Source: Ruminococcus flavefaciens (GTDB lineage: Bacteria > Bacillota > Clostridia > Oscillospirales > Ruminococcaceae). Taken from it: a stretch of DNA of 64,000 nt. The notes beneath the pieces were generated by a model. The model was not told the DNA's origin. It searched no databases and saw only the letters and a program-made list of their open reading frames with translations. The stretch spans positions 50,230 to 114,229 of the forward strand of contig CACYSQ010000003.1 of NCBI GenBank assembly GCA_902777125.1, read 5' to 3'. How positions within the stretch are numbered: the stretch's first letter is position 1; the number at the start of each line of letters is the position of its first letter. A program made the translations under genes and the position numbers. Below, in pieces: positions 1 to 64,000 of the stretch.

Positions 1-1031
1 AAAGCCTTTCCGTCAACGTACATCGTGCCGTTGAAGATGTAGGCAACTCCCGGGAAAAGTACGCTTACCGCAAGAACTCCCGAAAGGAAGCGCTCGGAAC
101 GCGTTCCCCTTCTAACAAGTGCGATGACTGACACAACCACTATGCTGGTCAGACCTGCCGAGTAGGCACCGTAGAGTATCGTGCCGAGGTTGAGCGTGGG
201 AACTATCAGCTCCTTTATCGAAACGCTCACGGAGGTCGAAGCTCTGCCGTGAACTATCGCCGCAAGCGACGGCAGCCATATACGCGCTGCACATACGCAG
301 CCTATGAAGGCGAAAAGTATCTTCTTCCAGATCCTCGAAACGATGCCCTTGAAGCCGATCTCCGGTTCTTCCTCGAGGCACAGGAATATCATGTACAGTC
401 CAACTGCGGCAAACGAGCCCACGCTGTAGTAGTAGCTCGTACACATTATGCAATAGGTCAGCAGCGAGACCAGTGCGAGCCTGACAACGCTGTCGCGTCC
501 CCTGACGGTGAAGAAAAGTCCGAGCAGGAACGGGTAGTAGTTCACGAACATTATGTGCCTGTGGCTGTGGAGTATCACGGGTCCCGCAAACAGGAACATC
601 AGCGCGAGCACAAGCGGTATCCCGCCGCTGAGATGCTTCCTGAACAGGAAGAATATCATTATTGACGAGACAAGGACCTCCGCGATGCTGAGGAGCTGTA
701 TGTACAGAGCCATGCTCATTCCCGGCATGAAATAAGCCGGAATGTACAGTGGATTTGCTATGCCGTAGTAGGCGAAATTGTAGATATTCTGTCCTCCACC
801 GAGCTGAAAGGCGAAGTCCGGATACTTGTCTTTTGTCTCGAAGAACCTCATTCTGAGGTATTCGGGTATCGCAAAATGCTGACAGTCCCAGTCTAAGGTC
901 GAGCCCCAGACGCCCCCGCGGTTCACTATCAGCAGGTCAAATGCGATGATAAAGACAAAAGCTCCGGTCAGAAGCAATATAGCCGTAAGACCGGGTCTTC
1001 TGCCGTAAGCCTCCCTTATTTTCCTTATCAT
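1..1031 (-). CDS. YfhO-like multi-spanning membrane protein, 5' part only
   Basis: The reading frame starts at ATG 1029-1031 and runs off the window edge, so only about 343 N-terminal residues are seen. The first residues are basic, followed by a hydrophobic helix (about residues 14-36) and then a periplasmic-type loop with WDCQHF and QLGGGQNIYNFAYYG. The pattern of an early Asp/Gln-rich loop, a Gly-Gly-Gly-x-Asn stretch and then many helices matches the YfhO family (PF09586), whose members are thought to act on lipid-linked sugars at the cell surface. Substrate is unknown. At least seven more hydrophobic segments follow. A GGGGC sits 6 nt before the start as a modest ribosome site. Confidence 0.75.
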   Translation of the reverse strand, partial: MIRKIREAYGRRPGLTAILLLTGAFVFIIAFDLLIVNRGGVWGSTLDWDCQHFAIPEYLRMRFFETKDKYPDFAFQLGGGQNIYNFAYYGIANPLYIPAYFMPGMSMALYIQLLSIAEVLVSSIMIFFLFRKHLSGGIPLVLALMFLFAGPVILHSHRHIMFVNYYPFLLGLFFTVRGRDSVVRLALVSLLTYCIMCTSYYYSVGSFAAVGLYMIFLCLEEEPEIGFKGIVSRIWKKILFAFIGCVCAARIWLPSLAAIVHGRASTSVSVSIKELIVPTLNLGTILYGAYSAGLTSIVVVSVIALVRRGTRSERFLSGVLAVSVLFPGVAYIFNGTMYVDGKA

Positions 1032-1106
1032 TATCTGCCCCTTATAATCATGATGTAATAAACAGAAACAAACGAAATTCAGTAACGGCGCTTATGAATG
1101 GGATTC

Positions 1107-1273
1107 TCAAGGGAGGTCCTCCCTTGAGCGGAGTCCAGAGGCAGCGCCTCTTGTCGCTTTCCACAGCTTTTAAAGGAAAGCGAAACTAAACAAAGCGCCT
1201 CGCAAGGGGTGAATGCGAAAACAGTCCGGTGGACTGTTTTCGCAGAGGGGACGCCTTGCAAGAGAAGGCGTCC
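1107..1273. repeat. Cluster of five hairpins in a 305-nt intergenic region
   Basis: The gap 1032-1336 holds no gene. It contains five successive inverted repeats: 1107-1127 (10 bp stem, one-base centre), 1138-1150 (GAGGC/GCCTC), about 1153-1180 (GCTTTCC/GGAAAGC), 1215-1243 (13 bp perfect stem, loop GGT) and 1247-1273 (11 bp perfect stem, loop GCAAG). The fourth recurs in inverted orientation at 21204-21228, and the fifth has relatives at 19193-19220 and 21171-21199. Several may terminate mutS2 or act as a mobile REP-like unit. Confidence 0.7.
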
Positions 1274-1336
1274 CCTTGCAGCCGTACTTTATCACAAAGC
1301 CTCCGAACTAAGTTCGGACGGGATTTATCCTCCCCT

Positions 1337-3727
1337 TTATTTCAGCTCCGCAACCGTAACGCCGTCCTCGCCCTCGCCGTATACTCCGAGACGGAAGCTC
1401 TTTATGGACGGGTGCGTCTTCAATCGCTGCTGGACTGCCTTTCTGAGCAGTCCGGTACCCTTGCCGTGGATAATGTATATCGTGGAGATATTCGACATCA
1501 CCGCCTGATCTATGAACTGGTCGAGCTGGTAAACGCCGTCGTCACAGGCACAGCCGCGGATATCGAGCTCCATTTTGCCCCTGCGTTCAGCCTTTACACC
1601 GACCTTGTTCATTTTTCGTGCCGGTTTTGCGGGCTTGCCGGAGTATGTCACCTTATCGGGCTCCTCCAGTCTCAGCCGGGAAATATTCATCTTCGTCTTC
1701 ATGACGCCCATCTGAACGTAAACGAACTCGCTGCCGTCCGGGTCGCCGGAGATTATGCCCTTCCGCTGGAGGTCAACGACGTAGACCGTGTCTCCCCTGC
1801 GGAGCTTTCTCGGCAGCTTGTAGTCAGCGTTGGGATCCTGCTTGGCAACGGGATTTGCGGTGTCGTACATCTTGTTGAAGCTCTGCTTTGTACGCGATTT
1901 CATGCCGGAAACGTTCTCGCTGAAGTCCTTTTTGTCCTTCTCCTTACGCAGCCTGTCGAGCTCGTCAAGCAGCTCGTTGGACTCCGCCTTTGTCTGCTCG
2001 ATGATAGTCATTGCACGCTGTCTCGCCTTTTCGAGCTCGTCAGCCTTGAAGCGTTCAAGCTCCTCCTTTTCCCTGCGGACAGCCTCCTCATGAGCGGCAG
2101 CCTCAGCACGGAGCCTCGAAATATCTTCCTTCTGACGTTCAAGCTCAATGCGGGCAGCATCAAGCTTACCGATAACATCTTCGAGCCGGATATTGGCATC
2201 GCTGACCCTCGCCTTAGCGTCCTCGATGATGTCCTTTGGCATACCAAGGCTCTCGGAAATGGCGAAAGCATTGGATATTCCGGGCGAACCCACGATGAGC
2301 CTGTAGGTAGGTCTCAGAGTTTCTATGTCAAATTCGCAGGAGGCGTTCTCCACGCCCTCGCTGTCGATAGCGAAGACCTTGAGCTCCTGATAGTGGGTCG
2401 TCACCATTATTTTTGCGCCGCTCGACATGAGCCTTCTTATTATGGATACGGCAAGTGCTGCGCCCTCGACCGGGTCTGTTCCCGAGCCGAGCTCGTCAAG
2501 GAGGACGAGCGAATTCTCGTCGGCGGTATCGAGTATCTCAATTACCTTGTTCGTGTGCGACGAGAATGTGGAAAGGTTCTGCTCGATGCTCTGACTGTCA
2601 CCGATATCCGCGAGAATATGGCGGAATACCGAGATACGGCTGCCGTCCGCGACCGGTATGAGCAGTCCGCACATCGTCATGGCACTCAGCAGACCGGCAG
2701 TTTTCAGCGCAACGGTCTTGCCGCCGGTGTTAGGACCGGTTATTATGAGCGTCTGGTAGTCCTCACCGAGCGAGAGCTCCACCGGAACAGCTTTTTTCCT
2801 GTCGATCAGAGGGTGGCGCGCCTTTTTGAGGTGCATACTGCCGTCGTCGGTTATCTCCGGGAGCGAGCAGTTGAGCTTTGCCGCAAGGTTGGACTTCGCA
2901 AAGTAGAGGTTCAGCTCAGTGCAGATGCGGTAGTTCTCACAGAGGATATCCGCGTATTCGCCGCAGTTTCCGCAGAGCTCACGGATTATGCGCTCTATCT
3001 CCTCCTGCTCCTTGCCCTCGAGGAGACGGATATCGTTATTCGCCTCAACTATCGCCATAGGCTCGATGAAAATGGTCTGACCTGTGGCTGAGGTGTCATG
3101 TATGAGGCCCGCGACCTGTCCCCTGTACTCCGATTTTACGGGCAGAACGAACCTTCCGTCGCGTATGGTGACGGTGCTCTCCTGTAGGTACTGCTGCGTG
3201 GTCTTATTGCGTATCATCTTGTCGAGAGTCTCGCGGAGCTGCATACCGGCACGGTTTATCTTGCGCCGTATAGCCGCAAGCTCAGGACTTGCCGCATCGG
3301 ATATCTCGGTCTCAGAGATTATTGAGCGCTCCAGCTTTTCGAGGAGCCAGTCATTCGGCATGAGCCTCGAAAAGAGGTAGTCCAGTTCAGTCTCAACGCC
3401 CTCGCAGTGGTCGTACCAGTCCGCGAGGCTCTTTATCTGACGCAGCATTGCGGCAATGTCCATGAGGTCGCGTAGGGATATCACCGCTCCGGACTTTGCA
3501 CGGGCTGCCGATGAGCATATGTCCTTGAAATTGCTGAACGGCGGCGTTCCGAACTGCACCGACAGGCTGAAAGCCTGCGAGGTCTTGAGACATTCGCGCC
3601 TCACCGCAGCGAGGTCGGTGTCCGGACGTATCGCCAGTGCCATGCGCCGGGTCTCCTCATTCGAGGTCAGCTCAGCGAGCATTTCAAGTATCTTGTCGAG
3701 TTCAAGTGTTTTAAGGTATTTATCCAT
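1337..3727 (-). CDS. mutS2: MutS2 family ATPase/endonuclease
   Basis: The 796-residue protein has the MutS core and ABC-type ATPase with Walker A GPNTGGKT at residues 331-338, a LLDELGSGTDP Walker B/signature region, a long coiled coil (about 520-620) and a C-terminal Smr domain (about 720-796) with HGKGTGLLRKAV. Family members act on branched DNA and limit recombination, and more recently have been linked to splitting collided ribosomes; which role applies here cannot be read from sequence. The length is normal. The start ATG 3725-3727 follows AAAGGAA. It is the last gene of the era-recO gene run, 12 nt after a GNAT gene. Confidence 0.97.
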   Translation of the reverse strand: MDKYLKTLELDKILEMLAELTSNEETRRMALAIRPDTDLAAVRRECLKTSQAFSLSVQFGTPPFSNFKDICSSAARAKSGAVISLRDLMDIAAMLRQIKSLADWYDHCEGVETELDYLFSRLMPNDWLLEKLERSIISETEISDAASPELAAIRRKINRAGMQLRETLDKMIRNKTTQQYLQESTVTIRDGRFVLPVKSEYRGQVAGLIHDTSATGQTIFIEPMAIVEANNDIRLLEGKEQEEIERIIRELCGNCGEYADILCENYRICTELNLYFAKSNLAAKLNCSLPEITDDGSMHLKKARHPLIDRKKAVPVELSLGEDYQTLIITGPNTGGKTVALKTAGLLSAMTMCGLLIPVADGSRISVFRHILADIGDSQSIEQNLSTFSSHTNKVIEILDTADENSLVLLDELGSGTDPVEGAALAVSIIRRLMSSGAKIMVTTHYQELKVFAIDSEGVENASCEFDIETLRPTYRLIVGSPGISNAFAISESLGMPKDIIEDAKARVSDANIRLEDVIGKLDAARIELERQKEDISRLRAEAAAHEEAVRREKEELERFKADELEKARQRAMTIIEQTKAESNELLDELDRLRKEKDKKDFSENVSGMKSRTKQSFNKMYDTANPVAKQDPNADYKLPRKLRRGDTVYVVDLQRKGIISGDPDGSEFVYVQMGVMKTKMNISRLRLEEPDKVTYSGKPAKPARKMNKVGVKAERRGKMELDIRGCACDDGVYQLDQFIDQAVMSNISTIYIIHGKGTGLLRKAVQQRLKTHPSIKSFRLGVYGEGEDGVTVAELK

Positions 3728-3739
3728 ATATTCCTTTCG

Positions 3740-4207
3740 TCAGCGGAATTTCTCCATTTTGTAGTGACCCTCATCGTCCTGAGCGGCAAGACCGTCCTTG
3801 TGGTCATAGCCCATTTTCTTGTAGAAGCCGACAGCGGTCGCGGAGGCAGGTATCTCTATGCGCCTTGCACGGAGAAAGAACTCGTCCGCTTCGAGCGTTT
3901 CGATAATGCTCCTGCCGATGCCCCTGCCCTGTTCGGACGGGTCAACGAATATAGTAAAAAGGCAGCTCTCATCGGTCTTGCCCCAGTAGGGTCCGACAGA
4001 GCCGCAGCCTATGATCCTTTCGCCCTCGCAGACCACATAGCTGTGCATCCACGATGAGCGTTCAATGAGCCTTTCGGGTGAGAGGAAAGCGATCGCCTGT
4101 TCGAGCATTTCAAGCGGATAGTCCTTCACATTGGTAGTCCTCATCGTAAGCGCGATAAGTGCGGAAACGGCTTCCGCGTCCTCATTCTGAAATCTGCGTA
4201 TCTGCAT
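3740..4207 (-). CDS. GNAT family N-acetyltransferase
   Basis: A 155-residue single-domain acetyltransferase. The acetyl-CoA loop reads EQGRGIGRSIIE, followed by the typical C-terminal VGFYKKMGY strand-helix. The ATG at 4205-4207 is chosen over an upstream GTG because AAGGAGGAGGACA stands just before it. The gene overlaps the 3' end of recO by 26 nt, so the two are probably co-translated. Substrate cannot be told; such genes often modify small amines or protein termini. Confidence 0.9.
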   Translation of the reverse strand: MQIRRFQNEDAEAVSALIALTMRTTNVKDYPLEMLEQAIAFLSPERLIERSSWMHSYVVCEGERIIGCGSVGPYWGKTDESCLFTIFVDPSEQGRGIGRSIIETLEADEFFLRARRIEIPASATAVGFYKKMGYDHKDGLAAQDDEGHYKMEKFR

Positions 4208-4967
4208 TGTCCTCCTCCTTTGCACCTGCTATGCTCTTGTAGAAATCGAGCGTCCTGTAGCCTCTTTCAAGGCGGCAGAGCATATACCTCTCCGCAAGCT
4301 CCGACAGCACGGACATAGTCTCGTCGGAAATGCGGAAGTTGAACGTTCTTCTCAGCTCGGTCAGGACGATGTGGCGGACAGCCAGCAGTACCGGCTTTTT
4401 CACCTTCATGGCGAGATCGTCCTCCTCGTCCTCATAGCAGTCCGAACAGTAAAAACCTCCGCCGTCAATGCAGAAAAAAAGCTCCTCCGGCTCAAAAGCT
4501 CCGCAGCCGCGGCACATGATGATATCCGGCATGAAGCCTATCTCCGACATCAGGCGCAGTTCAAAAACAGCCTTCAGCATAGCCTCGCTGCGCTTACCGT
4601 TTTCGAGGAAGTGCAGACAGTTGAGGAAAAGCCTCAGAACGTCGGCACTCTGAGCCTCGGGGTGAATGCAGTCCCCGACCACCTCGGCGAAATACGAGGC
4701 GAGCGAGAGCTTTGTCAGCGAGCTGCGAAGGTCATAGAAAATATGTATGGGCTCGGCGCTGTTATAGTAGAGTCTTCCGCCGCGCATATCGAGGCAGAAC
4801 CGCGAATACGCGAAAAGCTGGGTAGCGCTGCCTGATTTTGAGGCAGACTTCCTCGCCCCCTTGACGGAGACCTCAACAACGCCGCTTTCCTTTGTGAGTA
4901 TATCAATGAATTTATCCTGTTCGCCCACAGGACGTTCCCGGATAACAATCCCTTCCGATATCAGCAT
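4182..4967 (-). CDS. recO: DNA repair protein RecO
   Basis: A 261-residue RecO: N-terminal OB fold (ISEGIVIRERPVGEQDKFIDIL), helical middle, and a zinc site CRGCG...CSDC near residue 150-175. RecO loads RecA on SSB-coated single strands with RecR. Start ATG 4965-4967 is preferred over an in-frame codon 42 nt upstream because AGGGA precedes it at the right spacing and family members begin here. Its first 54 nt overlap the small yqzL gene in another frame, and its end overlaps the GNAT gene, so the three look translationally coupled. Confidence 0.96.
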   Translation of the reverse strand: MLISEGIVIRERPVGEQDKFIDILTKESGVVEVSVKGARKSASKSGSATQLFAYSRFCLDMRGGRLYYNSAEPIHIFYDLRSSLTKLSLASYFAEVVGDCIHPEAQSADVLRLFLNCLHFLENGKRSEAMLKAVFELRLMSEIGFMPDIIMCRGCGAFEPEELFFCIDGGGFYCSDCYEDEEDDLAMKVKKPVLLAVRHIVLTELRRTFNFRISDETMSVLSELAERYMLCRLERGYRTLDFYKSIAGAKEEDNADTQISE

Positions 4968-5055
4968 CTTTTTCGTCCCTAACTGCCGAATACCGCAGAT
5001 AATCGTCAATTCTGCCGCTTTCGGCGAATATATCCCAGAGCATATCCTCAGTCAT
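4912..5055 (-). CDS. yqzL: YqzL-like small protein (47 aa)
   Basis: A short frame of 47 codons with a strong ribosome site (CGGAGGTGTGAC before ATG 5053-5055). The N-terminal half, MLWDIFAESGRIDDYLRY, matches the YqzL pattern (W-x-x-F-x-x-[TS]-G-x-I-[DE]-x-YL), and Bacillus YqzL also lies between era and recO. The function of YqzL is not known. Its last 18 codons overlap the start of recO, so this part may be under little protein-level constraint. An 8-bp hairpin (5071-5092) lies just upstream. Confidence 0.8.
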   Translation of the reverse strand: MTEDMLWDIFAESGRIDDYLRYSAVRDEKDADIGRDCYPGTSCGRTG

Positions 5056-5125
5056 GTCACACCTCCGCAGTTCAAGAGCTATGACTCTTGAAGTCCTGTA
5101 TGTATTATCTGCGGAAATGTCCGAA

Positions 5126-6019
5126 TTATTTGTCTGAAAGTCCGAAATTGCGGATAATGCCCTCGCGGTTGCGCCAGTCCTCCTTGACCTTGACCCAGCA
5201 TTTGAGGTTGACCTTGATCTGGAAGAAGTCCTCCAGCTCCAGCCTTGCCGCGGTCGAAGCCTTTTTCAGCATAGCGCCGCCCTTTCCGATGACAATGCCC
5301 TTGTGCGATTCCTTTTCGCAGTAGATGACCGCCGAAATATCGAGGATATCCTTGTCCTCGCGCTCGGACATCTCCTCAACGCCAACCGCGATGCCGTGAG
5401 GCACCTCGTCGCTGAGCAGCATGAGCAGCTTTTCGCGTATCATCTCTGCCGCAAGGACCTTTTCCGGCTGGTCGGTTATCATGTCGTCCGGGAAGAAATG
5501 CGGTGATTCCTCCGAGAGCTTGATTATCTCGTCAATAACGATGTCGATGCCGTTGTTCTCGGTGACGCTCACGGGGATTATCGCCTGAAATTCAGCCTTT
5601 GAGCTGAGGCCGGCGATAACGGGAGCAAGGTCGTTCATGCTTTTCAGGAGGTCTATCTTGTTCAGGACGAGTATCACGGGCATTTTCGCATCGTTCATCG
5701 ACCTGAGAAGTGCAAGCTCCTGATCGTTGATCTTTTTTGTGCAGTCCTGCATGAAAACTACCGCATCAATGTCGCTGACGGACTCCTTGACCGTATTGAG
5801 CATATGCTCGCTGAGCTTGTTCACAGGCTTGTGAAGTCCCGGAGTATCGAAGAAAACGAGCTGGACATCGTCGATATTGCGTATACCGGTTATGCGTGTA
5901 CGGGTAGTCTGCGGCTTATTGCTCACGGAAGCTATCTTCTCACCGATTATCGCGTTGAGCAGCGAAGATTTTCCGGCATTTGTGCGTCCGGCAATGGTAA
6001 CGAAGGCAGTTCTTGACAT
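5126..6019 (-). CDS. era: GTPase Era
   Basis: A 297-residue Ras-like GTPase with GRTNAGKS (residues 11-18), DTPGLHKP, NKID and a C-terminal KH domain containing VIGKGGAMLKK. Era binds the 3' end of 16S rRNA and helps mature the small ribosomal subunit. It starts at ATG 6017-6019, overlapping the ybeY stop by one base (TGATG), which couples two genes acting on the same rRNA. Length and motifs are normal. Confidence 0.98.
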   Translation of the reverse strand: MSRTAFVTIAGRTNAGKSSLLNAIIGEKIASVSNKPQTTRTRITGIRNIDDVQLVFFDTPGLHKPVNKLSEHMLNTVKESVSDIDAVVFMQDCTKKINDQELALLRSMNDAKMPVILVLNKIDLLKSMNDLAPVIAGLSSKAEFQAIIPVSVTENNGIDIVIDEIIKLSEESPHFFPDDMITDQPEKVLAAEMIREKLLMLLSDEVPHGIAVGVEEMSEREDKDILDISAVIYCEKESHKGIVIGKGGAMLKKASTAARLELEDFFQIKVNLKCWVKVKEDWRNREGIIRNFGLSDK

Positions 6020-6531
6020 CAGTTGTTATCTCCGTTCACAACAAAGGTAACATCGCGGGAGATACCGAGCTTTTCGAGCACGGACTCCTCCTTTTCGCGC
6101 ATTATCCTCTGGTCGAGCTGGCTGGTCTCATGGTCGTAGCCGAGGAGGTGGAGCATCGAGTGAACTGTGAGGAAGCCTATCTCGCGCTCGAGGGAGTGAC
6201 CGTAGTTCTGAGCCTGCTTTACGGCAGTTTCAAGCGAAATAACGACGTCTCCGAGCTGTACCGCACCTGTCTCCGGGTTGAGCTCGACAGTACCGTCCTC
6301 GCTTGTGAGCGGGAACGAGAGAACGTCAGTAACGCTGTCCTTGTTCCTGTAAGTTTTGTTGAGCTTTCTTATCTCGTTATTGCTTACGAACGAAACGCTG
6401 ACCTCGGCGTCCTTTCCGAATTTCTCAGTGGTGAGAACAGCCTGGCAGCATCTTCTGATGAGCAGCCTGATACCTACCGGGACCTTTACCTCAGTCTGAT
6501 TGTTCTTAACGTAAACCTTTAACTTAGCCAT
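6019..6531 (-). CDS. ybeY: Endoribonuclease YbeY (16S rRNA maturation)
   Basis: A 170-residue metalloprotein with the zinc motif H-x3-H-x5-H at H124, H128 and H134 (HSMLHLLGYDH) and the upstream TDVLSFPL signature. YbeY is a zinc ribonuclease needed for 16S 3'-end processing and ribosome quality control. The gene overlaps phoH by 8 nt and era by 1 nt, a conserved Firmicute arrangement. Confidence 0.97.
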   Translation of the reverse strand: MAKLKVYVKNNQTEVKVPVGIRLLIRRCCQAVLTTEKFGKDAEVSVSFVSNNEIRKLNKTYRNKDSVTDVLSFPLTSEDGTVELNPETGAVQLGDVVISLETAVKQAQNYGHSLEREIGFLTVHSMLHLLGYDHETSQLDQRIMREKEESVLEKLGISRDVTFVVNGDNN

Positions 6532-7495
6532 TGTGTTTTATTCTCCCTTCGCTGAATTTTTCATAAGCTTTGATTATATCCTGTACTAATCTGTGTCTCA
6601 CGACGTCCTTTTCCGAGAAGCGGTGGATAGCGATATCGTCGATGCCCTTGAGCACCTTTATCGCTTCAACGAGACCTGACTTCCGGATATCCGGAAGGTC
6701 GATCTGCGTGATATCGCCTGTTATGACCATTCTGCTGTCATTTCCGAGACGGGTGAGGAACATCTTGATCTGTTCCGAGGTAGTGTTCTGTGCCTCATCG
6801 AGGATAATGAACGCCTCGTCGAGAGTACGGCCTCTCATGTAGGCGAGAGGTGCGACCTCGATAATGCCCTTTTCCATGTACCTTGCGAAGCTCTCAGCGC
6901 CGAACATATCGAACAGCGCATCGTAGAGCGGACGAAGGTAGGGGTCCACCTTGTCCTGCATATCACCGGGCAGGAAGCCGAGCTTTTCGCCTGCTTCAAC
7001 AGCCGGACGGGTAAGGATTATCTTCTTGACCTTGTGTCCGCGGAAGGCTCTTACTGCCATCGCAACCGCAAGATAGGTCTTTCCCGTGCCGGCAGGACCT
7101 ATGCCGAGGACTATCGTATTGTCCCTTATCATGTCGGTATACCGCTGCTGACCGACTGTTCTTGCACGGACTATCTTTCCGGAGGCAGTAACACAAATGC
7201 CGTCGCCTCCGAGCTCCTCGAGCTCCTGTTCGACGCCGTCAGCCACCATAGATGTGACATAGCGGACGGTCTGCTCGCTTAGGGTCTGACCCTTTCTGCT
7301 GATATTGAGCATAGCGCGAACCGCCCTTGAAGCGTCCTCAACGTTTTTTTCGCCGCCGATGAGCTTGATGCCGCCGTCACGGCAGACCATATCGACGCCG
7401 TATTCCTTTTTTATACGTCCGACGTTGTCGTCGAGACTGCCGAACACAGCGGAGAGCTGTTCCGGCGAATCAGAAGCAAGAAATTTTTCTGCCAT
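6524..7495 (-). CDS. phoH: PhoH family ATPase
   Basis: A 323-residue P-loop ATPase with GPAGTGKT at residues 133-140, EAFIILDEAQNTT (Walker B) and TRLGNDSRMVITGD; a KH-like N-terminal part precedes it. PhoH proteins are RNA-associated ATPases or helicases; the exact job is unsettled. I place the start at ATG 7493-7495 because GGAGTG lies 6 nt before it; a TTG 45 nt upstream is in frame but less well supported. It leads directly into ybeY. Confidence 0.95.
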   Translation of the reverse strand: MAEKFLASDSPEQLSAVFGSLDDNVGRIKKEYGVDMVCRDGGIKLIGGEKNVEDASRAVRAMLNISRKGQTLSEQTVRYVTSMVADGVEQELEELGGDGICVTASGKIVRARTVGQQRYTDMIRDNTIVLGIGPAGTGKTYLAVAMAVRAFRGHKVKKIILTRPAVEAGEKLGFLPGDMQDKVDPYLRPLYDALFDMFGAESFARYMEKGIIEVAPLAYMRGRTLDEAFIILDEAQNTTSEQIKMFLTRLGNDSRMVITGDITQIDLPDIRKSGLVEAIKVLKGIDDIAIHRFSEKDVVRHRLVQDIIKAYEKFSEGRIKHNG

Positions 7496-7570
7496 CTGGT
7501 CACTCCGTTCGTGAATAGAGTTCTGATATTTCAATTCCAAGCCTTATCATGGTATCCGGAAGCTGCGCCT

Positions 7571-8077
7571 TCAGGCTGTGAGCTCCGGGAAAGCGCCTGC
7601 CGTAGCAAGAGCGGCATTTGAATACCTCTTGTCAGCGGAAACGTCCCTGAGAACGTGGACATTCTCCGGGAAGTCTATCACCTGCTCAGGAGTACGCAGC
7701 TCCAGCTCCATTATCGCAAGGCTGTGCGAAAACGGGTAGGTGTCGAGCTCAAAGAGCTGACCGTGGTAATCGAAGCAGTAGCGTACCTTTTCAACGGGCG
7801 CGAGCTTGCGGTCGGTCTGACCGAGGAGCTTTCTGTACTCCTTCTCGCTTATCTCGAATTCGTTTTCCTCGCGTGTCACCGCGGAAATGAACACCTTTTC
7901 GGTATAGGTGTATCTTACCGCGCCGTTTTCGTTGATGCGGCGGACCCTGCGCTGGGAATCGTTTTCACCGCGCGTCAGGTAGGTCTGTGTGATACCGATA
8001 GTCCTTCTTACGTCAAGCTCGTGGATATCCGGAAGCTCAACGAGAAATTTTCTTTCGATCTCAAGTCCTTTTGGCAT
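7571..8077 (-). CDS. CYTH domain protein (triphosphate tunnel enzyme)
   Basis: A 168-residue protein opening with GLEIERKFLV, the ExExK signature of CYTH/TTM enzymes, and further charged strands (ENEFEISEKEY, YCFDYHGQLFELDTY, MELELRTPEQ) that line the tunnel. Bacterial stand-alone members mostly hydrolyse inorganic tripolyphosphate. ATG 8075-8077 is chosen, with GGGGAG upstream. It is the first gene of the run leading into phoH, 75 nt away. Confidence 0.9.
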   Translation of the reverse strand: MPKGLEIERKFLVELPDIHELDVRRTIGITQTYLTRGENDSQRRVRRINENGAVRYTYTEKVFISAVTREENEFEISEKEYRKLLGQTDRKLAPVEKVRYCFDYHGQLFELDTYPFSHSLAIMELELRTPEQVIDFPENVHVLRDVSADKRYSNAALATAGAFPELTA

Positions 8078-8173
8078 TATCAAGTCTCCCCATATAAAAA
8101 CTTCTGCAACTATATTATATAACGATTTTTGATTATTGTCAACAAAAATTTCAAATTTTTCTGTTTAAGTTGC

Positions 8174-8992
8174 TTAAAAAGTTTTTTGCTGTTGAAAACT
8201 GCCGTTCTTCGCTGTTAATTTGTCATCGTCGAGCATGATATCACAGGTAAATCCGCAGCCAGATGTGTCGTAAACCACCGGGCTCCTGAGCTCGGTATTG
8301 GTATCGTCTTCCGGCATGAGCCGCGGCAGTTCGAGGGTATAAAGACCGTTGCCATAGCCTCCGGCAGCACCGATAAGCTCGGCTATAATGGAGTTAGCTT
8401 CACTGAAGAAGCGGTCGAAGAACTCCTCTCCGGCAGGCGGAGTATCTTTTTCCGCATCGTAAACGGTATCTTCGTCGTTCCTGTCCACAATGTAGATACG
8501 CACGTTCCTGCCCACAACGTCAGCTCCGATGAAGAATTCGGGTTCATCAGCGGAAGTCCGCAGAGCCATTTTCCTGACAGCACCGAGGATAAGCTCAGTG
8601 ATGATACGCCTGTCGCTCAGCACCATGGCACGAGACACCGACCTCAGCCTGAATTTGATGCGTTCACCGAGCTTGCGTTCAAACTGCTCGCACAGAAAGC
8701 CTATGAGCGCATCGACCTCTATAAGCTCCTTCGCAGGCTTTGTGTCCGAAAGGGTGCGTGAAACAGCGGCAACTCTCATAAGCTGCAAGGTCTGCTTCGC
8801 TGCGGCACCCATTATCTCCTCCATTCCCTTGCGCCTGGAGGGCGGTATCATATCCGCAGCATATTCCATTACTGCATTCATCTGAGCGACTGTAGCTATA
8901 ACGGTCTCGCTGAAATACCTTGAGTATTCGTTTGAAAACGGGTCCCTGAAAAAGCGCCTTATGTTCTTTTCGGTTATTATATCGTTATTCAT
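8174..8992 (-). CDS. Uncharacterised protein with remote histidine-kinase-like layout
   Basis: 272 residues from ATG 8990-8992 (AGGA 5 nt upstream). I do not recognise a family with certainty. The order of segments (helical VIATVAQMNAVMEYAADM, a second helix, then an alpha/beta part ending GGYGNGLYTLELPRLM) resembles a shortened histidine kinase dimerisation plus ATPase fold, but no phospho-acceptor His in the usual HE/HD context and no clear N box or DxGxG are visible. No signal peptide or membrane helix. It may be a degenerate kinase-like regulator. It stands alone between the CYTH gene and the divergent gap gene. Confidence 0.6.
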   Translation of the reverse strand: MNNDIITEKNIRRFFRDPFSNEYSRYFSETVIATVAQMNAVMEYAADMIPPSRRKGMEEIMGAAAKQTLQLMRVAAVSRTLSDTKPAKELIEVDALIGFLCEQFERKLGERIKFRLRSVSRAMVLSDRRIITELILGAVRKMALRTSADEPEFFIGADVVGRNVRIYIVDRNDEDTVYDAEKDTPPAGEEFFDRFFSEANSIIAELIGAAGGYGNGLYTLELPRLMPEDDTNTELRSPVVYDTSGCGFTCDIMLDDDKLTAKNGSFQQQKTF

Positions 8993-9200
8993 TCGATCCT
9001 GCCTTTCTGCCGCAACGATCAGGTCGGCAACCCTGTTACACATTATTATACTACTATTATACAACATTATTACTCAAAATGGAATAGCTCCGGGCCCATA
9101 TATTCCGTTGTAATTATAAACAAAAATTTATATTCATTGTCTATCGTTTTTGTATTTATGCACGTTTCGTGAACATTCTGTTATTTTTTTATCGAACCAC

Positions 9201-9229
9201 TTGAAAAATTCTGCCAATTGAGTTATAAT
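9201..9229 (+). promoter_or_regulatory. SigA-type promoter of gap
   Basis: TTGAAA at 9201-9206 and TATAAT at 9224-9229 with a 17-nt spacer, 33 nt before the gap start codon. Confidence 0.85.
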
Positions 9230-9261
9230 AGATATATAAATTATTTAGGAGGTAATTTCCA

Positions 9262-10299
9262 ATGTCAGTTAAAGTTGCTATTAATGGTTTTGGCCGTATC
9301 GGCCGTCTTGCATTCAGACAGATGTTTGATGCTCCCGGTTATGAGGTAGTTGCTATCAACGACCTTACTAAGCCCTCTATGCTCGCTCATCTTCTGAAGT
9401 ACGATACAGCTCAGAAGGGCTACTGCGGTATCATCGGTGAGAATCTTCACACTGTTTCCGCTGACGATGAGGCTGGTACTATCACTGTTGACGGCAAGAC
9501 CCTCAAGATCTATGCTGAGAAGGACGCTGTAAACTGCCCTTGGGGCCAGCTCGGCGTTGACGTTGTTCTCGAGTGCACAGGTTTCTACTGCTCTAAGGAC
9601 AAGTCTCAGGCTCATATCGATGCAGGCGCTAAGAAGGTCGTTATCTCTGCTCCCGCAGGCAACGATCTCCCCACTATCGTTTACAGCGTAAATGAGAAGA
9701 CTCTCACACCCGACGACAAGATCATCTCTGCTGCTTCATGCACAACAAACTGCCTCGCTCCTATGGCTAAGGCTCTCAATGACTATGCTCCTATCCAGAG
9801 CGGTATCATGAGCACTATCCACGCTTACACAGGCGACCAGATGATCCTCGACGGTCCTCACAGAAAGGGCGACCTCAGAAGAGCTCGTGCCGGCGCTGCT
9901 AACATCGTTCCTAACAGCACTGGTGCTGCTAAGGCTATCGGTCTTGTTATCCCTGAGCTCAACGGCAAGCTCATCGGCTCTGCTCAGAGAGTTCCGGTTC
10001 CGACAGGTTCCACAACTATCCTTACAGCTGTTGTTAAGGGCGCAAACGTTACTAAGGACGGCATCAACGCTGCTATGAAGGCTGCTGCTTCCGAGTCCTT
10101 CGGCTACAACGAGGATCAGATCGTTTCTTCCGACGTTATCGGTATGAGATACGGCTCACTCTTCGATGCTACTCAGACAATGGTTGCTGAGATCGGCGAC
10201 GGCCTCTACGAGGTTCAGGTAGTTTCTTGGTACGACAACGAGAATTCTTACACATCTCAGATGGTAAGAACTATCAAGTACTTCGCAGAGCTTGGCTAA
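9262..10299 (+). CDS. gap: Glyceraldehyde-3-phosphate dehydrogenase
   Basis: A 345-residue type I GAPDH with the NAD-binding GFGRIGR at the N-terminus and catalytic Cys160 in ASCTTNC. It oxidises glyceraldehyde-3-phosphate to 1,3-bisphosphoglycerate in glycolysis. The start has TAGGAGG at good spacing. It has its own consensus promoter and a strong terminator, so it is a single-gene unit. Codon choice is strikingly GCT/GTT/CTC-rich compared with neighbours, as expected for a very highly expressed gene. Confidence 0.99.
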
Positions 10300-10320
10300 T
10301 TCCATTAGACGGACAAAATC

Positions 10321-10351
10321 AAGGACGTTCCTTCGGGAACGTCCTTTTTTT
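10321..10351 (+). terminator. Intrinsic terminator of gap
   Basis: Stem AAGGACGTTCC / GGAACGTCCTT with loop TTC and a T7 tract, 21 nt after the gap stop codon. Confidence 0.92.
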
Positions 10352-10411
10352 GTAAGTCCATGACCTGAAATGAGAACCGGCGTCCCTGTATCGGAACGCC
10401 GGCGGTTTAAT

Positions 10412-11275
10412 TCAATAATTATAATTTGCGGTCTTCTTTTTCCGGAAAGCTATAACAAAGCCGGTCACGGTTATCAGCAGCACTGTGACAAGCGCAAGGA
10501 TAATCCCGATGCCGAGGTGAACATCTGAACCGAGGGAGTAATAAAAAACTGAATTTTCACCGTCATTCATTGCCTTTTGCGTCTCGGAGCAAAAGCTGTT
10601 CCCACCGATGACTGCGACAACGAAAGCCGCTGACGAAAAGGCAGCAGTGAATGCCATTGCCTTTTTGCTGAAGAAAAAGGCTATCGCAGCAATTATCAGA
10701 AGGATATAGCCTGCGAGTCCGGCGTATTTCATTACATGGGACATATTGTTCATTTTTTTCGTTCCCTTATCCTTGACCGTTATATCCTTATCGCCAGAGA
10801 GCTCTGAAATATCAACGAACTTTCCGTCTGTCGTTTTATACTCGCCCTCGTGGAAGAGAACATCGGAATAACTATACTTCCACTCATTTGTCTTTGTTGA
10901 GGCGGAGGCATTGTACAATTTATAATCGACCGTTATCGCACTGCTCTCGACCTTGTACCACGGCAGCCAAATGCTGACTATCGCGGTCACGAAGAAAACT
11001 GCGAGCACGATCAAAGGGATCAGTCCCTTTCTGCTTTTCCGATAAGCCGCAGGCTGTCCGAAGCCATACTGAGGGAGACCGTTCTGAGGCTGATAGGCTC
11101 CGTTCGGGATCGGCTGAGGCTGCGGCGAGACCGGAGCATAAGCCTCCGGCTGCGGTGAAGGCGGAACAGGGAGCTCCGGCTGTACAGCCTGCCGCTGAAC
11201 GTTCTCCTTGCCGCATTTCTTGCAAAATCTTGCTTTTTCGGTGTTTTCGGCGCCGCAGTATTTACAATAAGGCAT
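10412..11275 (-). CDS. Zinc-ribbon four-helix membrane protein, paralogue family copy 1
   Basis: 287 residues from ATG 11273-11275 (GGAGTG upstream). The N-terminus is a zinc ribbon (CKYCG...CKKCG, residues 4-22), then a Pro/Gln/Tyr-rich linker, then helix 1 ending in WLPWYKVE, an outer loop of about 80 residues, helices 2 and 3 (starting MKYAGLAGYI), a short loop and helix 4 with a basic KKK tail. The same layout recurs at 40483-41415 and in the array at 47366-51771. Predicted topology has both ends inside. Function is unknown; the zinc ribbon could bind protein or nucleic acid. Confidence 0.85.
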   Translation of the reverse strand: MPYCKYCGAENTEKARFCKKCGKENVQRQAVQPELPVPPSPQPEAYAPVSPQPQPIPNGAYQPQNGLPQYGFGQPAAYRKSRKGLIPLIVLAVFFVTAIVSIWLPWYKVESSAITVDYKLYNASASTKTNEWKYSYSDVLFHEGEYKTTDGKFVDISELSGDKDITVKDKGTKKMNNMSHVMKYAGLAGYILLIIAAIAFFFSKKAMAFTAAFSSAAFVVAVIGGNSFCSETQKAMNDGENSVFYYSLGSDVHLGIGIILALVTVLLITVTGFVIAFRKKKTANYNY

Positions 11276-11363
11276 AAAATCACTCCATATCCATAATAAT
11301 GAGCAACTTCTAAACAAATCCGGTATCCCACCGAGGGACACCGGATAATTCTTTGTTCTGCTG

Positions 11364-11756
11364 TCAGTTTTCCGAAACGCTCCGCGTCCTGTTGAGAGTG
11401 ACCTCAGTGCAGGTTTTACCGTCCTCAGAGACAAGGGATACCTTCGCGTTCACAAGGCTGTTCACAGCCTCGGAAAGTCCCGCGATAACATCGCTGAGGA
11501 TATCAGCCCTGTTCTGTGCATAGACTCTCGCCAAAGGCTGTACAGCGTCCTTTGCGAGGAACCTGAACAGCAGGCTGAGGACCTGCTCAGCATCAGCCGG
11601 AGGCTCGGCTTCGATATCAGTCCGGAAGCTCAGCCTTGTAACGCCGTCAACGCCGACTATACCTGCCATTACGGAATTATCCGCATAGCGGCTGAAAATA
11701 TCGGTGAGCACCGGGGCGATGAAGCTGAACTCCGCAGCAGAATATTTTACCTTCAT
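11364..11756 (-). CDS. Uncharacterised 130-residue protein downstream of metK
   Basis: Starts at ATG 11754-11756, one base after the metK stop codon, so it is probably co-transcribed under the SAM riboswitch. The sequence MKVKYSAAEFSFIAPVLTDI... has no signal peptide or helix spanning the membrane and reads as an alpha/beta protein (GIVGVDGVTRLSFRTDIEAE, then long helices). I do not recognise a family. Its stop is followed by the divergent-unrelated zinc-ribbon gene 88 nt away. Confidence 0.65.
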   Translation of the reverse strand: MKVKYSAAEFSFIAPVLTDIFSRYADNSVMAGIVGVDGVTRLSFRTDIEAEPPADAEQVLSLLFRFLAKDAVQPLARVYAQNRADILSDVIAGLSEAVNSLVNAKVSLVSEDGKTCTEVTLNRTRSVSEN

Positions 11757-11757
11757 T

Positions 11758-12942
11758 TTATGCAAGGGCTGCCTTGAGAGCCTCTGTGCGGTCGGTCTTC
11801 TCCCACGCAACACCGAGGTTTTCCCTGCCCATGTGACCGTAAGCAGCAAGCTGTCTGTACTGCGGCTTTCTGAGCTTGAGCATCTCGATGATAGCTGTCG
11901 GACGGAGGTCGAATACCTTGCCGACTGCCTCGGAGAGCTTGTCCTCGTCCACCTTTCCTGTGCCAAATGTGTCAACGAGTATGGAGATAGGCTTAGCTAC
12001 GCCTATAGCGTAAGAAAGCTGTACCTCGCACTTGTCAGCGAGACCTGCTGCAACGATGTTCTTGGCGATGTATCTTGCGGCATATGCAGCGCTGCGGTCA
12101 ACCTTCGTCGGGTCCTTGCCGGAGAAAGCTCCGCCGCCGTGACGGGAATATCCGCCGTATGTATCAACGATGATCTTGCGTCCTGTGAGACCGCTGTCGC
12201 CCTGAGGACCGCCGACAACAAAGCGTCCGGTGGGGTTGATGAAGATCTTGGTGTTCTCGTCCATGAGCTCAGCCGGGATAACCTCTCTGATAACGAATTC
12301 CTCGATGTCCTTGCGAACCTGTTCGAGGGAGATATCAGCGGAATGCTGGGAGGAAACGACTACTGCGTCAACTCTTACGGGCTTGCCGTTGTCGTACTCA
12401 ACTGTTACCTGAGACTTGCCGTCGGGACGGAGATAACGGAGAGTGCCGTCCTTTCTGACCTCAGTGAGCCTGAGAGCGAGCTTGTGAGCAAGGGATATCG
12501 GAAGCGGCATGAGCTCAGGAGTCTCATTGCAGGCAAAGCCGAACATGATACCCTGATCGCCTGCACCGTTTGATAGTCCGTCGTTCTCGCTGTTCTCCTC
12601 GCGGTACTCGAAAGCCTCGTTTACGCCCATTGCGATATCAGGCGACTGACCATCGATAGATGTGAGAACGGCACAGGTATGTGCATCGAAGCCGTACTTA
12701 GCGCGGTCGTAGCCGATATCGGTAACGACCTGACGGGCTATCTTGGGGATATCAACGCTCGCAGTGGTCGAAATTTCGCCCATAACGAGTATCATACCTG
12801 TTGTGACGCAGGTCTCGCAGGCAACTCGCCCCATTTTGTCCTGCTCGAGGATAGCGTCGAGTACAGCGTCCGAGATCTGGTCGCATATCTTATCGGGGTG
12901 ACCTTCTGTGACCGACTCCGAAGTGAAAAAACATCTGCTCAT
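11758..12942 (-). CDS. metK: S-adenosylmethionine synthetase
   Basis: A 394-residue MetK with [30 protein letters not shown] and [19 protein letters not shown], covering the ATP, methionine and phosphate sites. It makes SAM from methionine and ATP. ATG 12940-12942 follows a strong CAGGAGG. The 160-nt leader carries a SAM-I riboswitch and terminator, so expression should drop when SAM is plentiful. Confidence 0.98.
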
Positions 12943-12961
12943 AAAAAAACCTCCTGAAAAT

Positions 12962-12990
12962 AAAAAAGACGCACTCGCAGAAGTGCGCTG
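12962..12990 (-). terminator. Riboswitch-controlled terminator before metK
   Basis: On the minus strand GCGCACT-TCTGCG-AGTGCG is followed by a T6 run, placed between the SAM aptamer and the metK ribosome site. It is the expected OFF-state hairpin. Confidence 0.85.
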
Positions 12991-13000
12991 TTTTTTTGAA

Positions 13001-13105
13001 AAACTCCTCATCTTCCGGATAAACCGCAGGATTTAGCACCTTGTCTGGTATACAGTCAGGTTGCCGGGCTTCACAGGACCTGTTTCCTCCGCCGCTCTTG
13101 ATAAG
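13001..13105 (-). promoter_or_regulatory. SAM-I (S-box) riboswitch
   Basis: The minus strand begins CTTATCAAGAG (13105-13095), then GCGGCGGAGG, GAAGCCCGGCAACC and GGTGCTAAATCC, which are the conserved P1, P2/kink-turn and J3/4 elements of the SAM-I aptamer in order. It lies upstream of metK and a Rho-independent terminator. Confidence 0.95.
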
Positions 13106-13117
13106 GTTTATATTGAC

Positions 13118-13146
13118 ATTATACTACAAAAAACTTACCTTGTCAA
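13118..13146 (-). promoter_or_regulatory. SigA-type promoter of the metK leader
   Basis: Minus-strand TTGACA (13146-13141) and TATAAT (13123-13118) with a 17-nt spacer, directly upstream of the riboswitch. Confidence 0.9.
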
Positions 13147-13270
13147 TAGGCAATTGCCCTTGTGCAACAATTTTTTCAGGAAGCCTCTGTTTCTGCGTCC
13201 GCAAAACAAACGAGCCTCCGGTTAGGGAAGCTCATCTGCCATGATATAGGGATTATTGGGGATTTAATAA

Positions 13271-13507
13271 TTTAATGTTGGGGTAAACATTAAACTACCA
13301 TGAAAAACGGCTTCCGGATTTCTCCTTCAGCATTTTTATTATAACCTATTTATGTGTAGATTGTGTGATATTCAGGCGAAATAGGTATTACCAATCTGTA
13401 AAATTTTTGTTAATAAGGTTGCAAGAATTTTCAACGTCTGTCCCCGTTGAGATCGGCGTACTCAGAAGAGCCATCGGCAAACTCACGTCCCATTTTTCAA
13501 GGGGACA
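13271..13507. other. Gene-free region with two inverted repeats
   Basis: Between the metK promoter and the histidine kinase stop (13147-13510) no gene is supported. A perfect 9-bp hairpin TTTAATGTT/AACATTAAA lies at 13271-13294. A longer-range pairing joins 13439-13450 with 13497-13507 (11 bp with one bulged G, TGTCCCC/GGGGACA plus TTGA/TCAA) around a 46-nt loop just beyond the kinase stop; it could end that transcript, though it lacks a T-run. Confidence 0.5.
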
Positions 13508-13510
13508 TTT

Positions 13511-14962
13511 TTATTTCACGTCGCTTATCCTGAACCAGAAGGTCGAGCCCTTGCCGAGTGTGCTGCGGACGCCGTAATCGTAGTTGTGCAGCTTCAGCAC
13601 CGCCTTGACTATCGAAAGTCCCAGACCTGTGCCGACCACCTCACGCTTGTGGTTCTCGGAACGGTAATACTTGTCGAAAATGAGCTTTATCTTGTCCTCC
13701 TCGATACCGTCGCCGGTATCCTCGACCTCGATGAGAACGCCCTCGGGAGTATTGATCTGCCGCACGAAAACCTGCTTGTCCTCGCCGGTATAGTTTATGG
13801 CGTTGTTGATGAGGTTGTAGATGACCTGCTCGATCTTCACGACATCGCAGCAAACCGTTCTTTCGCTGTCGGGTGTGAAGTTGATGGTATAACCCATTTT
13901 CTCGGAAATGCCCTTGAAACGGTCGATGATCTCGCTGAGCTTGCCGCTTATCTCGAATTCGGAGGGATTGAGCTTCTGCTTGCCGCTTTCGAGCTTGGAG
14001 AGATCGAGGATATCGTTCACCATGAGGGACAGACGGTCTGTCTCGTTGATGATGATCTCGAGGTGCTCATTGCGCTTCTTGGGATTATCACCGGAGAGAT
14101 CGCGTATCATCTCGGCGTAGGCCTTCAGCATGGTAAGAGGCGTCCGGAGATCATGGGAGACGTTCGCGATAAGGTCGCGCTGCATATTGTCCACGCGGGA
14201 GAGCTCAGTTTCCGCATAGGTCAGCGTATCGGCAAGCTTTTTCGCTTCGAGGTAGCCTCTGCCGTCGAATTCGGTGCTGAAATCGCCCTTCGCGAGCTGT
14301 TCTGCGGACTTGGTTATCTCCGCGATAGGACGCGCGATGCGTCTTGAAAGGAACAGCGATATCACAAAGGCGAAGATTATGAGCAGAACGGTTATCAGCA
14401 TGAGCTGACGCTTGATGATGTAGACCGTTGAGCCGACCGGAACGAGCACTGAATTTATCAGGAGATAGCCGCTCGGATTGTTCTTATTGCCGAGCGTCCG
14501 TCCGTAGAGCAGCATATTGTAGCCGCTGCGAGGATTTTTCATGGTATAGCGTATCGTCCTGTCCTCGCTTTCGAGGATACTGAAAATGTAGATGCTGGTC
14601 TTGTTCACTCTGCCGTGGATAAGGCAGTCGCCGAGCGTTTCGACCGAATATATCGACCTTTCGTACCTGTCGAGTATCTCGACGCAGAGGTCATTGTCGT
14701 GGGCAATGGTCTCCACCTTCGACTGGAACTCCGACCGCGTCATTTCGCCTGCCGCGAGCCTGTCGTAGCAGCTCGAGATCTTGTCCGCACTGCTTGCCGC
14801 AGCACGGGTCTTCATGTTCTCGTAGAAGTTTTCGAGGAAGAAAATCTGAAACACCCAAAGCAGCACGAATACCATTATGGTGAAGGTTATAAAGTAGAGC
14901 CAGACCTTGAATTTAAGCGGTATACGGCTGTTTGCACTGCGGAGCTTACTGATCGCACTCAA
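13511..14962 (-). CDS. Sensor histidine kinase (PhoR/ResE-like)
   Basis: 483 residues: helix 1 (about 18-42), an outer sensory region of about 145 residues, helix 2 (about 186-206), HAMP, a HisKA domain with phospho-acceptor H270 in NVSHDLRTPL, and an ATPase domain with NLINNAINYT (N box), DTGDGI (G1) and GTGLGL (G2). The predicted start is a TTG inside the last codons of the response regulator gene, so it is translationally coupled; the exact start is uncertain. With the regulator it forms one two-component system; the signal is unknown. Confidence 0.93.
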   Translation of the reverse strand: MSAISKLRSANSRIPLKFKVWLYFITFTIMVFVLLWVFQIFFLENFYENMKTRAAASSADKISSCYDRLAAGEMTRSEFQSKVETIAHDNDLCVEILDRYERSIYSVETLGDCLIHGRVNKTSIYIFSILESEDRTIRYTMKNPRSGYNMLLYGRTLGNKNNPSGYLLINSVLVPVGSTVYIIKRQLMLITVLLIIFAFVISLFLSRRIARPIAEITKSAEQLAKGDFSTEFDGRGYLEAKKLADTLTYAETELSRVDNMQRDLIANVSHDLRTPLTMLKAYAEMIRDLSGDNPKKRNEHLEIIINETDRLSLMVNDILDLSKLESGKQKLNPSEFEISGKLSEIIDRFKGISEKMGYTINFTPDSERTVCCDVVKIEQVIYNLINNAINYTGEDKQVFVRQINTPEGVLIEVEDTGDGIEEDKIKLIFDKYYRSENHKREVVGTGLGLSIVKAVLKLHNYDYGVRSTLGKGSTFWFRISDVK

Positions 14963-15626
14963 ACTTGTATCCCATTCCTCTCAGTGTAACGATGAACTTT
15001 CTGTACTCGCCGAGGCTGTTGCGGAGCATTTTAATATGTGTATCGACCGTTCTGTCATCGCCGAAGAAATCGTAGCCCCAGACCTCCTCGAGGAGCTTGT
15101 CACGGGTGAGGGCGATGTTGCGGTTCTTGACGAGGTAGAAGAGGAGGTCGTACTCCTTGGGGGTCATGGAAACCTTTTCGCCGTTGACGTAGACCTCTCT
15201 GCCGGGGATATCGACATCGAGCCCCTCGAACGTGAATTTCTCCTGAACAGGGGCTTCCGGAGTCTGAGCAGCGCGTTTCAGCACAACCTTGACCCTCGCC
15301 ATGAGCTCCTTGGGTGAAAAAGGCTTTACAACGTAATCATCAACGCCTATCTCGAAGCCGAAGAGCTTGTCGTACTCCTCGCCTCTCGCGGAGAGCATGA
15401 TTACCGGTATCTTCTTGGTCTTGTGTATCTCCTTGCAGGCGGAATAGCCGTCAAGGCGGGGCATCATGACGTCCATGATTATGAGGTCGTAGTCGTTTTC
15501 GAGGCAGAGCTTTACCGCAGCCATGCCGTTTTCAGCCTCAGTGACCTCATGTCCCTCAAATTCCGCATATTCGCGGACTACCTTTCTAATATTGACTTCG
15601 TCGTCAACAACCAGTATATGTGCCAT
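14946..15626 (-). CDS. OmpR/PhoB family response regulator
   Basis: 226 residues: receiver domain with acidic pocket VDDE, phospho-acceptor D52 (IIMDVMMP) and switch Lys in VKPFSPKEL, then a winged-helix DNA-binding domain (LTPKEY-type MTPKEYDLLFYL, VWGYDFFGDDRTVDTHIKMLR). ATG 15624-15626 follows GGGAGGAAG. It precedes and overlaps the kinase gene by 17 nt. Confidence 0.96.
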   Translation of the reverse strand: MAHILVVDDEVNIRKVVREYAEFEGHEVTEAENGMAAVKLCLENDYDLIIMDVMMPRLDGYSACKEIHKTKKIPVIMLSARGEEYDKLFGFEIGVDDYVVKPFSPKELMARVKVVLKRAAQTPEAPVQEKFTFEGLDVDIPGREVYVNGEKVSMTPKEYDLLFYLVKNRNIALTRDKLLEEVWGYDFFGDDRTVDTHIKMLRNSLGEYRKFIVTLRGMGYKFECDQ

Positions 15627-15683
15627 AAACTTCCTCCCTGTTGTAAAGTGAGCTTCCGGAAGCGAGCTTCCGTTTCTTCATTT

Positions 15684-15712
15684 ATTATACCATTATAACC
15701 TACAAAAGTGTA
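15684..15712 (-). promoter_or_regulatory. Possible extended -10 promoter for the two-component genes
   Basis: Minus-strand TGGTATAAT (with -10 at 15689-15684) has the TGn extension; the -35 (TACACT) is weak. The leader carries two copies of GAGCTTCCG around 15650-15672. Confidence 0.45.
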
Positions 15713-15781
15713 TATTCTGTGAAAAAATAATTAAAATTTGCTGTGTTTTTATAATTTTTGTATCAGTTCTCAATTTTACGA

Positions 15782-15810
15782 TTGACTTTTTCTGTAATAT
15801 TTGCTATAAT
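15782..15810 (+). promoter_or_regulatory. SigA-type promoter of the phosphodiesterase-pfk operon
   Basis: TTGACT (15782-15787) and TATAAT (15805-15810), 17-nt spacer, 35 nt before the start codon. Confidence 0.88.
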
Positions 15811-15845
15811 GTATTAGGTTAAAAAGAATGAAGGAGGTGGTTGAA

Positions 15846-18089
15846 ATGAAATTCAATAATCCGCTGGCAGCAGCTTTCGTCATAACTACTGCTACGGTAA
15901 TGATACTCGCTTACTGCTATCTTTATCCCGAATATGCGCTGACAGCCTCGATAGTCTACATTTCGACCATGTTCTTCCTTACGGTGATCCTCTCCCTCGT
16001 AGGGTGGCTCTATAAAAAGCACAAGAATTCAGTCGATGATACCGATATCGCCAATATCACCGAAAATCTCAACACGGAAATGATCCTCTGGAGAGACGAC
16101 TGTTCCGATATATATATCAACAACAAGCTCAAAAAGCTCATCGGCACTGAACAGAATCACCATAAGGGACAAAAGCTCCTGTGCAAGACCTTCGGGCTCG
16201 AAAAGCTCAGCCCCGAGGCTATCACCATGATAACAGGCAATGCCTCCCATGAGGCAAAATTCACCAATAACAAGGGCGGCGTAATCACTATCGCTTGGAG
16301 CACCTCCCTCGTAAAAAAGCGCAAGAAATACTCGCTCTTCCTCAGCACAGGCTTCAATCTCACCGATATCAAGAAGATGAAGCTCAGTCTCGCAAGCGCC
16401 AACGACTTCTTCAATTCCTCTATGGAGCTCGCCGAGATCGGCGTTATCATGAGCACTGACCGCAAAAACTTCCGTGCATCGCCCGAAATGGTGCGTATGC
16501 TCGGTCTCAGGTCAGGAAGCATCACTCTCTCGGAATTCCGCGCCCTCGTCCACCCCAATGACAGGATACAGTTCGATACCGCTCAGAGTGCCAAGAATTC
16601 CAGCGATGTCAGAAGCACAGACATGAGAATGAAGTCCGCTGACGGCACCTACCGCTGGTATTCCTACCGCTACAAGTACATTCAGGGCACCGATAATACC
16701 CTCCCCCTCCTCGGAGGAGCTATCCTCGATGTCACTCAGGAGCATGAGAAGGACCTCCTCATTGAGCGTCTCGCCTACATCGACGAAGTTACGGAGATCG
16801 CAAACCGCATCAAGCTCATGGACGTTGGTCAGGAGACCTACGAAACCGCAAAGCTTCTCGAATACTCCTACTGGATAGTCGTTCTTGATATCGACCGCTT
16901 CCACATTATCAACGACACCTGCGGCTATACCAACGGCAACTACATACTCAAGAATTTCGCCCATATCCTCTATAAATTCGTTACTCCCGGCGGCCTCGCA
17001 GCGCGTATGAGCGGCGATAACTTCGCGCTTGTGCTGAGAGACTACGGCGACGACGAGCTTCCCGTCCGCACAGCCCGCGATATACAGGAGGAATTCGCAA
17101 AGCTCGCCGTGGACGAGTTCTCGGCGATAAGCCTTACCTGCTCTGCCGGATATTCAAAGCTCCCGGAGGACGGCGATTCCTTCCTCGAGGTGCTCGAACA
17201 CGCTGAATTCGCCCTCAAGACGGGCAGCGGCACTCAGGGCAGCATTTGTGGCTATGAGCCGAGTATGCACGATTCAATCATCGGCAACACTGAGCTCGAA
17301 AAGGCTCTCGCAGTTGCGATAGAAAACAACGAGCTCCAGCTCTTCTACCAGCCCAAGATCAACCTCGAAACCGGTCTTATCATGGGCGTTGAGGCTCTGA
17401 TACGCTGGATAAAGCCCGACGGAACTATCGTCAAGCCCGACCAGTTCGTGCCTATCGCGGAAAGCTCTCACCTCATCGGCAAGATAAGCGAATTCGTCCT
17501 CACAGAGGGCTGCCGTCAGAACGTTCTGTGGCAGAAAATGGGCTATCCGCCGATAGTTATGTCCATAAACTTTGCCTCGTCCGACTTCTACCAGAAGGAT
17601 CTCCGCGACAAGGTCTTTGAGGCTCTCGCAAGATCAGGACTTGAGTCAAAATGGCTCGAGGTCGAGCTTACCGAGACACTTGCACTCAGCGATATCGACT
17701 TCGCGGTCGATCAGATGAACAAGCTCCGTGACCTCGGAGTGAAGCTCGCAATGGACGACTTCGGCACAGGCTACTCGTCACTGAGCTATTTGCAGATACT
17801 CCCGATAACGCTCCTGAAACTCGACCGCTCGTTCATTACCGATATCGAGCACGACAATATCGCTTTTGAGATCGTTTCAGCCGTTATCAGGATCGCAAAA
17901 TCCAAGAAGATAGAAACTATCGCGGAGGGCATCGAGAACCCCAATCAGGAGGAGATCCTCCGCAAGGCAGGCTGCGATTACGGTCAGGGCTACCTCTACG
18001 GCAAGCCCATGCCTGCAAATGAACTCGAGCGTTTTTTTGAGGAAAATATAAAATCTTCCAGCAACAGATCAAATAACGAACGGAGGTAA
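15846..18089 (+). CDS. PAS-GGDEF(degenerate)-EAL c-di-GMP phosphodiesterase
   Basis: 747 residues from ATG 15846 (AAGGAGGTGG upstream). Two N-terminal helices (about 5-25 and 33-55) anchor it; a PAS domain lies at about 190-295, a GGDEF domain at about 310-470 and an EAL domain at about 485-740. The cyclase motif is SGDNF (389-393) instead of GGDEF, so cyclase activity is unlikely. The EAL domain keeps EAL (516-518), the SINFASSDF Asn, EVELTET Glu, AMDDFGTGYS, LLKLDRSF Lys and IAEGIEN Glu, so it should hydrolyse c-di-GMP. It is 5 nt upstream of pfk. Confidence 0.93.
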   Translation: MKFNNPLAAAFVITTATVMILAYCYLYPEYALTASIVYISTMFFLTVILSLVGWLYKKHKNSVDDTDIANITENLNTEMILWRDDCSDIYINNKLKKLIGTEQNHHKGQKLLCKTFGLEKLSPEAITMITGNASHEAKFTNNKGGVITIAWSTSLVKKRKKYSLFLSTGFNLTDIKKMKLSLASANDFFNSSMELAEIGVIMSTDRKNFRASPEMVRMLGLRSGSITLSEFRALVHPNDRIQFDTAQSAKNSSDVRSTDMRMKSADGTYRWYSYRYKYIQGTDNTLPLLGGAILDVTQEHEKDLLIERLAYIDEVTEIANRIKLMDVGQETYETAKLLEYSYWIVVLDIDRFHIINDTCGYTNGNYILKNFAHILYKFVTPGGLAARMSGDNFALVLRDYGDDELPVRTARDIQEEFAKLAVDEFSAISLTCSAGYSKLPEDGDSFLEVLEHAEFALKTGSGTQGSICGYEPSMHDSIIGNTELEKALAVAIENNELQLFYQPKINLETGLIMGVEALIRWIKPDGTIVKPDQFVPIAESSHLIGKISEFVLTEGCRQNVLWQKMGYPPIVMSINFASSDFYQKDLRDKVFEALARSGLESKWLEVELTETLALSDIDFAVDQMNKLRDLGVKLAMDDFGTGYSSLSYLQILPITLLKLDRSFITDIEHDNIAFEIVSAVIRIAKSKKIETIAEGIENPNQEEILRKAGCDYGQGYLYGKPMPANELERFFEENIKSSSNRSNNERR

Positions 18090-18094
18090 ATCAC

Positions 18095-19177
18095 ATGAAA
18101 AGACGAATCGGCATTCTTACGAGCGGCGGCGACTGTCCCGGTCTCAACGCTACCATCAGAGGCGTGGCTAAAGCCTGCTATGAGCGCTTCGGCGAGGACA
18201 ACGTCGAGATCGTAGGAATTTCCAACGGCTATTACGGTCTCATCAACAATCTCTGCAAGGACATGGCACCCTCTGCATTCTCAGGCATTCTCACACAGGG
18301 CGGCACTATCTTCGGCACCAAGCGTCAGCCGTTCAAGATGATGCAGGTCATCGGCGACGACAACGTTGACAAGGTCAAGAACATGAAGGAGACCTACAAG
18401 AAGCAGAAGCTCGATTGTCTCCTCACTCTCGGCGGAAACGGTACCCACAAGACCTCAAAGCTACTCTCGGACGAGGGCCTGAACGTTATCGGTCTCCCCA
18501 AGACTATCGACAACGATATCTACGGCACTGACGTTACCTTCGGCTTCCACACCGCAGTTGACATCGCCACCGACGTTATCGACCGCCTCCACACTACCGC
18601 TGCAAGCCATTCGCGTATACTCGTCTGCGAGATAATGGGCAACAAGGCTGGCTGGCTCACCCTCAATGCAGGTATCGCCGGCGGTGCTGATATCATCATT
18701 ATCCCTGAGATTCCCTACGATATAGATAAGGTGTGCGATGCCGTTATGGCAAGAAGCGCATCCGGAAAGACCTTCTCGATACTCGCTGTTGCCGAGGGCG
18801 CATACGACGTTGCCGAGGCTCAGATGAAGAAGAAGGACCGTGCTAGGAAACGTGCCGAGGCTGGCATAATCACTGCCACGAGCCGTATCGCTGCCCAGAT
18901 ACAGGCAAATACCGGCATGGAGGCAAGAGTTTGCGTTCCCGGACATATGCTCCGCGGCGGTGCTCCGAGCGCTTACGACCGCGTTCTCTCGACACAGTTC
19001 GGCGTTCATGCGGCTTACCTCATCGCTCAGGAGAAGTACGGCAGGACCGTCGCCAAGATCGGCAACAAGATAACCTCCAACAAGCTCGAGGATATTGCCG
19101 GAAAGACCAAGTTCGTCGATACGGACAACCACCTCGTTATCGCTGCCCGCGATATCGGAGTATCCTTCGGCGACTGA
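18095..19177 (+). CDS. pfkA: 6-phosphofructokinase, mixed-signature type
   Basis: A 360-residue PFK with TSGGDCPGLN at the N-terminus and MGRxxG-like IMGNKAGWL. The donor-site residues are mixed: GGNGT (113-117) keeps the Gly of ATP enzymes but has Asn where Asp is usual, while PKTIDND (135-141) has the Lys typical of PPi-dependent enzymes. The combination matches the so-called group III PFKs, whose donor (ATP or PPi) must be measured. It adds phosphate to fructose-6-phosphate. Start ATG follows CGGAGG and lies 5 nt after the phosphodiesterase stop, so the two share an operon. Confidence 0.94.
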   Translation: MKRRIGILTSGGDCPGLNATIRGVAKACYERFGEDNVEIVGISNGYYGLINNLCKDMAPSAFSGILTQGGTIFGTKRQPFKMMQVIGDDNVDKVKNMKETYKKQKLDCLLTLGGNGTHKTSKLLSDEGLNVIGLPKTIDNDIYGTDVTFGFHTAVDIATDVIDRLHTTAASHSRILVCEIMGNKAGWLTLNAGIAGGADIIIIPEIPYDIDKVCDAVMARSASGKTFSILAVAEGAYDVAEAQMKKKDRARKRAEAGIITATSRIAAQIQANTGMEARVCVPGHMLRGGAPSAYDRVLSTQFGVHAAYLIAQEKYGRTVAKIGNKITSNKLEDIAGKTKFVDTDNHLVIAARDIGVSFGD

Positions 19178-19192
19178 TACAGCTTTTTTCAG

Positions 19193-19222
19193 GGGGACGC
19201 CTTGCAGAAACGGCGTCCCCTT
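19193..19222 (+). terminator. Hairpin after pfk (GGGGACGCC family)
   Basis: Stem GGGGACGCC (19193-19201) and GGCGTCCCC (19212-19220), 15 nt after the stop codon. The T-run is short. The same stem recurs in other gaps of the window. Confidence 0.65.
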
Positions 19223-19369
19223 ACTAACGCGCCCGAGTTAGCAGAGACTTACATAGTACTTTTGCACTAAATTCATGACTTTTTTCTGTGAAATACATTC
19301 AAATTATAGTAAAAACGAAAAATCCGTTGTTTTTTTCTGAAAACCCTTTTCATTCACGGAAAAATGTGG

Positions 19370-19375
19370 TATAAT
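19370..19375 (+). promoter_or_regulatory. Extended -10 promoter of pgm
   Basis: TGGTATAAT with the -10 at 19370-19375; the -35 candidate TTTTCA (19347-19352) is 17 nt upstream. It lies 31 nt before the gene. Confidence 0.7.
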
Positions 19376-19406
19376 ATTATATATTTCTAATCAGGAGGTT
19401 ATCTAA

Positions 19407-21122
19407 ATGACAGAAATGGAACTCTACAGTCTCTGGCGCAGCAATGTTGCAGGCGAGCCCGACCTTCTCAGCGAGCTCGAAAGCATCGAGGGCGACAAAG
19501 AGGCTATAAACGATAGATTTTACCGCGATCTCGAATTCGGCACAGGCGGTCTCAGAGGCGTTATCGGCGCCGGCACGAACCGCATGAACGTTTTCACCGT
19601 TAGACGCGCTACACAGGGCTTTGCCGATTACCTCAACCAGGAGTACAAGAACCCCAGCGTTGCTATCTCCTTCGACAGCCGCATCAAGTCCGATGTTTTC
19701 TCAAAGGCTGCCGCTGAGGTACTCGCTGCAAACGGTATAAAGGTACATATCTACCCCGAACTCATGCCTACTCCCTGCCTCTCGTTCGCTGTTCGTCAGC
19801 TCGGCTGCCAGGGTGGTATCATGGTAACTGCGAGCCACAACCCTGCCAAGTATAACGGCTACAAGGTCTACGGCGAGGACGGCTGCCAGATCACTCTCAG
19901 AGGCGCTGAGATAATCCTCGAAAAGATCAACTCACTCGATATGTTCAGGGACGTAAAGACCTCCTCCTTCGACGAGGAGCTCGCAAAGGGCAGCATCTCC
20001 TATATCGGAAATGACGTTATAGAGGCATTCTACGAGAAGGTTCTCGCTGAGGGCATCAACACGAGCCTCTGCGCCGACAGCGGTCTCAAGGTCGTTTACA
20101 CTCCCCTCAACGGCACCGGCAACAAGCCCGTCCGTGAGATACTCAGACGCATCGGCATCAGCAACGTTACCGTTGTAAAGGAACAGGAGCTTCCCGACGG
20201 AAACTTCCCGACCTGTCCCTACCCGAACCCCGAGATACGCGAGGCTCTTGAGGTAGGTCTCGGCTACTGCAAGGAAGTTCAGGCCGATCTTCTCCTTGCT
20301 ACCGACCCTGACTGCGACCGTGTAGGCATCGCTGTTCCCGACGGAAAGGGAGGCTTCGCCCTCTTCTCCGGCAACGAGGTCGGCGCTATGCTCCTCGAAT
20401 ACATCTGCGAGCAGCGTATCAAGAAGGGAACAATGCCCAAGAACCCTGTCGCTGTCAAGACTATCGTTACTACTGATATCGTCAACCTCATCGGCAAGGA
20501 GTACGGCGTTCAGATACTCGACGTCCTCACAGGCTTCAAGTTCATCGGCGAGCAGATCGGTCTCCTTGAAGCAAAGGGCGAGGAAAATCGCTATATCTTC
20601 GGATTTGAGGAGAGCTACGGCTACCTCTCCGGCAGCTACGTCCGCGATAAGGACGCTGTAAACGCCTCCATGCTCATATGCGAAATGGCTGCATATTACC
20701 GTTCTAAGGGCATCACTCTCCTTGAAGCCCGCGAGAATATGTACAAGAAGTACGGCGTGTTCTATCAGACACTCTACAGCTTCACCTTCGACGGCGAAAG
20801 CGGTATGAAGCGCATGAACGAGATCATGAACGACCTCCGCGAAAATCCGCTCACAACTGTCGGCGGCCTGAAGGTCGAGCGCTTTGAGGACTACAAGAAG
20901 AGCACTGCCCTCGATATCGCTACCGGCAAGGTAACTGAGCTCACGCTGCCCAAGTCGAACGTCCTCGCTTTCTACCTCGAGAACGGCTGCAAGGCTATAA
21001 TCCGTCCCTCCGGCACTGAGCCCAAGATCAAGACCTATATCACAGCAAAGGCTCCCACCCACAAGGAGGCCGAGGTCATCGAGCAGCGCATCTACGCTGA
21101 CTTCACTCAGAGCATGAAGTAA
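19407..21122 (+). CDS. pgm: Phosphoglucomutase / phosphomannomutase
   Basis: 571 residues of the alpha-D-phosphohexomutase family. The phosphoserine loop is TASHNP with Ser143, the metal loop DPDCDR is near residue 300, the sugar loop GFEESYGYL near 410, and the phosphate loop RPSGTEPKIK is near the end. It interconverts glucose-1- and glucose-6-phosphate, linking sugar uptake to glycolysis and cell-wall precursors. Strong RBS (CAGGAGG); its own promoter and a terminator-like hairpin downstream suggest a single-gene unit. Confidence 0.96.
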   Translation: MTEMELYSLWRSNVAGEPDLLSELESIEGDKEAINDRFYRDLEFGTGGLRGVIGAGTNRMNVFTVRRATQGFADYLNQEYKNPSVAISFDSRIKSDVFSKAAAEVLAANGIKVHIYPELMPTPCLSFAVRQLGCQGGIMVTASHNPAKYNGYKVYGEDGCQITLRGAEIILEKINSLDMFRDVKTSSFDEELAKGSISYIGNDVIEAFYEKVLAEGINTSLCADSGLKVVYTPLNGTGNKPVREILRRIGISNVTVVKEQELPDGNFPTCPYPNPEIREALEVGLGYCKEVQADLLLATDPDCDRVGIAVPDGKGGFALFSGNEVGAMLLEYICEQRIKKGTMPKNPVAVKTIVTTDIVNLIGKEYGVQILDVLTGFKFIGEQIGLLEAKGEENRYIFGFEESYGYLSGSYVRDKDAVNASMLICEMAAYYRSKGITLLEARENMYKKYGVFYQTLYSFTFDGESGMKRMNEIMNDLRENPLTTVGGLKVERFEDYKKSTALDIATGKVTELTLPKSNVLAFYLENGCKAIIRPSGTEPKIKTYITAKAPTHKEAEVIEQRIYADFTQSMK

Positions 21123-21170
21123 AACTGTCCGGGCTCAGCTCAGAGGAATAATTATTCACAGCTTCTACAA

Positions 21171-21228
21171 GGAGACGCCTTCGCTTACAAGGCGTCCCCT
21201 ATTAAAAACAGTCCACCGGACTGTTTTT
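21171..21228 (+). terminator. Two hairpins after pgm
   Basis: A GACGCCTT/AAGGCGTC stem (21174-21196) is followed by AAAAACAGTCC-ACC-GGACTGTTTTT (21204-21228, 11 bp plus T-tract), which resembles a good intrinsic terminator. The second is the inverse complement of the hairpin at 1215-1243. Confidence 0.75.
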
Positions 21229-21305
21229 TAATTCACCCTCGCGGACGCTGTCTCCGGACTCCGCGCGATCTCATTATTATGTATTATTCCGCTTTGGAGG
21301 ACGCC

Positions 21306-22967
21306 ATGCAGAATAACAGAAAAAGTCTGCTATCCTTTGCCATAGGCGCTGTTTTGGGCGCTGTGGTCTTTATTATGATATTCGGTGCATCGGTCATCGT
21401 TCCCACGAACACGAACTGGCTTTTCGCTTACGTTGGTGACGCCACGCAGCATCAGCTCGGCTGGGAATTCTACCGCAGCTCCGGCTTTTCTTTCCCACTC
21501 GGTCTCACAGAGGGCCTTTCAAGCGAGGGCAAGGTCTCCTGTCTCTACTCGGACTCGCTCCCGCTTTTCGCAATGATATTCAAGCCGCTCTCCCCTGTTC
21601 TGCCGGACAATTTCCAGTATTTCGGCTTATGGGGAGTGCTCTGCTTCGCCCTCAACGGCGGCTGCGGCGCGGCACTTCTTTACCGCATAAAGCCGGACGT
21701 TCTGTTCGCATCGGTCGGTTCACTGTTCTATTCACTGTTCCCGCCGACCGTTGACAGGATAATGCACCACAACTCTCTCGGCGCTGTCTGGCTCATAATC
21801 CTGCCGCTGATACTCGTTCTCGACCGCAATAAAGAGCATCGCCACAGGTTCACCTACACGCTTTACTGGTGCGCGGTCTGTATGCTTGCGGCTTCGATAC
21901 ACCCTTACTTCCTGCCGATGATATTCACGGTAATGGCAGGCTACATGATACTTGCGATATTCCGCGACAAAACGCCGAAAACAGCCTTTATCACGGCAGG
22001 TGCCTCCGCTTTTTCATCGGTACTCGCCCTGTTCCTGATAGGCGCTTTCCACGGCAGCGGAAAGTACAACGACGGCGGCTTCGGCTTCTACTCCTCGAAC
22101 CTCAACACCTTCTTCAACAGCATGGGAAGGTCGGTCTATCTGGACGGTCTCGATGCTCTCGAGGGTCAGACCGAGGGCTTCGGCTATCTTGGTCTTGGCG
22201 CACTGATATGCTGTCTTGCCGCAATTGCAGCCGTTATCATCATACTTGTACGGAAAGAGGGAACTTTCCGGCACAACGCCGCTGTCCTGATAAAGCAGCA
22301 TTCAGTCGAGGTCATTGCATTTGCTTCGGTATTCTTCGTGAGCTTTTTCTGGGCGGTCAGCACGACCGTCACCCTCGGCAGCAGAACGGTCGCTAACATA
22401 CCGCTGCCGTGGCTGATACGCGGCTGTCTCGGAGTTTTCAGAGCCTCCGGGAGGTTCATATGGCTGCCGGGAATACTCCTCACTACCGCTGCACTTGCCG
22501 GCATTTCAAGGCTCGGAAAACGTGCTGCGGTCGTCACAGCGGTCCTCTGCGTGGCAGTACAGGTGCTCGACATGAGGGACTGGCACAGCGATCAGCGAAA
22601 AATGTTCGCAAAGCAGCCGGACTACACATTTGCCCTCCGGGACGAAAAATGGGACGAGCTCACCGAAAACACGGACGAGATCGTATTTCTGCCGATGAAA
22701 ACGCAGTACGGCCTGTACATGGATATGTACTTCGATTTCGCACAGCTTGCAGTAAAGAAGGATATGCGCCTCAACAGCTTCTACCTCGCAAGGCTCGATT
22801 TCAACGCTGTTTCGGAGTATTCAATAAGGGAGTACAACGCCCTGAAAAGCGGCTCCGGACGCAAAAACGTCCTCTACGTTTTCTTTGACGAGGCGGACGC
22901 AGTACCGGAAACCGACACTCTCGGAGTGTACCATATCGACGGGTACACTGTTGCAAAAGTTAAATAA
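21306..22967 (+). CDS. DUF6311-like polytopic membrane protein
   Basis: 553 residues from ATG 21306 (TTGGAGGACGCC just before; an upstream in-frame ATG at 21279 lacks such a site). After helix 1 comes GDATQHQLGWEFYR...FPLG, followed by about ten more helices and a 110-residue C-terminal outer domain. The early D-x2-QHxLGWxFxR motif is, from memory, that of DUF6311 proteins, distant relatives of YfhO/GT-C enzymes. Probably handles lipid-linked sugars at the cell surface; not proven. It lies downstream of pgm in the same direction. Confidence 0.7.
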   Translation: MQNNRKSLLSFAIGAVLGAVVFIMIFGASVIVPTNTNWLFAYVGDATQHQLGWEFYRSSGFSFPLGLTEGLSSEGKVSCLYSDSLPLFAMIFKPLSPVLPDNFQYFGLWGVLCFALNGGCGAALLYRIKPDVLFASVGSLFYSLFPPTVDRIMHHNSLGAVWLIILPLILVLDRNKEHRHRFTYTLYWCAVCMLAASIHPYFLPMIFTVMAGYMILAIFRDKTPKTAFITAGASAFSSVLALFLIGAFHGSGKYNDGGFGFYSSNLNTFFNSMGRSVYLDGLDALEGQTEGFGYLGLGALICCLAAIAAVIIILVRKEGTFRHNAAVLIKQHSVEVIAFASVFFVSFFWAVSTTVTLGSRTVANIPLPWLIRGCLGVFRASGRFIWLPGILLTTAALAGISRLGKRAAVVTAVLCVAVQVLDMRDWHSDQRKMFAKQPDYTFALRDEKWDELTENTDEIVFLPMKTQYGLYMDMYFDFAQLAVKKDMRLNSFYLARLDFNAVSEYSIREYNALKSGSGRKNVLYVFFDEADAVPETDTLGVYHIDGYTVAKVK

Positions 22968-22988
22968 AAATAATATATCGGAATTTGC

Positions 22989-23017
22989 TTGACAAAATCG
23001 AGCGTATGCGGTATAAT
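22989..23017 (+). promoter_or_regulatory. SigA-type promoter of rpmE
   Basis: TTGACA (22989-22994) and TATAAT (23012-23017) with a 17-nt spacer; consensus in both boxes. Leader of about 80 nt. Confidence 0.92.
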
Positions 23018-23102
23018 TAATTACTGTAATGTATAACGGCACTACTGTCTAAGGCAACTGATGGGCTGCACGGATACAAAATCTGTGAAAGAGGTGAAAA
23101 CC

Positions 23103-23306
23103 ATGAAAGAGGGAATCCATCCTAACTTTGTAAAGACTACTATTACCTGCCACTGCGGCAATGTAATGGAGACTATGTCCACAAAGGAAAACATCAAGGT
23201 TGAAATCTGTTCTAAGTGCCATCCGTTCTACACAGGCAAGCAGAAGCTCGTTGATACAGGCGGACGCGTTGACAGATTCAAGAAGCGTTTCAATATGGAC
23301 AAGTAA
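23103..23306 (+). CDS. rpmE: 50S ribosomal protein L31 (zinc form)
   Basis: 67 residues with the C+ zinc-binding Cys set (CHCG and [13 protein letters not shown]). L31 sits at the subunit interface. ATG 23103 follows GAGGTG; an upstream in-frame ATG at 23061 is too early for the family. It has its own promoter and terminator. Confidence 0.97.
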
Positions 23307-23314
23307 GTCATTCA

Positions 23315-23337
23315 GCCGGTCTAAGACCGGCTTTTTG
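23315..23337 (+). terminator. Intrinsic terminator of rpmE
   Basis: AGCCGGTC-TAA-GACCGGCT followed by T5. Confidence 0.92.
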
Positions 23338-23350
23338 CGTATAGATTGCT

Positions 23351-23998
23351 ATGGATTATTTAACTGTTTCTGCTCCGGCACAAGCCTCCTTCATCGAGAA
23401 GCGCTCGGAGTTCATCGGCTATATTTCGCCGGTCACGACCAATGACGAGGCTGTCGCCTTCATCAATTCCATAAAGGCTCAGCATAGAAAGGCTAAACAC
23501 AACGTCTATGCCTATATCCTCCGGAAGGACAATATTTCCCGGTATTCCGACGACGGTGAACCGCAGGGAACTGCCGGTACGCCAGTCCTCGAGGTGCTGT
23601 CAAAACGCGGTCTTACGGACGTCTGTGTCGTCGTGACGCGGTACTTCGGAGGCATTCTCCTCGGCGGAGGCGGTCTCGTTCGGGCTTACTCCCACGCTGC
23701 CTCTATCGCCTGCGACGCCGCAAAGATAATGGATATGCGCCTCTGTCACAGGCTCCGTATCACTACGGACTACGGCCTCTACGGAAAGGTCTCCTACCTT
23801 CTCCCGAATTACCGCACTATCACGCTCGATTCCGACTTCGGCAGCGACGTCACGCTCGAGATACTAGTTACCTCGGACCGGCTCGCTCCCCTCATGAAAG
23901 ACCTTACCGAAGCCACGAACGGTGCCGCTTCTGTAGAGGACTGCGGCGAGATGTACGGCGATTTCTCCGACCTCAACGACAGTCCCGAAAAAAATTAA
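23351..23998 (+). CDS. IMPACT/YigZ family protein
   Basis: 215 residues with the N-terminal IMPACT (UPF0029) domain: KRSEFIGYISPV, YSDDGEPQGTAGTPVLEVL and VVTRYFGGILLGGGGLVRAYS. A smaller ferredoxin-like domain follows. The family is widespread; eukaryotic IMPACT regulates Gcn2, while the bacterial role is unclear. Starts right after the rpmE terminator with no clear RBS in the first 10 nt, so the start is less certain than the identity. Confidence 0.92.
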   Translation: MDYLTVSAPAQASFIEKRSEFIGYISPVTTNDEAVAFINSIKAQHRKAKHNVYAYILRKDNISRYSDDGEPQGTAGTPVLEVLSKRGLTDVCVVVTRYFGGILLGGGGLVRAYSHAASIACDAAKIMDMRLCHRLRITTDYGLYGKVSYLLPNYRTITLDSDFGSDVTLEILVTSDRLAPLMKDLTEATNGAASVEDCGEMYGDFSDLNDSPEKN

Positions 23999-24055
23999 AG
24001 GGTTTTTCACTTTTTGAGAGTATAAGTTTACAGAGACTTTCTAAGGAGGGATATT

Positions 24056-25051
24056 ATGACAGTACGCGAACAGATAGAGCAGACCGAGGCTGGCATTCTC
24101 AGTCAATACGCCTGCACGAGCACTGACGAAAAGGGTACGCACCGCGAACTCCCGGAGGAAAAATGTCCCTACCGCACTGAATTCCAGCGCGACAGAGACC
24201 GCATTCTCCACTGCAACTCATTCCGGCGTCTGAAGCGTAAAACTCAGGTGTTCCTCTCACCCGTCGGCGACCACTACCGCACCCGTCTGACGCATACCCT
24301 TGAGGTGGCTCAGATAGCGCGTACTATAGCGCGTGGTATGCGAATGAACGAGGATCTGACGGAGGCTATCGCTCTCGGTCACGATCTCGGACACTCCCCA
24401 TTCGGTCACTGCGGCGAAAGGGTCCTCAACGAGATATGTCCCCACGGCTTCAAACACTACCTCCAGAGCGTGAGAGTTGTCGAGAAGCTCGAAAAAAAGG
24501 GCGAGGGTCTCAATCTAACATACGCGGTACGCAACGGCATCGAGTGCCACACCAATTTGTCCGCTGACACAAAGGAGGGCAATATCGTCCGCCTTGCCGA
24601 CACTATCGCCTACATAAACCACGACATCGAGGACTCGATCCGCGCCGGTATCCTCCGCAATGAGGAGCTCCCGGACGACTGCGTTTCCGTTCTCGGCGAT
24701 ACCAAGACCAAACGCATTACCACGCTCATCGCCTCGGTCATCGAGCACGGTCCGGAGGTAATAGACTTTGCCCCTGATATCCGCAAGGCTCACGATGACC
24801 TCAAAAAGTTCATGTTCGCACACGTTTACACCAACCCTGCCGCAAAACAGGAGGAGGAAAAAGCGGTCCTGCTCGTTAGGAAGCTCTACGCCTACTTCAT
24901 CGAGAATACCGCTAAGCTCCCCGAGGAATACCGCTCCATTATGGAGGAGGCTGACGCTGACAGGGCTGTATGCGATTATATTTCCGGTATGAGCGACGAA
25001 TACGCCGTTGACCTCTATACCGAGCTTTTCGTCCCGAAATTCTGGAAATAA
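24056..25051 (+). CDS. dgt: dGTPase-like HD-domain triphosphohydrolase
   Basis: 331 residues. The HD metal site is split as RLTHTLEVAQ (His), ALGHDLGHSPFGH (His-Asp) and, later, RLADTIAYINHD (Asp). The NSFRRLKRKTQVF block is typical of dGTPase family proteins that cleave dNTPs to nucleoside plus tripolyphosphate. GGAGGGATATT precedes the ATG. It stands before dnaG and rpoD, a conserved Clostridia order, and lies 10 nt from dnaG. Confidence 0.95.
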   Translation: MTVREQIEQTEAGILSQYACTSTDEKGTHRELPEEKCPYRTEFQRDRDRILHCNSFRRLKRKTQVFLSPVGDHYRTRLTHTLEVAQIARTIARGMRMNEDLTEAIALGHDLGHSPFGHCGERVLNEICPHGFKHYLQSVRVVEKLEKKGEGLNLTYAVRNGIECHTNLSADTKEGNIVRLADTIAYINHDIEDSIRAGILRNEELPDDCVSVLGDTKTKRITTLIASVIEHGPEVIDFAPDIRKAHDDLKKFMFAHVYTNPAAKQEEEKAVLLVRKLYAYFIENTAKLPEEYRSIMEEADADRAVCDYISGMSDEYAVDLYTELFVPKFWK

Positions 25052-25061
25052 CGGTGATAAT

Positions 25062-26801
25062 ATGCCCCGCAACGATGAATTTCTCTACCGTCTGAGAAGC
25101 GCAAATCCCATTGAAACGGTAATGGGCGGCTACGTCCACATGATAAGACGAGGCAGGAACTACGTCTGCTCCTGTCCGTTCCACTCGGAAAAAACGCCCT
25201 CCTGCACCGTTTTCACCGATACCCAGAGCTTTTACTGCTTCGGCTGCGGCTCGGGCGGAGATGTCATAACATTTATTATGAAGATCGAGAACCTCGACTT
25301 CACTGAGGCTGTGAAGCTCCTCGCACAGCGTTCCGGACTTGAAGTCCCGCAGAACGGCTCGAAGGATTCCCGACTCGCACAGCAGAAAACGCGGATCTAC
25401 GAAATGAACCGCATCGCTGCGAATTACTTCTACACTAACCTCGTCAAGGGTCAGGACAAGTCCGGTCTGAAGTATTTCTACGACCGCAAGCTCACTCCCG
25501 CAACGATAAAAAAGTACGGTCTCGGCTACGCCTCCGCTTCATGGCACGAGCTCAGCGGAGTTCTCCGCTCAAAGGGCTATTCCGACGATGAGATAATCAC
25601 CGCATGGCTCGGAGGACGCTCCCAGAAGACCGGCAAAAGCTACGATATCTTCCGCGGCAGGGTCATGTTCCCTATCGTTGACCTTCGCGGCAATATAATC
25701 GGCTTCGGAGGAAGAGTCCTCGACAATTCCCAGCCGAAATACCTCAATACCGGCGCTACTCCGGTTTTCGACAAGGGCTCGAACCTCTTCTCGATGAACT
25801 TCGCAAAGAATGCCGAGACCAAACGCATTATCCTCTGCGAGGGCTATATGGACGTTATCGCCGTCAATCAGGCTGGCTTCGAGAATGTCGTTGCGACCCT
25901 CGGCACTGCCATTACCCCTAATCAGGCCCGGCTCATCAGCCACTACGCTGAGGAGGTCGTGATCGCCTACGACAGCGACGGTGCCGGACAAGCTGCCACC
26001 CAAAAGGCTATCAACCACTTCTCGGACGTGGGTCTCCGCACGAGAGTTCTCCGCATGGAGGGCGCCAAAGATCCTGACGAATACATAAAAAAATTCGGTG
26101 CCGAGAGCTTCCGGCTGCTCATAGACGGCTCGTCTGACGCAAACGATTTCATGCTCGACAAGTGCGAGCTCGGTCTCGATATTTCGACCGAAGCCGGAAA
26201 GGTCGAGCTCCTCAACCGCGCATCGAAGGTACTTGCGGGGATCGAGTCCCCTCTCGAAAGGGAGGTGTATATTTCCCGCACCGCCAAGAAATGCGATATA
26301 CCGGTCCAGGTGCTGAAAACGCACATCGACGGTATACTGCAAAAAAACGTCCGCACAGAAAAAAAGAAGCAGTGGACGGACATCAAGGCTTCGACCTACA
26401 GGAACGATCAGTTAAACCCCGAAGCTGCGAGATTTCCAAAGGAATCTAAGGCTGAGGAAAGCATCATAAGCTACCTTATCCGCAATCCCGAGGAGCATGA
26501 GGAAATATCACAAACAGCTCCGCCGGACATCTTCGTGACGCCCTTCAACAAGCGCGTTTATAACGCCGTTCTTGCCGCCGTCAGGGAGCACGAGAACTTT
26601 ACAGTGTCACTCCTCTCCGATGAATTCACTATGGAGGAAACCGGCAGGATAACCGGTATGACCGCTAAAACCAAAGACACGCCTGTGACCCGCGAGGTCT
26701 TCAACGACTGTGCAAGGGTGCTCAGGGAGCATACTTCAAAAAGCCCGGACGATCTCTCATACGACGATCTGAAAAAGCTCTTTGATTCAAAGAAAAAATA
26801 G
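25062..26801 (+). CDS. dnaG: DNA primase DnaG
   Basis: 579 residues: CHC2 zinc finger (CPFH...CFGC, about 35-62), the RNA polymerase N-terminal fold, a TOPRIM domain with CEGYMD and [11 protein letters not shown], and a C-terminal helicase-binding region. It makes RNA primers for replication. ATG 25062 gives the usual start; the longer frame from 25008 overlaps dgt. Same operon as dgt and rpoD. Confidence 0.98.
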
Positions 26802-26812
26802 GAGGATGTAGT

Positions 26813-27895
26813 ATGGAAAACAGGAAAAATACTATCGACGCACTCATGGAACAGGGTAAGGCTAACGGTAAGCTCACCACTAAGGAGATCACCGATGCCC
26901 TCGAACAGCTCGATTTTGACGTAGATCAGATAGATACCTTCTATAATGACTGCGAAAACCTCAACATTGAGATCGTCGAGGACATGAACGTTGACGCCGA
27001 TCTCAAGATCGGTATGGACTCCAACCTCACCGATGACCTCGAAATGGCTCTTTCCACTGAGGGTATCGCTATCGACGACCCTGTCAAGATATACCTCAAG
27101 GAAATAGGCAGAGTTCCGCTTCTCTCCACCGAGGAGGAGATCGAGCTCGCTCAGAGAATGGCTAAGGGCGATCCCTACGCTAAGAAGCGTCTCTCCGAGG
27201 CTAACCTCCGTCTCGTCGTGTCCATCGCCAAGAAGTACGTCGGCAGAGGTATGCAGTTCCTCGACCTCATTCAGGAGGGCAACCTCGGTCTTATCAAGGC
27301 TGTCGAAAAGTTCGACTACACCAAGGGCTTCAAGTTCTCAACCTACGCTACATGGTGGATTAGACAGGCTATAACCCGTGCTATCGCCGATCAGGCAAGA
27401 ACTATCCGCATACCCGTCCACATGGTCGAGACTATCACTAAGGTCAAGAAGGTCTCCAGCCAGCTCCTCCACGAAAACGGCCACGATCCAAGTCCCGAGG
27501 AGATCGCTGAAAAGCTCGGTATGCCCGAGGATAAGGTCCGCGAGATAATGCGTGTGGCTCAGGACCCCGTTTCCCTCGAAACTCCTATCGGTGAGGAGGA
27601 GGACAGCCACCTCGGTGACTTTATCCCCGATGATGACGCTCCTGCACCTGCCGAAGCTGCCTCCCATACTCTCCTCAAGGAACAGCTCAACGAGGTGCTT
27701 GCTACACTCACAGAGCGTGAGGCTAAGGTCCTGAAGCTCCGCTTCGGTCTCGAGGACGGCAAGTCCCGTACCCTCGAGGAGGTCGGTCAGCGCTTTGACG
27801 TTACCCGTGAGCGTATCCGTCAGATAGAGGCAAAGGCACTCAGAAAGCTCCGCCACCCCAGCAGAAGCAAGAAGGTCAAGGACTTCCTCGACTGA
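26813..27895 (+). CDS. rpoD: Primary sigma factor RpoD (SigA)
   Basis: 360 residues with a short region 1.1 (about 1-60), region 1.2 ([17 protein letters not shown]), region 2 ([26 protein letters not shown]... with [13 protein letters not shown]), region 3 and region 4 ([28 protein letters not shown]). It directs RNA polymerase to the TTGACA/TATAAT promoters seen throughout this window. GGAGGATGTAGT before the ATG; 11 nt from dnaG. Confidence 0.99.
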
Positions 27896-27904
27896 TAAAC
27901 GATA

Positions 27905-27938
27905 AAGCCATATGGAATAGCTCCCTATGGCTTTTTTT
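27905..27938 (+). terminator. Intrinsic terminator of dgt-dnaG-rpoD
   Basis: AAGCCATA (27905-27912) and TATGGCTT (27926-27933) with a T-tract. Confidence 0.88.
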
Positions 27939-27967
27939 GCGCTCCTTCGCTATTTTCTGCAAAAATA

Positions 27968-27996
27968 TTGATTTTTCACGCATAATAAGCTATAAT
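27968..27996 (+). promoter_or_regulatory. SigA-type promoter of the sugar ABC operon
   Basis: TTGATT (27968-27973) and TATAAT (27991-27996), 17-nt spacer, 31 nt before the start codon. Confidence 0.85.
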
Positions 27997-28027
27997 TATA
28001 TTATCATTATATTTATGGAGGGTGGGA

Positions 28028-29338
28028 ATGAAGTTCAATATTCTCAGAGCAGCAGCAGTGTGCTGCGCCTTTACCCTCTCTGCCTGCGGAAGTACACGAA
28101 AGACCTCCGCTACTCCCCCGGACGGCAGGCTCGACAAATGCACCATTCGCTTCTCATGGTGGGGCGGCGATGACCGACATGAGGCTACGCTGAAAGCCAT
28201 TGACCTTTGGAACACCCTGCACCCCGATATCACGATAAAGCCCGAATACGGCGGCTGGGACGGCTGGCAGGAAAAGACAGCCTCCCAGATAAGCGGCGGC
28301 ACTGAGCCGGACGTAATGCAGATAAACTACGACTGGCTCGTTACTATGTCCCCCGACGGCGAGGGCTTCTACGACCTCGGTCAGCTTACGGAACAGCTCG
28401 ATCTCTCCGGTCTCAGCGAGGATATCCTCTCCTTCGGCATGGTGAACGGCAGGCTCAATGCCGTTACGGTCTCGGTCACGGGCAGGGGACTTTTCTACAA
28501 TTCCGGTATCTATGAGAGGCTCGGAGCTTCCTACCCGACGAGCTGGGAGGAGCTTATCGCGCTGGGGGACGTTTTCAGCAAAAACGGTCTCTACCCTCTC
28601 GACCTCGATATCCAGTCCGGAGGAACGGCATGGTACCTTGCGGCGGTGTACGTTCAGCAGAAGACCGGCAGAGAATTCATCACTATGGACGGTGAGCTCG
28701 GCTTCACCCGTGAGGACATCGCGGAAGCCCTGCGCTTCTACAAAAGGCTCGAGGACAGCCATGTTATCCGCACTATAAGGACCCGTACCGATGAAGACGG
28801 CAATGCTGCACTGTATCAGTCCCCGGAGTTCATCGGCGGCAGGATAGCAGGCGTTCTCGAATGGGGCAGCTCGGTCGGCAAGTACGAATCCGTGCTCGCG
28901 GACGGCGTTTTGCAGGCAGGACCGTTCCTCAGCGACGGCAGCGGCAATACGTCCGGCTGGATGATAAAGCCCTCGATGCTCTACGCGGTATCACGGAACA
29001 CCGAGCACCCGGACGAAGCTGCGGCTTTCGTTGATTTCCTGCTGAATAACGGCGAATGTGCGGAGATACTCGGTACTACACGCGGCATACCTGCCTCCCG
29101 TTACGCGGAGGAACGCCTTGAGGCGAGCGGCAAGCTGAAAGGTCCCGCACAGGAAAGCGATGAGCTTCTCGAAAGGCTCGATACGCTGACGATAAGCCCG
29201 TACATGGAGCTTGCAAGGGTAAAGGAATACTGCAATACTGCTCTCGAAAACGTATCATACGGCACTCAGGACGCTGACGCCGCCGCAGACGAGCTATATG
29301 CGTCCGTGACCGGATATCTGGAGAAGATCAGGAAATGA
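28028..29338 (+). CDS. ABC transporter sugar-binding lipoprotein
   Basis: 436 residues from ATG 28028 (GGAGGGTGGG upstream). A signal peptide ends in the lipobox LSAC with Cys20. The mature part begins IRFSWWGGDDRHEATLKAIDLW, the usual opening of family 1 extracellular solute-binding proteins for oligosaccharides. It should deliver sugars to the two permeases encoded next. No ATPase gene lies in the operon, as is common in Firmicutes that share a MsmK-type ATPase. Confidence 0.94.
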   Translation: MKFNILRAAAVCCAFTLSACGSTRKTSATPPDGRLDKCTIRFSWWGGDDRHEATLKAIDLWNTLHPDITIKPEYGGWDGWQEKTASQISGGTEPDVMQINYDWLVTMSPDGEGFYDLGQLTEQLDLSGLSEDILSFGMVNGRLNAVTVSVTGRGLFYNSGIYERLGASYPTSWEELIALGDVFSKNGLYPLDLDIQSGGTAWYLAAVYVQQKTGREFITMDGELGFTREDIAEALRFYKRLEDSHVIRTIRTRTDEDGNAALYQSPEFIGGRIAGVLEWGSSVGKYESVLADGVLQAGPFLSDGSGNTSGWMIKPSMLYAVSRNTEHPDEAAAFVDFLLNNGECAEILGTTRGIPASRYAEERLEASGKLKGPAQESDELLERLDTLTISPYMELARVKEYCNTALENVSYGTQDADAAADELYASVTGYLEKIRK

Positions 29339-30231
29339 AAAAACGTGTTTACAGCAACCCGGTCGGTGTGAGCCGATACACGGGACTGCTGCTGATACTG
29401 CCGTTTATAGCGGGATTTCTGCTGTTCACGCTGTATCCGTTCGTATGCTCCTTTGCAGTCGGAATGACTGAATACGACAATATCCGTCCGGCGAGGTTCG
29501 TCGGACTGGGAAACTACCGCACCATGCTCCGGGACGATAATTTCCGGAAGGCACTGACGGTAACGCTGAAATATGCCGCGATACTCGTTCCGATGAAGCT
29601 CGCGGTATCGCTCATGACTGCCCTGCTGCTCAACGCCGAGATACGCGGGATAGGCATTTACCGGACGGCGCTGTACATACCCTCGATACTCGGCGCTAAC
29701 CTTGCCGTGGTGATAATGTGGAACTACCTTTTCACCTCCGGCGGACTTGTAAATCAGGTCCTGAGCCTCGCGGGAGCCTCGCCTGTCGGCTGGTACGGCG
29801 ACCCGGACAAGGCTTTGTTTGTGGTGATACTCCTGCGTCTGTGGGAATTCGGCTCGACCATGATAATTTTCCTCGCGGCTCTCAGGGACATACCGTGTGA
29901 GCTCTACGATGCCGCAAGAGTTGACGGCTGCGGCAGTATACGGGCGTTTTTCGCGATAACACTTCCGCAGCTCAGGGGCGTTATCTTCGTGAACCTCGTC
30001 CTTCAGAGCATCGCGGCTTTGCAGGAATTCAACGCGCCCTATATGCTCACTGGAGGCGGTCCGCTGAAAAGCACCTATACCGTTGGAATGCTGATATACG
30101 ATGAGATGTTCCGCTACGACATGAACGCAGGCTATGCAAACGCCGTATCATGGGTACTTTTCGTGCTCATTTCAGCCGTTGTGGGAATAATGTTCGCCGT
30201 GACGCGCGGCAGACGGAGGGACGAGAAATGA
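29335..30231 (+). CDS. ABC sugar permease, MalF/YteP type
   Basis: 298 residues, six helices, with the EAA-like loop YDAARVDGCGSIRAFFAITLPQL that contacts the ATPase. Overlaps the binding-protein gene by 4 nt (ATGA). With the next gene it forms the membrane channel of a carbohydrate importer. Confidence 0.94.
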   Translation: MKKRVYSNPVGVSRYTGLLLILPFIAGFLLFTLYPFVCSFAVGMTEYDNIRPARFVGLGNYRTMLRDDNFRKALTVTLKYAAILVPMKLAVSLMTALLLNAEIRGIGIYRTALYIPSILGANLAVVIMWNYLFTSGGLVNQVLSLAGASPVGWYGDPDKALFVVILLRLWEFGSTMIIFLAALRDIPCELYDAARVDGCGSIRAFFAITLPQLRGVIFVNLVLQSIAALQEFNAPYMLTGGGPLKSTYTVGMLIYDEMFRYDMNAGYANAVSWVLFVLISAVVGIMFAVTRGRRRDEK

Positions 30232-31058
30232 CCAGAAAGCTTCCCCTCTACGTTATCCTAACGCTCATGGCAGCCGTGACGCTCTACCCTATGCTGTGGC
30301 TCATCGGCGCCTCATTCAAGTCCAACAGCGAGATATTCAGCTCGGCGTGGTTCATGCCCAAGAGCTTCGACCTCAGCGTCTACCGAAGCGCATGGCGGAC
30401 GGTAACGCCCTACACTATGGGTCACTATTTCGCGAACACGTTCATGATAATACTGCCTAAGACCTTTCTCGCAGTGCTGTCGTCCGTGCTTGTCGCCTAC
30501 GGCTTCGCGAGGTTTGACTTCCCGCTGAAAAGGCTGTTTTTCGCCATGCTCATGGCAGGTATGTTCATGCCGGCTATCGTTACGGTCATGTCTTTGTACC
30601 TCCTCTGGAGCAAGCTCGAACTCCTCGACACCTACGTCCCCCTCATAGCGCCGGCAGCCTTTGCAGGCGAGGGAATGTTCGTGTTCATACTCATACAGTT
30701 TTTCAGACGCGTTCCGAGAGAACTCGACGAGGCTGCCCGCATAGACGGCTGCGGCACTCTCAGAACGCTCGTATATGTGCTCCTCCCCTGCATCAGACCG
30801 GCTGTGGCATCGGTCGCCGTGTTCACATTCCTGTGGACCATGAACGACTTCCTACAGCCTCTCATAATGATACAGTCAGTGGAGAAATACCCCCTGTCGC
30901 TCGCACTGAGGCTCTCGGTGGACAGCACAGGTCAGGGCTATGAGCAATGCAAGATAATCGCAATGTCGGTGATAGGACTTATCCCCTCAGTCACCGTATT
31001 CGCACTCGCACAGAAGCAATTCGTAAGCGGTATTACTGCCGGAGGTATCACAGGATGA
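30228..31058 (+). CDS. ABC sugar permease, MalG/YtcP type
   Basis: 276 residues, six helices, EAA loop DEAARIDGCGTLRTLVYVLLPCI. ATG 30228 overlaps the previous stop (ATGA), and its own stop overlaps the GH105 start in the same way, so the operon is tightly coupled. Confidence 0.94.
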   Translation: MTRKLPLYVILTLMAAVTLYPMLWLIGASFKSNSEIFSSAWFMPKSFDLSVYRSAWRTVTPYTMGHYFANTFMIILPKTFLAVLSSVLVAYGFARFDFPLKRLFFAMLMAGMFMPAIVTVMSLYLLWSKLELLDTYVPLIAPAAFAGEGMFVFILIQFFRRVPRELDEAARIDGCGTLRTLVYVLLPCIRPAVASVAVFTFLWTMNDFLQPLIMIQSVEKYPLSLALRLSVDSTGQGYEQCKIIAMSVIGLIPSVTVFALAQKQFVSGITAGGITG

Positions 31059-32185
31059 AGACAGAAGCAAATTGGAAAATGACCGCAGATGCCTATACCG
31101 AGCGGCTGATACTCCCCTCCGACCCTCTTTCGCCGCTCTGGAACCGGGAGAACATCATCTTCCGCAAAGCCCCGAAGTGGAACTACATCGACGCCTGCAT
31201 GATGACTGCCGCAGCAATGCTGTATGACCTCAGCGGCGATGAACGGCTGCTCAGCTTCATCGTCCGTTTCACCGACGCCTATGTCACTGAGGAAGGTACT
31301 ATCCCCACGCTATGCTTCGGGGACTTCAATCTCGACAATGTGAACGGCGGCAGAACACTCCTGTGGCTGTATAAGCACACCGGCATGGAAAAATACCTCG
31401 CCGCGGCTGAGAGCATCGTCCGCGGACAGCTCGAACGTCAGCCGAGAACGCCCTGCGGCGGCTTCTGGCACAAGGCGGTATACCCCGGTCAGATATGGCT
31501 CGACGGCGTGTACATGGCGCTGCCGTTCATGGCTGAGTACGGCCTGCTGAAAGGCGACCGCGATATGCTCGCGGACGTTTCCGCACAGCTTGAAAATATC
31601 CGCAGACGTATGCGTGACAGCTCGACCGGGCTTTACTTTCACGGTCTGGACGAATCACGCCGCGAGAAATGGGCTGACCATGTGACGGGTCTTTCGGACG
31701 AATTCTGGCTGCGGTCAATGGGCTGGCTGAGTGCCGGACTTGCCGATATATGCGGTATCCTCCCCGATAACACTGCCGCAGCGGAAATGCTCGCCGGACT
31801 TCTCGGAGCACTTTCCCGGTGCATGACGGACGAGGGTATGCTCTTGCAGCTCCCGGCAAGGTCGGAGCTTCCCGGGAACTACCCCGAGACAAGCGGAACG
31901 CTGCTTTTCGCCTATTCCGCGGTCAAGGCGGCAAGGCTCGGCATCGCAGGCGAGGACATAAAAACCGCAGGCCTACGCGCTTTCCGGGCGGTATCGGAAG
32001 ACTATATCAGCATGGGAACGGACGGCGTTCCCGTACTGCGGAACATCTGCCTCATGGCAGGTCTCGGCGGTTCGCCCTACAGAGACGGTTCTGCCGCCTA
32101 CTACCTCGGCGAGACCGTCACAGAAAACGACGCAAAAGGCATTGCGCCCTATCTTATGGCATATTCAGAGATAATCAGAGCTTGA
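31055..32185 (+). CDS. GH105 unsaturated rhamnogalacturonyl hydrolase-like
   Basis: 376 residues of (alpha/alpha)6-barrel type with no signal peptide, so cytoplasmic. GQIWLDGVYMALPFMAEY carries D150, matching the general acid Asp of YteR-type enzymes. GH105 removes the unsaturated galacturonyl residue left by pectate or rhamnogalacturonan lyases. Together with the transporter it resembles the Bacillus yteP-ytcP-ytcQ-yteR set, so imported rhamnogalacturonan or pectin fragments are the probable substrate. GGAGGTATC precedes ATG 31055. Confidence 0.9.
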   Translation: MKTEANWKMTADAYTERLILPSDPLSPLWNRENIIFRKAPKWNYIDACMMTAAAMLYDLSGDERLLSFIVRFTDAYVTEEGTIPTLCFGDFNLDNVNGGRTLLWLYKHTGMEKYLAAAESIVRGQLERQPRTPCGGFWHKAVYPGQIWLDGVYMALPFMAEYGLLKGDRDMLADVSAQLENIRRRMRDSSTGLYFHGLDESRREKWADHVTGLSDEFWLRSMGWLSAGLADICGILPDNTAAAEMLAGLLGALSRCMTDEGMLLQLPARSELPGNYPETSGTLLFAYSAVKAARLGIAGEDIKTAGLRAFRAVSEDYISMGTDGVPVLRNICLMAGLGGSPYRDGSAAYYLGETVTENDAKGIAPYLMAYSEIIRA

Positions 32186-32200
32186 AACGGAGGCGTACAA

Positions 32201-33523
32201 ATGACAGTCAGTATAAAAGGCGGGGAGATCCTCGCGGCTCTCGAAAAAGCCGGCTTTGAGGCTTACTATGTCGGCGGCTGTGTGCGCGACCTCATCATGG
32301 GCAGGGAAATTCACGATACCGACATCACAACGAGTGCCCTCCCGGAGGAAACTACTGCCGTTTTCAGCGGATATAAGGTCATACCGACCGGCATAAAGCA
32401 CGGCACGGTAACTGTCATCTGTGACAGTGAGTCCTACGAGATAACGACCTTCCGGCATGACGGCAGCTATTCCGATTCCCGGCGTCCGGACAGCGTGACC
32501 TTTTCCCGGAGCATCGAGGAGGATCTCGCACGGCGTGACCTTTCGATAAACGCAATCGCTATGGATATACGCGGAAATATCGTTGATCCGTTCGGCGGCA
32601 GGGACGATATCGCAAACCGGGTCATACGCTGCGTCGGCGACCCCGAAAAGCGCTTTACAGAGGACGCTCTCCGCATTCTCAGGGCGGCAAGGTTCGCTGC
32701 ACAGCTCGGCTTCAGGATCGAACCGGAAACTGCTGCGGCAATGCACTCCCTCCGCGGCAGGCTCGACCTGATATCCCGCGAAAGAGTACGCGATGAGCTC
32801 GATAAGCTCGTCTGCGGAAGATACTGCACGGACGTACTGCTCGAATTCCGCGATATCATCGGCGAAATAATCCCGGAAATGATACCCTGCTTCGACTTTG
32901 AACAGCACTCAAAATACCATAAATACGACGTTTACGGACATATCGTCCGCACCGTTTCAGCGGCTCCGGAGGATAACCTGCTTCTGCGGCGGGCAATGCT
33001 TTTCCACGACATCGGAAAGCCGCCGATGTTTACCGTTGACGAAAAGGGTGAGGGCCATTTCAAGGGTCATGCACCGCTTAGTGCCGAGATAGCCCGCGAT
33101 GTCATGAAGCGTCTGCACTACGATTCGCACACCATTGACCTTACCTGCACTCTCATTTCCCTCCACAGCGACAGGATAAGCTCCGAAAGACATCTCCGGA
33201 GGCTCGTTTCAAGGCTTGGTGCGGACAATTTTGCGCTTCTCATGGAGTTCATGAAGGCTGACAATCTCGGCAAGAACGAGTTCGTCGCGGAGGAAAATCC
33301 CGGCTACGATGCCCTCGTCGTGAAAGCGCAGGAGCTTGCGGCAAAAAACGCTTGTCCACAGCTTTCCGGACTTGCTGTGAACGGCAATGATATGCTCGCA
33401 CTCGGGCTTGAGGGCAGGGCTGTCGGCGATGCTCTGCGGACACTTCACCAGCTCGTCACCGACGGTGACCTCCCCAACGAAAAAGACGTACTTATCGACC
33501 ACGCAAGGAGGCTTGTCAGATGA
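32201..33523 (+). CDS. cca: CCA-adding tRNA nucleotidyltransferase with HD domain
   Basis: 440 residues: nucleotidyltransferase head YVGGCVRDLIMGREIHDTDI (DxD-type metal pair), RRDLSINAIAMD, the RNA-binding R-x3-RF segment RILRAARFAAQL, and an HD domain (LFHDIGKPPMF). It adds or repairs the 3' CCA of tRNAs. RBS CGGAGGCG. It is 15 nt after the GH105 gene and overlaps pflA by 4 nt. Confidence 0.95.
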   Translation: MTVSIKGGEILAALEKAGFEAYYVGGCVRDLIMGREIHDTDITTSALPEETTAVFSGYKVIPTGIKHGTVTVICDSESYEITTFRHDGSYSDSRRPDSVTFSRSIEEDLARRDLSINAIAMDIRGNIVDPFGGRDDIANRVIRCVGDPEKRFTEDALRILRAARFAAQLGFRIEPETAAAMHSLRGRLDLISRERVRDELDKLVCGRYCTDVLLEFRDIIGEIIPEMIPCFDFEQHSKYHKYDVYGHIVRTVSAAPEDNLLLRRAMLFHDIGKPPMFTVDEKGEGHFKGHAPLSAEIARDVMKRLHYDSHTIDLTCTLISLHSDRISSERHLRRLVSRLGADNFALLMEFMKADNLGKNEFVAEENPGYDALVVKAQELAAKNACPQLSGLAVNGNDMLALGLEGRAVGDALRTLHQLVTDGDLPNEKDVLIDHARRLVR

Positions 33524-34269
33524 TACGCGGACGCATTCACTCGACCGAAAGCTTCGGGACGGTTGACGGTCCCGGAGTGCGCTTCGTCGTGTTCTTTCAG
33601 GGCTGTCCCATGCGCTGCCTGTACTGCCATAACCCCGATACATGGGACTTTTCCGGCGGTCGGGAGGTCACTGCGGAGGAGCTCATGGCGGAGTACGACT
33701 CATACAGGGAGTTCCTGAAAAGCGGCGGCATCACTGCGACCGGCGGCGAACCTCTCGCACAGCCCGAATTCCTCGCGGAGCTTTTCGCACTCGCTAAATC
33801 AAAGGGCGTTCACACCTGCCTTGATACGTCCGCAGGCGTTTTCGACCCGCAGTCTCCCTGCAGGATCACTGAGGCGCTGAAATATACAGACCTCGTTATG
33901 CTCGATATCAAGCACATAGACGACGAAGCTCACAGAAAGCTCACAGGTCACACGAACAGGAATATCCTCGATTTCGCGGAATATCTGCGCGAACTGAATA
34001 TCCCCGTGTGGATAAGGCACGTTGTCGTGCCCGGTATGACCGACGACCCGGACGCACTTTTCCGGCTCGGAGAATACCTCTCCACACTCACGAACCTTAA
34101 AGCTCTCGACGTCCTCCCCTACCATGATATGGCAAAGCCGAAGTATGCCGAGCTCGGACTGGATTACCCACTCGGCGATACCCCCCCCCTCCCGAAAGAA
34201 AAAGCCATCGAGGCACGGAACAGGATAATGGAGGGCATAAAATACGGTCTGAAGCATAATTCTCAATGA
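33520..34269 (+). CDS. pflA: Pyruvate formate-lyase activating enzyme
   Basis: 249 residues, a radical SAM protein with C29-x3-C33-x2-C36 (GCPMRCLYC), GGIxxTGGEPL-type SAM loop and HVVVPGMTDD. It installs the glycyl radical in pyruvate formate-lyase, whose gene is not in the window. ATGA overlap with cca. Confidence 0.95.
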   Translation: MIRGRIHSTESFGTVDGPGVRFVVFFQGCPMRCLYCHNPDTWDFSGGREVTAEELMAEYDSYREFLKSGGITATGGEPLAQPEFLAELFALAKSKGVHTCLDTSAGVFDPQSPCRITEALKYTDLVMLDIKHIDDEAHRKLTGHTNRNILDFAEYLRELNIPVWIRHVVVPGMTDDPDALFRLGEYLSTLTNLKALDVLPYHDMAKPKYAELGLDYPLGDTPPLPKEKAIEARNRIMEGIKYGLKHNSQ

Positions 34270-34286
34270 CCGCAAGTAAAAAACGT

Positions 34287-34317
34287 CCCCGGAGACTGTC
34301 CTGTGACAGTTCCGGGG
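34287..34317. terminator. Shared terminator between pflA and the MFS gene
   Basis: Stem CCCCGGA...CTGTC / GACAG...TCCGGGG. On the minus strand it is followed by ACGTTTTTT, so it chiefly ends the MFS transcript; the plus-side T-run is weaker. Confidence 0.82.
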
Positions 34318-34324
34318 ATTTCTG

Positions 34325-35602
34325 TTAATCTTTACTCTTTCTGAGCAGCATACTGAATACCACGCATACTGTAACTCCTGCAACTCCGAGGACTGCAAAA
34401 AGCATTGCTGTCCCCGAGCCCTTTCCGCTGCCAAAAAGAGTGGTCAGCGGACTATCCGCGGCTTGTCCGGACATATAAGGCTCAAAGACCTTGTCTATGA
34501 GGACGCCTCCCAAAAGGTAGCCCAGCGGTATAGTGAAGAACTGCAAGGTGTTCCGGCAGGAGTACACTCTCCCCTGCATATCGGGAGGGATAGCGCTCCT
34601 GAGAATGACGTCCAGATTTGCGCCCATATACGGTATAAAGAGCCAGCCGCAGACGGCTCCGGCACACCATACCGCAGGCGAATCGCTGAATGCGAGCATG
34701 AAATTTTCCGTGCTCATCGAAAAGAAAAGCGAAAGGCATATCGCACGGACGCGGTTTTTCGGTGCAGGTGCGAACGAAGCTATAAGGCTTCCGGCGAGAG
34801 CTGCTGCTCCCGCGAAGAAGTTGACAGTTCCGAGCGTATTCTCGCCGTTTGCAGCCTTTGACAGTATCATTGCCGGAAGCGCTGCATTGTAGGCGGAGGC
34901 TATGAGGTTTATCCCTGCGAGGAAGCATATGAGCTTCAGCACGACCGGACAGTCTCTCAGCCATTTCAGTCCCGACCTCACCGATGAAAGCAGTGATTCC
35001 CTGCTCTCTGACGTTTTATCCGGCTCCGGCACAGGTATGAACAGCAGCAGCGTTATGAATGCTGCCGCGAACGTTATCAGGTCGGTGGCAATGACCGCTG
35101 TCACTCCGCCGAGCGTGAAAAGTACCGTTGCGATAACAGGTGTCAGCAGCGAATTGAGCGACCTCGAAAGCGACCGCAGACCGCTTGTTTTCTGGTAGTA
35201 TTCCTTTGGTATGAGCTGTGTTGAGGCGACCTCGCTCGCAGGCTGCTGAACGGTGTTCATGAGCCCGTTGAGAGCGTTTATCGCGTACAGGTGCCAAAGC
35301 TCGAGCGCCTCTGTTTTTATGAGGACGAACGCCGCAACGGTCGTCATTGCCGCGAAAAGGTCGCACAGCAGCATGGTACGCTTTTTGTTCCATTTATCGC
35401 TGAGTGCGCCTGCGAAAATGCTCATCAGGACGTAAGGTGCATACGAGCAGACCGTCAGCAGGGCGGTTTTAAGTGCCGAGCCGCTGTTATTGTACAGCCA
35501 CAGCACCAGCGCATAGCTTGTCATGCTGCTTCCGAGCTCGGAAAGCGACTGTGTGCTCCACAACAGGAGATAATTTTTGAGTTGTTTCAGTGGATTTTTC
35601 AT
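34325..35602 (-). CDS. MFS exporter, DHA3-like (drug efflux type)
   Basis: 425 residues with 12 predicted helices. The loop 2-3 motif is GALSDKWNKKRTML, and the opening LLWSTQSLSELGSSMTSYALVLWLY fits the DHA3 branch that includes macrolide exporters such as Mef. Substrate unknown. ATG 35600-35602 follows AAGGAGC. The leader of 131 nt after the ABC-F stop holds a short leader peptide and competing RNA arms that cover the ribosome site, suggesting induction by ribosome stalling. Confidence 0.88.
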   Translation of the reverse strand: MKNPLKQLKNYLLLWSTQSLSELGSSMTSYALVLWLYNNSGSALKTALLTVCSYAPYVLMSIFAGALSDKWNKKRTMLLCDLFAAMTTVAAFVLIKTEALELWHLYAINALNGLMNTVQQPASEVASTQLIPKEYYQKTSGLRSLSRSLNSLLTPVIATVLFTLGGVTAVIATDLITFAAAFITLLLFIPVPEPDKTSESRESLLSSVRSGLKWLRDCPVVLKLICFLAGINLIASAYNAALPAMILSKAANGENTLGTVNFFAGAAALAGSLIASFAPAPKNRVRAICLSLFFSMSTENFMLAFSDSPAVWCAGAVCGWLFIPYMGANLDVILRSAIPPDMQGRVYSCRNTLQFFTIPLGYLLGGVLIDKVFEPYMSGQAADSPLTTLFGSGKGSGTAMLFAVLGVAGVTVCVVFSMLLRKSKD

Positions 35603-35603
35603 T

Positions 35604-35700
35604 TGACTTTGCTCCTTTTGATCTTGGAATATCGTCGGAATGCAAAGTCAGAGGGAGATTTCTACCCTCCATGCAGCTCCCTCAGACTCTGCACGGAGCT
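35604..35700 (-). promoter_or_regulatory. Putative translational attenuator before the MFS exporter
   Basis: Minus-strand arms, 5' to 3': arm 1 CTCCGTGCAG (35698-35689); arm 2 GCAGAGTCTGAGGGAG (35692-35677); CTGCATGGAG (35676-35667), able to pair with arm 1 over 10 bp with one G-U; arm 3 CTCCCTCTGACTTTGC (35657-35642), pairing with arm 2 over 16 positions with 2 mismatches; arm 4 GCAAAGTCA (35612-35604), lying between the Shine-Dalgarno and ATG and perfectly complementary to TGACTTTGC of arm 3. Arms 2:3 and 3:4 exclude each other. There is no T-run after 2:3, which points to control of translation. Confidence 0.6.
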
Positions 35701-35720
35701 TTTACAACGCATCTTCTCAT
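35682..35720 (-). CDS. Leader peptide MRRCVVKAPCRV
   Basis: A 12-codon frame, ATG 35718-35720 to TGA 35682-35684, with AAGGAAG 8 nt before the start and only 13 nt after the ABC-F stop. Its last codons lie inside arms 1 and 2 of the RNA structure, so a ribosome on it would decide which arms can pair. Size and place match drug-sensing leader peptides of erm and mef genes. The peptide itself resembles no leader I know. Confidence 0.55.
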   Translation of the reverse strand: MRRCVVKAPCRV

Positions 35721-35733
35721 TATCATCACTTCC

Positions 35734-37659
35734 TTATTCGTCAAGCTCTATCAGCATTTCGAGATCCTCGTCTATTTTCTGCTTCAGACGGTCGATCTCG
35801 GTGCATTTTTCGTTCATCAGCTCATAGTCGGAATAGACCTCTTCCCTGCCTATTTCCTCCGTAAGAGCATCTATCTGCGCCTGCAATTCGTCTATCTCCT
35901 TTTCAAGACGGCGCATCTCGTTTTTCCGGGCAGCGTCAGCGCTTCTCTGCTGCTTGCTGCGGTAGGTCTTAACGGACTTCTCCTTTGCAGCTTCGTAGGC
36001 AAGCTGCTGCTTTTCGGCGTCAGCTGCACGTTTTTCGGCAGCCTGCTCCTCACGGAGAACGTCAAGGTACTTCTCGAAGCCGTAGTTATGGCAGCGGTAG
36101 CCATCCGCGGTAAGCTCAATTAGACGGTCAGCTATCTTGCTGAGAAGATAGCGGTCGTGCGAAACGAAAATGACCGTTCCGGTGTATTCCTCCAGCGCCT
36201 CCTCGATAGCCTCTTTTGACGCGAGGTCGAGGTGGTTTGTGGGCTCATCGAGAATGAGGACGTTGCCGTGTTCCTGCATCATAATGGCAAAGCAGAGCTT
36301 CGCGCGTTCGCCGCCGCTGATGACGCCGGTCTCCTTGAAAACGTTCTCACCGACAAGTCTGACCTGTGCGAGCAGACTGCGGACCTCGAGGTCGGACAGT
36401 GACGGGTACCTGCTATGGAGCTCCTCCATAACGGTCAGCTCACGGTTTAGCTGAGTGCTCTCCTGCTCGAAATAGGATATCCTGATATTGGTGTTCCAGC
36501 GGACCGTTCCCCTGTGCGGGAGCTGTTCCTGAATTATGCGGAGAAGCGTGGATTTTCCGATGCCGTTGTCGCCGATTATGCCGACCTTTTCGCCTCGTCT
36601 CACCTCAAAGCTGACATTGTCGATGAGAGTTTTCCGCTTCGTACCCTCGCCGACCGAGATGTCGATGTCCTTGACCTTCAATACGTCGAGCGGAGGTTCG
36701 GCTGCATATGTAAAGCGTATTTTCGCGGACTTCGTATCGTGTACCGGACGCTCGATGCGTTCTATCTTATCGAGCTGTTTCCGACGGCTCTGAGCCATTT
36801 TCGTGGTGGAGGCACGGACGAGGTTGCGGGCAACGTAATCCTCCATTTTCGCTATCTGCTTCTGCTGGAGCTCGTACTCCTTCTCACGGCGGGCATCATT
36901 TTCCTCACGCTGTCTCACAAAGGCGGAGTAATTGCCGCGGTAGCGCGTGAGGATCCCGCGTTCTATCTCGCATATCGAGGTACACAGACGGTCGAGGAAA
37001 TAGCGGTCATGCGAGACTATCAGGACCGCTCCCCTGTAGATGCGGAGGTAGTCCTCAAGCCACATGATAGTCTTGAAGTCGAGGTGGTTTGTAGGCTCGT
37101 CGAGAATGAGCAGATTAGGCTCCTCAAGCAGGAGCTTGGAAATGCACAGACGGGTCTTTTCGCCGCCGCTGAACCCGGAAACGGTACGGTTCAGCTCATT
37201 TTCCGTGAAGCCCATGCCGTTGAGGATAGTGCGTATCTTCACATCGGTGTTGTAGCCGTCGTTAGCCTCTACCCACGATGAGAGCTGCTGGTATTCGTCA
37301 GCGGAGGAATCGTCCCCGGCTTCTATCTCCCTCTCTATCTCGCGGAGGCGTTCGATAGCACGGCGCATAGGCTCAAAGACCTTCCGCATCTCGTCTATGA
37401 CGGTGCTATCCGAATCAAGGCCGCCCATCTGTTCGAGGTAGCCTATCGTGGTCTTGGCGGCAAGGGAAATAATGCCGTCCTTCTCGGTGAAGCGGTCGGG
37501 CTCGACCGAGCCTGTGAGTATTTTCAGCAGGGTGGACTTTCCGCAGCCGTTGTTTCCCACAAGACCTATCTTGTCGGTCTCGTCAATGGTCAGGGAAATA
37601 TTGCTGAGCACCTGGTTTCCGTTGTAGAATTTGTTTATATTCGTAAGACTTGCAAGCAT
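35734..37659 (-). CDS. ABC-F family ATPase (YdiF/Uup-like)
   Basis: 641 residues, two ATPase domains with Walker A GNNGCGKST (35-43) and GDNGIGKST (about 355), signatures SGGEKTRL and SGGERAKL, and a C-terminal coiled coil of about 80 residues. No membrane helices. ABC-F proteins enter the ribosomal E site; some are housekeeping translation factors, others protect against antibiotics. The coiled coil and ordinary linker look like YdiF/Uup, but the place before an attenuated exporter allows a resistance role. AGGAAG before ATG 37657-37659. Confidence 0.93.
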   Translation of the reverse strand: MLASLTNINKFYNGNQVLSNISLTIDETDKIGLVGNNGCGKSTLLKILTGSVEPDRFTEKDGIISLAAKTTIGYLEQMGGLDSDSTVIDEMRKVFEPMRRAIERLREIEREIEAGDDSSADEYQQLSSWVEANDGYNTDVKIRTILNGMGFTENELNRTVSGFSGGEKTRLCISKLLLEEPNLLILDEPTNHLDFKTIMWLEDYLRIYRGAVLIVSHDRYFLDRLCTSICEIERGILTRYRGNYSAFVRQREENDARREKEYELQQKQIAKMEDYVARNLVRASTTKMAQSRRKQLDKIERIERPVHDTKSAKIRFTYAAEPPLDVLKVKDIDISVGEGTKRKTLIDNVSFEVRRGEKVGIIGDNGIGKSTLLRIIQEQLPHRGTVRWNTNIRISYFEQESTQLNRELTVMEELHSRYPSLSDLEVRSLLAQVRLVGENVFKETGVISGGERAKLCFAIMMQEHGNVLILDEPTNHLDLASKEAIEEALEEYTGTVIFVSHDRYLLSKIADRLIELTADGYRCHNYGFEKYLDVLREEQAAEKRAADAEKQQLAYEAAKEKSVKTYRSKQQRSADAARKNEMRRLEKEIDELQAQIDALTEEIGREEVYSDYELMNEKCTEIDRLKQKIDEDLEMLIELDE

Positions 37660-37675
37660 ATGATCTTCCTTTGCA

Positions 37676-38128
37676 TCAAACTTTCCTGTAAAGGCTCACA
37701 TAAGCGTCAAGCTCATTGAAGCCGTTCTTCCTGTAGAACCTGTAAGCAGGCTTGTCACTGTCGGTCTGGAGGAATATCCCAGCCAGTCCGCGTTTTTTTA
37801 CCTCAGCCTCTATCATGCCCATGAACCTTCCGCCTACGCCCTGATGCTGCATATCCGGGGCAACGCAAAGCTCCTCGATGTTGTAGTTCGTGCCCTCCCA
37901 CCAGTGGCGCACCATGCCGACCGAGAGCGCAATGAGCCTGCCATTGGCGATGAGCCCGAAATTCAGCGAATTGTAGGAGTGTGATATCTCCTTCATGTAC
38001 TCCGTGAGCTGTGCATCATCGCTCCAGTCGTCATTCCACGGTTCGCCCCTGAAAGCGCTCCTGTAAAGCTCCGCCATCTGCGGAAGGTATGTATCGTCAA
38101 GCTCTGTGAATACTTCTGTGTAGTCCAT
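37676..38128 (-). CDS. GNAT family N-acetyltransferase
   Basis: 150 residues from ATG 38126-38128 (GGGGAG upstream). Has FRGEPWNDDWSDDAQL near the N-terminus, the acetyl-CoA loop MQHQGVGGRFM and the C-terminal AYRFYRKNGF. The EPWN-D-W block is seen in GNATs related to small-molecule acetyltransferases. Substrate unknown. It lies 20 nt after the membrane-protein gene and 16 nt before the ABC-F gene in one minus-strand run. Confidence 0.9.
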   Translation of the reverse strand: MDYTEVFTELDDTYLPQMAELYRSAFRGEPWNDDWSDDAQLTEYMKEISHSYNSLNFGLIANGRLIALSVGMVRHWWEGTNYNIEELCVAPDMQHQGVGGRFMGMIEAEVKKRGLAGIFLQTDSDKPAYRFYRKNGFNELDAYVSLYRKV

Positions 38129-38148
38129 AGAAAAACTCCCCTTAGTTT

Positions 38149-38835
38149 TTACGCTTCGTTTTCCTCTGCGGCAGCAGCCGGGAGCTTCTCCCGGCTGAAA
38201 AAGAGCCATACGCCCAGTGCAAGGCAGACCGCAGAGGTCAGCAGCTCGGCAGCCGGACATGAATAGAATACTCCGACCGTATCATTTCCGCCGTGTGACC
38301 TGTTATGCTCCTGCATCAGATAGTGATACATTCCGCCTGCCGAATAGAGGAATTCCACCAAAACGACAAATGCAAGCGGCAGCACCATAAGTGTGTATAC
38401 AGCCGTTTTTCCGCTGTCCCTCGACCTTGCCGCAAAATATGCCCATACACCGGAGGCTGTTCCGATCAACGTCCACTTTATGAAATCCCTTATCTCCGCC
38501 TTGGTCTCCTGGAAATAAAAGCTCCATTCGTATTCGTGCTCCGAAAGCTTTTGGTATGCTATCAGCTCGCCTGCAAAGACGTAAAGGTAATAGAACATGT
38601 CAAGTCCGAGGAAAAAGAGGAAAAGGTCACGGAATTGCTCCACAGGCGGCTTTTTCCGCTGCATTACGAAGAAAATGATAAAGGCGTAGAGTGATAATCC
38701 GCCCATTATCGCGGAAAAACTGAAAACATCGCGTCCCTTGTAGAGGGAGTAATCGAGCCTTCCGAGATACTGCTGGACTATGCCCATAATTCCGCCTATG
38801 ATGAAATATTTGTACTTTTTGACGATAGCGATCAA
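38149..38835 (-). CDS. Uncharacterised six-helix membrane protein
   Basis: 228 residues with about six hydrophobic helices (around 10-25, 43-60, 68-92, 118-135, 145-167 and 195-215). The likely start is TTG 38833-38835, overlapping the stop of the upstream GNAT gene (TTGA) with GGAGG at proper spacing. I do not recognise the family. The tail is Ala/Glu-rich. Being locked between two acetyltransferase genes suggests a common condition rather than a known function. Confidence 0.75.
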   Translation of the reverse strand: MIAIVKKYKYFIIGGIMGIVQQYLGRLDYSLYKGRDVFSFSAIMGGLSLYAFIIFFVMQRKKPPVEQFRDLFLFFLGLDMFYYLYVFAGELIAYQKLSEHEYEWSFYFQETKAEIRDFIKWTLIGTASGVWAYFAARSRDSGKTAVYTLMVLPLAFVVLVEFLYSAGGMYHYLMQEHNRSHGGNDTVGVFYSCPAAELLTSAVCLALGVWLFFSREKLPAAAAEENEA

Positions 38836-39320
38836 AGCCTTCCTCCTTTATGCTTGTATGCGTTCAGATCCAGACGCAGATATACCATATCAACGAGCTG
38901 AACTCCCGCTTCACATATCGGGTGGTCGTAATTGTCAGTGAAGAAGTCCCGGACGGTATGATGTCTCCGGAAGCCGCAGCGCTCATAGAAAGGCACGGTC
39001 AGCGGACTGTCGCCCGTTCCGACCTGCAATACATCAAAAACCTCCGAATATCTCTCCGCTATGAAGTCAATGAACGTTTTGCCGTAGCCTCTGCCCTGAT
39101 ATTCCGGATATACCGCGATATTCTTTATCTCAAGAACGCCCTCGCCTTCGTCGGTGACGACGCACTCAGCCTTAACGCCCTTATCATCGAGGACGAACAT
39201 CGTTCCCCTTTCAAGGTAGCGGTCTATCATATCCTCCTGCTCGTCAGCAAGCAGAAGCAGCTCCAAATACTGCTTCTTATCGGCAGTTACCTCTCTTATT
39301 TCCACGCATTTCACCTGCAT
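38832..39320 (-). CDS. GNAT family N-acetyltransferase
   Basis: 162 residues; acetyl-CoA loop EYQGRGYGKTFIDFI and C-terminal VPFYERCGFRRHHTVRDFF. The extended end FFTDNYDHPICE...DMVYLRLDL is common to a Firmicute GNAT subgroup annotated only as acetyltransferase. No strong ribosome site is seen before ATG 39318-39320. First gene of the minus-strand run; its promoter lies in the end of the LRR gene. Confidence 0.88.
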   Translation of the reverse strand: MQVKCVEIREVTADKKQYLELLLLADEQEDMIDRYLERGTMFVLDDKGVKAECVVTDEGEGVLEIKNIAVYPEYQGRGYGKTFIDFIAERYSEVFDVLQVGTGDSPLTVPFYERCGFRRHHTVRDFFTDNYDHPICEAGVQLVDMVYLRLDLNAYKHKGGRL

Positions 39321-39338
39321 TAAAACTCAATTGATTAC

Positions 39339-39367
39339 ATTATATCACAAAAAAAGCCGTCAATCAA
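39339..39367 (-). promoter_or_regulatory. SigA-type promoter of the GNAT-ABC-F-MFS run
   Basis: Minus-strand TTGATT (39367-39362) and TATAAT (39344-39339), 17-nt spacer, 18 nt before the GNAT start. The -35 overlaps the last codons of the LRR gene. Confidence 0.75.
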
Positions 39368-40259
39368 GACCGGAATCGTCATCGTCCGATTTTTTCTCCC
39401 TGAAATACTGCTTCACCGCTATTACTGCCGCAAGAAGAAAGAGCAGTCCGCCTGTTGCCGCAAGAGCCGGCGGGAGCTTCACCGGTGCGTTCTCGGAATG
39501 TGCAGGGTCGAACGCCTGAACGGTCTCCGGTGAGGCTGAAAAAACAGCACCGTTTTCGTCCGCATAGTCCTCCGCAGCAGAACCCTCCTCCCCGATAATG
39601 GTGATACCGGTCGTTTTCCCACCCGTGGTATAGCCGAAAGCCTCCGCACCTATATCGGTGACAGACGGCGGTATATAGACCGTATCAAGGCTCTCGCACT
39701 GGTAGAACGTGCCCGTTCCGATGCTTTTCAGCCTTCCTCCGAGCGAGATGTACCGCAGTGACGAGCAGCCGCAGAAGCAGAATTTCTCCACCTCGGTTAT
39801 GCTCTGCGGAAGGACTAAGTCCGTGAGCGAGCTGCACCGCCGGAAGCACGAATCCGGCAGGACCGCAAGTCCGTCCGGGAGCGTAAGCGTTTTCAGCGAA
39901 ACACAGCCCTCGAAGCAGCCCATGCCGACAGAGTTCAGCTCTCGCGGAAGAACTGCCTCCTCAAGGGCGGAACAGCCGTAAAAGCAATGGTGTCCCATGG
40001 TTTTAACGCTGTCGGGAAGCGTTATCCGGCGCAGGGAGGTGCAGCAGTAAAAGGCATTGTCGCGCACCTCCGTAACGGGCAGTCCCCCGATTTCCGCCGG
40101 TATTTCGATACATTCGGGCTCGCCTTTGAAGCCGGTGACCGTGACCTCCTGACCTATGACGGTGTATGTGAAGTCCTCCGCCTCGTCCGCACGGGCGTTC
40201 AGCGGAACGGCAAATCTTAGCAAGATCAGCACGATCGGCAGTAAAAATATCCTTTTCAT
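39360..40259 (-). CDS. BspA-type leucine-rich repeat surface protein
   Basis: 299 residues: signal peptide (about 1-24, ending NARADEA), then about eight LRR_5 repeats of the form F-x2-C-x-SL-x2-[IVL]-x-LP-x-[SG][IVL] (Cys-rich: YCCTSL, YGCSAL, EGCVSL, RRCSSL, CGCSSL, YQCESL), a spacer, a C-terminal helix (about 262-282) and a charged KKSDDDD tail. The layout suggests a membrane-anchored outside protein, perhaps for adhesion or protein contacts. ATG 40257-40259 with GGAGGCTGCG upstream. Confidence 0.9.
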   Translation of the reverse strand: MKRIFLLPIVLILLRFAVPLNARADEAEDFTYTVIGQEVTVTGFKGEPECIEIPAEIGGLPVTEVRDNAFYCCTSLRRITLPDSVKTMGHHCFYGCSALEEAVLPRELNSVGMGCFEGCVSLKTLTLPDGLAVLPDSCFRRCSSLTDLVLPQSITEVEKFCFCGCSSLRYISLGGRLKSIGTGTFYQCESLDTVYIPPSVTDIGAEAFGYTTGGKTTGITIIGEEGSAAEDYADENGAVFSASPETVQAFDPAHSENAPVKLPPALAATGGLLFLLAAVIAVKQYFREKKSDDDDSGLD

Positions 40260-40447
40260 CGCAGCCTCCTGAGAAAAATATACTTCATTCTATCTCAGTC
40301 CGGCTAAAAAATAAACAGCAGGATATCACGGTATATCGGCATTTCCGGTCACAGCCTGACAGCTTTTGCGGAAAAGCCCTCTGAAAAGAGAACTTATTTT
40401 CGGGTAAACGGAGTGGAAATGTCGCTATATTTCTGCGATTTATACAG

Positions 40448-40474
40448 AAAAAGGCAGCCCGTGCGGACTGCCTT
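40448..40474 (-). terminator. Terminator of the zinc-ribbon gene
   Basis: On the minus strand AAGGCAGTCCGCACGGGCTGCCTT is followed by T-rich sequence, 9 nt after the stop. The remaining gap 40260-40447 holds no supported gene. Confidence 0.88.
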
Positions 40475-40482
40475 GTTTGCTG

Positions 40483-41415
40483 TTAGAATGCGCCCATACC
40501 GTAGGCGTTTGTGGTTGTCTTCGGCTTCTTCTTGATAAATGTGCCGATAGTTGTCATGACTGTTGCGGCAACAGAGCAGGCAAAAGAAATGATAAGACCA
40601 ATTCCGATTTTAACCGAACCCTGTACTTCCGGATTAAATCGTTTGTACTGTTTCACTAAGGAATCAACAATATCATTTAATACATCATCAAGTATCGAAG
40701 CTCCCGAAATACCTGCTATAAAGGCTACTGTGAAGCAGGCTGTTGATAAAGCTGATATACAGAGCAAAAGTTTCGGGTTTACGAAAGCAAGACCTATAGC
40801 TGCAACAGCTGTTATGAAGCCGAAAAGTCCGAACCATTTCGTAAGTTTCTTACGCGTCTGAAACTTATCTTTTTCACTTGAATAATCTTTTCCGTTGAAT
40901 GTATCATCGTCGTCATCATTATCGCTATCAAAAAGGTCAAAGAAGGACTTGTTTTCCTTTTTAGATTCGTTGTGTGTTTCGCTTTGATATGACATTTTTA
41001 CCTTTTCTTTAATGGTGTACCACGGAGTGAACATACCGATAAAGGTAAGCAGCAGAAGAACCATAGCTATCCAGTGGCAGATATTGAGCCTTGCGAGAGG
41101 TGAGGTGCCGCGACCGTAGCCGCCCGTTGCAGGGGCGAAATTCTGCGGAGGAGCGTAGATGTTCTGAGCCGGCTGACCGAAATTCTGCGGCTGTCCGAAG
41201 TTTTGCTGAGGCTGACCGAAGCCTGTCTGCGGAGGCTGTGCCGGATTAGGCTGAGCGGACTGTGCGAGTCCCTGCGGAGGTGCATAAGGGTCGGGCTGGG
41301 ACTGCATAGGTGCTGCCGGCTGGGCAGGTGCAGATGGCTGTCTCAGAGGAGTGCCGCAGCTCTTGCAGAAGCCGGCGCCGTCCTGATTTTCTGTGCCGCA
41401 TTTTTTACAATACAT
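40483..41415 (-). CDS. Zinc-ribbon four-helix membrane protein, copy 2
   Basis: 310 residues: zinc ribbon CKKCG...CKSCG (3-21), a Pro/Gln-rich linker with repeated FGQPQ units, helix 1 ending in GMFTPW, an outer loop with an Asp run (DSDNDDDDD), helices 2-3 starting LTKWFGLFGFI, a second outer loop and helix 4 with KKKPK tail. Its first 120 residues are nearly identical to copy 7 (50857-51771), and the leader GAAAGGTGGAATTTAT is identical, so the two arose by recent duplication or conversion although they are 9 kb apart and in opposite orientation. Confidence 0.88.
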   Translation of the reverse strand: MYCKKCGTENQDGAGFCKSCGTPLRQPSAPAQPAAPMQSQPDPYAPPQGLAQSAQPNPAQPPQTGFGQPQQNFGQPQNFGQPAQNIYAPPQNFAPATGGYGRGTSPLARLNICHWIAMVLLLLTFIGMFTPWYTIKEKVKMSYQSETHNESKKENKSFFDLFDSDNDDDDDTFNGKDYSSEKDKFQTRKKLTKWFGLFGFITAVAAIGLAFVNPKLLLCISALSTACFTVAFIAGISGASILDDVLNDIVDSLVKQYKRFNPEVQGSVKIGIGLIISFACSVAATVMTTIGTFIKKKPKTTTNAYGMGAF

Positions 41416-41628
41416 ATAAATTCCACCTTTCGGTATTATTGAGACCTGCCGAAGTGAGCAGGTCATTTCTCTGAATTATGCCTGATGCCGCAGTTATCAA
41501 TGCGTGAAGATCTCAGCAGGAGGTCCATTATCGGCTAAACGGCCTGAAACGCCTCCATTCAACATTTTATGATAATTAATTCTAACACTTGCCGCCGGAT
41601 TTGTCAAGCACTTTTTTCTCCGTGCATC

Positions 41629-41657
41629 TTGCTATTTCCGGAAATCTGTGCTATAAT
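41629..41657 (+). promoter_or_regulatory. SigA-type promoter of pyrK-pyrD
   Basis: TTGCTA (41629-41634) and TATAAT (41652-41657) with 17-nt spacer, 34 nt before pyrK. A 7-bp hairpin GACCTGC/GCAGGTC at 41443-41464 lies further upstream, in the leader of the divergent gene. Confidence 0.75.
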
Positions 41658-41691
41658 AATTGTAACTAAATTTCCGCACAGGAGGAAAATT

Positions 41692-42453
41692 ATGTACACA
41701 CAGAATAAATTCCGTATAGTTTCAAAAAGGGCTATCGGCAGGGATATCTACAGCTTCGAGATATACTGTCCCGATGTGGCTCAGGCTGCTGTGCCCGGTC
41801 AGTTCGTACACATAAGGGCGAACGGCTTCACGCTGCGCCGTCCTATCTCAATTGCCGGCATCAGTGAGACTACCCTCCGCATAGTATTCGAGATACGCGG
41901 TGAGGGTACTGCTGAAATTGCAAAGCTTAACGAGGGTGACCTCATTGATATGCTCGCGCCTCTCGGTCACGGCTTCACGATCAGCGATAAATTCAAAAAG
42001 GTCGTTCTCATAGGCGGTGGCATCGGTACACCTCCTATGCTGCCACTTGCGAAATACTACGGTGAAAAGGCAGCGGCAATATGCGGTTTCAGGAACGCCT
42101 CCGCAGTGATATTGCAGGAGGACTTCAAAAAGACCGGTGCCGAGACTATCCTCTGTACGGACGACGGTTCTATGGGCATTCACGGCTTCGTTACCGAACC
42201 GCTCAGGGAGCTTGCGGCTAAGTGCGGCATTGATGCTGTTTACGCCTGCGGTCCCATGCCCATGCTGAAAAACATTGCCGCTATCTGCAAGGAAAACGGC
42301 ATATACTGCGAGATTTCACTTGAGGAGAGAATGGCTTGCGGAATCGGTGCGTGTCTCGGCTGTGCCTGCCGCACTGTAAGGAACGACGAGGAATACTTCG
42401 CCCACGTCTGCAAGGACGGTCCTGTTTTCAAGGCTGAGGAGGTGCTTTTCTAA
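41692..42453 (+). CDS. pyrK: Dihydroorotate dehydrogenase electron-transfer subunit
   Basis: 253 residues: FAD-binding barrel (HIRANGFTLRRPISIAG), NAD-binding GGGIGTPPMLPLA, and a C-terminal [2Fe-2S] site with four Cys in CGIGACLGCACRT...VCKDGPVF. It passes electrons from dihydroorotate oxidation to NAD. GGAGG before ATG 41692; stop overlaps the pyrD start (TAATG). Confidence 0.96.
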   Translation: MYTQNKFRIVSKRAIGRDIYSFEIYCPDVAQAAVPGQFVHIRANGFTLRRPISIAGISETTLRIVFEIRGEGTAEIAKLNEGDLIDMLAPLGHGFTISDKFKKVVLIGGGIGTPPMLPLAKYYGEKAAAICGFRNASAVILQEDFKKTGAETILCTDDGSMGIHGFVTEPLRELAAKCGIDAVYACGPMPMLKNIAAICKENGIYCEISLEERMACGIGACLGCACRTVRNDEEYFAHVCKDGPVFKAEEVLF

Positions 42454-43367
42454 TGGCTGATATGTCTGTAAAGGTCTGCGGTGTGGACTTCAAGAACCCC
42501 ATAATACCGGCTTCCGGCGTTTTCGGCTACGGACGCGAGTACGAGAAGCTGTTCCCGCTGAACAAGCTCGGAGGTATCGCTACAAAGGGCACTACCCTCC
42601 ACCTCCGCACGGGCAACCTTGCCCCTCGAATTGCCGAAACTCCGGCAGGTATGCTCAATTCGGTCGGTCTCCAGAATCCCGGCATCGACCACTTCATCGA
42701 AACTGAGCTGCCCTATCTTCTCGAAAGAGACCTTGTGGTCCTTGCGAACATCGCCGGCTCAACTCCCGAGGAATGTGCTCAGGTCGCGGAAAAGCTCGAA
42801 GCTACCGATGTTCACATGATAGAGCTGAACATATCATGTCCCAACGTAAAGCAGGGCGGTGCTGCATTCGGAACAAGCTGCGAAATGGCTGCCGAGGTCA
42901 CAAGGCAGGTACGCAAGGTCACAACAAAGCCGCTTGTAGTCAAGCTCTCCCCCAACGTCACCAGCATTGCCGAGATAGCAAAGTCGGTCGAGGCTGCCGG
43001 AGCTGACGCGGTATCGCTGATAAACACTCTCCTCGGCATGAGGATAGACATAAACACCGGACGTCCCATTCTCCGCAACAACGTGGGCGGAATGAGCGGT
43101 CCGGCAGTATTCCCGATAGCCGTCCGCATGGTATGGCAGGTCGCTAATGCGGTCAAGATACCTGTTATCGGCATGGGAGGAGTTTCCTCCGGACGCGACG
43201 CTATCGAGCTCATGATGGCAGGCGCAAGCGCTGTTCAGGTTGGTGCTGCTATCTTCACCGATCCCTATGCGCCGGTACGCATAATCGACGAAATGAACGA
43301 ATGGCTCGACAGCAAGGGCATTGCCTCCGTCCGCGACATCATCGGCACTGTTAAGCCGTGGCAGTAA
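42453..43367 (+). CDS. pyrD: Dihydroorotate dehydrogenase, class 1B catalytic subunit
   Basis: 304 residues of the FMN barrel: PIIPASGVFGYGREYEKLF, the catalytic Cys in ELNISCPNVKQGG (class 1 enzymes), KLSPNVT and GMGGVSSGRDAIELMMAGASAVQVG. With PyrK it forms the NAD-linked enzyme of pyrimidine synthesis. No other pyr genes are nearby. Confidence 0.97.
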   Translation: MADMSVKVCGVDFKNPIIPASGVFGYGREYEKLFPLNKLGGIATKGTTLHLRTGNLAPRIAETPAGMLNSVGLQNPGIDHFIETELPYLLERDLVVLANIAGSTPEECAQVAEKLEATDVHMIELNISCPNVKQGGAAFGTSCEMAAEVTRQVRKVTTKPLVVKLSPNVTSIAEIAKSVEAAGADAVSLINTLLGMRIDINTGRPILRNNVGGMSGPAVFPIAVRMVWQVANAVKIPVIGMGGVSSGRDAIELMMAGASAVQVGAAIFTDPYAPVRIIDEMNEWLDSKGIASVRDIIGTVKPWQ

Positions 43368-43389
43368 TGAGTTGAAAGTCAGCTTGTAT

Positions 43390-43475
43390 GGAACGCCGAG
43401 TCTCGGTTGTCACCTCGGTCGGTGCTTCTGCTTCGCAGAGGTGTCCACCTGACACCCGCACCCCCCCGGCGTTCC
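43390..43475. other. Multi-stem structured intergenic element
   Basis: Between pyrD and ruvX, 86 nt can fold into a branched structure: P1 43390-43398 with 43467-43475 (9 bp, GGAACGCCG/CGGCGTTCC), P2 43421-43425 with 43458-43462 (GGTGC/GCACC), and inside it two hairpins, 43427-43439 (TCTGC-TTC-GCAGA) and 43440-43456 (GGTGTC-CACCT-GACACC). A further CCGAG/CTCGG pairing is possible at 43396-43417. A GGGACG/CGTCCC hairpin follows at 43502-43523. No frame is open through it. It may be a non-coding RNA or a mobile repeat; it is not a family I can name. Confidence 0.55.
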
Positions 43476-43544
43476 GTTATGAACGATCTGAAATATGCAA
43501 TGGGACGCCGGGTAAGCCGTCCCCTGCAATAAAAGGGAAAAAAT

Positions 43545-43976
43545 ATGATAATAATGTCCGTTGACTTCGGCGATTCACGCACAGGCATTGCCGTTTGCGG
43601 AAAGAGCGAGATGATCGCATCGCCGGTTACAGTCATAAACGAAAAAGACTTTGACGAATGTATAAAAAAGACCGCTGCCCTTGCTAAAGAACAGCGAGCC
43701 GAGGAGGTAGTCGTAGGCTACCCCAAAAATATGAACGGAACAGTCGGCGAACGAGCTGAGAAATGTCAGCTGTTCGCAGACGAGCTCGCAAAGCTCATCG
43801 ACTGTCCCGTAAAGCTCTGGGACGAGCGCTGCACGACAGTTTCGGCGCATAACTACCTGAATGTGACCAACACAAGGGGCAAGAAACGCAAAGCCGTTGT
43901 GGACGCGGTCGCAGCAACGATAATCCTCGAGAGCTATCTCGATTTCAGACGCAACACTGGTGCATCTGCTACATAA
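43545..43976 (+). CDS. ruvX: RuvX/YqgF RNase H-fold nuclease
   Basis: 143 residues; SVDFGDSRTGIAV opens the RNase H fold with the catalytic Asp, GYPKNMNGTVGERAEKC and LWDERCTTVSAH follow, and a DAVAATIILESYL helix ends it. The family processes pre-16S rRNA or Holliday junctions. Its 3' end overlaps a convergent small gene by 8 nt. Confidence 0.93.
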   Translation: MIIMSVDFGDSRTGIAVCGKSEMIASPVTVINEKDFDECIKKTAALAKEQRAEEVVVGYPKNMNGTVGERAEKCQLFADELAKLIDCPVKLWDERCTTVSAHNYLNVTNTRGKKRKAVVDAVAATIILESYLDFRRNTGASAT

Positions 43977-44148
43977 CTACCGATTTCAGGTCATTGAGCA
44001 GATGACCTGCAGCCTTCAGCGTCTTGTTCGCATCACGCTTGATGCTCATTTTCTGCAAGGGTCCGGCTGATGATACTGCATAGCAGGCAAAGCCGACAGC
44101 TGCACCTGCCGCCGCGCTCTTTGCAAGTGACAACATATTCATTTTCAT
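43969..44148 (-). CDS. Small one-helix membrane protein (59 aa)
   Basis: A 59-codon frame converging on ruvX. GGAG lies 2 nt before ATG 44148 and 8 nt before a second in-frame ATG at 44142, so the true start is probably the latter (57 aa). The protein has a hydrophobic stretch (LSLAKSAAAGAAVGFACYAVSS) followed by a basic part (KMSIKRDANKTLKAAGHLLNDLKSVV). Similar short proteins with Ala-Gly-rich helix and basic amphipathic tail occur in Clostridia, with unknown function. Confidence 0.7.
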   Translation of the reverse strand: MKMNMLSLAKSAAAGAAVGFACYAVSSAGPLQKMSIKRDANKTLKAAGHLLNDLKSVVM

Positions 44149-44233
44149 AACTCCATATCATTATTGTCCTGCACGGACGATAATATTATCTGAAAAAATT
44201 ATCATACTATTCACAGGTATGAAAGGAAGAAAA

Positions 44234-45550
44234 ATGAAAAAATACCTTTGGACATCGCTTCTGTCGGCAAGTCTCATGGCATTATCAGGCTGTTCGTCAT
44301 CTTCCGGCAGCTCCTCCGTGAGCACTCTCGAGACCGTTACTGGGGAGACCTCCGAGGCTTCCTCTGCCGAAGCCTCTGCCGAAAGCACAACAGCGGAAAC
44401 CGTCGTTTATGATTACGTTCACGGCAAGGACGGCTATTACAATATCGCTGATGAAATGACTGAGTTTGAGATGATGCCTCAGCAGTACGGCGACTGCTGG
44501 CTCCATGCAGCCGCAGCGAGCATGGAGACCAACATATTCAAGAAAATCGGCAGCTATACGCCGATAGACCCTTTGCACCTTCTGGATATAGTTTACATCA
44601 ACGATAAGGACGAGGGCTTCATCGTAAAGGAAAACATCGACCCTAAAGACAACGGCGGCTGGCAGTGGATGGTGACGGAAACGCTTTCACGCGGCTTTGA
44701 CGATCTCACACTGGACAGCTCTGTGATACTCGATACGGCCGACCGTGAAGCTATCAAGGAAAATATCCGCACAAGAGGCGCTGTTGCTATCGGAGTGTAC
44801 GACGTCACCAGCGACAAAAAAGGCTGGTTCGGTCCTTACCGCACACTGAACTACACTATAGATGATATGTTTGACCACGATGTTACTATCATCGGATACG
44901 ACGATCATTTCCCGAAGGAATACTTCAAGGAGCCTGCTGCCGAGGACGGTGCATGGATAACCTATAACAGCAATGAATGCTCTGGAGGAAACTATTTCTA
45001 TGTCTCCTACTGTGCCCCGCTGCAATATGCTATCAGCCACTCCGTAACGGACAAATACAGCGAAGTGCTCAGCTACGATGCCGGAAACGAGCAGGACAGG
45101 TACATCAGAACCGGCGATAAGACCACAACTGCCAATGTTTTCCACAAGGCAGGAAAACTCGCTGCTGTCGGAACATACAACGATTTCGACACGCAGAACA
45201 TCACGATAGAGGTATACAGTGCCGATCTCAGAGAGCTTCTGTATAAGCAGGACGCTGTTCTCGGTCATCACGGCTATCATACGATAGAGCTTGATGCTCC
45301 GCTTGAAGTGTCCGACTTCGCCGTTGCGATAACCTACGAAAAAGGCGCTCCCGTTGAGGGCGAGGATATCGACTACGTCAACACCGATTACAAAACCGTC
45401 TCCGAAAGCGGACAGTCCTTCGTCCGCACGGACAATCCGGACGGTACTGCCGGTGAATGGCAGGACCTCACGGACAGCGGTATCCGGGAAGCTCTGAACA
45501 TAGACTTCGAGCCGGGCAACTGCTGTATAAAGGCACTTTTAGCAAAATAA
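44234..45550 (+). CDS. Papain-like cysteine peptidase lipoprotein with lectin-like C-terminus
   Basis: 438 residues from ATG 44234 (AAAGGAAG before it). Signal peptide with lipobox LSGC (about Cys20), a Ser/Glu/Thr-rich spacer, then a C1-family domain with QQYGDCWLHAAAASMET (oxyanion Gln and catalytic Cys), HDVTIIGYDD (catalytic His) and ITYNSNECSGGNYFYVSY (Asn). The part after about residue 270 looks like the lectin-like beta domain often attached to these clostridial peptidases. Anchored outside the membrane. The Asn loop lacks the usual Trp, so activity should be tested. Confidence 0.8.
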   Translation: MKKYLWTSLLSASLMALSGCSSSSGSSSVSTLETVTGETSEASSAEASAESTTAETVVYDYVHGKDGYYNIADEMTEFEMMPQQYGDCWLHAAAASMETNIFKKIGSYTPIDPLHLLDIVYINDKDEGFIVKENIDPKDNGGWQWMVTETLSRGFDDLTLDSSVILDTADREAIKENIRTRGAVAIGVYDVTSDKKGWFGPYRTLNYTIDDMFDHDVTIIGYDDHFPKEYFKEPAAEDGAWITYNSNECSGGNYFYVSYCAPLQYAISHSVTDKYSEVLSYDAGNEQDRYIRTGDKTTTANVFHKAGKLAAVGTYNDFDTQNITIEVYSADLRELLYKQDAVLGHHGYHTIELDAPLEVSDFAVAITYEKGAPVEGEDIDYVNTDYKTVSESGQSFVRTDNPDGTAGEWQDLTDSGIREALNIDFEPGNCCIKALLAK

Positions 45551-45569
45551 AAATATATAAAGGAGAGCT

Positions 45570-46067
45570 ATGCAAAACCTTAATATCGTACTCGTCGAAC
45601 CTCAGATACCGCAGAATACAGGGAATATTTCCCGTACCTGCGCTGTTACCGGGGCAAGACTGCACCTCGTCAGACCGCTCGGCTTCGAGGTCTCCGACAA
45701 GCACCTGAAACGTGCCGGTCTCGACTACTGGGATAAGCTCGACATCACCTACTACGACGGACTGGAGGACTTTTTCGCAAAAAATCCCGGCGGAAACTTC
45801 TTCTACTTCACCACCAAGGGCAGAAAGGTCCACAGTGATGTGAGCTATCCGGACAACGCCTATCTCGTTTTCGGACGCGAGGACAAGGGACTCCCCGAGG
45901 AGCTGCTGTACGCAAATCCAGGGAGCTGTGTCCGCATACCGATGAGGAACGAGCTGAGAAGCCTCAACCTCTCCAATTCCGCTGCCATAGCGGTATACGA
46001 GGTGCTGAGGCAGTGGGATTACCCTGATCTTTCCCGCGAGGGCAAGCTTACAAAATATGAATGGTAA
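45570..46067 (+). CDS. trmL: tRNA (cytidine/uridine-34 2'-O)-methyltransferase
   Basis: 165 residues of SPOUT fold: NIVLVEPQIPQNTGNISRTCA at the N-terminus, VFGREDKGLPEELL and IPMRNELRSLNLSNSAAIAVYE forming the knotted SAM site. Methylates the wobble base of tRNA-Leu species. AAGGAG before the ATG; overlapped by the RBS region of degV. Confidence 0.95.
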   Translation: MQNLNIVLVEPQIPQNTGNISRTCAVTGARLHLVRPLGFEVSDKHLKRAGLDYWDKLDITYYDGLEDFFAKNPGGNFFYFTTKGRKVHSDVSYPDNAYLVFGREDKGLPEELLYANPGSCVRIPMRNELRSLNLSNSAAIAVYEVLRQWDYPDLSREGKLTKYEW

Positions 46068-46080
46068 AGGAGAAATTACT

Positions 46081-46953
46081 ATGTCCAAAATCATGATACT
46101 TACTGACACCTGCTGTGATCTTCCGAAGGAGACTATCGAGGAGCTCGGGATAAAGGTGCTCCCCTTTGAGCTCAGCATCAACGGCGAGACCTTCCGCGAG
46201 ACCTTTGACAAGTCCACACAGGAGGTCTACGAGCTCATGGCTCAGACCGACGAGATACCCAAGCATTCGCAGATATCTCCCCTCACTTTCGAGGAGACCT
46301 ACAAGGAGCTCTATGAGCAGGGCTACACCGATATCATCAGCGTTTCCATAAACTCTCAGGGCTCTGGTACATACAACAACTCCATTCTGGGCAAGGAGGA
46401 TTTCTTCGAGAACAATCCCGATGCCAAGGACAAGATACGCATTTTCAACCTCGATTCCAAGTGCTATACCGTTTTCTACGGCTACCCTATCATGGAGGCT
46501 GTGAAGATGATAAAGAAGGGCGCTTCTCCCGAGGAGATCATCGCTTACCTCGAGGACTGCTTCAATGTCTGCGCGGTGTACGCGGTACCCTACAACCTCA
46601 AATATGCCCGTAAGTCCGGACGCATCTCCGCTGCAAAGGCTTTCGCCGGCGAGCTTCTCGGTCTCAAGCCTGTTATCCGCTTCTCAGACGGCTGCACTGA
46701 GACCGTCGAAAAGATAAGGGGCGAAAAGAATATCGTTCCCAAGCTCGTTGACATTGTCGAGAAGAATATGACTCCTCAGACACCATACATCATGATCCAC
46801 GGCAGAGACAATACTCTCGCCAAGGAGGTCGAGAAGGAGCTCACAAAGCGTACCGGCAGAAAGGCTGAAATGTACGCCAATATCGGCGCAGTTGTCTCCG
46901 CGAATATCGGACCGGATATCGTCGCCGTACTCGTAAGGCGCAAGAATAAGTAA
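46081..46953 (+). CDS. DegV family fatty-acid-binding protein
   Basis: 290 residues: ILTDTCCDLPKETIEELGIKVLPFEL, the TSQISP-type HSQISPLTFEE, ISVSINSQGSGTYNN and a second domain with GLKPVIRFSDG. DegV proteins bind a fatty acid and some present it to a FakA kinase; no fakA is visible here. ATG 46081 follows AAAGGAG. Confidence 0.93.
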   Translation: MSKIMILTDTCCDLPKETIEELGIKVLPFELSINGETFRETFDKSTQEVYELMAQTDEIPKHSQISPLTFEETYKELYEQGYTDIISVSINSQGSGTYNNSILGKEDFFENNPDAKDKIRIFNLDSKCYTVFYGYPIMEAVKMIKKGASPEEIIAYLEDCFNVCAVYAVPYNLKYARKSGRISAAKAFAGELLGLKPVIRFSDGCTETVEKIRGEKNIVPKLVDIVEKNMTPQTPYIMIHGRDNTLAKEVEKELTKRTGRKAEMYANIGAVVSANIGPDIVAVLVRRKNK

Positions 46954-46975
46954 GGGGAACGCCTGAGCGCTCCCC
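46954..46975. terminator. Hairpin between degV and the SASP gene
   Basis: GGGGA...GC-CTGA-GC...TCCCC, placed between two convergent stops. Stem is imperfect and T-runs are short. Confidence 0.5.
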
Positions 46976-46988
46976 CTGAATGCAGCTG

Positions 46989-47189
46989 TTACTGCATCTT
47001 ATAGGAATTGATCATCTTCTGGACCATGCGTCCGCCGATAGAACCAGCCTCACGCGAAGTAAGATCGCCGTTGTAGCCGTTCTTGAGGTTTACGCCAAGC
47101 TCAGAGGCTGACTCCATCTTGAATCTGTCAAGAGCTTCTCTGCCCTTCTGGGTCATTGTACCGCTGTTATTTCCATTACTGTTTGCCAT
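46989..47189 (-). CDS. Small acid-soluble spore protein, alpha/beta type
   Basis: 66 residues with both SASP signatures: KMESASELGVNL (where the spore protease GPR cuts after the Glu) and LTSREAGSIGGRMVQKMI. These proteins coat spore DNA. AAAGGAG before ATG 47187-47189. An AATACTA about 45 nt upstream on the minus strand is close to the forespore -10 consensus CATnCTA, but the -35 is not convincing. It implies a spore-forming ability or ancestry. Confidence 0.93.
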   Translation of the reverse strand: MANSNGNNSGTMTQKGREALDRFKMESASELGVNLKNGYNGDLTSREAGSIGGRMVQKMINSYKMQ

Positions 47190-47365
47190 TGTTATTATCT
47201 CCTTTGAATTGATTTTGATGCCGTGATAGTATTATATCGCTGCGGATAAATAATATTTAAGGAAAAAAATGAAAAACAGTCCCGTCCGTTTGTTACATCT
47301 GAGCAATGACATTTTCCAAAAGCTTCAGCAACATACATTCTTACTATTACTAAGGAGTGATATCC

Positions 47366-48118
47366 ATGAATTGTAAATTCTGCGGAAGAAACAACAGCAG
47401 CAGCATGAAATACTGCTACGGCTGCGGCCATCTTCTCGAAAGTGATCCTGCATCTCCCGGCAGCCTCGACCCTTACGCGAACCGTCCCGGCGGAAAAGCT
47501 TCGCCATACTATGCACCGCCCATGGGCTATTCAGCTCCCGGCGGACCTCATTACAGGAGCCTTTCGTCCGTTCCCCTCACGGGAGCATTCTGGCTCGCGG
47601 TATTCCTCATCGTCATATCCTTCACAAGTATGTTCATGCCGTGGATCACGGTCAAAATCAGCATATCCGGCTATTCCGTAAAAGAAAGCGCTGACTATAC
47701 TGATATCTTTGATAATTACGACCCGGATTATATAAGCAAGCTGAGGTCTGCCGGTCTGAAAGACAGCAGGCTCGAAAGAATGAACAACTGCGTCAAGGTC
47801 ATGAAATGGGCCGGCGCTGCCGGATATCTCTGCCTTATCCTAACAGTCGTTGTCGGTGTTGTGGCTAAGAACCATATGGTGTCTGCGGCAGCTCTTTCTG
47901 CACTCCTGTTCATAATTTCAGCCGGGGCAGCCGTCCTCTACTGCTTCACCTGCAAGGACTACATAGAGAGCTTCTCAAAGGATTACTCGAAGTTTTTAAA
48001 GGTCTTTCCGAACGCCGGCATATGGGTCTCTTTCGGCTGTACTCTGCTCGCAGCTGTACTCGCAGGAAGCGACCTGAGATCACGCCGCCGTTTGCTTGCA
48101 TCAGACAGCAGCTTGTAA
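47366..48118 (+). CDS. Zinc-ribbon four-helix membrane protein, copy 3 (array gene 1)
   Basis: 250 residues from ATG 47366 (AAGGAGTG upstream). Zinc ribbon CKFCG...CYGCG (3-21), short Pro/Tyr/Gly linker with YYAPPMGYSAPGG, YRSLSSVPLTGAFWLAVFLIVI helix 1 ending SMFMPW, outer loop, VMKWAGAAGYL helix 2, helix 3, loop, and helix 4 GIWVSFGCTLLAAVLAG. First gene of the five-gene tandem array. The RSLSSVP and FWxAV segments are shared with array gene 3. Confidence 0.85.
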   Translation: MNCKFCGRNNSSSMKYCYGCGHLLESDPASPGSLDPYANRPGGKASPYYAPPMGYSAPGGPHYRSLSSVPLTGAFWLAVFLIVISFTSMFMPWITVKISISGYSVKESADYTDIFDNYDPDYISKLRSAGLKDSRLERMNNCVKVMKWAGAAGYLCLILTVVVGVVAKNHMVSAAALSALLFIISAGAAVLYCFTCKDYIESFSKDYSKFLKVFPNAGIWVSFGCTLLAAVLAGSDLRSRRRLLASDSSL

Positions 48119-48135
48119 ACGGAGGATAATACATT

Positions 48136-48864
48136 ATGGATAGCAATGAAAACAATATCCGGTCCGGCGCAGATGCTTTACCGGAAGCTGACGAGCTCAC
48201 CTCCCCCCTCAAAGGGAAATTCAACCTCTTTCAGGGCTTGGCAATATTCCTGCTCTTTGTTTCGTTAGCCGGACTTTTCACCCCGTGGTACGGCTATAGC
48301 ATGGAGATAAACATGAGCAATCCATTCAACAGGGACGATGCCTTTAAAAGCTCTCAGCACCATAACGAGGCGTTCATCGACTTCTTCGGCAGCGAACCAG
48401 AAGCCTCCGAGATGAAATACAAAAACGAAAAAGAAAAAGAATATATCGAAAAGATCAACACTACCGCTGAAAAATCGCAGGGAAAAAACAAGACCGGCAA
48501 GGCTCTCATGAAGTGGTTCGGACTTATCGGCTTCATTGCTGCATTTGCCGCTATCGTTCTTGCATTTGCAAGCCCAAGGATAATGACGTTCGTCTCACTT
48601 TTCGCAGCGATATGCTTCGTAACCGCTTTCATCGGAGCTCTGATGTGGGCTTCTGCGGCAAATGAGGTATGGAAAGACTGGGAGGACTATTCAAGGGCTT
48701 ACATTGCCGAAAACGAGATATGGACCGACATCTCCGAGCTTTACGCAAATGCGAGAGTCTGCTTCGGACTTATCATATCACTCGTCTGCTCATCTGCGGC
48801 AGCAGTTCTGGCAGCTGTCGGAACATTCATCGTAAAAAAGCAGAAGGAAATGCCTGCGGCATGA
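48136..48864 (+). CDS. Four-helix membrane protein lacking the zinc ribbon, copy 4 (array gene 2)
   Basis: 242 residues. The N-terminus is a short acidic segment (SNENNIRSGADALPEADE) in place of the Cys-rich ribbon and linker; the rest follows the family: helix 1 with GLFTPWYG, Asp/Glu-Lys-rich outer loop, LMKWFGLIGFI helix 2, helix 3, loop and helix 4 with KKQKE tail. Missing the ribbon may separate its role from the others, perhaps as a partner subunit. RBS GGAGG. Confidence 0.82.
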   Translation: MDSNENNIRSGADALPEADELTSPLKGKFNLFQGLAIFLLFVSLAGLFTPWYGYSMEINMSNPFNRDDAFKSSQHHNEAFIDFFGSEPEASEMKYKNEKEKEYIEKINTTAEKSQGKNKTGKALMKWFGLIGFIAAFAAIVLAFASPRIMTFVSLFAAICFVTAFIGALMWASAANEVWKDWEDYSRAYIAENEIWTDISELYANARVCFGLIISLVCSSAAAVLAAVGTFIVKKQKEMPAA

Positions 48865-48900
48865 CCTAAGGGAAATACAGACACGAAAGGTGGAATTGAC

Positions 48901-49917
48901 ATGATCTGTAAAAATTGCGGCGCTCAGAATCAGGACTTCGCAAGGTTCTGCAAGAGCTGCGGAAAGGCTATGGACGCACAGCCGGAACAGAAGCCTGCAA
49001 GCGAATACAGGCAGTATAAGGAGATCTCAAGTCCTTTGCTGAACGAGCAGCAAACCATTAAACCGGACATTTTTGCTTCTCCGAACAACTACGGTGTCCC
49101 CTCCCGTGAGGACGTCTATGCTCCTCCGAAAGGCTACGGTGTCTCCTCTCATGAGGACGTCTATGCTCCTCCGAAAGGATACGGTGTGCCCTCCCGTGAA
49201 AGCGCATACACTCCCCCGATGGGTTACAGTGAGCCGCCTCACGAAAGCGCATACACTCCCCCTATGGGCTACAGTGCGCCTCCGCCGAACCTCTACGCGC
49301 CGCCCTATTCGGCTCCTCCGGTCGTTAACAATTATATGTACTCTCCCGGCTCGGGCGGACGCTACAGAAGCATCGAGGAAGTACCGGTAACACCGGCATT
49401 CTGGTTCGCCGTTATACTCATTGTAGTTTCCTTTGTCAGCCTGTTCACTCCGTGGATGACCGTAAAGGCCAAATACCGCGGAGAAACTATAGCAACCAAA
49501 AATCTCAAATACTTTGACCTGTATGATGATGATGACGACGACGAATACGATATTAGCGATACCTATTTTAAGGACGAGGATAAAACCGACGAGATATGCA
49601 GCAATGTGATGAAGTGGGGCGGACTTATCGGCTTTGTGTCGCTTCTCCTTGCACTTGTTTTTGCCGCTGCACTGAGGGAACGGTTCATTATTGCCGTTGC
49701 CGATTCCTTCGTCTGCTTCCTTGCAGTTGCGATAGCCGGTCTTGTTGATTGCCCAAATCTGAAAAAATACCTGAGAAAAATAGTAAGGTCAAGTGTTGAT
49801 TTCAGTGTATTCAACAATGTCGGAATATGGCTTCCGCTCGGCTGCACCTTCCTCGCACTGATACTTGCAGCAGCAGACAAGAGCCAGCGAAGAAATATTC
49901 TCGCAATGAGCAGATAA
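48901..49917 (+). CDS. Zinc-ribbon four-helix membrane protein with 15-residue repeats, copy 5 (array gene 3)
   Basis: 338 residues: zinc ribbon CKNCG...CKSCG (3-21), a long linker with four 15-residue repeats (YAPPKGYGV.. type, nt 49108-49287), YRSIEEVPVTPAFWFAV helix 1 ending SLFTPW, an acidic loop with DDDDDDEYD, VMKWGGLIGFV helix 2, helix 3, loop and helix 4. Leader ACGAAAGGTGGAATTG is shared with copies 2 and 7. The longest linker of the family. Confidence 0.86.
   Translation: MICKNCGAQNQDFARFCKSCGKAMDAQPEQKPASEYRQYKEISSPLLNEQQTIKPDIFASPNNYGVPSREDVYAPPKGYGVSSHEDVYAPPKGYGVPSRESAYTPPMGYSEPPHESAYTPPMGYSAPPPNLYAPPYSAPPVVNNYMYSPGSGGRYRSIEEVPVTPAFWFAVILIVVSFVSLFTPWMTVKAKYRGETIATKNLKYFDLYDDDDDDEYDISDTYFKDEDKTDEICSNVMKWGGLIGFVSLLLALVFAAALRERFIIAVADSFVCFLAVAIAGLVDCPNLKKYLRKIVRSSVDFSVFNNVGIWLPLGCTFLALILAAADKSQRRNILAMSR
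49108..49287 (+). repeat. Four 45-nt in-frame tandem repeats
   Basis: Units at 49108-49152, 49153-49197, 49198-49242 and 49243-49287 encode E-[DS]-[VA]-Y-[AT]-PP-[KM]-GY-[GS]-x4. The first two units are almost identical in DNA, pointing to recent slippage or recombination. Confidence 0.9.
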
Positions 49918-49935
49918 AACGAAAGGTGATATTAT

Positions 49936-50775
49936 ATGTATTGTAAGCATTGTGGTTCTGAGAATCTCGAATTCGCTAAATTCTGCAAAATCTGCGGAAC
50001 TCCCCTGAGACAGCGCTCTGAAGTCTCACAAAACTCAGTCTATGTCCCGGAATCCCAAGAAAAGCCCAAGCCTTCAGCCTCTGTTCCGGCATCTCAAAAG
50101 GAGCCAGCGCCTGCCGAGAGTAAGCCGCTGTCAGCGGAGACTCCGAAGCCCAAGCATGAGGAGTACAAGCCCTCGTACAGCAGCTATACCACGTCTCACA
50201 GGAGCTATTCCTACTCATCGCACAGCCGCTCGCTGAGCATCGGAACGGACAAGCTTTTCTGGGCTGTTCCCGTACTCCTGCTCCTCTCATTTATCGGTAT
50301 GTTCATACCGTGGCAGAAAACAGATTTTTCGGCAAGTCCGCTGACATCTGTGGTTTCTGAAAGCAAGGACTATTCCTTCTTTAAGCTCTTTGACAAAGAA
50401 ATAAAGGAAGATGAAGATGAGATAAGCGACGCTGTCAAAGGCTCCGAATTTGAAAGCAAATGGGACAAATACGTCAACGGTAAAAAAGCAATGAAATTCG
50501 CCGGACTGATTGGATTTATAGCAGCAGGTGCAGCTATTATCCTTGCATTTTCCGATCCGAAGAAAATGACCATTGCCGCAGTTGTATCGGCTATATGCTT
50601 CGTAATAGCTATAATAGGCGGTTCAACTTCTGTTTCAGCCATGAATGATATTCTTGACGAATTATCAAGCTATCAGACCGGTTCAGCCAAAATAGAGCTT
50701 GGCAGCGGAGTTATAGTCTCACTTGTATGTTCAGCCGCCGCCTCTGGAATAGCTGTCTTCAACTCAAAAAACTAA
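49936..50775 (+). CDS. Zinc-ribbon four-helix membrane protein, copy 6 (array gene 4)
   Basis: 279 residues: zinc ribbon CKHCG...CKICG (3-21), a linker rich in Ser/Pro/Lys/Tyr (SYSYSSHSRSLS), helix 1 ending GMFIPW, acidic loop, AMKFAGLIGFI helix 2, helix 3, loop and helix 4. Linker composition differs from the Gln/Pro type, so linkers evolve faster than the membrane part. CGAAAGGTGAT precedes the ATG; 18 nt from copy 5. Confidence 0.86.
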   Translation: MYCKHCGSENLEFAKFCKICGTPLRQRSEVSQNSVYVPESQEKPKPSASVPASQKEPAPAESKPLSAETPKPKHEEYKPSYSSYTTSHRSYSYSSHSRSLSIGTDKLFWAVPVLLLLSFIGMFIPWQKTDFSASPLTSVVSESKDYSFFKLFDKEIKEDEDEISDAVKGSEFESKWDKYVNGKKAMKFAGLIGFIAAGAAIILAFSDPKKMTIAAVVSAICFVIAIIGGSTSVSAMNDILDELSSYQTGSAKIELGSGVIVSLVCSAAASGIAVFNSKN

Positions 50776-50809
50776 AAGTATCAAGATACTGTCAACTTAC
50801 ACAACAATT

Positions 50810-50830
50810 ATCTGCTCTCAGTGAGCAGAT
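50810..50830 (+). other. Hairpin in the leader of array gene 5
   Basis: ATCTGCTC-TCAGT-GAGCAGAT, perfect 8 bp, about 10 nt before GAAAGGTGG. A 7-bp hairpin sits at the same place before copy 2. No T-run follows. Confidence 0.55.
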
Positions 50831-50856
50831 AAATATAACCGAAAGGTGGAATTTAT

Positions 50857-51771
50857 ATGTATTGTAAAAAATGCGGCACTCAAAATCAGGACGGTGCCGG
50901 TTTCTGCAAGAGCTGCGGTACTCCCCTGAGACAGCCCTCTGCACCGTCTCGACCGGCAGCACCTACGCATTCCCAGCCCGACCCTTATGCACCTCCGCAG
51001 GGACTCGCACAGTCCTCTCAGCCAAATCCGGCGCAGCCTCCGCAGACAGGCTTCGGACAGCCTCAGCAGAACTTCGGTCAGCCGGCTCAGAACATCTACG
51101 CTCCCCCGCAGAATTTCGCCACTGCAACGGGCGGCTACGGTCGTGGCTCCTCACCTCTCGCAAGGCTCAACCTCTTTCACTGGATAGCAATGGCTCTACT
51201 TCTCCTCACATTTATCGGAATGTTCACTCCGTGGCTCGGAGTAAAATATTCATACAATGTAAAAGCCAACGGACGTTCGCAAAGTGATACAGAGAGGGAT
51301 AATTCCTCTTTCTTTGACCTTTTTGATGACGACGACGACGATGACTCTACCACTTTAATGGGCAAGGATTATTCAGAGGAAAAAGACAAGATCGAGACCC
51401 GCAAAAACCTCATGAAATGGTTCGGACTTGCCGGATTTATCGTTGCCGCAGCAGCTATCGGACTTGCTTTTGTAAACCCGAAGCTCCTGCTCTGTATATC
51501 CGCTGTTAGTGCTGCCTGCTTCACCGTTGCCTTTATAGCGACTATTCTTGAAGCCTCACTCCTGAATGACACGATCGAGGACGCCTTTGATCTCTTAAAG
51601 AAACAGTATTCGGGCTCGGGCATTGATTTCGGCACATCTATAAAGTGCAGCCCTCACTTCGGTGTAATATTCGCCTTCATCTGCTCAGTTGCAGCAACAG
51701 TTATGGCAACTATCGGCACATTTATCAAGAAAAAGCCAAAGGCAAACGCTTACGGCATGGGCTCATTCTAA
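50857..51771 (+). CDS. Zinc-ribbon four-helix membrane protein, copy 7 (array gene 5)
   Basis: 304 residues: zinc ribbon CKKCG...CKSCG (3-21), Pro/Gln linker, helix 1 ending GMFTPW, loop with DDDDDD, LMKWFGLAGFI helix 2, helix 3, loop and helix 4 with KKKPK tail. The N-terminal half is nearly the same as copy 2; the outer loops differ more, so these loops may be the variable, functional surface. Last gene of the array, followed by a strong terminator. Confidence 0.88.
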   Translation: MYCKKCGTQNQDGAGFCKSCGTPLRQPSAPSRPAAPTHSQPDPYAPPQGLAQSSQPNPAQPPQTGFGQPQQNFGQPAQNIYAPPQNFATATGGYGRGSSPLARLNLFHWIAMALLLLTFIGMFTPWLGVKYSYNVKANGRSQSDTERDNSSFFDLFDDDDDDDSTTLMGKDYSEEKDKIETRKNLMKWFGLAGFIVAAAAIGLAFVNPKLLLCISAVSAACFTVAFIATILEASLLNDTIEDAFDLLKKQYSGSGIDFGTSIKCSPHFGVIFAFICSVAATVMATIGTFIKKKPKANAYGMGSF

Positions 51772-51777
51772 AAAGCA

Positions 51778-51806
51778 AAGGACGGACTTGTTTCCGTCCT
51801 TTTTTC
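51778..51806 (+). terminator. Intrinsic terminator of the array
   Basis: AAAGGACGGA-CTTG-TTTCCGTCCTTTTTT, 6 nt after the stop. The rest of the gap up to 51890 has only an imperfect 11-bp hairpin near 51830-51858. Confidence 0.92.
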
Positions 51807-51890
51807 TGCACTTTTACAGCTTTATGAACTTTTGTGTGCAGATACAGTACGCAAAAGTGCAAAATATCAGTTAATGAGTATTATTTATCA

Positions 51891-51919
51891 TTGCATTATA
51901 ACGCCAGCCGGGCTATAAT
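51891..51919 (+). promoter_or_regulatory. SigA-type promoter of the pectate lyase gene
   Basis: TTGCAT (51891-51896) and TATAAT (51914-51919), 17-nt spacer, 76 nt before the start codon. Confidence 0.78.
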
Positions 51920-51995
51920 AGAAGCATAAGATGTGAACAGAGCGTGATTTAGCACGTTCCGGACGGGATATTGAATTTTTTTGGAGGGAAACATT

Positions 51996-54900
51996 ATGAA
52001 TGATCGTCTTATGAAGCGGAGGATAGCCTCCGTTACAGCCGCCGCTGTTATGTCATTGACCTGCATCGCTGGTACACCGGGCAGCCGCGGCTTTATCCTC
52101 AATACAGGCAGTCCCATCGCTGCAAATGCTGCTGTTGAGGCAAGCGTCAAGTACCTTTCCACAGTAGGCTACGGCGAGGGTATGTACGCAACATGGTCGT
52201 CTGTTGCCGGTGCATCGGACTACAATGTCTATGTTGACGGCACCAAGATCGACAAAATGCTCGTTAGACAGTACCCCGGCTACATGAGGGCTGACGCGGT
52301 CGGTCTCAAGGCAGGCAGCCACACAATGAGGGTCGTTCCCGTTATCAACGGCAATGAGGACGGCTCCAAAGCTGCCGAAACGACCGCTGCTGTTAAGGCT
52401 CACGACCGCTCTGGCTTCGGCTTCGTGAACGGTTCAGCCTCCGGTGCTTACAATGAGGATGGCACTCTCAAAAGCAATGCGGCTGTTATCTACGTCACCA
52501 ATGCCACAAAGGACAGCGTAAGCGTTTCCATGCCCGATAAAAAGGGCAATGTTACCTCGCTCACCGGCATTCAGAATATCATCACTAACCTCAAGAGCAA
52601 TTCCAAGTGCGGACCTGTCTGCATAAGAATTATTGGCAATATCACAGACCCTGCCACCCTTAACAAGGGCGACCTCTATGTTGACGCAGCGACCTGCGGT
52701 CTGACTATCGAGGGTATCGGCAGCGATGCTACGCTCAACGGCTTCGGTCTTGTCATGAAGAACAGCTCCAACGTTGAGGTCAGGAACCTCGGCTTCATGA
52801 ACTGCAACAGCAGTGAGGGAGACAACTGCGGTCTCCAGCAGGGAAACGACCATATATGGGTACATAACTGCGATTTCTTCTACGGTGACGCCGGCTCTGA
52901 CGCCGATCAGGCTAAGGGCGACGGTGCTCTCGATACCAAGACCTCCACATATGTCACACACTCCTACAACCACTTCTTCGACAACGGAAAGTGCAATCTT
53001 CAGGGCATGAAGTCGGAATCCACCGAGAACTATATCACCTACCACCACAACTGGTACGATCATTCCGATTCCCGTCACCCGAGAATACGCACCTGCTCGG
53101 TACACTGCTACAACAACTACTTCGACGGCAATGCAAAGTACGGCGTCGGCGTTACTCTCGGAGCCTCCTGCTTCGTCGAGAACAACTACTACCGCAACTG
53201 CAAATATCCCATGCTCAGCTCAATGCAGGGCTCTGATGTGGGTGCAGGCGGCATCTTCTCCGGCGAGGACGGCGGTATCATCAAGTCCTACGGCAACATC
53301 ATGAGCGGTCAGAAGGGCTATGTGACCTATCAGCAGAACAGCTCTGACTTCGACGCATATGAGGCTTCCTCAAGGAGCGAGGCTGTTCCCTCCTCCGTGA
53401 AGACCAAGCAGGGCGGTACCTCCTACAACAACTTCGATACATCATCTGTGATGTATCGCTACACTCCGGACAGCGCTTCTGACGTTCCGGCTATAGTCAC
53501 CGCAAACGCCGGACGCGTTGACGGCGGCGACTTCAAATGGCAGTTCAACAATTCCGTTGACGATGAGAGCTACGCCGTGAATACTGCCCTCAAATCGGCG
53601 CTTGTAAGCTACAAGGACAGCATCACCCACATCGGCAGCGGCTTCACTGAGGACGGTTCCTCCCCCATTATCGTGACACAGCCGGTCGTAACCGATATCA
53701 CCACGACTACTACCGTTTCTCAGCAGACCACCACTACTACCACGGTCACCACGACCTCTCAGGGAACTGTTACTCCCATAAGCGGCGCAAACGTTATCTT
53801 CGCTTCACCCAACGGCGGCGGAGACGGCAAGTCCATGAGCTCGCCCACCGACGTTCTGACGGCTATAAAGTCCGTTCCCGCAGGCGGTTATATCTACCTC
53901 CTTGAGGGCACCTACAGGTACACCGACACTATCATGATCGAGGAGGCAAATTCAGGCTCGGCAGGCAAGTACAAGACCCTTGCCGCATATCCCGGCGCTA
54001 AGGTGACCTTCGACTTCACCGGACAGAAGGTCGATGCATCGGCAAGAGGCTTCGTCCTCGACGGAAGCTACTGGCACTTCTACGGCTTCGAGATCGCCAA
54101 TGCGGGCGATAACGGTATGCTCCTTTCAGGGGATAACAACATCATCGAGATGATGATCTTCAGCAGAAATCAGGACACGGGTCTACAGGTATCACGCTAT
54201 AACGGCTCATATACCTCCGTTGACCAGTGGCCGTCCAATAACCTCATCAAGAACTGCACCTCCAGAAACAACTGCGATGACGCCACAATGGAGAACGCCG
54301 ACGGCTTCGCGGCAAAGCTCACCTGCGGCAACGGCAACGTTTTTGACGGCTGCATCTCATACTGCAATTCCGACGACGGCTGGGACCTCTACGCTAAGGA
54401 GGCAACAGGTCCTATCGGCGTTGTAACTATCAAAAACTGCATCGCGTTCCGCAACGGCTTCACCGAGGACGGCAAGGGCTACGGAGACTGCGACGGAAAC
54501 GGCTTCAAGCTCGGCGGCGGCGGCGTAGGCACCCGTCACATCGTCGAGAACTGCCTTGCCTGCGAGAACCTCAACTGCGGCTTCACCGATAACAATAACC
54601 CCAAATTCGGCGATATGAAGAACTGCACCGCCTACAATAACGGCATCGGCGGCAAGAGCAAGGGCAACTACTTTGTTTACAGGAACGACACTTCTTCCAC
54701 CCTCACAAACCTTATGTCATACTACAATACCGGCAAGGTATCCAGGACCAATGCGCCCGGTATCAATCTTGCAAGCGACAAATTCGTAGGTCAGATGACA
54801 AATTCCATTCACTTCAACAACAACGGAAACTACTACTTCATAAAGAGCATGACCTCTATCACAAGCGGTGCAAAAATAGGCGATGTAATCAAGCCTGCTG

Positions 54901-55403
54901 ACTCGGACTTCATCTCCCTCAGCGTTGCTCCCATGGGAACGGATTTCCACACGGCATGGCGCAATGCTGACGGTTCACCCGCACCCGGCGGTTTCGCTGA
55001 GACCCTCTCCAACGGTACTTACGGCTCTGTAGGCTACAAAATGAGCGGCGGAGTTTCACAGGCAGCTTCACCTGATCCCTATGCAGGCGCTTCACAGCCT
55101 CCCGAGACCACGACTTCCACCACCACAACAACTACCACTACGACTACTACCACGACCTCCACTACCACTTCAACCGTAACATCTCCCCCCAATGACCGCA
55201 CTCCCGGCGATGCAAACTGTGACGATCAGGTCAATATGGCGGACGCTGTATTCATCATGCAGTGCATCACCAACCCCGACAAGTACAAGCTTACTCCCGG
55301 CGGTGAATCGAATGCAGATGTTGACGGTACGCCCGGCATCACCAATAAGGACGCTCTCAAGATACAGCAGTTCAAGCTCGGTCTTGCGGACTCCCTTGAT
55401 TAA
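51996..55403 (+). CDS. Secreted PL1-PL9 pectate lyase with type I dockerin
   Basis: 1135 residues from ATG 51996 (GGAGGG upstream). Signal peptide (about 1-45), an Fn3-like strand region (about 50-130), a PL1 domain (about 135-430) with YHHNWYDHSDSRHPRIR holding the catalytic Arg region, a Thr-rich linker (about 567-590), a PL9 beta-helix (about 600-1015, NADGFAAKLTCGNGN, NSDDGWDLYAKE), a second Thr linker and a dockerin (about 1068-1135) with calcium loops DANCDDQVNMAD and DVDGTPGITNKD. It should cleave polygalacturonate and attach to a cohesin scaffold. Its products would feed the GH105/ABC operon. Confidence 0.94.
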   Translation: MNDRLMKRRIASVTAAAVMSLTCIAGTPGSRGFILNTGSPIAANAAVEASVKYLSTVGYGEGMYATWSSVAGASDYNVYVDGTKIDKMLVRQYPGYMRADAVGLKAGSHTMRVVPVINGNEDGSKAAETTAAVKAHDRSGFGFVNGSASGAYNEDGTLKSNAAVIYVTNATKDSVSVSMPDKKGNVTSLTGIQNIITNLKSNSKCGPVCIRIIGNITDPATLNKGDLYVDAATCGLTIEGIGSDATLNGFGLVMKNSSNVEVRNLGFMNCNSSEGDNCGLQQGNDHIWVHNCDFFYGDAGSDADQAKGDGALDTKTSTYVTHSYNHFFDNGKCNLQGMKSESTENYITYHHNWYDHSDSRHPRIRTCSVHCYNNYFDGNAKYGVGVTLGASCFVENNYYRNCKYPMLSSMQGSDVGAGGIFSGEDGGIIKSYGNIMSGQKGYVTYQQNSSDFDAYEASSRSEAVPSSVKTKQGGTSYNNFDTSSVMYRYTPDSASDVPAIVTANAGRVDGGDFKWQFNNSVDDESYAVNTALKSALVSYKDSITHIGSGFTEDGSSPIIVTQPVVTDITTTTTVSQQTTTTTTVTTTSQGTVTPISGANVIFASPNGGGDGKSMSSPTDVLTAIKSVPAGGYIYLLEGTYRYTDTIMIEEANSGSAGKYKTLAAYPGAKVTFDFTGQKVDASARGFVLDGSYWHFYGFEIANAGDNGMLLSGDNNIIEMMIFSRNQDTGLQVSRYNGSYTSVDQWPSNNLIKNCTSRNNCDDATMENADGFAAKLTCGNGNVFDGCISYCNSDDGWDLYAKEATGPIGVVTIKNCIAFRNGFTEDGKGYGDCDGNGFKLGGGGVGTRHIVENCLACENLNCGFTDNNNPKFGDMKNCTAYNNGIGGKSKGNYFVYRNDTSSTLTNLMSYYNTGKVSRTNAPGINLASDKFVGQMTNSIHFNNNGNYYFIKSMTSITSGAKIGDVIKPADSDFISLSVAPMGTDFHTAWRNADGSPAPGGFAETLSNGTYGSVGYKMSGGVSQAASPDPYAGASQPPETTTSTTTTTTTTTTTTTSTTTSTVTSPPNDRTPGDANCDDQVNMADAVFIMQCITNPDKYKLTPGGESNADVDGTPGITNKDALKIQQFKLGLADSLD

Positions 55404-55431
55404 GCCTTCCCAAATAAATATAATGATAAAG

Positions 55432-55462
55432 AAAAAAGAGGCTCTGCGGAGTCTCTTTTTTC
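55432..55462 (+). terminator. Intrinsic terminator of the pectate lyase gene
   Basis: AAAAAAGAGGCTC-TGCG-GAGTCTCTTTTTT, about 12 bp with one G-U, 29 nt after the stop. Confidence 0.9.
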
Positions 55463-55511
55463 TTGCATATAACGTCATTTCCCGGCATAGTATCTATGGG
55501 AGGCGAATGCT

Positions 55512-55772
55512 GTGGAAAACGATATTCTAACTGAGATAACGGAGGAAGCTCCGGCGGAAGATGAGCTCCTCCGGCTCTATGACAAGCGCCGCATCGACGA
55601 TGCTGCTGCAATGCAGGCGGCACTGTGCGTGCTCTTAGCGGCAGCTTTTTTTGCTGCCCACCTGCTCGTCCCGGAGATTGCGGACCCGGTTTTCAGCAAG
55701 CTTGCCGGACTTGCACAGTCAGAGCATGAAGTTATCGGCAACCCGATAACGCTGATAGAGGAGCTGCTGTGA
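55512..55772 (+). CDS. Small membrane protein paired with an M50 protease (SpoIVFA-like position)
   Basis: 86 residues with GTG start (GGGAGG 8 nt upstream). An acidic N-terminus, one helix (about 35-55) and an outer tail. It overlaps the M50 protease gene by 4 nt. Size and pairing resemble SpoIVFA, the regulator of SpoIVFB, although SpoIVFA has a LytM domain that is missing here. Function inferred from context only. Confidence 0.6.
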   Translation: MENDILTEITEEAPAEDELLRLYDKRRIDDAAAMQAALCVLLAAAFFAAHLLVPEIADPVFSKLAGLAQSEHEVIGNPITLIEELL

Positions 55773-56317
55773 CACACAGCCGGCGTCCGCGGATACACCT
55801 CCGCTTCTCGTTTTTCGTGTTCAACGCACTGCTCTTCATGCTCCGGGACAGCTCCCTGACCCTCATGTTCTATACCGTCTGCGCCATTCACGAAGCGGGA
55901 CACATTGCCGCGGCGTCATTCTGCGGTATACATATAGTCGCGGTCGATATCACCGGCTTCGGCATCATCATGAAGACCTCCGGACGCTGTCTCGAACCGC
56001 AGCGCAATGAGCTTGCAGTGCTGCTGGCGGGACCTGCCGTGAATGTACTTGCATTTGTCCTTACCTCCGGGACATTTGCCGTGCTCAATCTCGCGGCGGC
56101 AGTTTATAACCTGCTCCCCTACCGAAGACTTGACGGCGGCGCGATATTAGCGCTTATCGCGGAGGGTTCACCGAAGGAGGAAACGATATGCCGGTGTACA
56201 GGGGCGGCAAAAGTCGGCATATCAGCCGTTCTTCTGCTGCTGACCGTGTTTGCAGGCTTCTCTGCCGCTCCACTTTTCATCGCATCAGTGATACTGCTTA
56301 TAAGCGAAAAGCCGTGA
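55769..56317 (+). CDS. M50 family site-2 metalloprotease (SpoIVFB-like)
   Basis: 182 residues, GTG start overlapping the previous stop (GTGA). Zinc motif HEAGH in CAIHEAGHIAAASF and the second site YNLLPYRRLDGGAIL (NxxPxxxLDGG). About five to six helices. Such proteases cut substrates inside the membrane; SpoIVFB processes pro-SigK in spore formation. It lacks a CBS domain. Could be sporulation or stress signalling. Confidence 0.85.
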   Translation: MTHSRRPRIHLRFSFFVFNALLFMLRDSSLTLMFYTVCAIHEAGHIAAASFCGIHIVAVDITGFGIIMKTSGRCLEPQRNELAVLLAGPAVNVLAFVLTSGTFAVLNLAAAVYNLLPYRRLDGGAILALIAEGSPKEETICRCTGAAKVGISAVLLLLTVFAGFSAAPLFIASVILLISEKP

Positions 56318-56353
56318 AGCATTTCCGCGTTTCTTTGAGGTTACGCCGGAGTT

Positions 56354-58696
56354 TCATATCTTGACCTTTCCGGTAACTTTGATAGTGTCGGTATCGGCTG
56401 CGATGACCGTTCCGTCACTGGCGACAGCATAGATATGATCGCCTATATACAGTGCTCTCTGGAAGCTGATATGTTTTCCTTCTCCGTTGCGGAGGGTGAT
56501 ATCGCCCTTGTGAGTGAACTTGCCGTCCGCATATGAATAGAACTTGTATGAAGCGATATTGTAGTCCACATAACCACGGCTCTCGGTCGTCGGGAAGGCG
56601 ATGATGTTCTTTTCCGGTTCAATGAGAAGAGCCTTTCTGTCATTAGTGGCAGTGCTGTAGATATAGTCGTAATCGGTGCTGTTGAGGGCGACCTTTCCGA
56701 CCTCCTTGAGATCGTTGGGATCGGAGTTGTCAAACATCACCATTTTAATGCCGATAACTCTGCCATTACTGTCAGCATCGGGACCGAAGCCGAGCAGGAG
56801 ATCTTCCGACCAGCGCTGCATATAGCTGCTGTAGCCGAGCATCTTGTATTCGTCGAGTATCTTAGGTGAAGTCGGATCGCTGAGGTCGATAGCGAACAGC
56901 GGATCGGTCTGCTCGTAGGTGACAACGTAAGCCATATCGCCGCTGAAGTTTACTGAGCGTACCGACTCGTCCTCACCGAAGCCGCCGATACTGCCGACGG
57001 TCTGAAGGTCCATATCGAGAACGTAAACGCGGTTGTCCTGACTTCTCTCGTCACAGTCAAAGTAGCCGTATTCCTTCCTCTCGGGAGTTTCGAGCTTTTC
57101 GTAGTCGCCGTTGTCGAGATAGCGGTAGTATTCGTAGTATTCGCCCTTTTTGTAGGTGAGCTCGTACTCGTTGCAGGTAGTAGCTATGCGGAAATAGCCG
57201 TTGTATTCGCTCATTGAGAACTGATCGTTGACTGCGCCTGCGACCTTTCCTGATGCGGCAGGGACTATCTGTCCGCCGCCGATAGCGATACGGGTGATCT
57301 CGGACTCAGTGGTCTTCTGAATTTTGAAGCCGTACTCGACCTCCTCCGGGAGATCTTCGTAGAAGTTGTAAACTGCGGTGTAGAGGTTGTTTGCCGAGCA
57401 GTAGAGCTCGCCGGAATAGCCTGCGAGAGCCTTACTTGCAACAGGAGTGATGCTTTCGGAGCTGTTGAGGTCGAGGCTTCCGATAACGGTATAGGACGCC
57501 CCATCACTGGGAGCAATGGATTCCTCCGGCATGAGGATATCATCAGGCGCGATGAGGTCGTAGCTCTCAGCCAAGCCTGCACCGGGGATATAGCGGTTGT
57601 AATTCTTGATCTCTCCTATTTCGGAGAAGCTCTGCGAGCTGTAGTTGCTGACGAGGTAGAGGAAGCCGTCCGGAGCAATGCGGACATCATCAAATCTGCC
57701 GTCCTGTATATAAGTGCCGATGAGCCTGTGACCATCAGCCGTGGAAAAAGCCGCAGCGAAGGTCTTCCATTCGGCATAGCTGTCCATACTGTTCCACTTG
57801 TGGTATGTTCCGATAACGATGACCATGTCGTTATAGAGGTACATCTGACGCGCAGAAATATTAGCGTTCTCGGCGTCAAGGCTGAGCTTTGAGACAGCAT
57901 CTGTGAGCTCTATCTTCGATATCTCGCCGAAGCTGCCGTCGCTGTTGATGCCAACGATGCTGACCGAGGGGAGAATTTTCTTGTAGCCCTTGACCCTTGT
58001 TGTTTCGTCGATGTCATCACCGCAGTACTCAAAGTCGCTGTAGTAATAGGTACCGCCGGGATTGAGCTTGTAGATGTTCCTGCCGTCGGTCTTTACGATG
58101 TCGGCTTCGAGAACGCCCTCCTCCTGATTGAAGGTATCGGAGTGCTCCTGAGCGCCCGAAGCGTCATCGCCGCCGGTATTCTGACTGCCGTCATTTGAGG
58201 GCTCTTCGGCGTAATCGACTTCCTCCTCGGCCGTTTTCACACCGTTGAAGCTCAGATCTCCGCCCTTAGTCATGTAAGCGTAATTATTGCGGCTGCGTTC
58301 CTTCTGATAGTTCTCGTTCGCCTTCTGAATGAGACTGTATATCTCACCGTAGTTCTCTGCGCCGGCCATGTACGCGCCCTCTGTGTTCACCGCAGGTGCG
58401 GGAGGCGTAAGAGGAGAAGTGATGTTCTCGGTAACGTTTGTGATGAGCTCGTTCATGGAAGTCAACCCTGACTTGCTGCTCTTGTTTATGTTATTTCCTT
58501 TGCCTGCAAAGTGTACTGCCGTACCGCTTACGACCGCACACGCTGCCGCGACCGCTGCAAAGCGTGAAACGGCAGTTATTCTCTTTCTCTTGACTGCCGG
58601 AGCTTTTTCGTCGAGCATCTTTTTGATGTTTTCGGGCTCGAGCTTTTCCGGCACCTTTTCATTTTCAAGCATTTCTCTGACCTCTTTATCGTTCAT
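56354..58696 (-). CDS. Membrane-anchored beta-propeller protein
   Basis: 780 residues: cytoplasmic N-terminus of about 40 residues, one helix (about 41-64), a disordered Ser/Asn/Asp-rich spacer, then the Beta_propel domain (PF09826), starting near EEGVLEADIVKTDGRNIYKL and showing repeats such as VRSVNFSGDMAYVVTYEQTDPLFAIDLSDP. It lies 12 nt after an ECF sigma gene. The short inner end could hold the sigma factor, making this an anti-sigma-like sensor; that is inference. RBS GGAGGGATC. Confidence 0.88.
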   Translation of the reverse strand: MNDKEVREMLENEKVPEKLEPENIKKMLDEKAPAVKRKRITAVSRFAAVAAACAVVSGTAVHFAGKGNNINKSSKSGLTSMNELITNVTENITSPLTPPAPAVNTEGAYMAGAENYGEIYSLIQKANENYQKERSRNNYAYMTKGGDLSFNGVKTAEEEVDYAEEPSNDGSQNTGGDDASGAQEHSDTFNQEEGVLEADIVKTDGRNIYKLNPGGTYYYSDFEYCGDDIDETTRVKGYKKILPSVSIVGINSDGSFGEISKIELTDAVSKLSLDAENANISARQMYLYNDMVIVIGTYHKWNSMDSYAEWKTFAAAFSTADGHRLIGTYIQDGRFDDVRIAPDGFLYLVSNYSSQSFSEIGEIKNYNRYIPGAGLAESYDLIAPDDILMPEESIAPSDGASYTVIGSLDLNSSESITPVASKALAGYSGELYCSANNLYTAVYNFYEDLPEEVEYGFKIQKTTESEITRIAIGGGQIVPAASGKVAGAVNDQFSMSEYNGYFRIATTCNEYELTYKKGEYYEYYRYLDNGDYEKLETPERKEYGYFDCDERSQDNRVYVLDMDLQTVGSIGGFGEDESVRSVNFSGDMAYVVTYEQTDPLFAIDLSDPTSPKILDEYKMLGYSSYMQRWSEDLLLGFGPDADSNGRVIGIKMVMFDNSDPNDLKEVGKVALNSTDYDYIYSTATNDRKALLIEPEKNIIAFPTTESRGYVDYNIASYKFYSYADGKFTHKGDITLRNGEGKHISFQRALYIGDHIYAVASDGTVIAADTDTIKVTGKVKI

Positions 58697-58708
58697 AGTG
58701 ATCCCTCC

Positions 58709-59203
58709 TCATGTTAATTCAAGCCTGAGTCTCTCCTTGATACGGGAGAGCTTCGAGCGGACTGTTCCAGCCTTTATGCGGCATACTCCTGCGATCTCGT
58801 CGCTGGAATAGCCTCCGAGCACTGACATCGAGAGTATGAGCTTTGACTCGCTGTCGAGTCTTTCGAGAGCCTCTTTCAGTTCGGCGTTCTCGTAGCTGAA
58901 GCTGCTTATCTTCGAGTCATCGCTGAGCTCCTCGGTATCGGCAAAGTATTCCTTCTGCTTCTGCTTTATCTTGGCTGAGAGTATCTTCATTATCCAGCCC
59001 CGGAAGGAATTCGGGTCGCGGAGCTTCTTTATAGAACAGAATGCGTCGAGAACGGCGTCGCTTACCGCATCGGAAGCGTCCTCCGTGCTTCTCAGACTGT
59101 AACGTGCGATATGATACATATCCTTATAGACCTCGGCGTAAAGCCTTGCAAAGGCTTCCGTGCTGCCCTTCTGGGCGAGCCTTACGTCCTCTGAAAAGTC
59201 CAT
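58709..59203 (-). CDS. ECF-type RNA polymerase sigma factor
   Basis: 164 residues: region 2 (AFARLYAEVYKDMYHIARYSLRS, DAVSDAVLDAFCSI, FRGWIMKILSAKIKQ) and region 4 (LDSESKLILSMSVLGGYSSDEIAGVCRIKAGTVRSKLSRIKERL). No extra domain. ATG 59201-59203 preceded by AGGAGGGAT. It should activate its own operon with the beta-propeller gene. Confidence 0.93.
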   Translation of the reverse strand: MDFSEDVRLAQKGSTEAFARLYAEVYKDMYHIARYSLRSTEDASDAVSDAVLDAFCSIKKLRDPNSFRGWIMKILSAKIKQKQKEYFADTEELSDDSKISSFSYENAELKEALERLDSESKLILSMSVLGGYSSDEIAGVCRIKAGTVRSKLSRIKERLRLELT

Positions 59204-59240
59204 ATCTGGATCCCTCCTTTTTGAAACGTTTCATAAACTA

Positions 59241-59268
59241 AGTGTCAGAAAATGCCATGTTTGTTGCA
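59241..59268 (-). promoter_or_regulatory. Possible autoregulated ECF promoter
   Basis: Minus-strand TGCAAC (59268-59263), 16 nt, then GACACT (59246-59241). The AAC core fits ECF -35 boxes; the -10 fits loosely. A palindrome GAAACGTTTC at 59223-59232 lies in the leader. Confidence 0.35.
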
Positions 59269-59284
59269 GCGGGAAATAAAAATT

Positions 59285-59328
59285 GGCTATATGCACAAAA
59301 ATTCAATTCCACATTTGTGCATATAGCC
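59285..59328 (-). terminator. Long perfect hairpin after the glucokinase gene
   Basis: GGCTATATGCACAAA (59285-59299) and TTTGTGCATATAGCC (59314-59328): 15 bp, 14-nt loop, followed on the minus strand by AATTTTTATTT. A second GC-rich hairpin (59337-59358) lies between it and the stop codon. Confidence 0.75.
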
Positions 59329-59380
59329 TAGCAGAACGGCGGACGCTTTCGTCCGCCGCTAGTTTCTGATTTATGATCGC

Positions 59381-60346
59381 TCAGGCGTTTGCCCTTCCGA
59401 GGAATGCAGCGCCGATTATGCCGGCATCGTTGCCGAGCTTGGCGATAACGATCTCGCAGTTCTTGGGAGAATTCCTTGTGTAGACCTCCTTGGCAACGAG
59501 CTCCTTCATGGGGAGGAGGAGAGGATCACCCTCGTTGCAGACGCCGCCGCCGATACAGAGAATGTCCGGCTGGAAGATGTTGATAGTATTGGTGATACCT
59601 GCCGCGAGGTACTTGATGTACTTGTCAACGACGTCCTTTGCAGGCTTGTCGCCGGCTCTCATAGCGTCGAAGGAGGTGCGGGCTGTGACCTTGCCCTTTT
59701 CCTCAGCCATCTTGTTCATGATGCTGTCAGGGAACATCTCCATAGCCTCCTTGGACATACGGATAAGACCTGTTGCGGAGGAATAAGCCTCGAAGCAGCC
59801 CTTTCTGCCGCATGAGCACTGTGCGCCGTCCACCTCGATAACGGTGTGACCAATCTCGGCACCGGCATAGTTCGAGCCGGAGTAGATCTTGCCGTTGATG
59901 ATGATACCGCCGCCAACGCCTGTTCCGAGAGTGATGCAGACAGCGTTCTTTGCGCCCTTTGCAGCACCGGCAACGTACTCGCCGTAAGCAGCAGCATTAG
60001 CATCGTTCTCAATGTAGACCGGAGTGTCGTCCCTGCCGATGAATTCGGTTATGTACTTCACCATGGGAGTGTCCTTGAAGCCGAGATTGTTGGAATACTC
60101 GATGATACCGGTCTTGCTGTTAGCGATGCCGGGAGTGCCTATGCCTATCCACTCGATATCGTCAAAGGTGAGGTTCGCGTTTGCAACAGCCTCAACAGCC
60201 ATTTTAGCCATGTCCTCAGCGATCTCCTTCTCGGGACGCGGACAATTGGTCTTGGTGCTTGCCTTTGCGATGATATTGTAAGCCTCGTCAACTACACCTG
60301 CAACGATGTTTGTTCCGCCGAGGTCTATTCCTACATAGTATTTCAT
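59381..60346 (-). CDS. ROK family glucokinase
   Basis: 321 residues: YVGIDLGGTNIVAGVVD (ATP phosphate loop), LGTGVGGGII, and the ROK zinc site CSCGRKGCFE near residue 170. It phosphorylates glucose on C6; some ROK enzymes use mannose or other sugars. ATG 60344-60346 with CAGGAGG. It overlaps the manA stop by 3 nt, so both sugars feed fructose-6-phosphate together. Confidence 0.94.
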   Translation of the reverse strand: MKYYVGIDLGGTNIVAGVVDEAYNIIAKASTKTNCPRPEKEIAEDMAKMAVEAVANANLTFDDIEWIGIGTPGIANSKTGIIEYSNNLGFKDTPMVKYITEFIGRDDTPVYIENDANAAAYGEYVAGAAKGAKNAVCITLGTGVGGGIIINGKIYSGSNYAGAEIGHTVIEVDGAQCSCGRKGCFEAYSSATGLIRMSKEAMEMFPDSIMNKMAEEKGKVTARTSFDAMRAGDKPAKDVVDKYIKYLAAGITNTINIFQPDILCIGGGVCNEGDPLLLPMKELVAKEVYTRNSPKNCEIVIAKLGNDAGIIGAAFLGRANA

Positions 60347-61314
60347 ATTTTTTCCTCCTGAATTTTCATTGTGATGATGATACTGCAATTGCCTTTTATA
60401 TCCAACGTCTCGTCCCCTGCCGGAACGAATACGCTTGAACCTTTTTTTATGTGAAGGCTTCCGCCCTCAAAGCTGATGTCCCCCTCGCCGTCAATGACGA
60501 GAAGGTGCATGAATGAGTCAGCGTTCTCCCGGAGCTCATAGCTGCCGCAGCATTCGAGCTCGTATACGCAGAAATATCCGCATTTCCTGAGACATTCCAT
60601 TTCGGTGATACCGTTGTGTTTCAGGTGATTTTCCGCCTTGTATGCCGGAACGTCCGGTATCGTTACATCGAGAGCCTTTTCGATATGGAGCTCACGCGGC
60701 TTGCCGTCCGCACCAACTCTCCCGTAGTCGTAAACACGGTAGGTGACGTTCGAGCTTTGCTGTATCTCGGCGATGAGCATACCCTTTCCGATAGCATGGA
60801 GAGTTCCCGGCGGAATGAAGAAAACATCGCCCTTTTTGACCGGTACGCGGTTGACATACTCAAGGAAGGTGTTGTCCTCAACAGCCCTGCGGAATTCCTC
60901 GCGGCTGATACTTTTCCGGAAGCCGTAGATAAGCTCTGCGCCCTCGTCACAGTCAACGATGTACCACATCTCGGTCTTGCCGAAGCTGTTCTCGATGCGT
61001 TTAGCGTAGGCGTCGTCCGGGTGTACCTGTACGGAAAGGTCGTTCTTTGCGTCTATCAGCTTTACCAGCACAGGAAAGTCCTCCGCGCTGCTGCAAGCCC
61101 TCCCGCATATTTCCGGGTGCTTGTCGATAAGCTCTGCAAGGGTCATGCCCTTGTATTCACCGGACGCAATTACGCTTTTGCCGTCCCTGTGGCAGCTGAG
61201 CTCCCAGCTCTCGGCAATGCGCGGAAGTCCGCTCTGCTTGCCAAATTCGTCTCTCAATCTCGTTCCGCCCCATATATAGTCTTTCAGTGGAGCGGTAAGT
61301 TCAAATGGTCTCAT
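60343..61314 (-). CDS. manA: Mannose-6-phosphate isomerase, type I
   Basis: 323 residues, cupin fold. Zinc ligands are in LSVQVHPDD (Gln, His), GKTEMWYI (Glu) and PPGTLHAIG (His). It interconverts mannose-6-phosphate and fructose-6-phosphate. ATG 61312-61314 with GGAGGACTT. Confidence 0.96.
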   Translation of the reverse strand: MRPFELTAPLKDYIWGGTRLRDEFGKQSGLPRIAESWELSCHRDGKSVIASGEYKGMTLAELIDKHPEICGRACSSAEDFPVLVKLIDAKNDLSVQVHPDDAYAKRIENSFGKTEMWYIVDCDEGAELIYGFRKSISREEFRRAVEDNTFLEYVNRVPVKKGDVFFIPPGTLHAIGKGMLIAEIQQSSNVTYRVYDYGRVGADGKPRELHIEKALDVTIPDVPAYKAENHLKHNGITEMECLRKCGYFCVYELECCGSYELRENADSFMHLLVIDGEGDISFEGGSLHIKKGSSVFVPAGDETLDIKGNCSIIITMKIQEEKI

Positions 61315-61348
61315 AAGTCCTCCAGATCTTCTATGCACTCATACTTAT

Positions 61349-61377
61349 ATAATACCCTAAATCGGAAGAATAGTCAA
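61349..61377 (-). promoter_or_regulatory. SigA-type promoter of manA-glucokinase
   Basis: Minus-strand TTGACT (61377-61372) and TATTAT (61354-61349), 17-nt spacer, 34 nt before manA. Confidence 0.82.
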
Positions 61378-61405
61378 TAGTTTTGGATAAAAATGTGCAG
61401 CTTAT

Positions 61406-61427
61406 GAAAAACTGTCCCTTTTGACAG
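61406..61427 (-). terminator. Terminator of the interrupted gene
   Basis: Minus-strand CTGTC-AAAAGG-GACAG then T5, starting 4 nt after the stop codon of the gene remnant. Confidence 0.75.
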
Positions 61428-61431
61428 GCTA

Positions 61432-61526
61432 TTATGCCGGGAACTTCTTTCCCTCGACAGTGCTTTCCGCCATGATCCGCAGTCCCATTATTCCGAACGG
61501 TCCGCTTACGTTACCTGACTCCGGAA
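61432..61526 (-). pseudogene. 3' remnant of a gene cut by the IS66 element
   Basis: An open minus-strand frame of 30 codons (PESGNVSGPFGIMGLRIMAE...KKFPA) runs from the end of the IS66 element to TAA 61432-61434 and is followed at once by a good terminator. It reads like a natural protein end, but I cannot name the family. The 5' part should lie beyond the other end of the element, outside this window. Confidence 0.5.
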
Positions 61527-61565
61527 GTAAGCGTCAAATAAAGCGCGTCCCATAAGATACAAAAA

Positions 61566-61588
61566 TATCCTCGCCGATGGCGAGGATA
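61566..61588 (-). terminator. Terminator of the IS66 transposase operon
   Basis: TATCCTCGCC-GAT-GGCGAGGATA, perfect 10 bp, with T5 on the minus strand, 17 nt after the tnpC stop. Confidence 0.9.
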
Positions 61589-61604
61589 AACTTTATCAAT
61601 TATT

Positions 61605-63095
61605 CTATGGTAGAAGAATCGTGACTGCTGGATTTGAAAACAGGTCGGTCAGATACTTTTCAACGTCCATACCGTTAGCCTGTGCTGTTGAAATTATCGA
61701 ATATAAAAGTGCGCTGCATTTTGCACCACGTTCTGTATTATTGAAGAGCCAGTTCTTACGACCTATTGTAAAAGGTCTGATAGCGTTTTCGGCTCTGTTG
61801 TTATCGATGGGAACATCTCCGTCTTCAAGAAAAGTATACAGATATTTCTTTTCATTTAGCGTATATCTGACCGCGTCAACGAGTTTGTTCTTACCGCTAA
61901 CCTGTAATGTTTCTGCCCACGCAAAGAAAGCATCAAGTAAAGGCTTGATCTTTACAAGACGCTGCTCATATCTTTCCTCAGCATTAAGCTCGGTCAGCAG
62001 TTTTTCTTCATGATAGATCCTGTTGCAGAACTCTACGCCTTTAGCTGCTGCCGATGTTTCATATGCTGACTTTTCCTTTGGCAGTGCGTTTACCCAATAT
62101 CTTCTGACGTGGGTAAGGCAACCGCATCTCCTCGCATTTTTGAGTGCGTTGTATGCCGCATAACCGTCACATACAAGGAACCCATCAAATTCTCCAAGGA
62201 ATCTGACTGCATTTTCGCTTTTCCTTGTAGGATGATAATCAAAAATGATATTACTGCGGTCATTGATCTTTCCGTTGCAGTATACCCACATTCTTGAATC
62301 GGTCGTTGCCTTTCTGCCTTCTTCGTGCAGCACCTGAAATACTGTTTCATCAGCGTGAATGATCTTTTCTGATAACAGCTTTTCTTTCATATTCTGCACT
62401 ATGGGAGAACACCACTTCTCAGCAGCATAGCATACCCAGTTCGACATTGTTGCCTTCAGCAATGGGATACCTTTGGATTTAAAGTCCTTCTCCTGCCTGT
62501 GCAGCGGTACTGCCTTGCAGAACTTCTCATAAATAATATGTGCGAGGAGGTCAGGAGAACAATAGCTTCCAGGTATCATAAGCTCAGGATGTTCCGCACG
62601 TCTGATATTGCATGGTTCGGTACTTATTTCGGGGGCAGTACCGCACTTGGTACACTTGTATACTTTCACTATGTGACGGCGGATATGGAACTTAGCAGGA
62701 GTATATATCAGTTCATCATATTTGTCTTCACCGATTTCCGTCATATCAGAGCCGCACTTATCACATTTAGGATCGTCTTCTTTATGTAATACCTCTTCAA
62801 CAGGTAATTCACTCATCCAGTCATCATGAGTACGCTTTTTCTTTCGCTTATGCTCTGGTACAGTGATAGTAGTATCATCAGCTGAGTTTCTCTGATCATC
62901 GTTTACAGGGAAGAATGAGAGCTGTGTATCGTCACCAATGATAACAGATGTCTTTTCTGTTTTGCGTCCGAAAACCTGTTTTTTCAGCCAAGCAAGCTGC
63001 TCCTGTGCAAGAGCAAGTTCTTCTTTAAGAACAGCATTTTCGTTCTGGAGAACAGCATGATCTGCTACTAATTTTTGAATATCATGCTCAGACAT
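61605..63095 (-). CDS. tnpC: IS66 transposase TnpC
   Basis: 496 residues from ATG 63093-63095 (GGAGGATCG upstream). N-terminal coiled coil (LQNENAVLKEELALAQEQLAWLKKQVFGRKTEK), zinc finger CDKCG...CTKCG, and the DDE core with HADET, VCDGYAAYNAL and IDNNRAENAIRPFTIGRKNWLF. All main motifs are present and the frame is uninterrupted, so it may be active. Confidence 0.95.
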   Translation of the reverse strand: MSEHDIQKLVADHAVLQNENAVLKEELALAQEQLAWLKKQVFGRKTEKTSVIIGDDTQLSFFPVNDDQRNSADDTTITVPEHKRKKKRTHDDWMSELPVEEVLHKEDDPKCDKCGSDMTEIGEDKYDELIYTPAKFHIRRHIVKVYKCTKCGTAPEISTEPCNIRRAEHPELMIPGSYCSPDLLAHIIYEKFCKAVPLHRQEKDFKSKGIPLLKATMSNWVCYAAEKWCSPIVQNMKEKLLSEKIIHADETVFQVLHEEGRKATTDSRMWVYCNGKINDRSNIIFDYHPTRKSENAVRFLGEFDGFLVCDGYAAYNALKNARRCGCLTHVRRYWVNALPKEKSAYETSAAAKGVEFCNRIYHEEKLLTELNAEERYEQRLVKIKPLLDAFFAWAETLQVSGKNKLVDAVRYTLNEKKYLYTFLEDGDVPIDNNRAENAIRPFTIGRKNWLFNNTERGAKCSALLYSIISTAQANGMDVEKYLTDLFSNPAVTILLP

Positions 63096-63176
63096 ACTGC
63101 GATCCTCCATTCGTTTTATGATATATATATTATACCATAAAACTGCCAGTAAATCAAGAAATATCGCAGAATTTTC

Positions 63177-63533
63177 TTAATACAGCACGCTTGGTTTTCC
63201 TTCACGGATAGCTTTAGGCTGTTCTATTTTTAATCCTTCAAGTAGCCAACGTGTCTGCTGCGGCGTGAGCAGTAAAGCTTCTGTTTCATTACGCGGCCAT
63301 TGGAATCTTCCGTTATCAAGTCGCTTATACAAAAGCAGAAATCCGTCACCTTCCCATAGAAGTCCTTTGATTCGGTCACACCGTCTGCCACAGAACAAAA
63401 ACAACGCCTTGCTATACGGATCAAGTTGCAACTGTGCTTTTACTATCATTGCAAGTCCGTCTATCGAACGCCGCAGATCTGTATACCCTGTGACGATGTA
63501 TACCTGCTTATCTAATGACAGATCATTCAGCAT
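63177..63533 (-). CDS. tnpB: IS66 accessory protein TnpB (Orf2)
   Basis: 118 residues with the family pattern VYIVTGYTDLRRSIDGLAMIV, LFLFCGRRCDRIKGLLWEGDGFLLLYKRL and PRNETEALLLTPQQ. Needed with TnpA and TnpC for IS66 transposition. Overlaps tnpA by 7 nt. Confidence 0.94.
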   Translation of the reverse strand: MLNDLSLDKQVYIVTGYTDLRRSIDGLAMIVKAQLQLDPYSKALFLFCGRRCDRIKGLLWEGDGFLLLYKRLDNGRFQWPRNETEALLLTPQQTRWLLEGLKIEQPKAIREGKPSVLY

Positions 63534-63850
63534 AATTCATGTACTAACTTAAGTAAAGTATCTGCTGAGATATCTGCCGGAAGTGATATTTGCAAGCCAT
63601 TCTTCTCAATACGAATATCTGAGTTTGGTCTTGGGACAGATACAGGTACTATTGCAGGTTCGGATTCCATAAAGTGCTCCCGAACTTTGCGAAGATGATA
63701 GTAATATGTCTTGGGACTGATACCATTCTGAGCGCAGAATGCTGTTACGGTCATACCGCTTTCCTGCTGTGCTTTGATCTGCTCACTCCATTCCTGCAGC
63801 TGTATATCTCGCTTGACTGTGGTAATAGCTGCCGTTGTCTTCATTTTCAT
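63527..63850 (-). CDS. tnpA: IS66 accessory protein TnpA
   Basis: 107 residues; helix-turn-helix region WSEQIKAQQESGMTVTAFCAQNGISPKTYYYHLRKVRE followed by a beta-rich tail (IRIEKNGLQISLPADIS). Start is ATG 63848-63850 or the next at 63844; CAGGGGGAAT is upstream. Confidence 0.92.
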   Translation of the reverse strand: MKMKTTAAITTVKRDIQLQEWSEQIKAQQESGMTVTAFCAQNGISPKTYYYHLRKVREHFMESEPAIVPVSVPRPNSDIRIEKNGLQISLPADISADTLLKLVHELC

Positions 63851-63902
63851 ATTCCCCCTGTGTCTAATTCAGTCTGGTTTACTCCATCGACTATTTTAGA
63901 TA

Positions 63903-63982
63903 GTAACCGCCCAATAACATACCACTCTATCCAATTAAGTCTAAATAGACTAAACTAGAAATAACTAAATAAGTCTAACTGG
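63903..63982. promoter_or_regulatory. Repeat-rich region upstream of tnpA
   Basis: Contains TAAGTCTA twice (near 63936 and 63970) and a palindrome AGTCTA-AA-TAGACT. It is A/T-rich and probably holds the IS promoter and operator. No gene is seen. Confidence 0.4.
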
Positions 63983-64000
63983 AGTTGATTGGAATGAATG

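Follow-up and report, generated by a model that had tools for sequence, protein, structure and literature searches.

Organisation of the leader region

Does the short leader frame in front of this MFS exporter gene, together with the RNA arms that overlap it, form a switch that governs translation of the exporter, and if so, what would the switch sense? The locus lies on the minus strand of a 64,000-nucleotide stretch of Ruminococcus flavefaciens DNA, the whole of which was analysed and is here called the window, and it consists of the following parts:

35729..35735, minus strand: Shine-Dalgarno sequence of the leader, AAGGAAG, overlapping the end of the ABC-F gene (read from the sequence)
35682..35720, minus strand: leader peptide frame MRRCVVKAPCRV, 12 codons and a stop codon (from the sequence and the coding signature of 125 distinct leaders)
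35690..35698, minus strand: arm A, CUCCGUGCA, within leader codons 8-10; pairs with arm C, and its GCUCC can pair with the exporter Shine-Dalgarno sequence
35678..35692, minus strand: arm B (arm 2 of the original prediction), GCAGAGUCUGAGGGA, including the leader stop codon; pairs with arm D in the open state
35667..35675, minus strand: arm C, UGCAUGGAG; pairs with arm A in the closed state
35642..35656, minus strand: arm D (originally arm 3), UCCCUCUGACUUUGC; partner of arm B (open) or arm E (closed)
35604..35612, minus strand: arm E (originally arm 4), GCAAAGUCA, between Shine-Dalgarno sequence and start codon; pairs with arm D
35612..35617, minus strand: Shine-Dalgarno sequence of the exporter, AAGGAG (read from the sequence)
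34325..35602, minus strand: MFS exporter gene; Pfam MFS_1 above its cut-off, NCBIfam TIGR00900 and Mef profiles below theirs

The stop codon of the ABC-F gene ends at 35734 and the leader frame, with its own ribosome site, begins 13 nt later, exactly where the original prediction had placed a 12-codon leader. Its arm 4 likewise lies between the Shine-Dalgarno sequence and the ATG (35602) of the exporter, and the nine perfect base pairs that it had claimed between arms 3 and 4 are found as D:E, with arm E reading GCAAAGTCA. The pairing of arms 2 and 3 is also present and conserved as B:D, its extent being 14 out of 15 positions in the window, with G-U pairs allowed (16 positions with two mismatches in the original prediction). 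Arm 1, by contrast, does not pair with arm 2 as had been proposed, but overlaps it by the shared GCA of arms A and B and pairs with an additional arm, C, so that arm B sits inside the loop of the A:C hairpin. Furthermore, the GCUCC of arm A is complementary to GGAGC at the exporter Shine-Dalgarno sequence, which makes a direct pairing possible.

Folding of 35590-35740, the check that had been suggested for this region, gave -43.6 kcal/mol compared with -31.2 (sd 3.5) for shuffled sequences (z -3.55), and none of 200 shuffles was as low. As cut, this segment folds into the B:D form and, with other ends, into the D:E form, and the two states are thus close in energy. Conservation is much stronger evidence for the RNA than this comparison with shuffles.

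Both alternative folds are conserved and covary

An exporter match was present in 18 out of 60 related genomes, and among the 14 strongest, the window's own included, the leader RNA was found upstream in 13, while the remaining one lies at a contig edge where only D and E are visible. A scan of the genome collection matched at least 594 stretches, at least 568 of which encode relatives of the exporter, and the best 80 of these were kept; they are labelled Ruminococcus flavefaciens, other Oscillospiraceae, Lachnospiraceae and further Clostridia, with one MAG (L100) labelled Bacteroides. Leader and A:C hairpin are present in 77 of these 80 best homologues, a simplified form in two (L095, L097) and neither in one (L051), where no such RNA was detected within 420 nt upstream and no A-arm pattern within 1600 nt. 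Of the 77 leader-bearing loci, 76 have an arm E, identified by script in 75 and by eye in L057; L074 lacks it.

Where the arms were located by script, 776 of 792 cells are paired for A:C (88 loci), 1195 of 1260 for B:D (84 loci) and 648 of 656 for D:E (82 loci), counts that are flattered since the arms had been located by the pairing itself. None of these counts includes L011 (cut) or L022 and L025 (which repeat L003 and L004); L013, L054, L074 and L098 were excluded from those for B:D and D:E, and L009 and L057 additionally from that for D:E.

A MAFFT alignment was built from 50 loci, the window and 49 out of 61 references that fitted the length limits, with 12 near-identical or longer ones removed by hand. 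Here the closed fold (A:C plus D:E) has 98.3% of its cells paired and two-sided changes at 7 pairs, in 19 cells (2.4 and 3.5 in shuffles), and the open fold (B:D) has 96.0% paired with such changes at 8 pairs, in 38 cells (3.9 and 11.4 in shuffles), values that none of 500 shuffles reached for either fold. The number of further pair types, a weaker measure, was equalled by 8 (closed) and 13 (open) of 500 shuffles. As a control, a shift of one side by 1-3 columns left a pairing of only 29-51%, and RNAalifold, unaided, returns the closed fold. On a quick tree of 90 exporters, B:D pairs 4, 5, 7, 8 and 9 changed state 14, 12, 19, 13 and 16 times, respectively, and D:E pair 2 changed 20 times, many of these being one-sided wobble changes.

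Covariation in both folds implies that strand D retains its pairing with two different partners. The locus and its relatives hence carry mutually exclusive pairings, one of which closes the downstream ribosome site, as is typical of ermC- and cat-type attenuators. The original prediction of two competing folds, one shutting the exporter start, is thereby backed, with the covariation of arms 2:3 and 3:4 for which it had asked to be looked up in relatives found for both, and the leader frame and the pairings, whose absence from relatives would have spoken against it, are conserved.

Competing arms of this kind also resemble an antiterminator and a terminator, as expected if the leader acted on transcription in the fashion of mef/mel. 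However, the minus strand of 35604-35720 holds no terminator-like site, and none of 86 loci has TTTT, or five T among eight bases, directly behind arm E, so that we regard transcription attenuation as very unlikely.

The leader evolves as a coding sequence in fixed register with the arms

We compared 130 leaders, comprising the window, the loci from related genomes and the genome collection, the covariance-model loci with an exporter or CatA-like gene (below) and L189; omitted were L002 (a distinct sequence), L003 and L004 (repeats), L011 (cut) and, as repeats or near-repeats, L161, L162, L167, L170, L173 and L177. The start lies exactly seven codons before codon 8 in 113 of the 130, one codon later in seven, and one, two or five codons earlier in three, one and four, respectively, with two leaders unassigned by the script. 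The five leaders that begin two to five codons further upstream still hold the core LCIxxAPC, e.g., MSNIRLPLCIAFAPCKV.

Neither arm A nor arm B reaches into codons 2-7. Among the 125 distinct leaders, 46% of the single-base codon differences in this stretch are synonymous in frame compared with 15% and 20% in the other two frames, and none of 60 column permutations reached this value (mean 24%, highest 39%). Taken together with its own ribosome site, this signature indicates that the leader evolves as a coding sequence, as in attenuators of the ermC/cat type.

The consensus is M-x-L-C-I-[A/V/D]-x-A-P-C-[K/R]-V, in which residue 7 and much of codon 2 are unconstrained and residues 4-6 differ between leaders (CIA, CIV, MSA, IND, GLD, IDD). 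The most fixed base outside the arms is G16, the first base of codon 6 (120 out of 125), preceded by T15 in 104 out of 125, and both are near-fixed at the nucleotide level despite the differing residues (A, V, D) that codon 6 encodes. Inspection by eye revealed no pairing partner for nt 15-16, and an alternative NTG start in another frame over U15G16, also considered by eye, meets an immediate stop in the window. The arrest motifs of erm leaders are IFVI, IAVV and RLR, and these occur in none of the 128 assigned leaders.

The coding signature also bears on the idea of a metabolite- or drug-binding riboswitch in which the leader frame is incidental. A long conserved RNA with alternative folds before a transporter gene would suit such a riboswitch, but beside the coding signature, the conserved bases all fall in arms, codons or Shine-Dalgarno sequences, with no further conserved block seen by eye, and the simple forms described below retain leader-like starts and not the RNA. 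We therefore consider a riboswitch highly improbable.

Folding with a blocked 5' end places the predicted stall early in the leader

To approximate a parked ribosome, the 5' end of the leader was removed stepwise and the rest was folded, a strand truncation that is a mere proxy, at 82 of the 90 loci of the arm table (the other eight, L002 among them, had no usable E arm or were presumed repeats). Unblocked, the loci gave mean probabilities of 0.52 for B:D, 0.41 for D:E and 0.49 for pairing of GCUCC with the Shine-Dalgarno sequence, and the exporter ribosome site, GGAGCAAAGUC, was unpaired at 0.20. This value was 0.22-0.38 for blocks of 20-25 nt and 0.47-0.49 for blocks ending at nt 26-28, with B:D at 0.79 (nt 27) and 0.78 (nt 28), and it returned to 0.13-0.16 for blocks from nt 30 up to 49, where D:E dominates (at least 0.91). 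Within the range 20-40, the best block ended at nt 26-28 in 52 of the 82 loci, at 25-28 in 60 and at nt 21 in 11. The site was more open with block 27 than with block 34 in 78 loci (four did not follow) and more open than with block 21 in 67. For the window itself, block 27 gave 0.87 for B:D and 0.38 for the site, compared with 0.07 unblocked and 0.01-0.18 at blocks 24, 31, 36 and 49.

A first, cruder measure that considered GGAG alone had found no contrast between a block to nt 31 as the stalled state (0.319) and one to nt 49 as the terminating state (0.320; the stalled value was higher in two out of 82 loci), with 0.308 when A:C was enforced and the unblocked RNA as the most closed (0.116). 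A post hoc reading suggests that this measure may have missed the contrast since blocking as far as nt 31 already covers too much of the leader.

Assuming that a ribosome extends about 15 nt past the first base of its P-site codon, an optimum at nt 26-28 would put its P site on codon 5 and its A site on codon 6. The conserved core of the peptide ends at codon 6, right beside this predicted position, and the case for a stall there rests most strongly on this agreement between the fold-derived site and the conservation boundary, which are separate lines of evidence. The folding proxy hence fits an early stall, at about codon 5, and not the late stall that had originally been envisaged. That U15-G16 is close to invariant where the P and A sites are predicted to meet suggests that the codon in the A site may itself be part of the arrest.

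Simplified forms and genes downstream of the switch

Beside the five-segment RNA there are simple forms. L095 (leader MVLAIAASPVDD), L097 (MVLAIAGAPFHL), L153 (MINCIAYAPCR) and L157 (MINCSVYAPCR) have no B:D part, and their codons from 8 onward pair straight with the Shine-Dalgarno sequence. In these four loci and in the CatA-like locus L196 (MKRGLDEAF), blocks up to 21 leave the site shut (0.00-0.01), and from block 24 onward it opens in part or for the most part, in L097 only to about 0.2-0.4. Five-segment CatA-like loci with the leaders MKRGLDAAPCEA, MKRGLDNAPCEA and MKRGLDAAPCKA share the start of the simple L196 leader. The view that leader translation chooses the fold thus draws support from the coding signature, the fixed register of leader and arms, and these simplified sister loci.

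A covariance model (R1, E <= 0.001) matched 29 out of 391 genomes of the class and 37 out of 345 of the order, the genome of the window and two others being in both draws. From the 70 distinct matches, 57 were examined as loci: 43 precede an exporter (window included), six a CatA-like acetyltransferase, four a small protein of the CD3324 family and four other or unclear genes, one of which, L159, is probably a chance match. NCBIfam was applied to two proteins from each of the CatA-like and CD3324 groups, and the rest were assigned by eye; the two CatA-like proteins so compared scored 212 and 210 bits, below the CatA cut-off of 270, and in L185 the CatA-like frame holds an in-frame stop.

CatA-like matches occurred in 43 of 245 genomes, and of 30 such loci examined a single one, identical with L187, has the five-segment RNA; the simple leader hairpin was seen in two of seven CatA-like upstream regions viewed by eye, the script flagged two further loci, and upstream of a Pusillibacter CatA-like protein (73% identical) no such RNA was seen by eye. 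The link between the switch and CatA-like genes is real, but it concerns a minority of these genes.

Several loci depart from this pattern. In L179, whose leader MKLAIVTAPCKVIWDRDCMEY has no early stop, the gene behind the RNA encodes another kind of protein, by eye similar to a ceramidase-type hydrolase. A related or convergent leader RNA lies upstream of the gene at ten CD3324-family loci (NCBIfam NF040785; L154, L156, L158, L160, L224, L225, L227, L230, L242 and L243), by eye with A:C-like hairpins, arms reaching the Shine-Dalgarno sequence and the leader in another frame, and other members of the family were seen without it. In L012 and L167 (G041), from a genome of another family, one TGA breaks the exporter frame and the leader RNA is in place.

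Regarding mobile elements, two IMG/VR contigs filed as viral (L222, L223) carry both RNA and exporter. Among the 12 plasmid matches to the exporter listed, out of 259 records, two (from Clostridia) exceed 50% identity, and the RNA itself matches one of these two; the RNA gave no match in phages. A loose pattern search (one mismatch) found matches in 91 of 297 genomes, with fewer for the reversed pattern as control; many of these do not look like this RNA by eye, and they were kept out of all counts.

The exporter and its ABC-F neighbour

The exporter reaches 85-98 bits against NCBIfam cut-offs of 675-870 for Mef(A), Mef(B), Mef(C) and Mef(En2), far below every resistance cut-off listed, and its profile matched no solved structure. 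The ABC-F protein upstream (35734-37659, minus strand), in contrast, scores 438.7 bits against the cut-off of 380 for ribosomal-protection-like ABC-F proteins; its best named exception model is OptrA, below the OptrA cut-off, and its gene lies behind a GNAT acetyltransferase gene. A partnership of ABC-F and exporter was considered and rejected: across the 80 loci, some of them cut by contig ends, there were only three partial matches of 27-32% identity, on the far side of or inside the locus, and no full-length neighbour. The ABC-F gene that the original prediction had set ahead of the leader is therefore incidental to this genome. As a whole, that prediction is partly supported, as it was right in kind and needed correction in detail.

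Proposed mechanism and the signal sensed

Very probably, the RNA is a translational attenuator of the ermC/cat type that opens the exporter when the predicted stall occurs early in the leader. In the closed state, with the leader translated to its end or free of ribosomes, the exporter ribosome site would be shut, either by D:E while A:C holds arm B or by the GCUCC of arm A lying over the Shine-Dalgarno sequence. A ribosome that stalls early, its P site at about codon 5, would cover GCUCC and leave the first bases of arm B free; arm B could then capture arm D, releasing arm E and the Shine-Dalgarno sequence, and the exporter would be translated.

The cause of the stall would most probably be a ribosome-targeting antibiotic that acts together with the nascent chain of consensus M-x-L-C-I-[A/V/D], and the controlled genes, exporters and an acetyltransferase, point to a small ribosome-acting drug. 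Our guess for a first candidate inducer would be a peptidyl-transferase drug such as a phenicol. Chloramphenicol prefers Ala, then Ser and Thr, as the penultimate residue, and large side chains clash (PMC11832420, in excerpt). With codon 5 in the P site, the residue before the last would be leader residue 4, which is small (C, A, T, S, G) in 95 of 125 leaders, mostly Cys and hence not a named preferred residue, and Ile or Met in 26. This pattern may be compatible with a phenicol-like inducer as a loose fit, and is not proof of one.

The frequent Cys codons could instead be read by an attenuator responding to amino-acid starvation, since 69 of 125 leaders have Cys at codon 4 and 118 have it at codon 10. 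Yet codon 10 falls inside arms A and B, the simple-form leaders MVLAIAASPVDD, MVLAIAGAPFHL and MKRGLDEAF are devoid of Cys, and the controlled genes encode exporters and acetyltransferases and not cysteine metabolism, which leaves starvation sensing with a very small probability.

A general sensor of translation stress, in which any early slowing (poor initiation, many drug classes, shortage of aminoacyl-tRNA) opens the exporter and no drug-specific arrest peptide is involved, deserves more consideration. The freedom of position 7 and of much of codon 2 and the variability of residues 4-6 are loose for an arrest peptide, and the excerpted report of PMC12121999 provides a precedent in the form of a bacterial leader frame responsive to several classes of drugs. 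On the other hand, the coding constraint acting on codons 2-7, retention of the core by leaders with longer N-termini and the near-invariance of G16 (120 of 125) argue for a defined stall site, and we judge a general stress sensor rather unlikely.

Coming back to the drug-sensing attenuator, we tentatively propose, at somewhat less than even chances, that M-x-L-C-I-[A/V/D] is an undescribed arrest peptide and the sensor of a portable module. It would stall the ribosome at codon 5 (P site), ahead of a GNN codon in the A site, under a peptidyl-transferase inhibitor, and in different bacteria the module would be coupled either to the five-segment switch or to a single hairpin, in front of exporters or CatA-like enzymes. 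If so, the module would rank among the more frequent RNA switches for drug sensing in rumen and gut Clostridia.

Comparison with known attenuators

Within 34200-38000, Rfam returned two chance-level matches only (E 0.36 and 0.54), neither of them in the leader and both on the opposite strand, and at seven further loci no match at gathering scores. No description of this RNA was found in the openly licensed papers searched, judged by titles and the beginnings of abstracts, and the excerpts of PMC11109978 and PMC3827270 do not mention it (further background in excerpts of PMC5118997 and PMC13410324). In our best reading, the RNA is an ermC/cat-type translational attenuator with a new leader peptide, present in Oscillospiraceae, Lachnospiraceae and other Clostridia and working along known lines. 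Most of the known drug-sensing attenuators belong to a small set of resistance genes from pathogens. The present switch sits on an exporter family of rumen and gut Clostridia and is widespread there (77 of the best 80 of at least 568 relatives). Should it respond to drugs, it would represent an inducible, so far unnamed resistance system in commensals and an additional arrest peptide, as well as a reporter for the natural ribosome inhibitors that these bacteria meet.

With mef/mel (msrD) the locus shares a leader frame ahead of an MFS exporter gene. The mef/mel leader acts by transcription attenuation, according to the excerpt of PMC5418344, whereas here there is no terminator and the MFS protein lies below the Mef cut-offs. 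The leaders of cat, cmlA and fexA control translation of phenicol acetyltransferase or exporter genes (same excerpt of PMC5418344), and leader-controlled translation is what we propose here as well. Unlike those, most members of the present group have five segments, with B:D as an alternative fold. The single-hairpin forms presumably correspond to the layout of the cat attenuator, and the leader sequence, as we take it, differs from those of cat and cmlA.

The likeness to ermC is in the short leader frame, the alternative pairings and a stall, here predicted, that opens the downstream start, as outlined for ErmCL in the excerpt of PMC5418344. The present RNA differs from ermC in its leader peptide, in the additional pairing of arm A with the Shine-Dalgarno sequence and in the exporter or CatA-like gene that it controls. 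The predicted stall lies at about codon 5, whereas ErmCL stalls at codon 9. The switch is common and exact, and the prediction that the 3' edge of the ribosome would stand at leader nt 26-28 renders the ermC-type logic testable.
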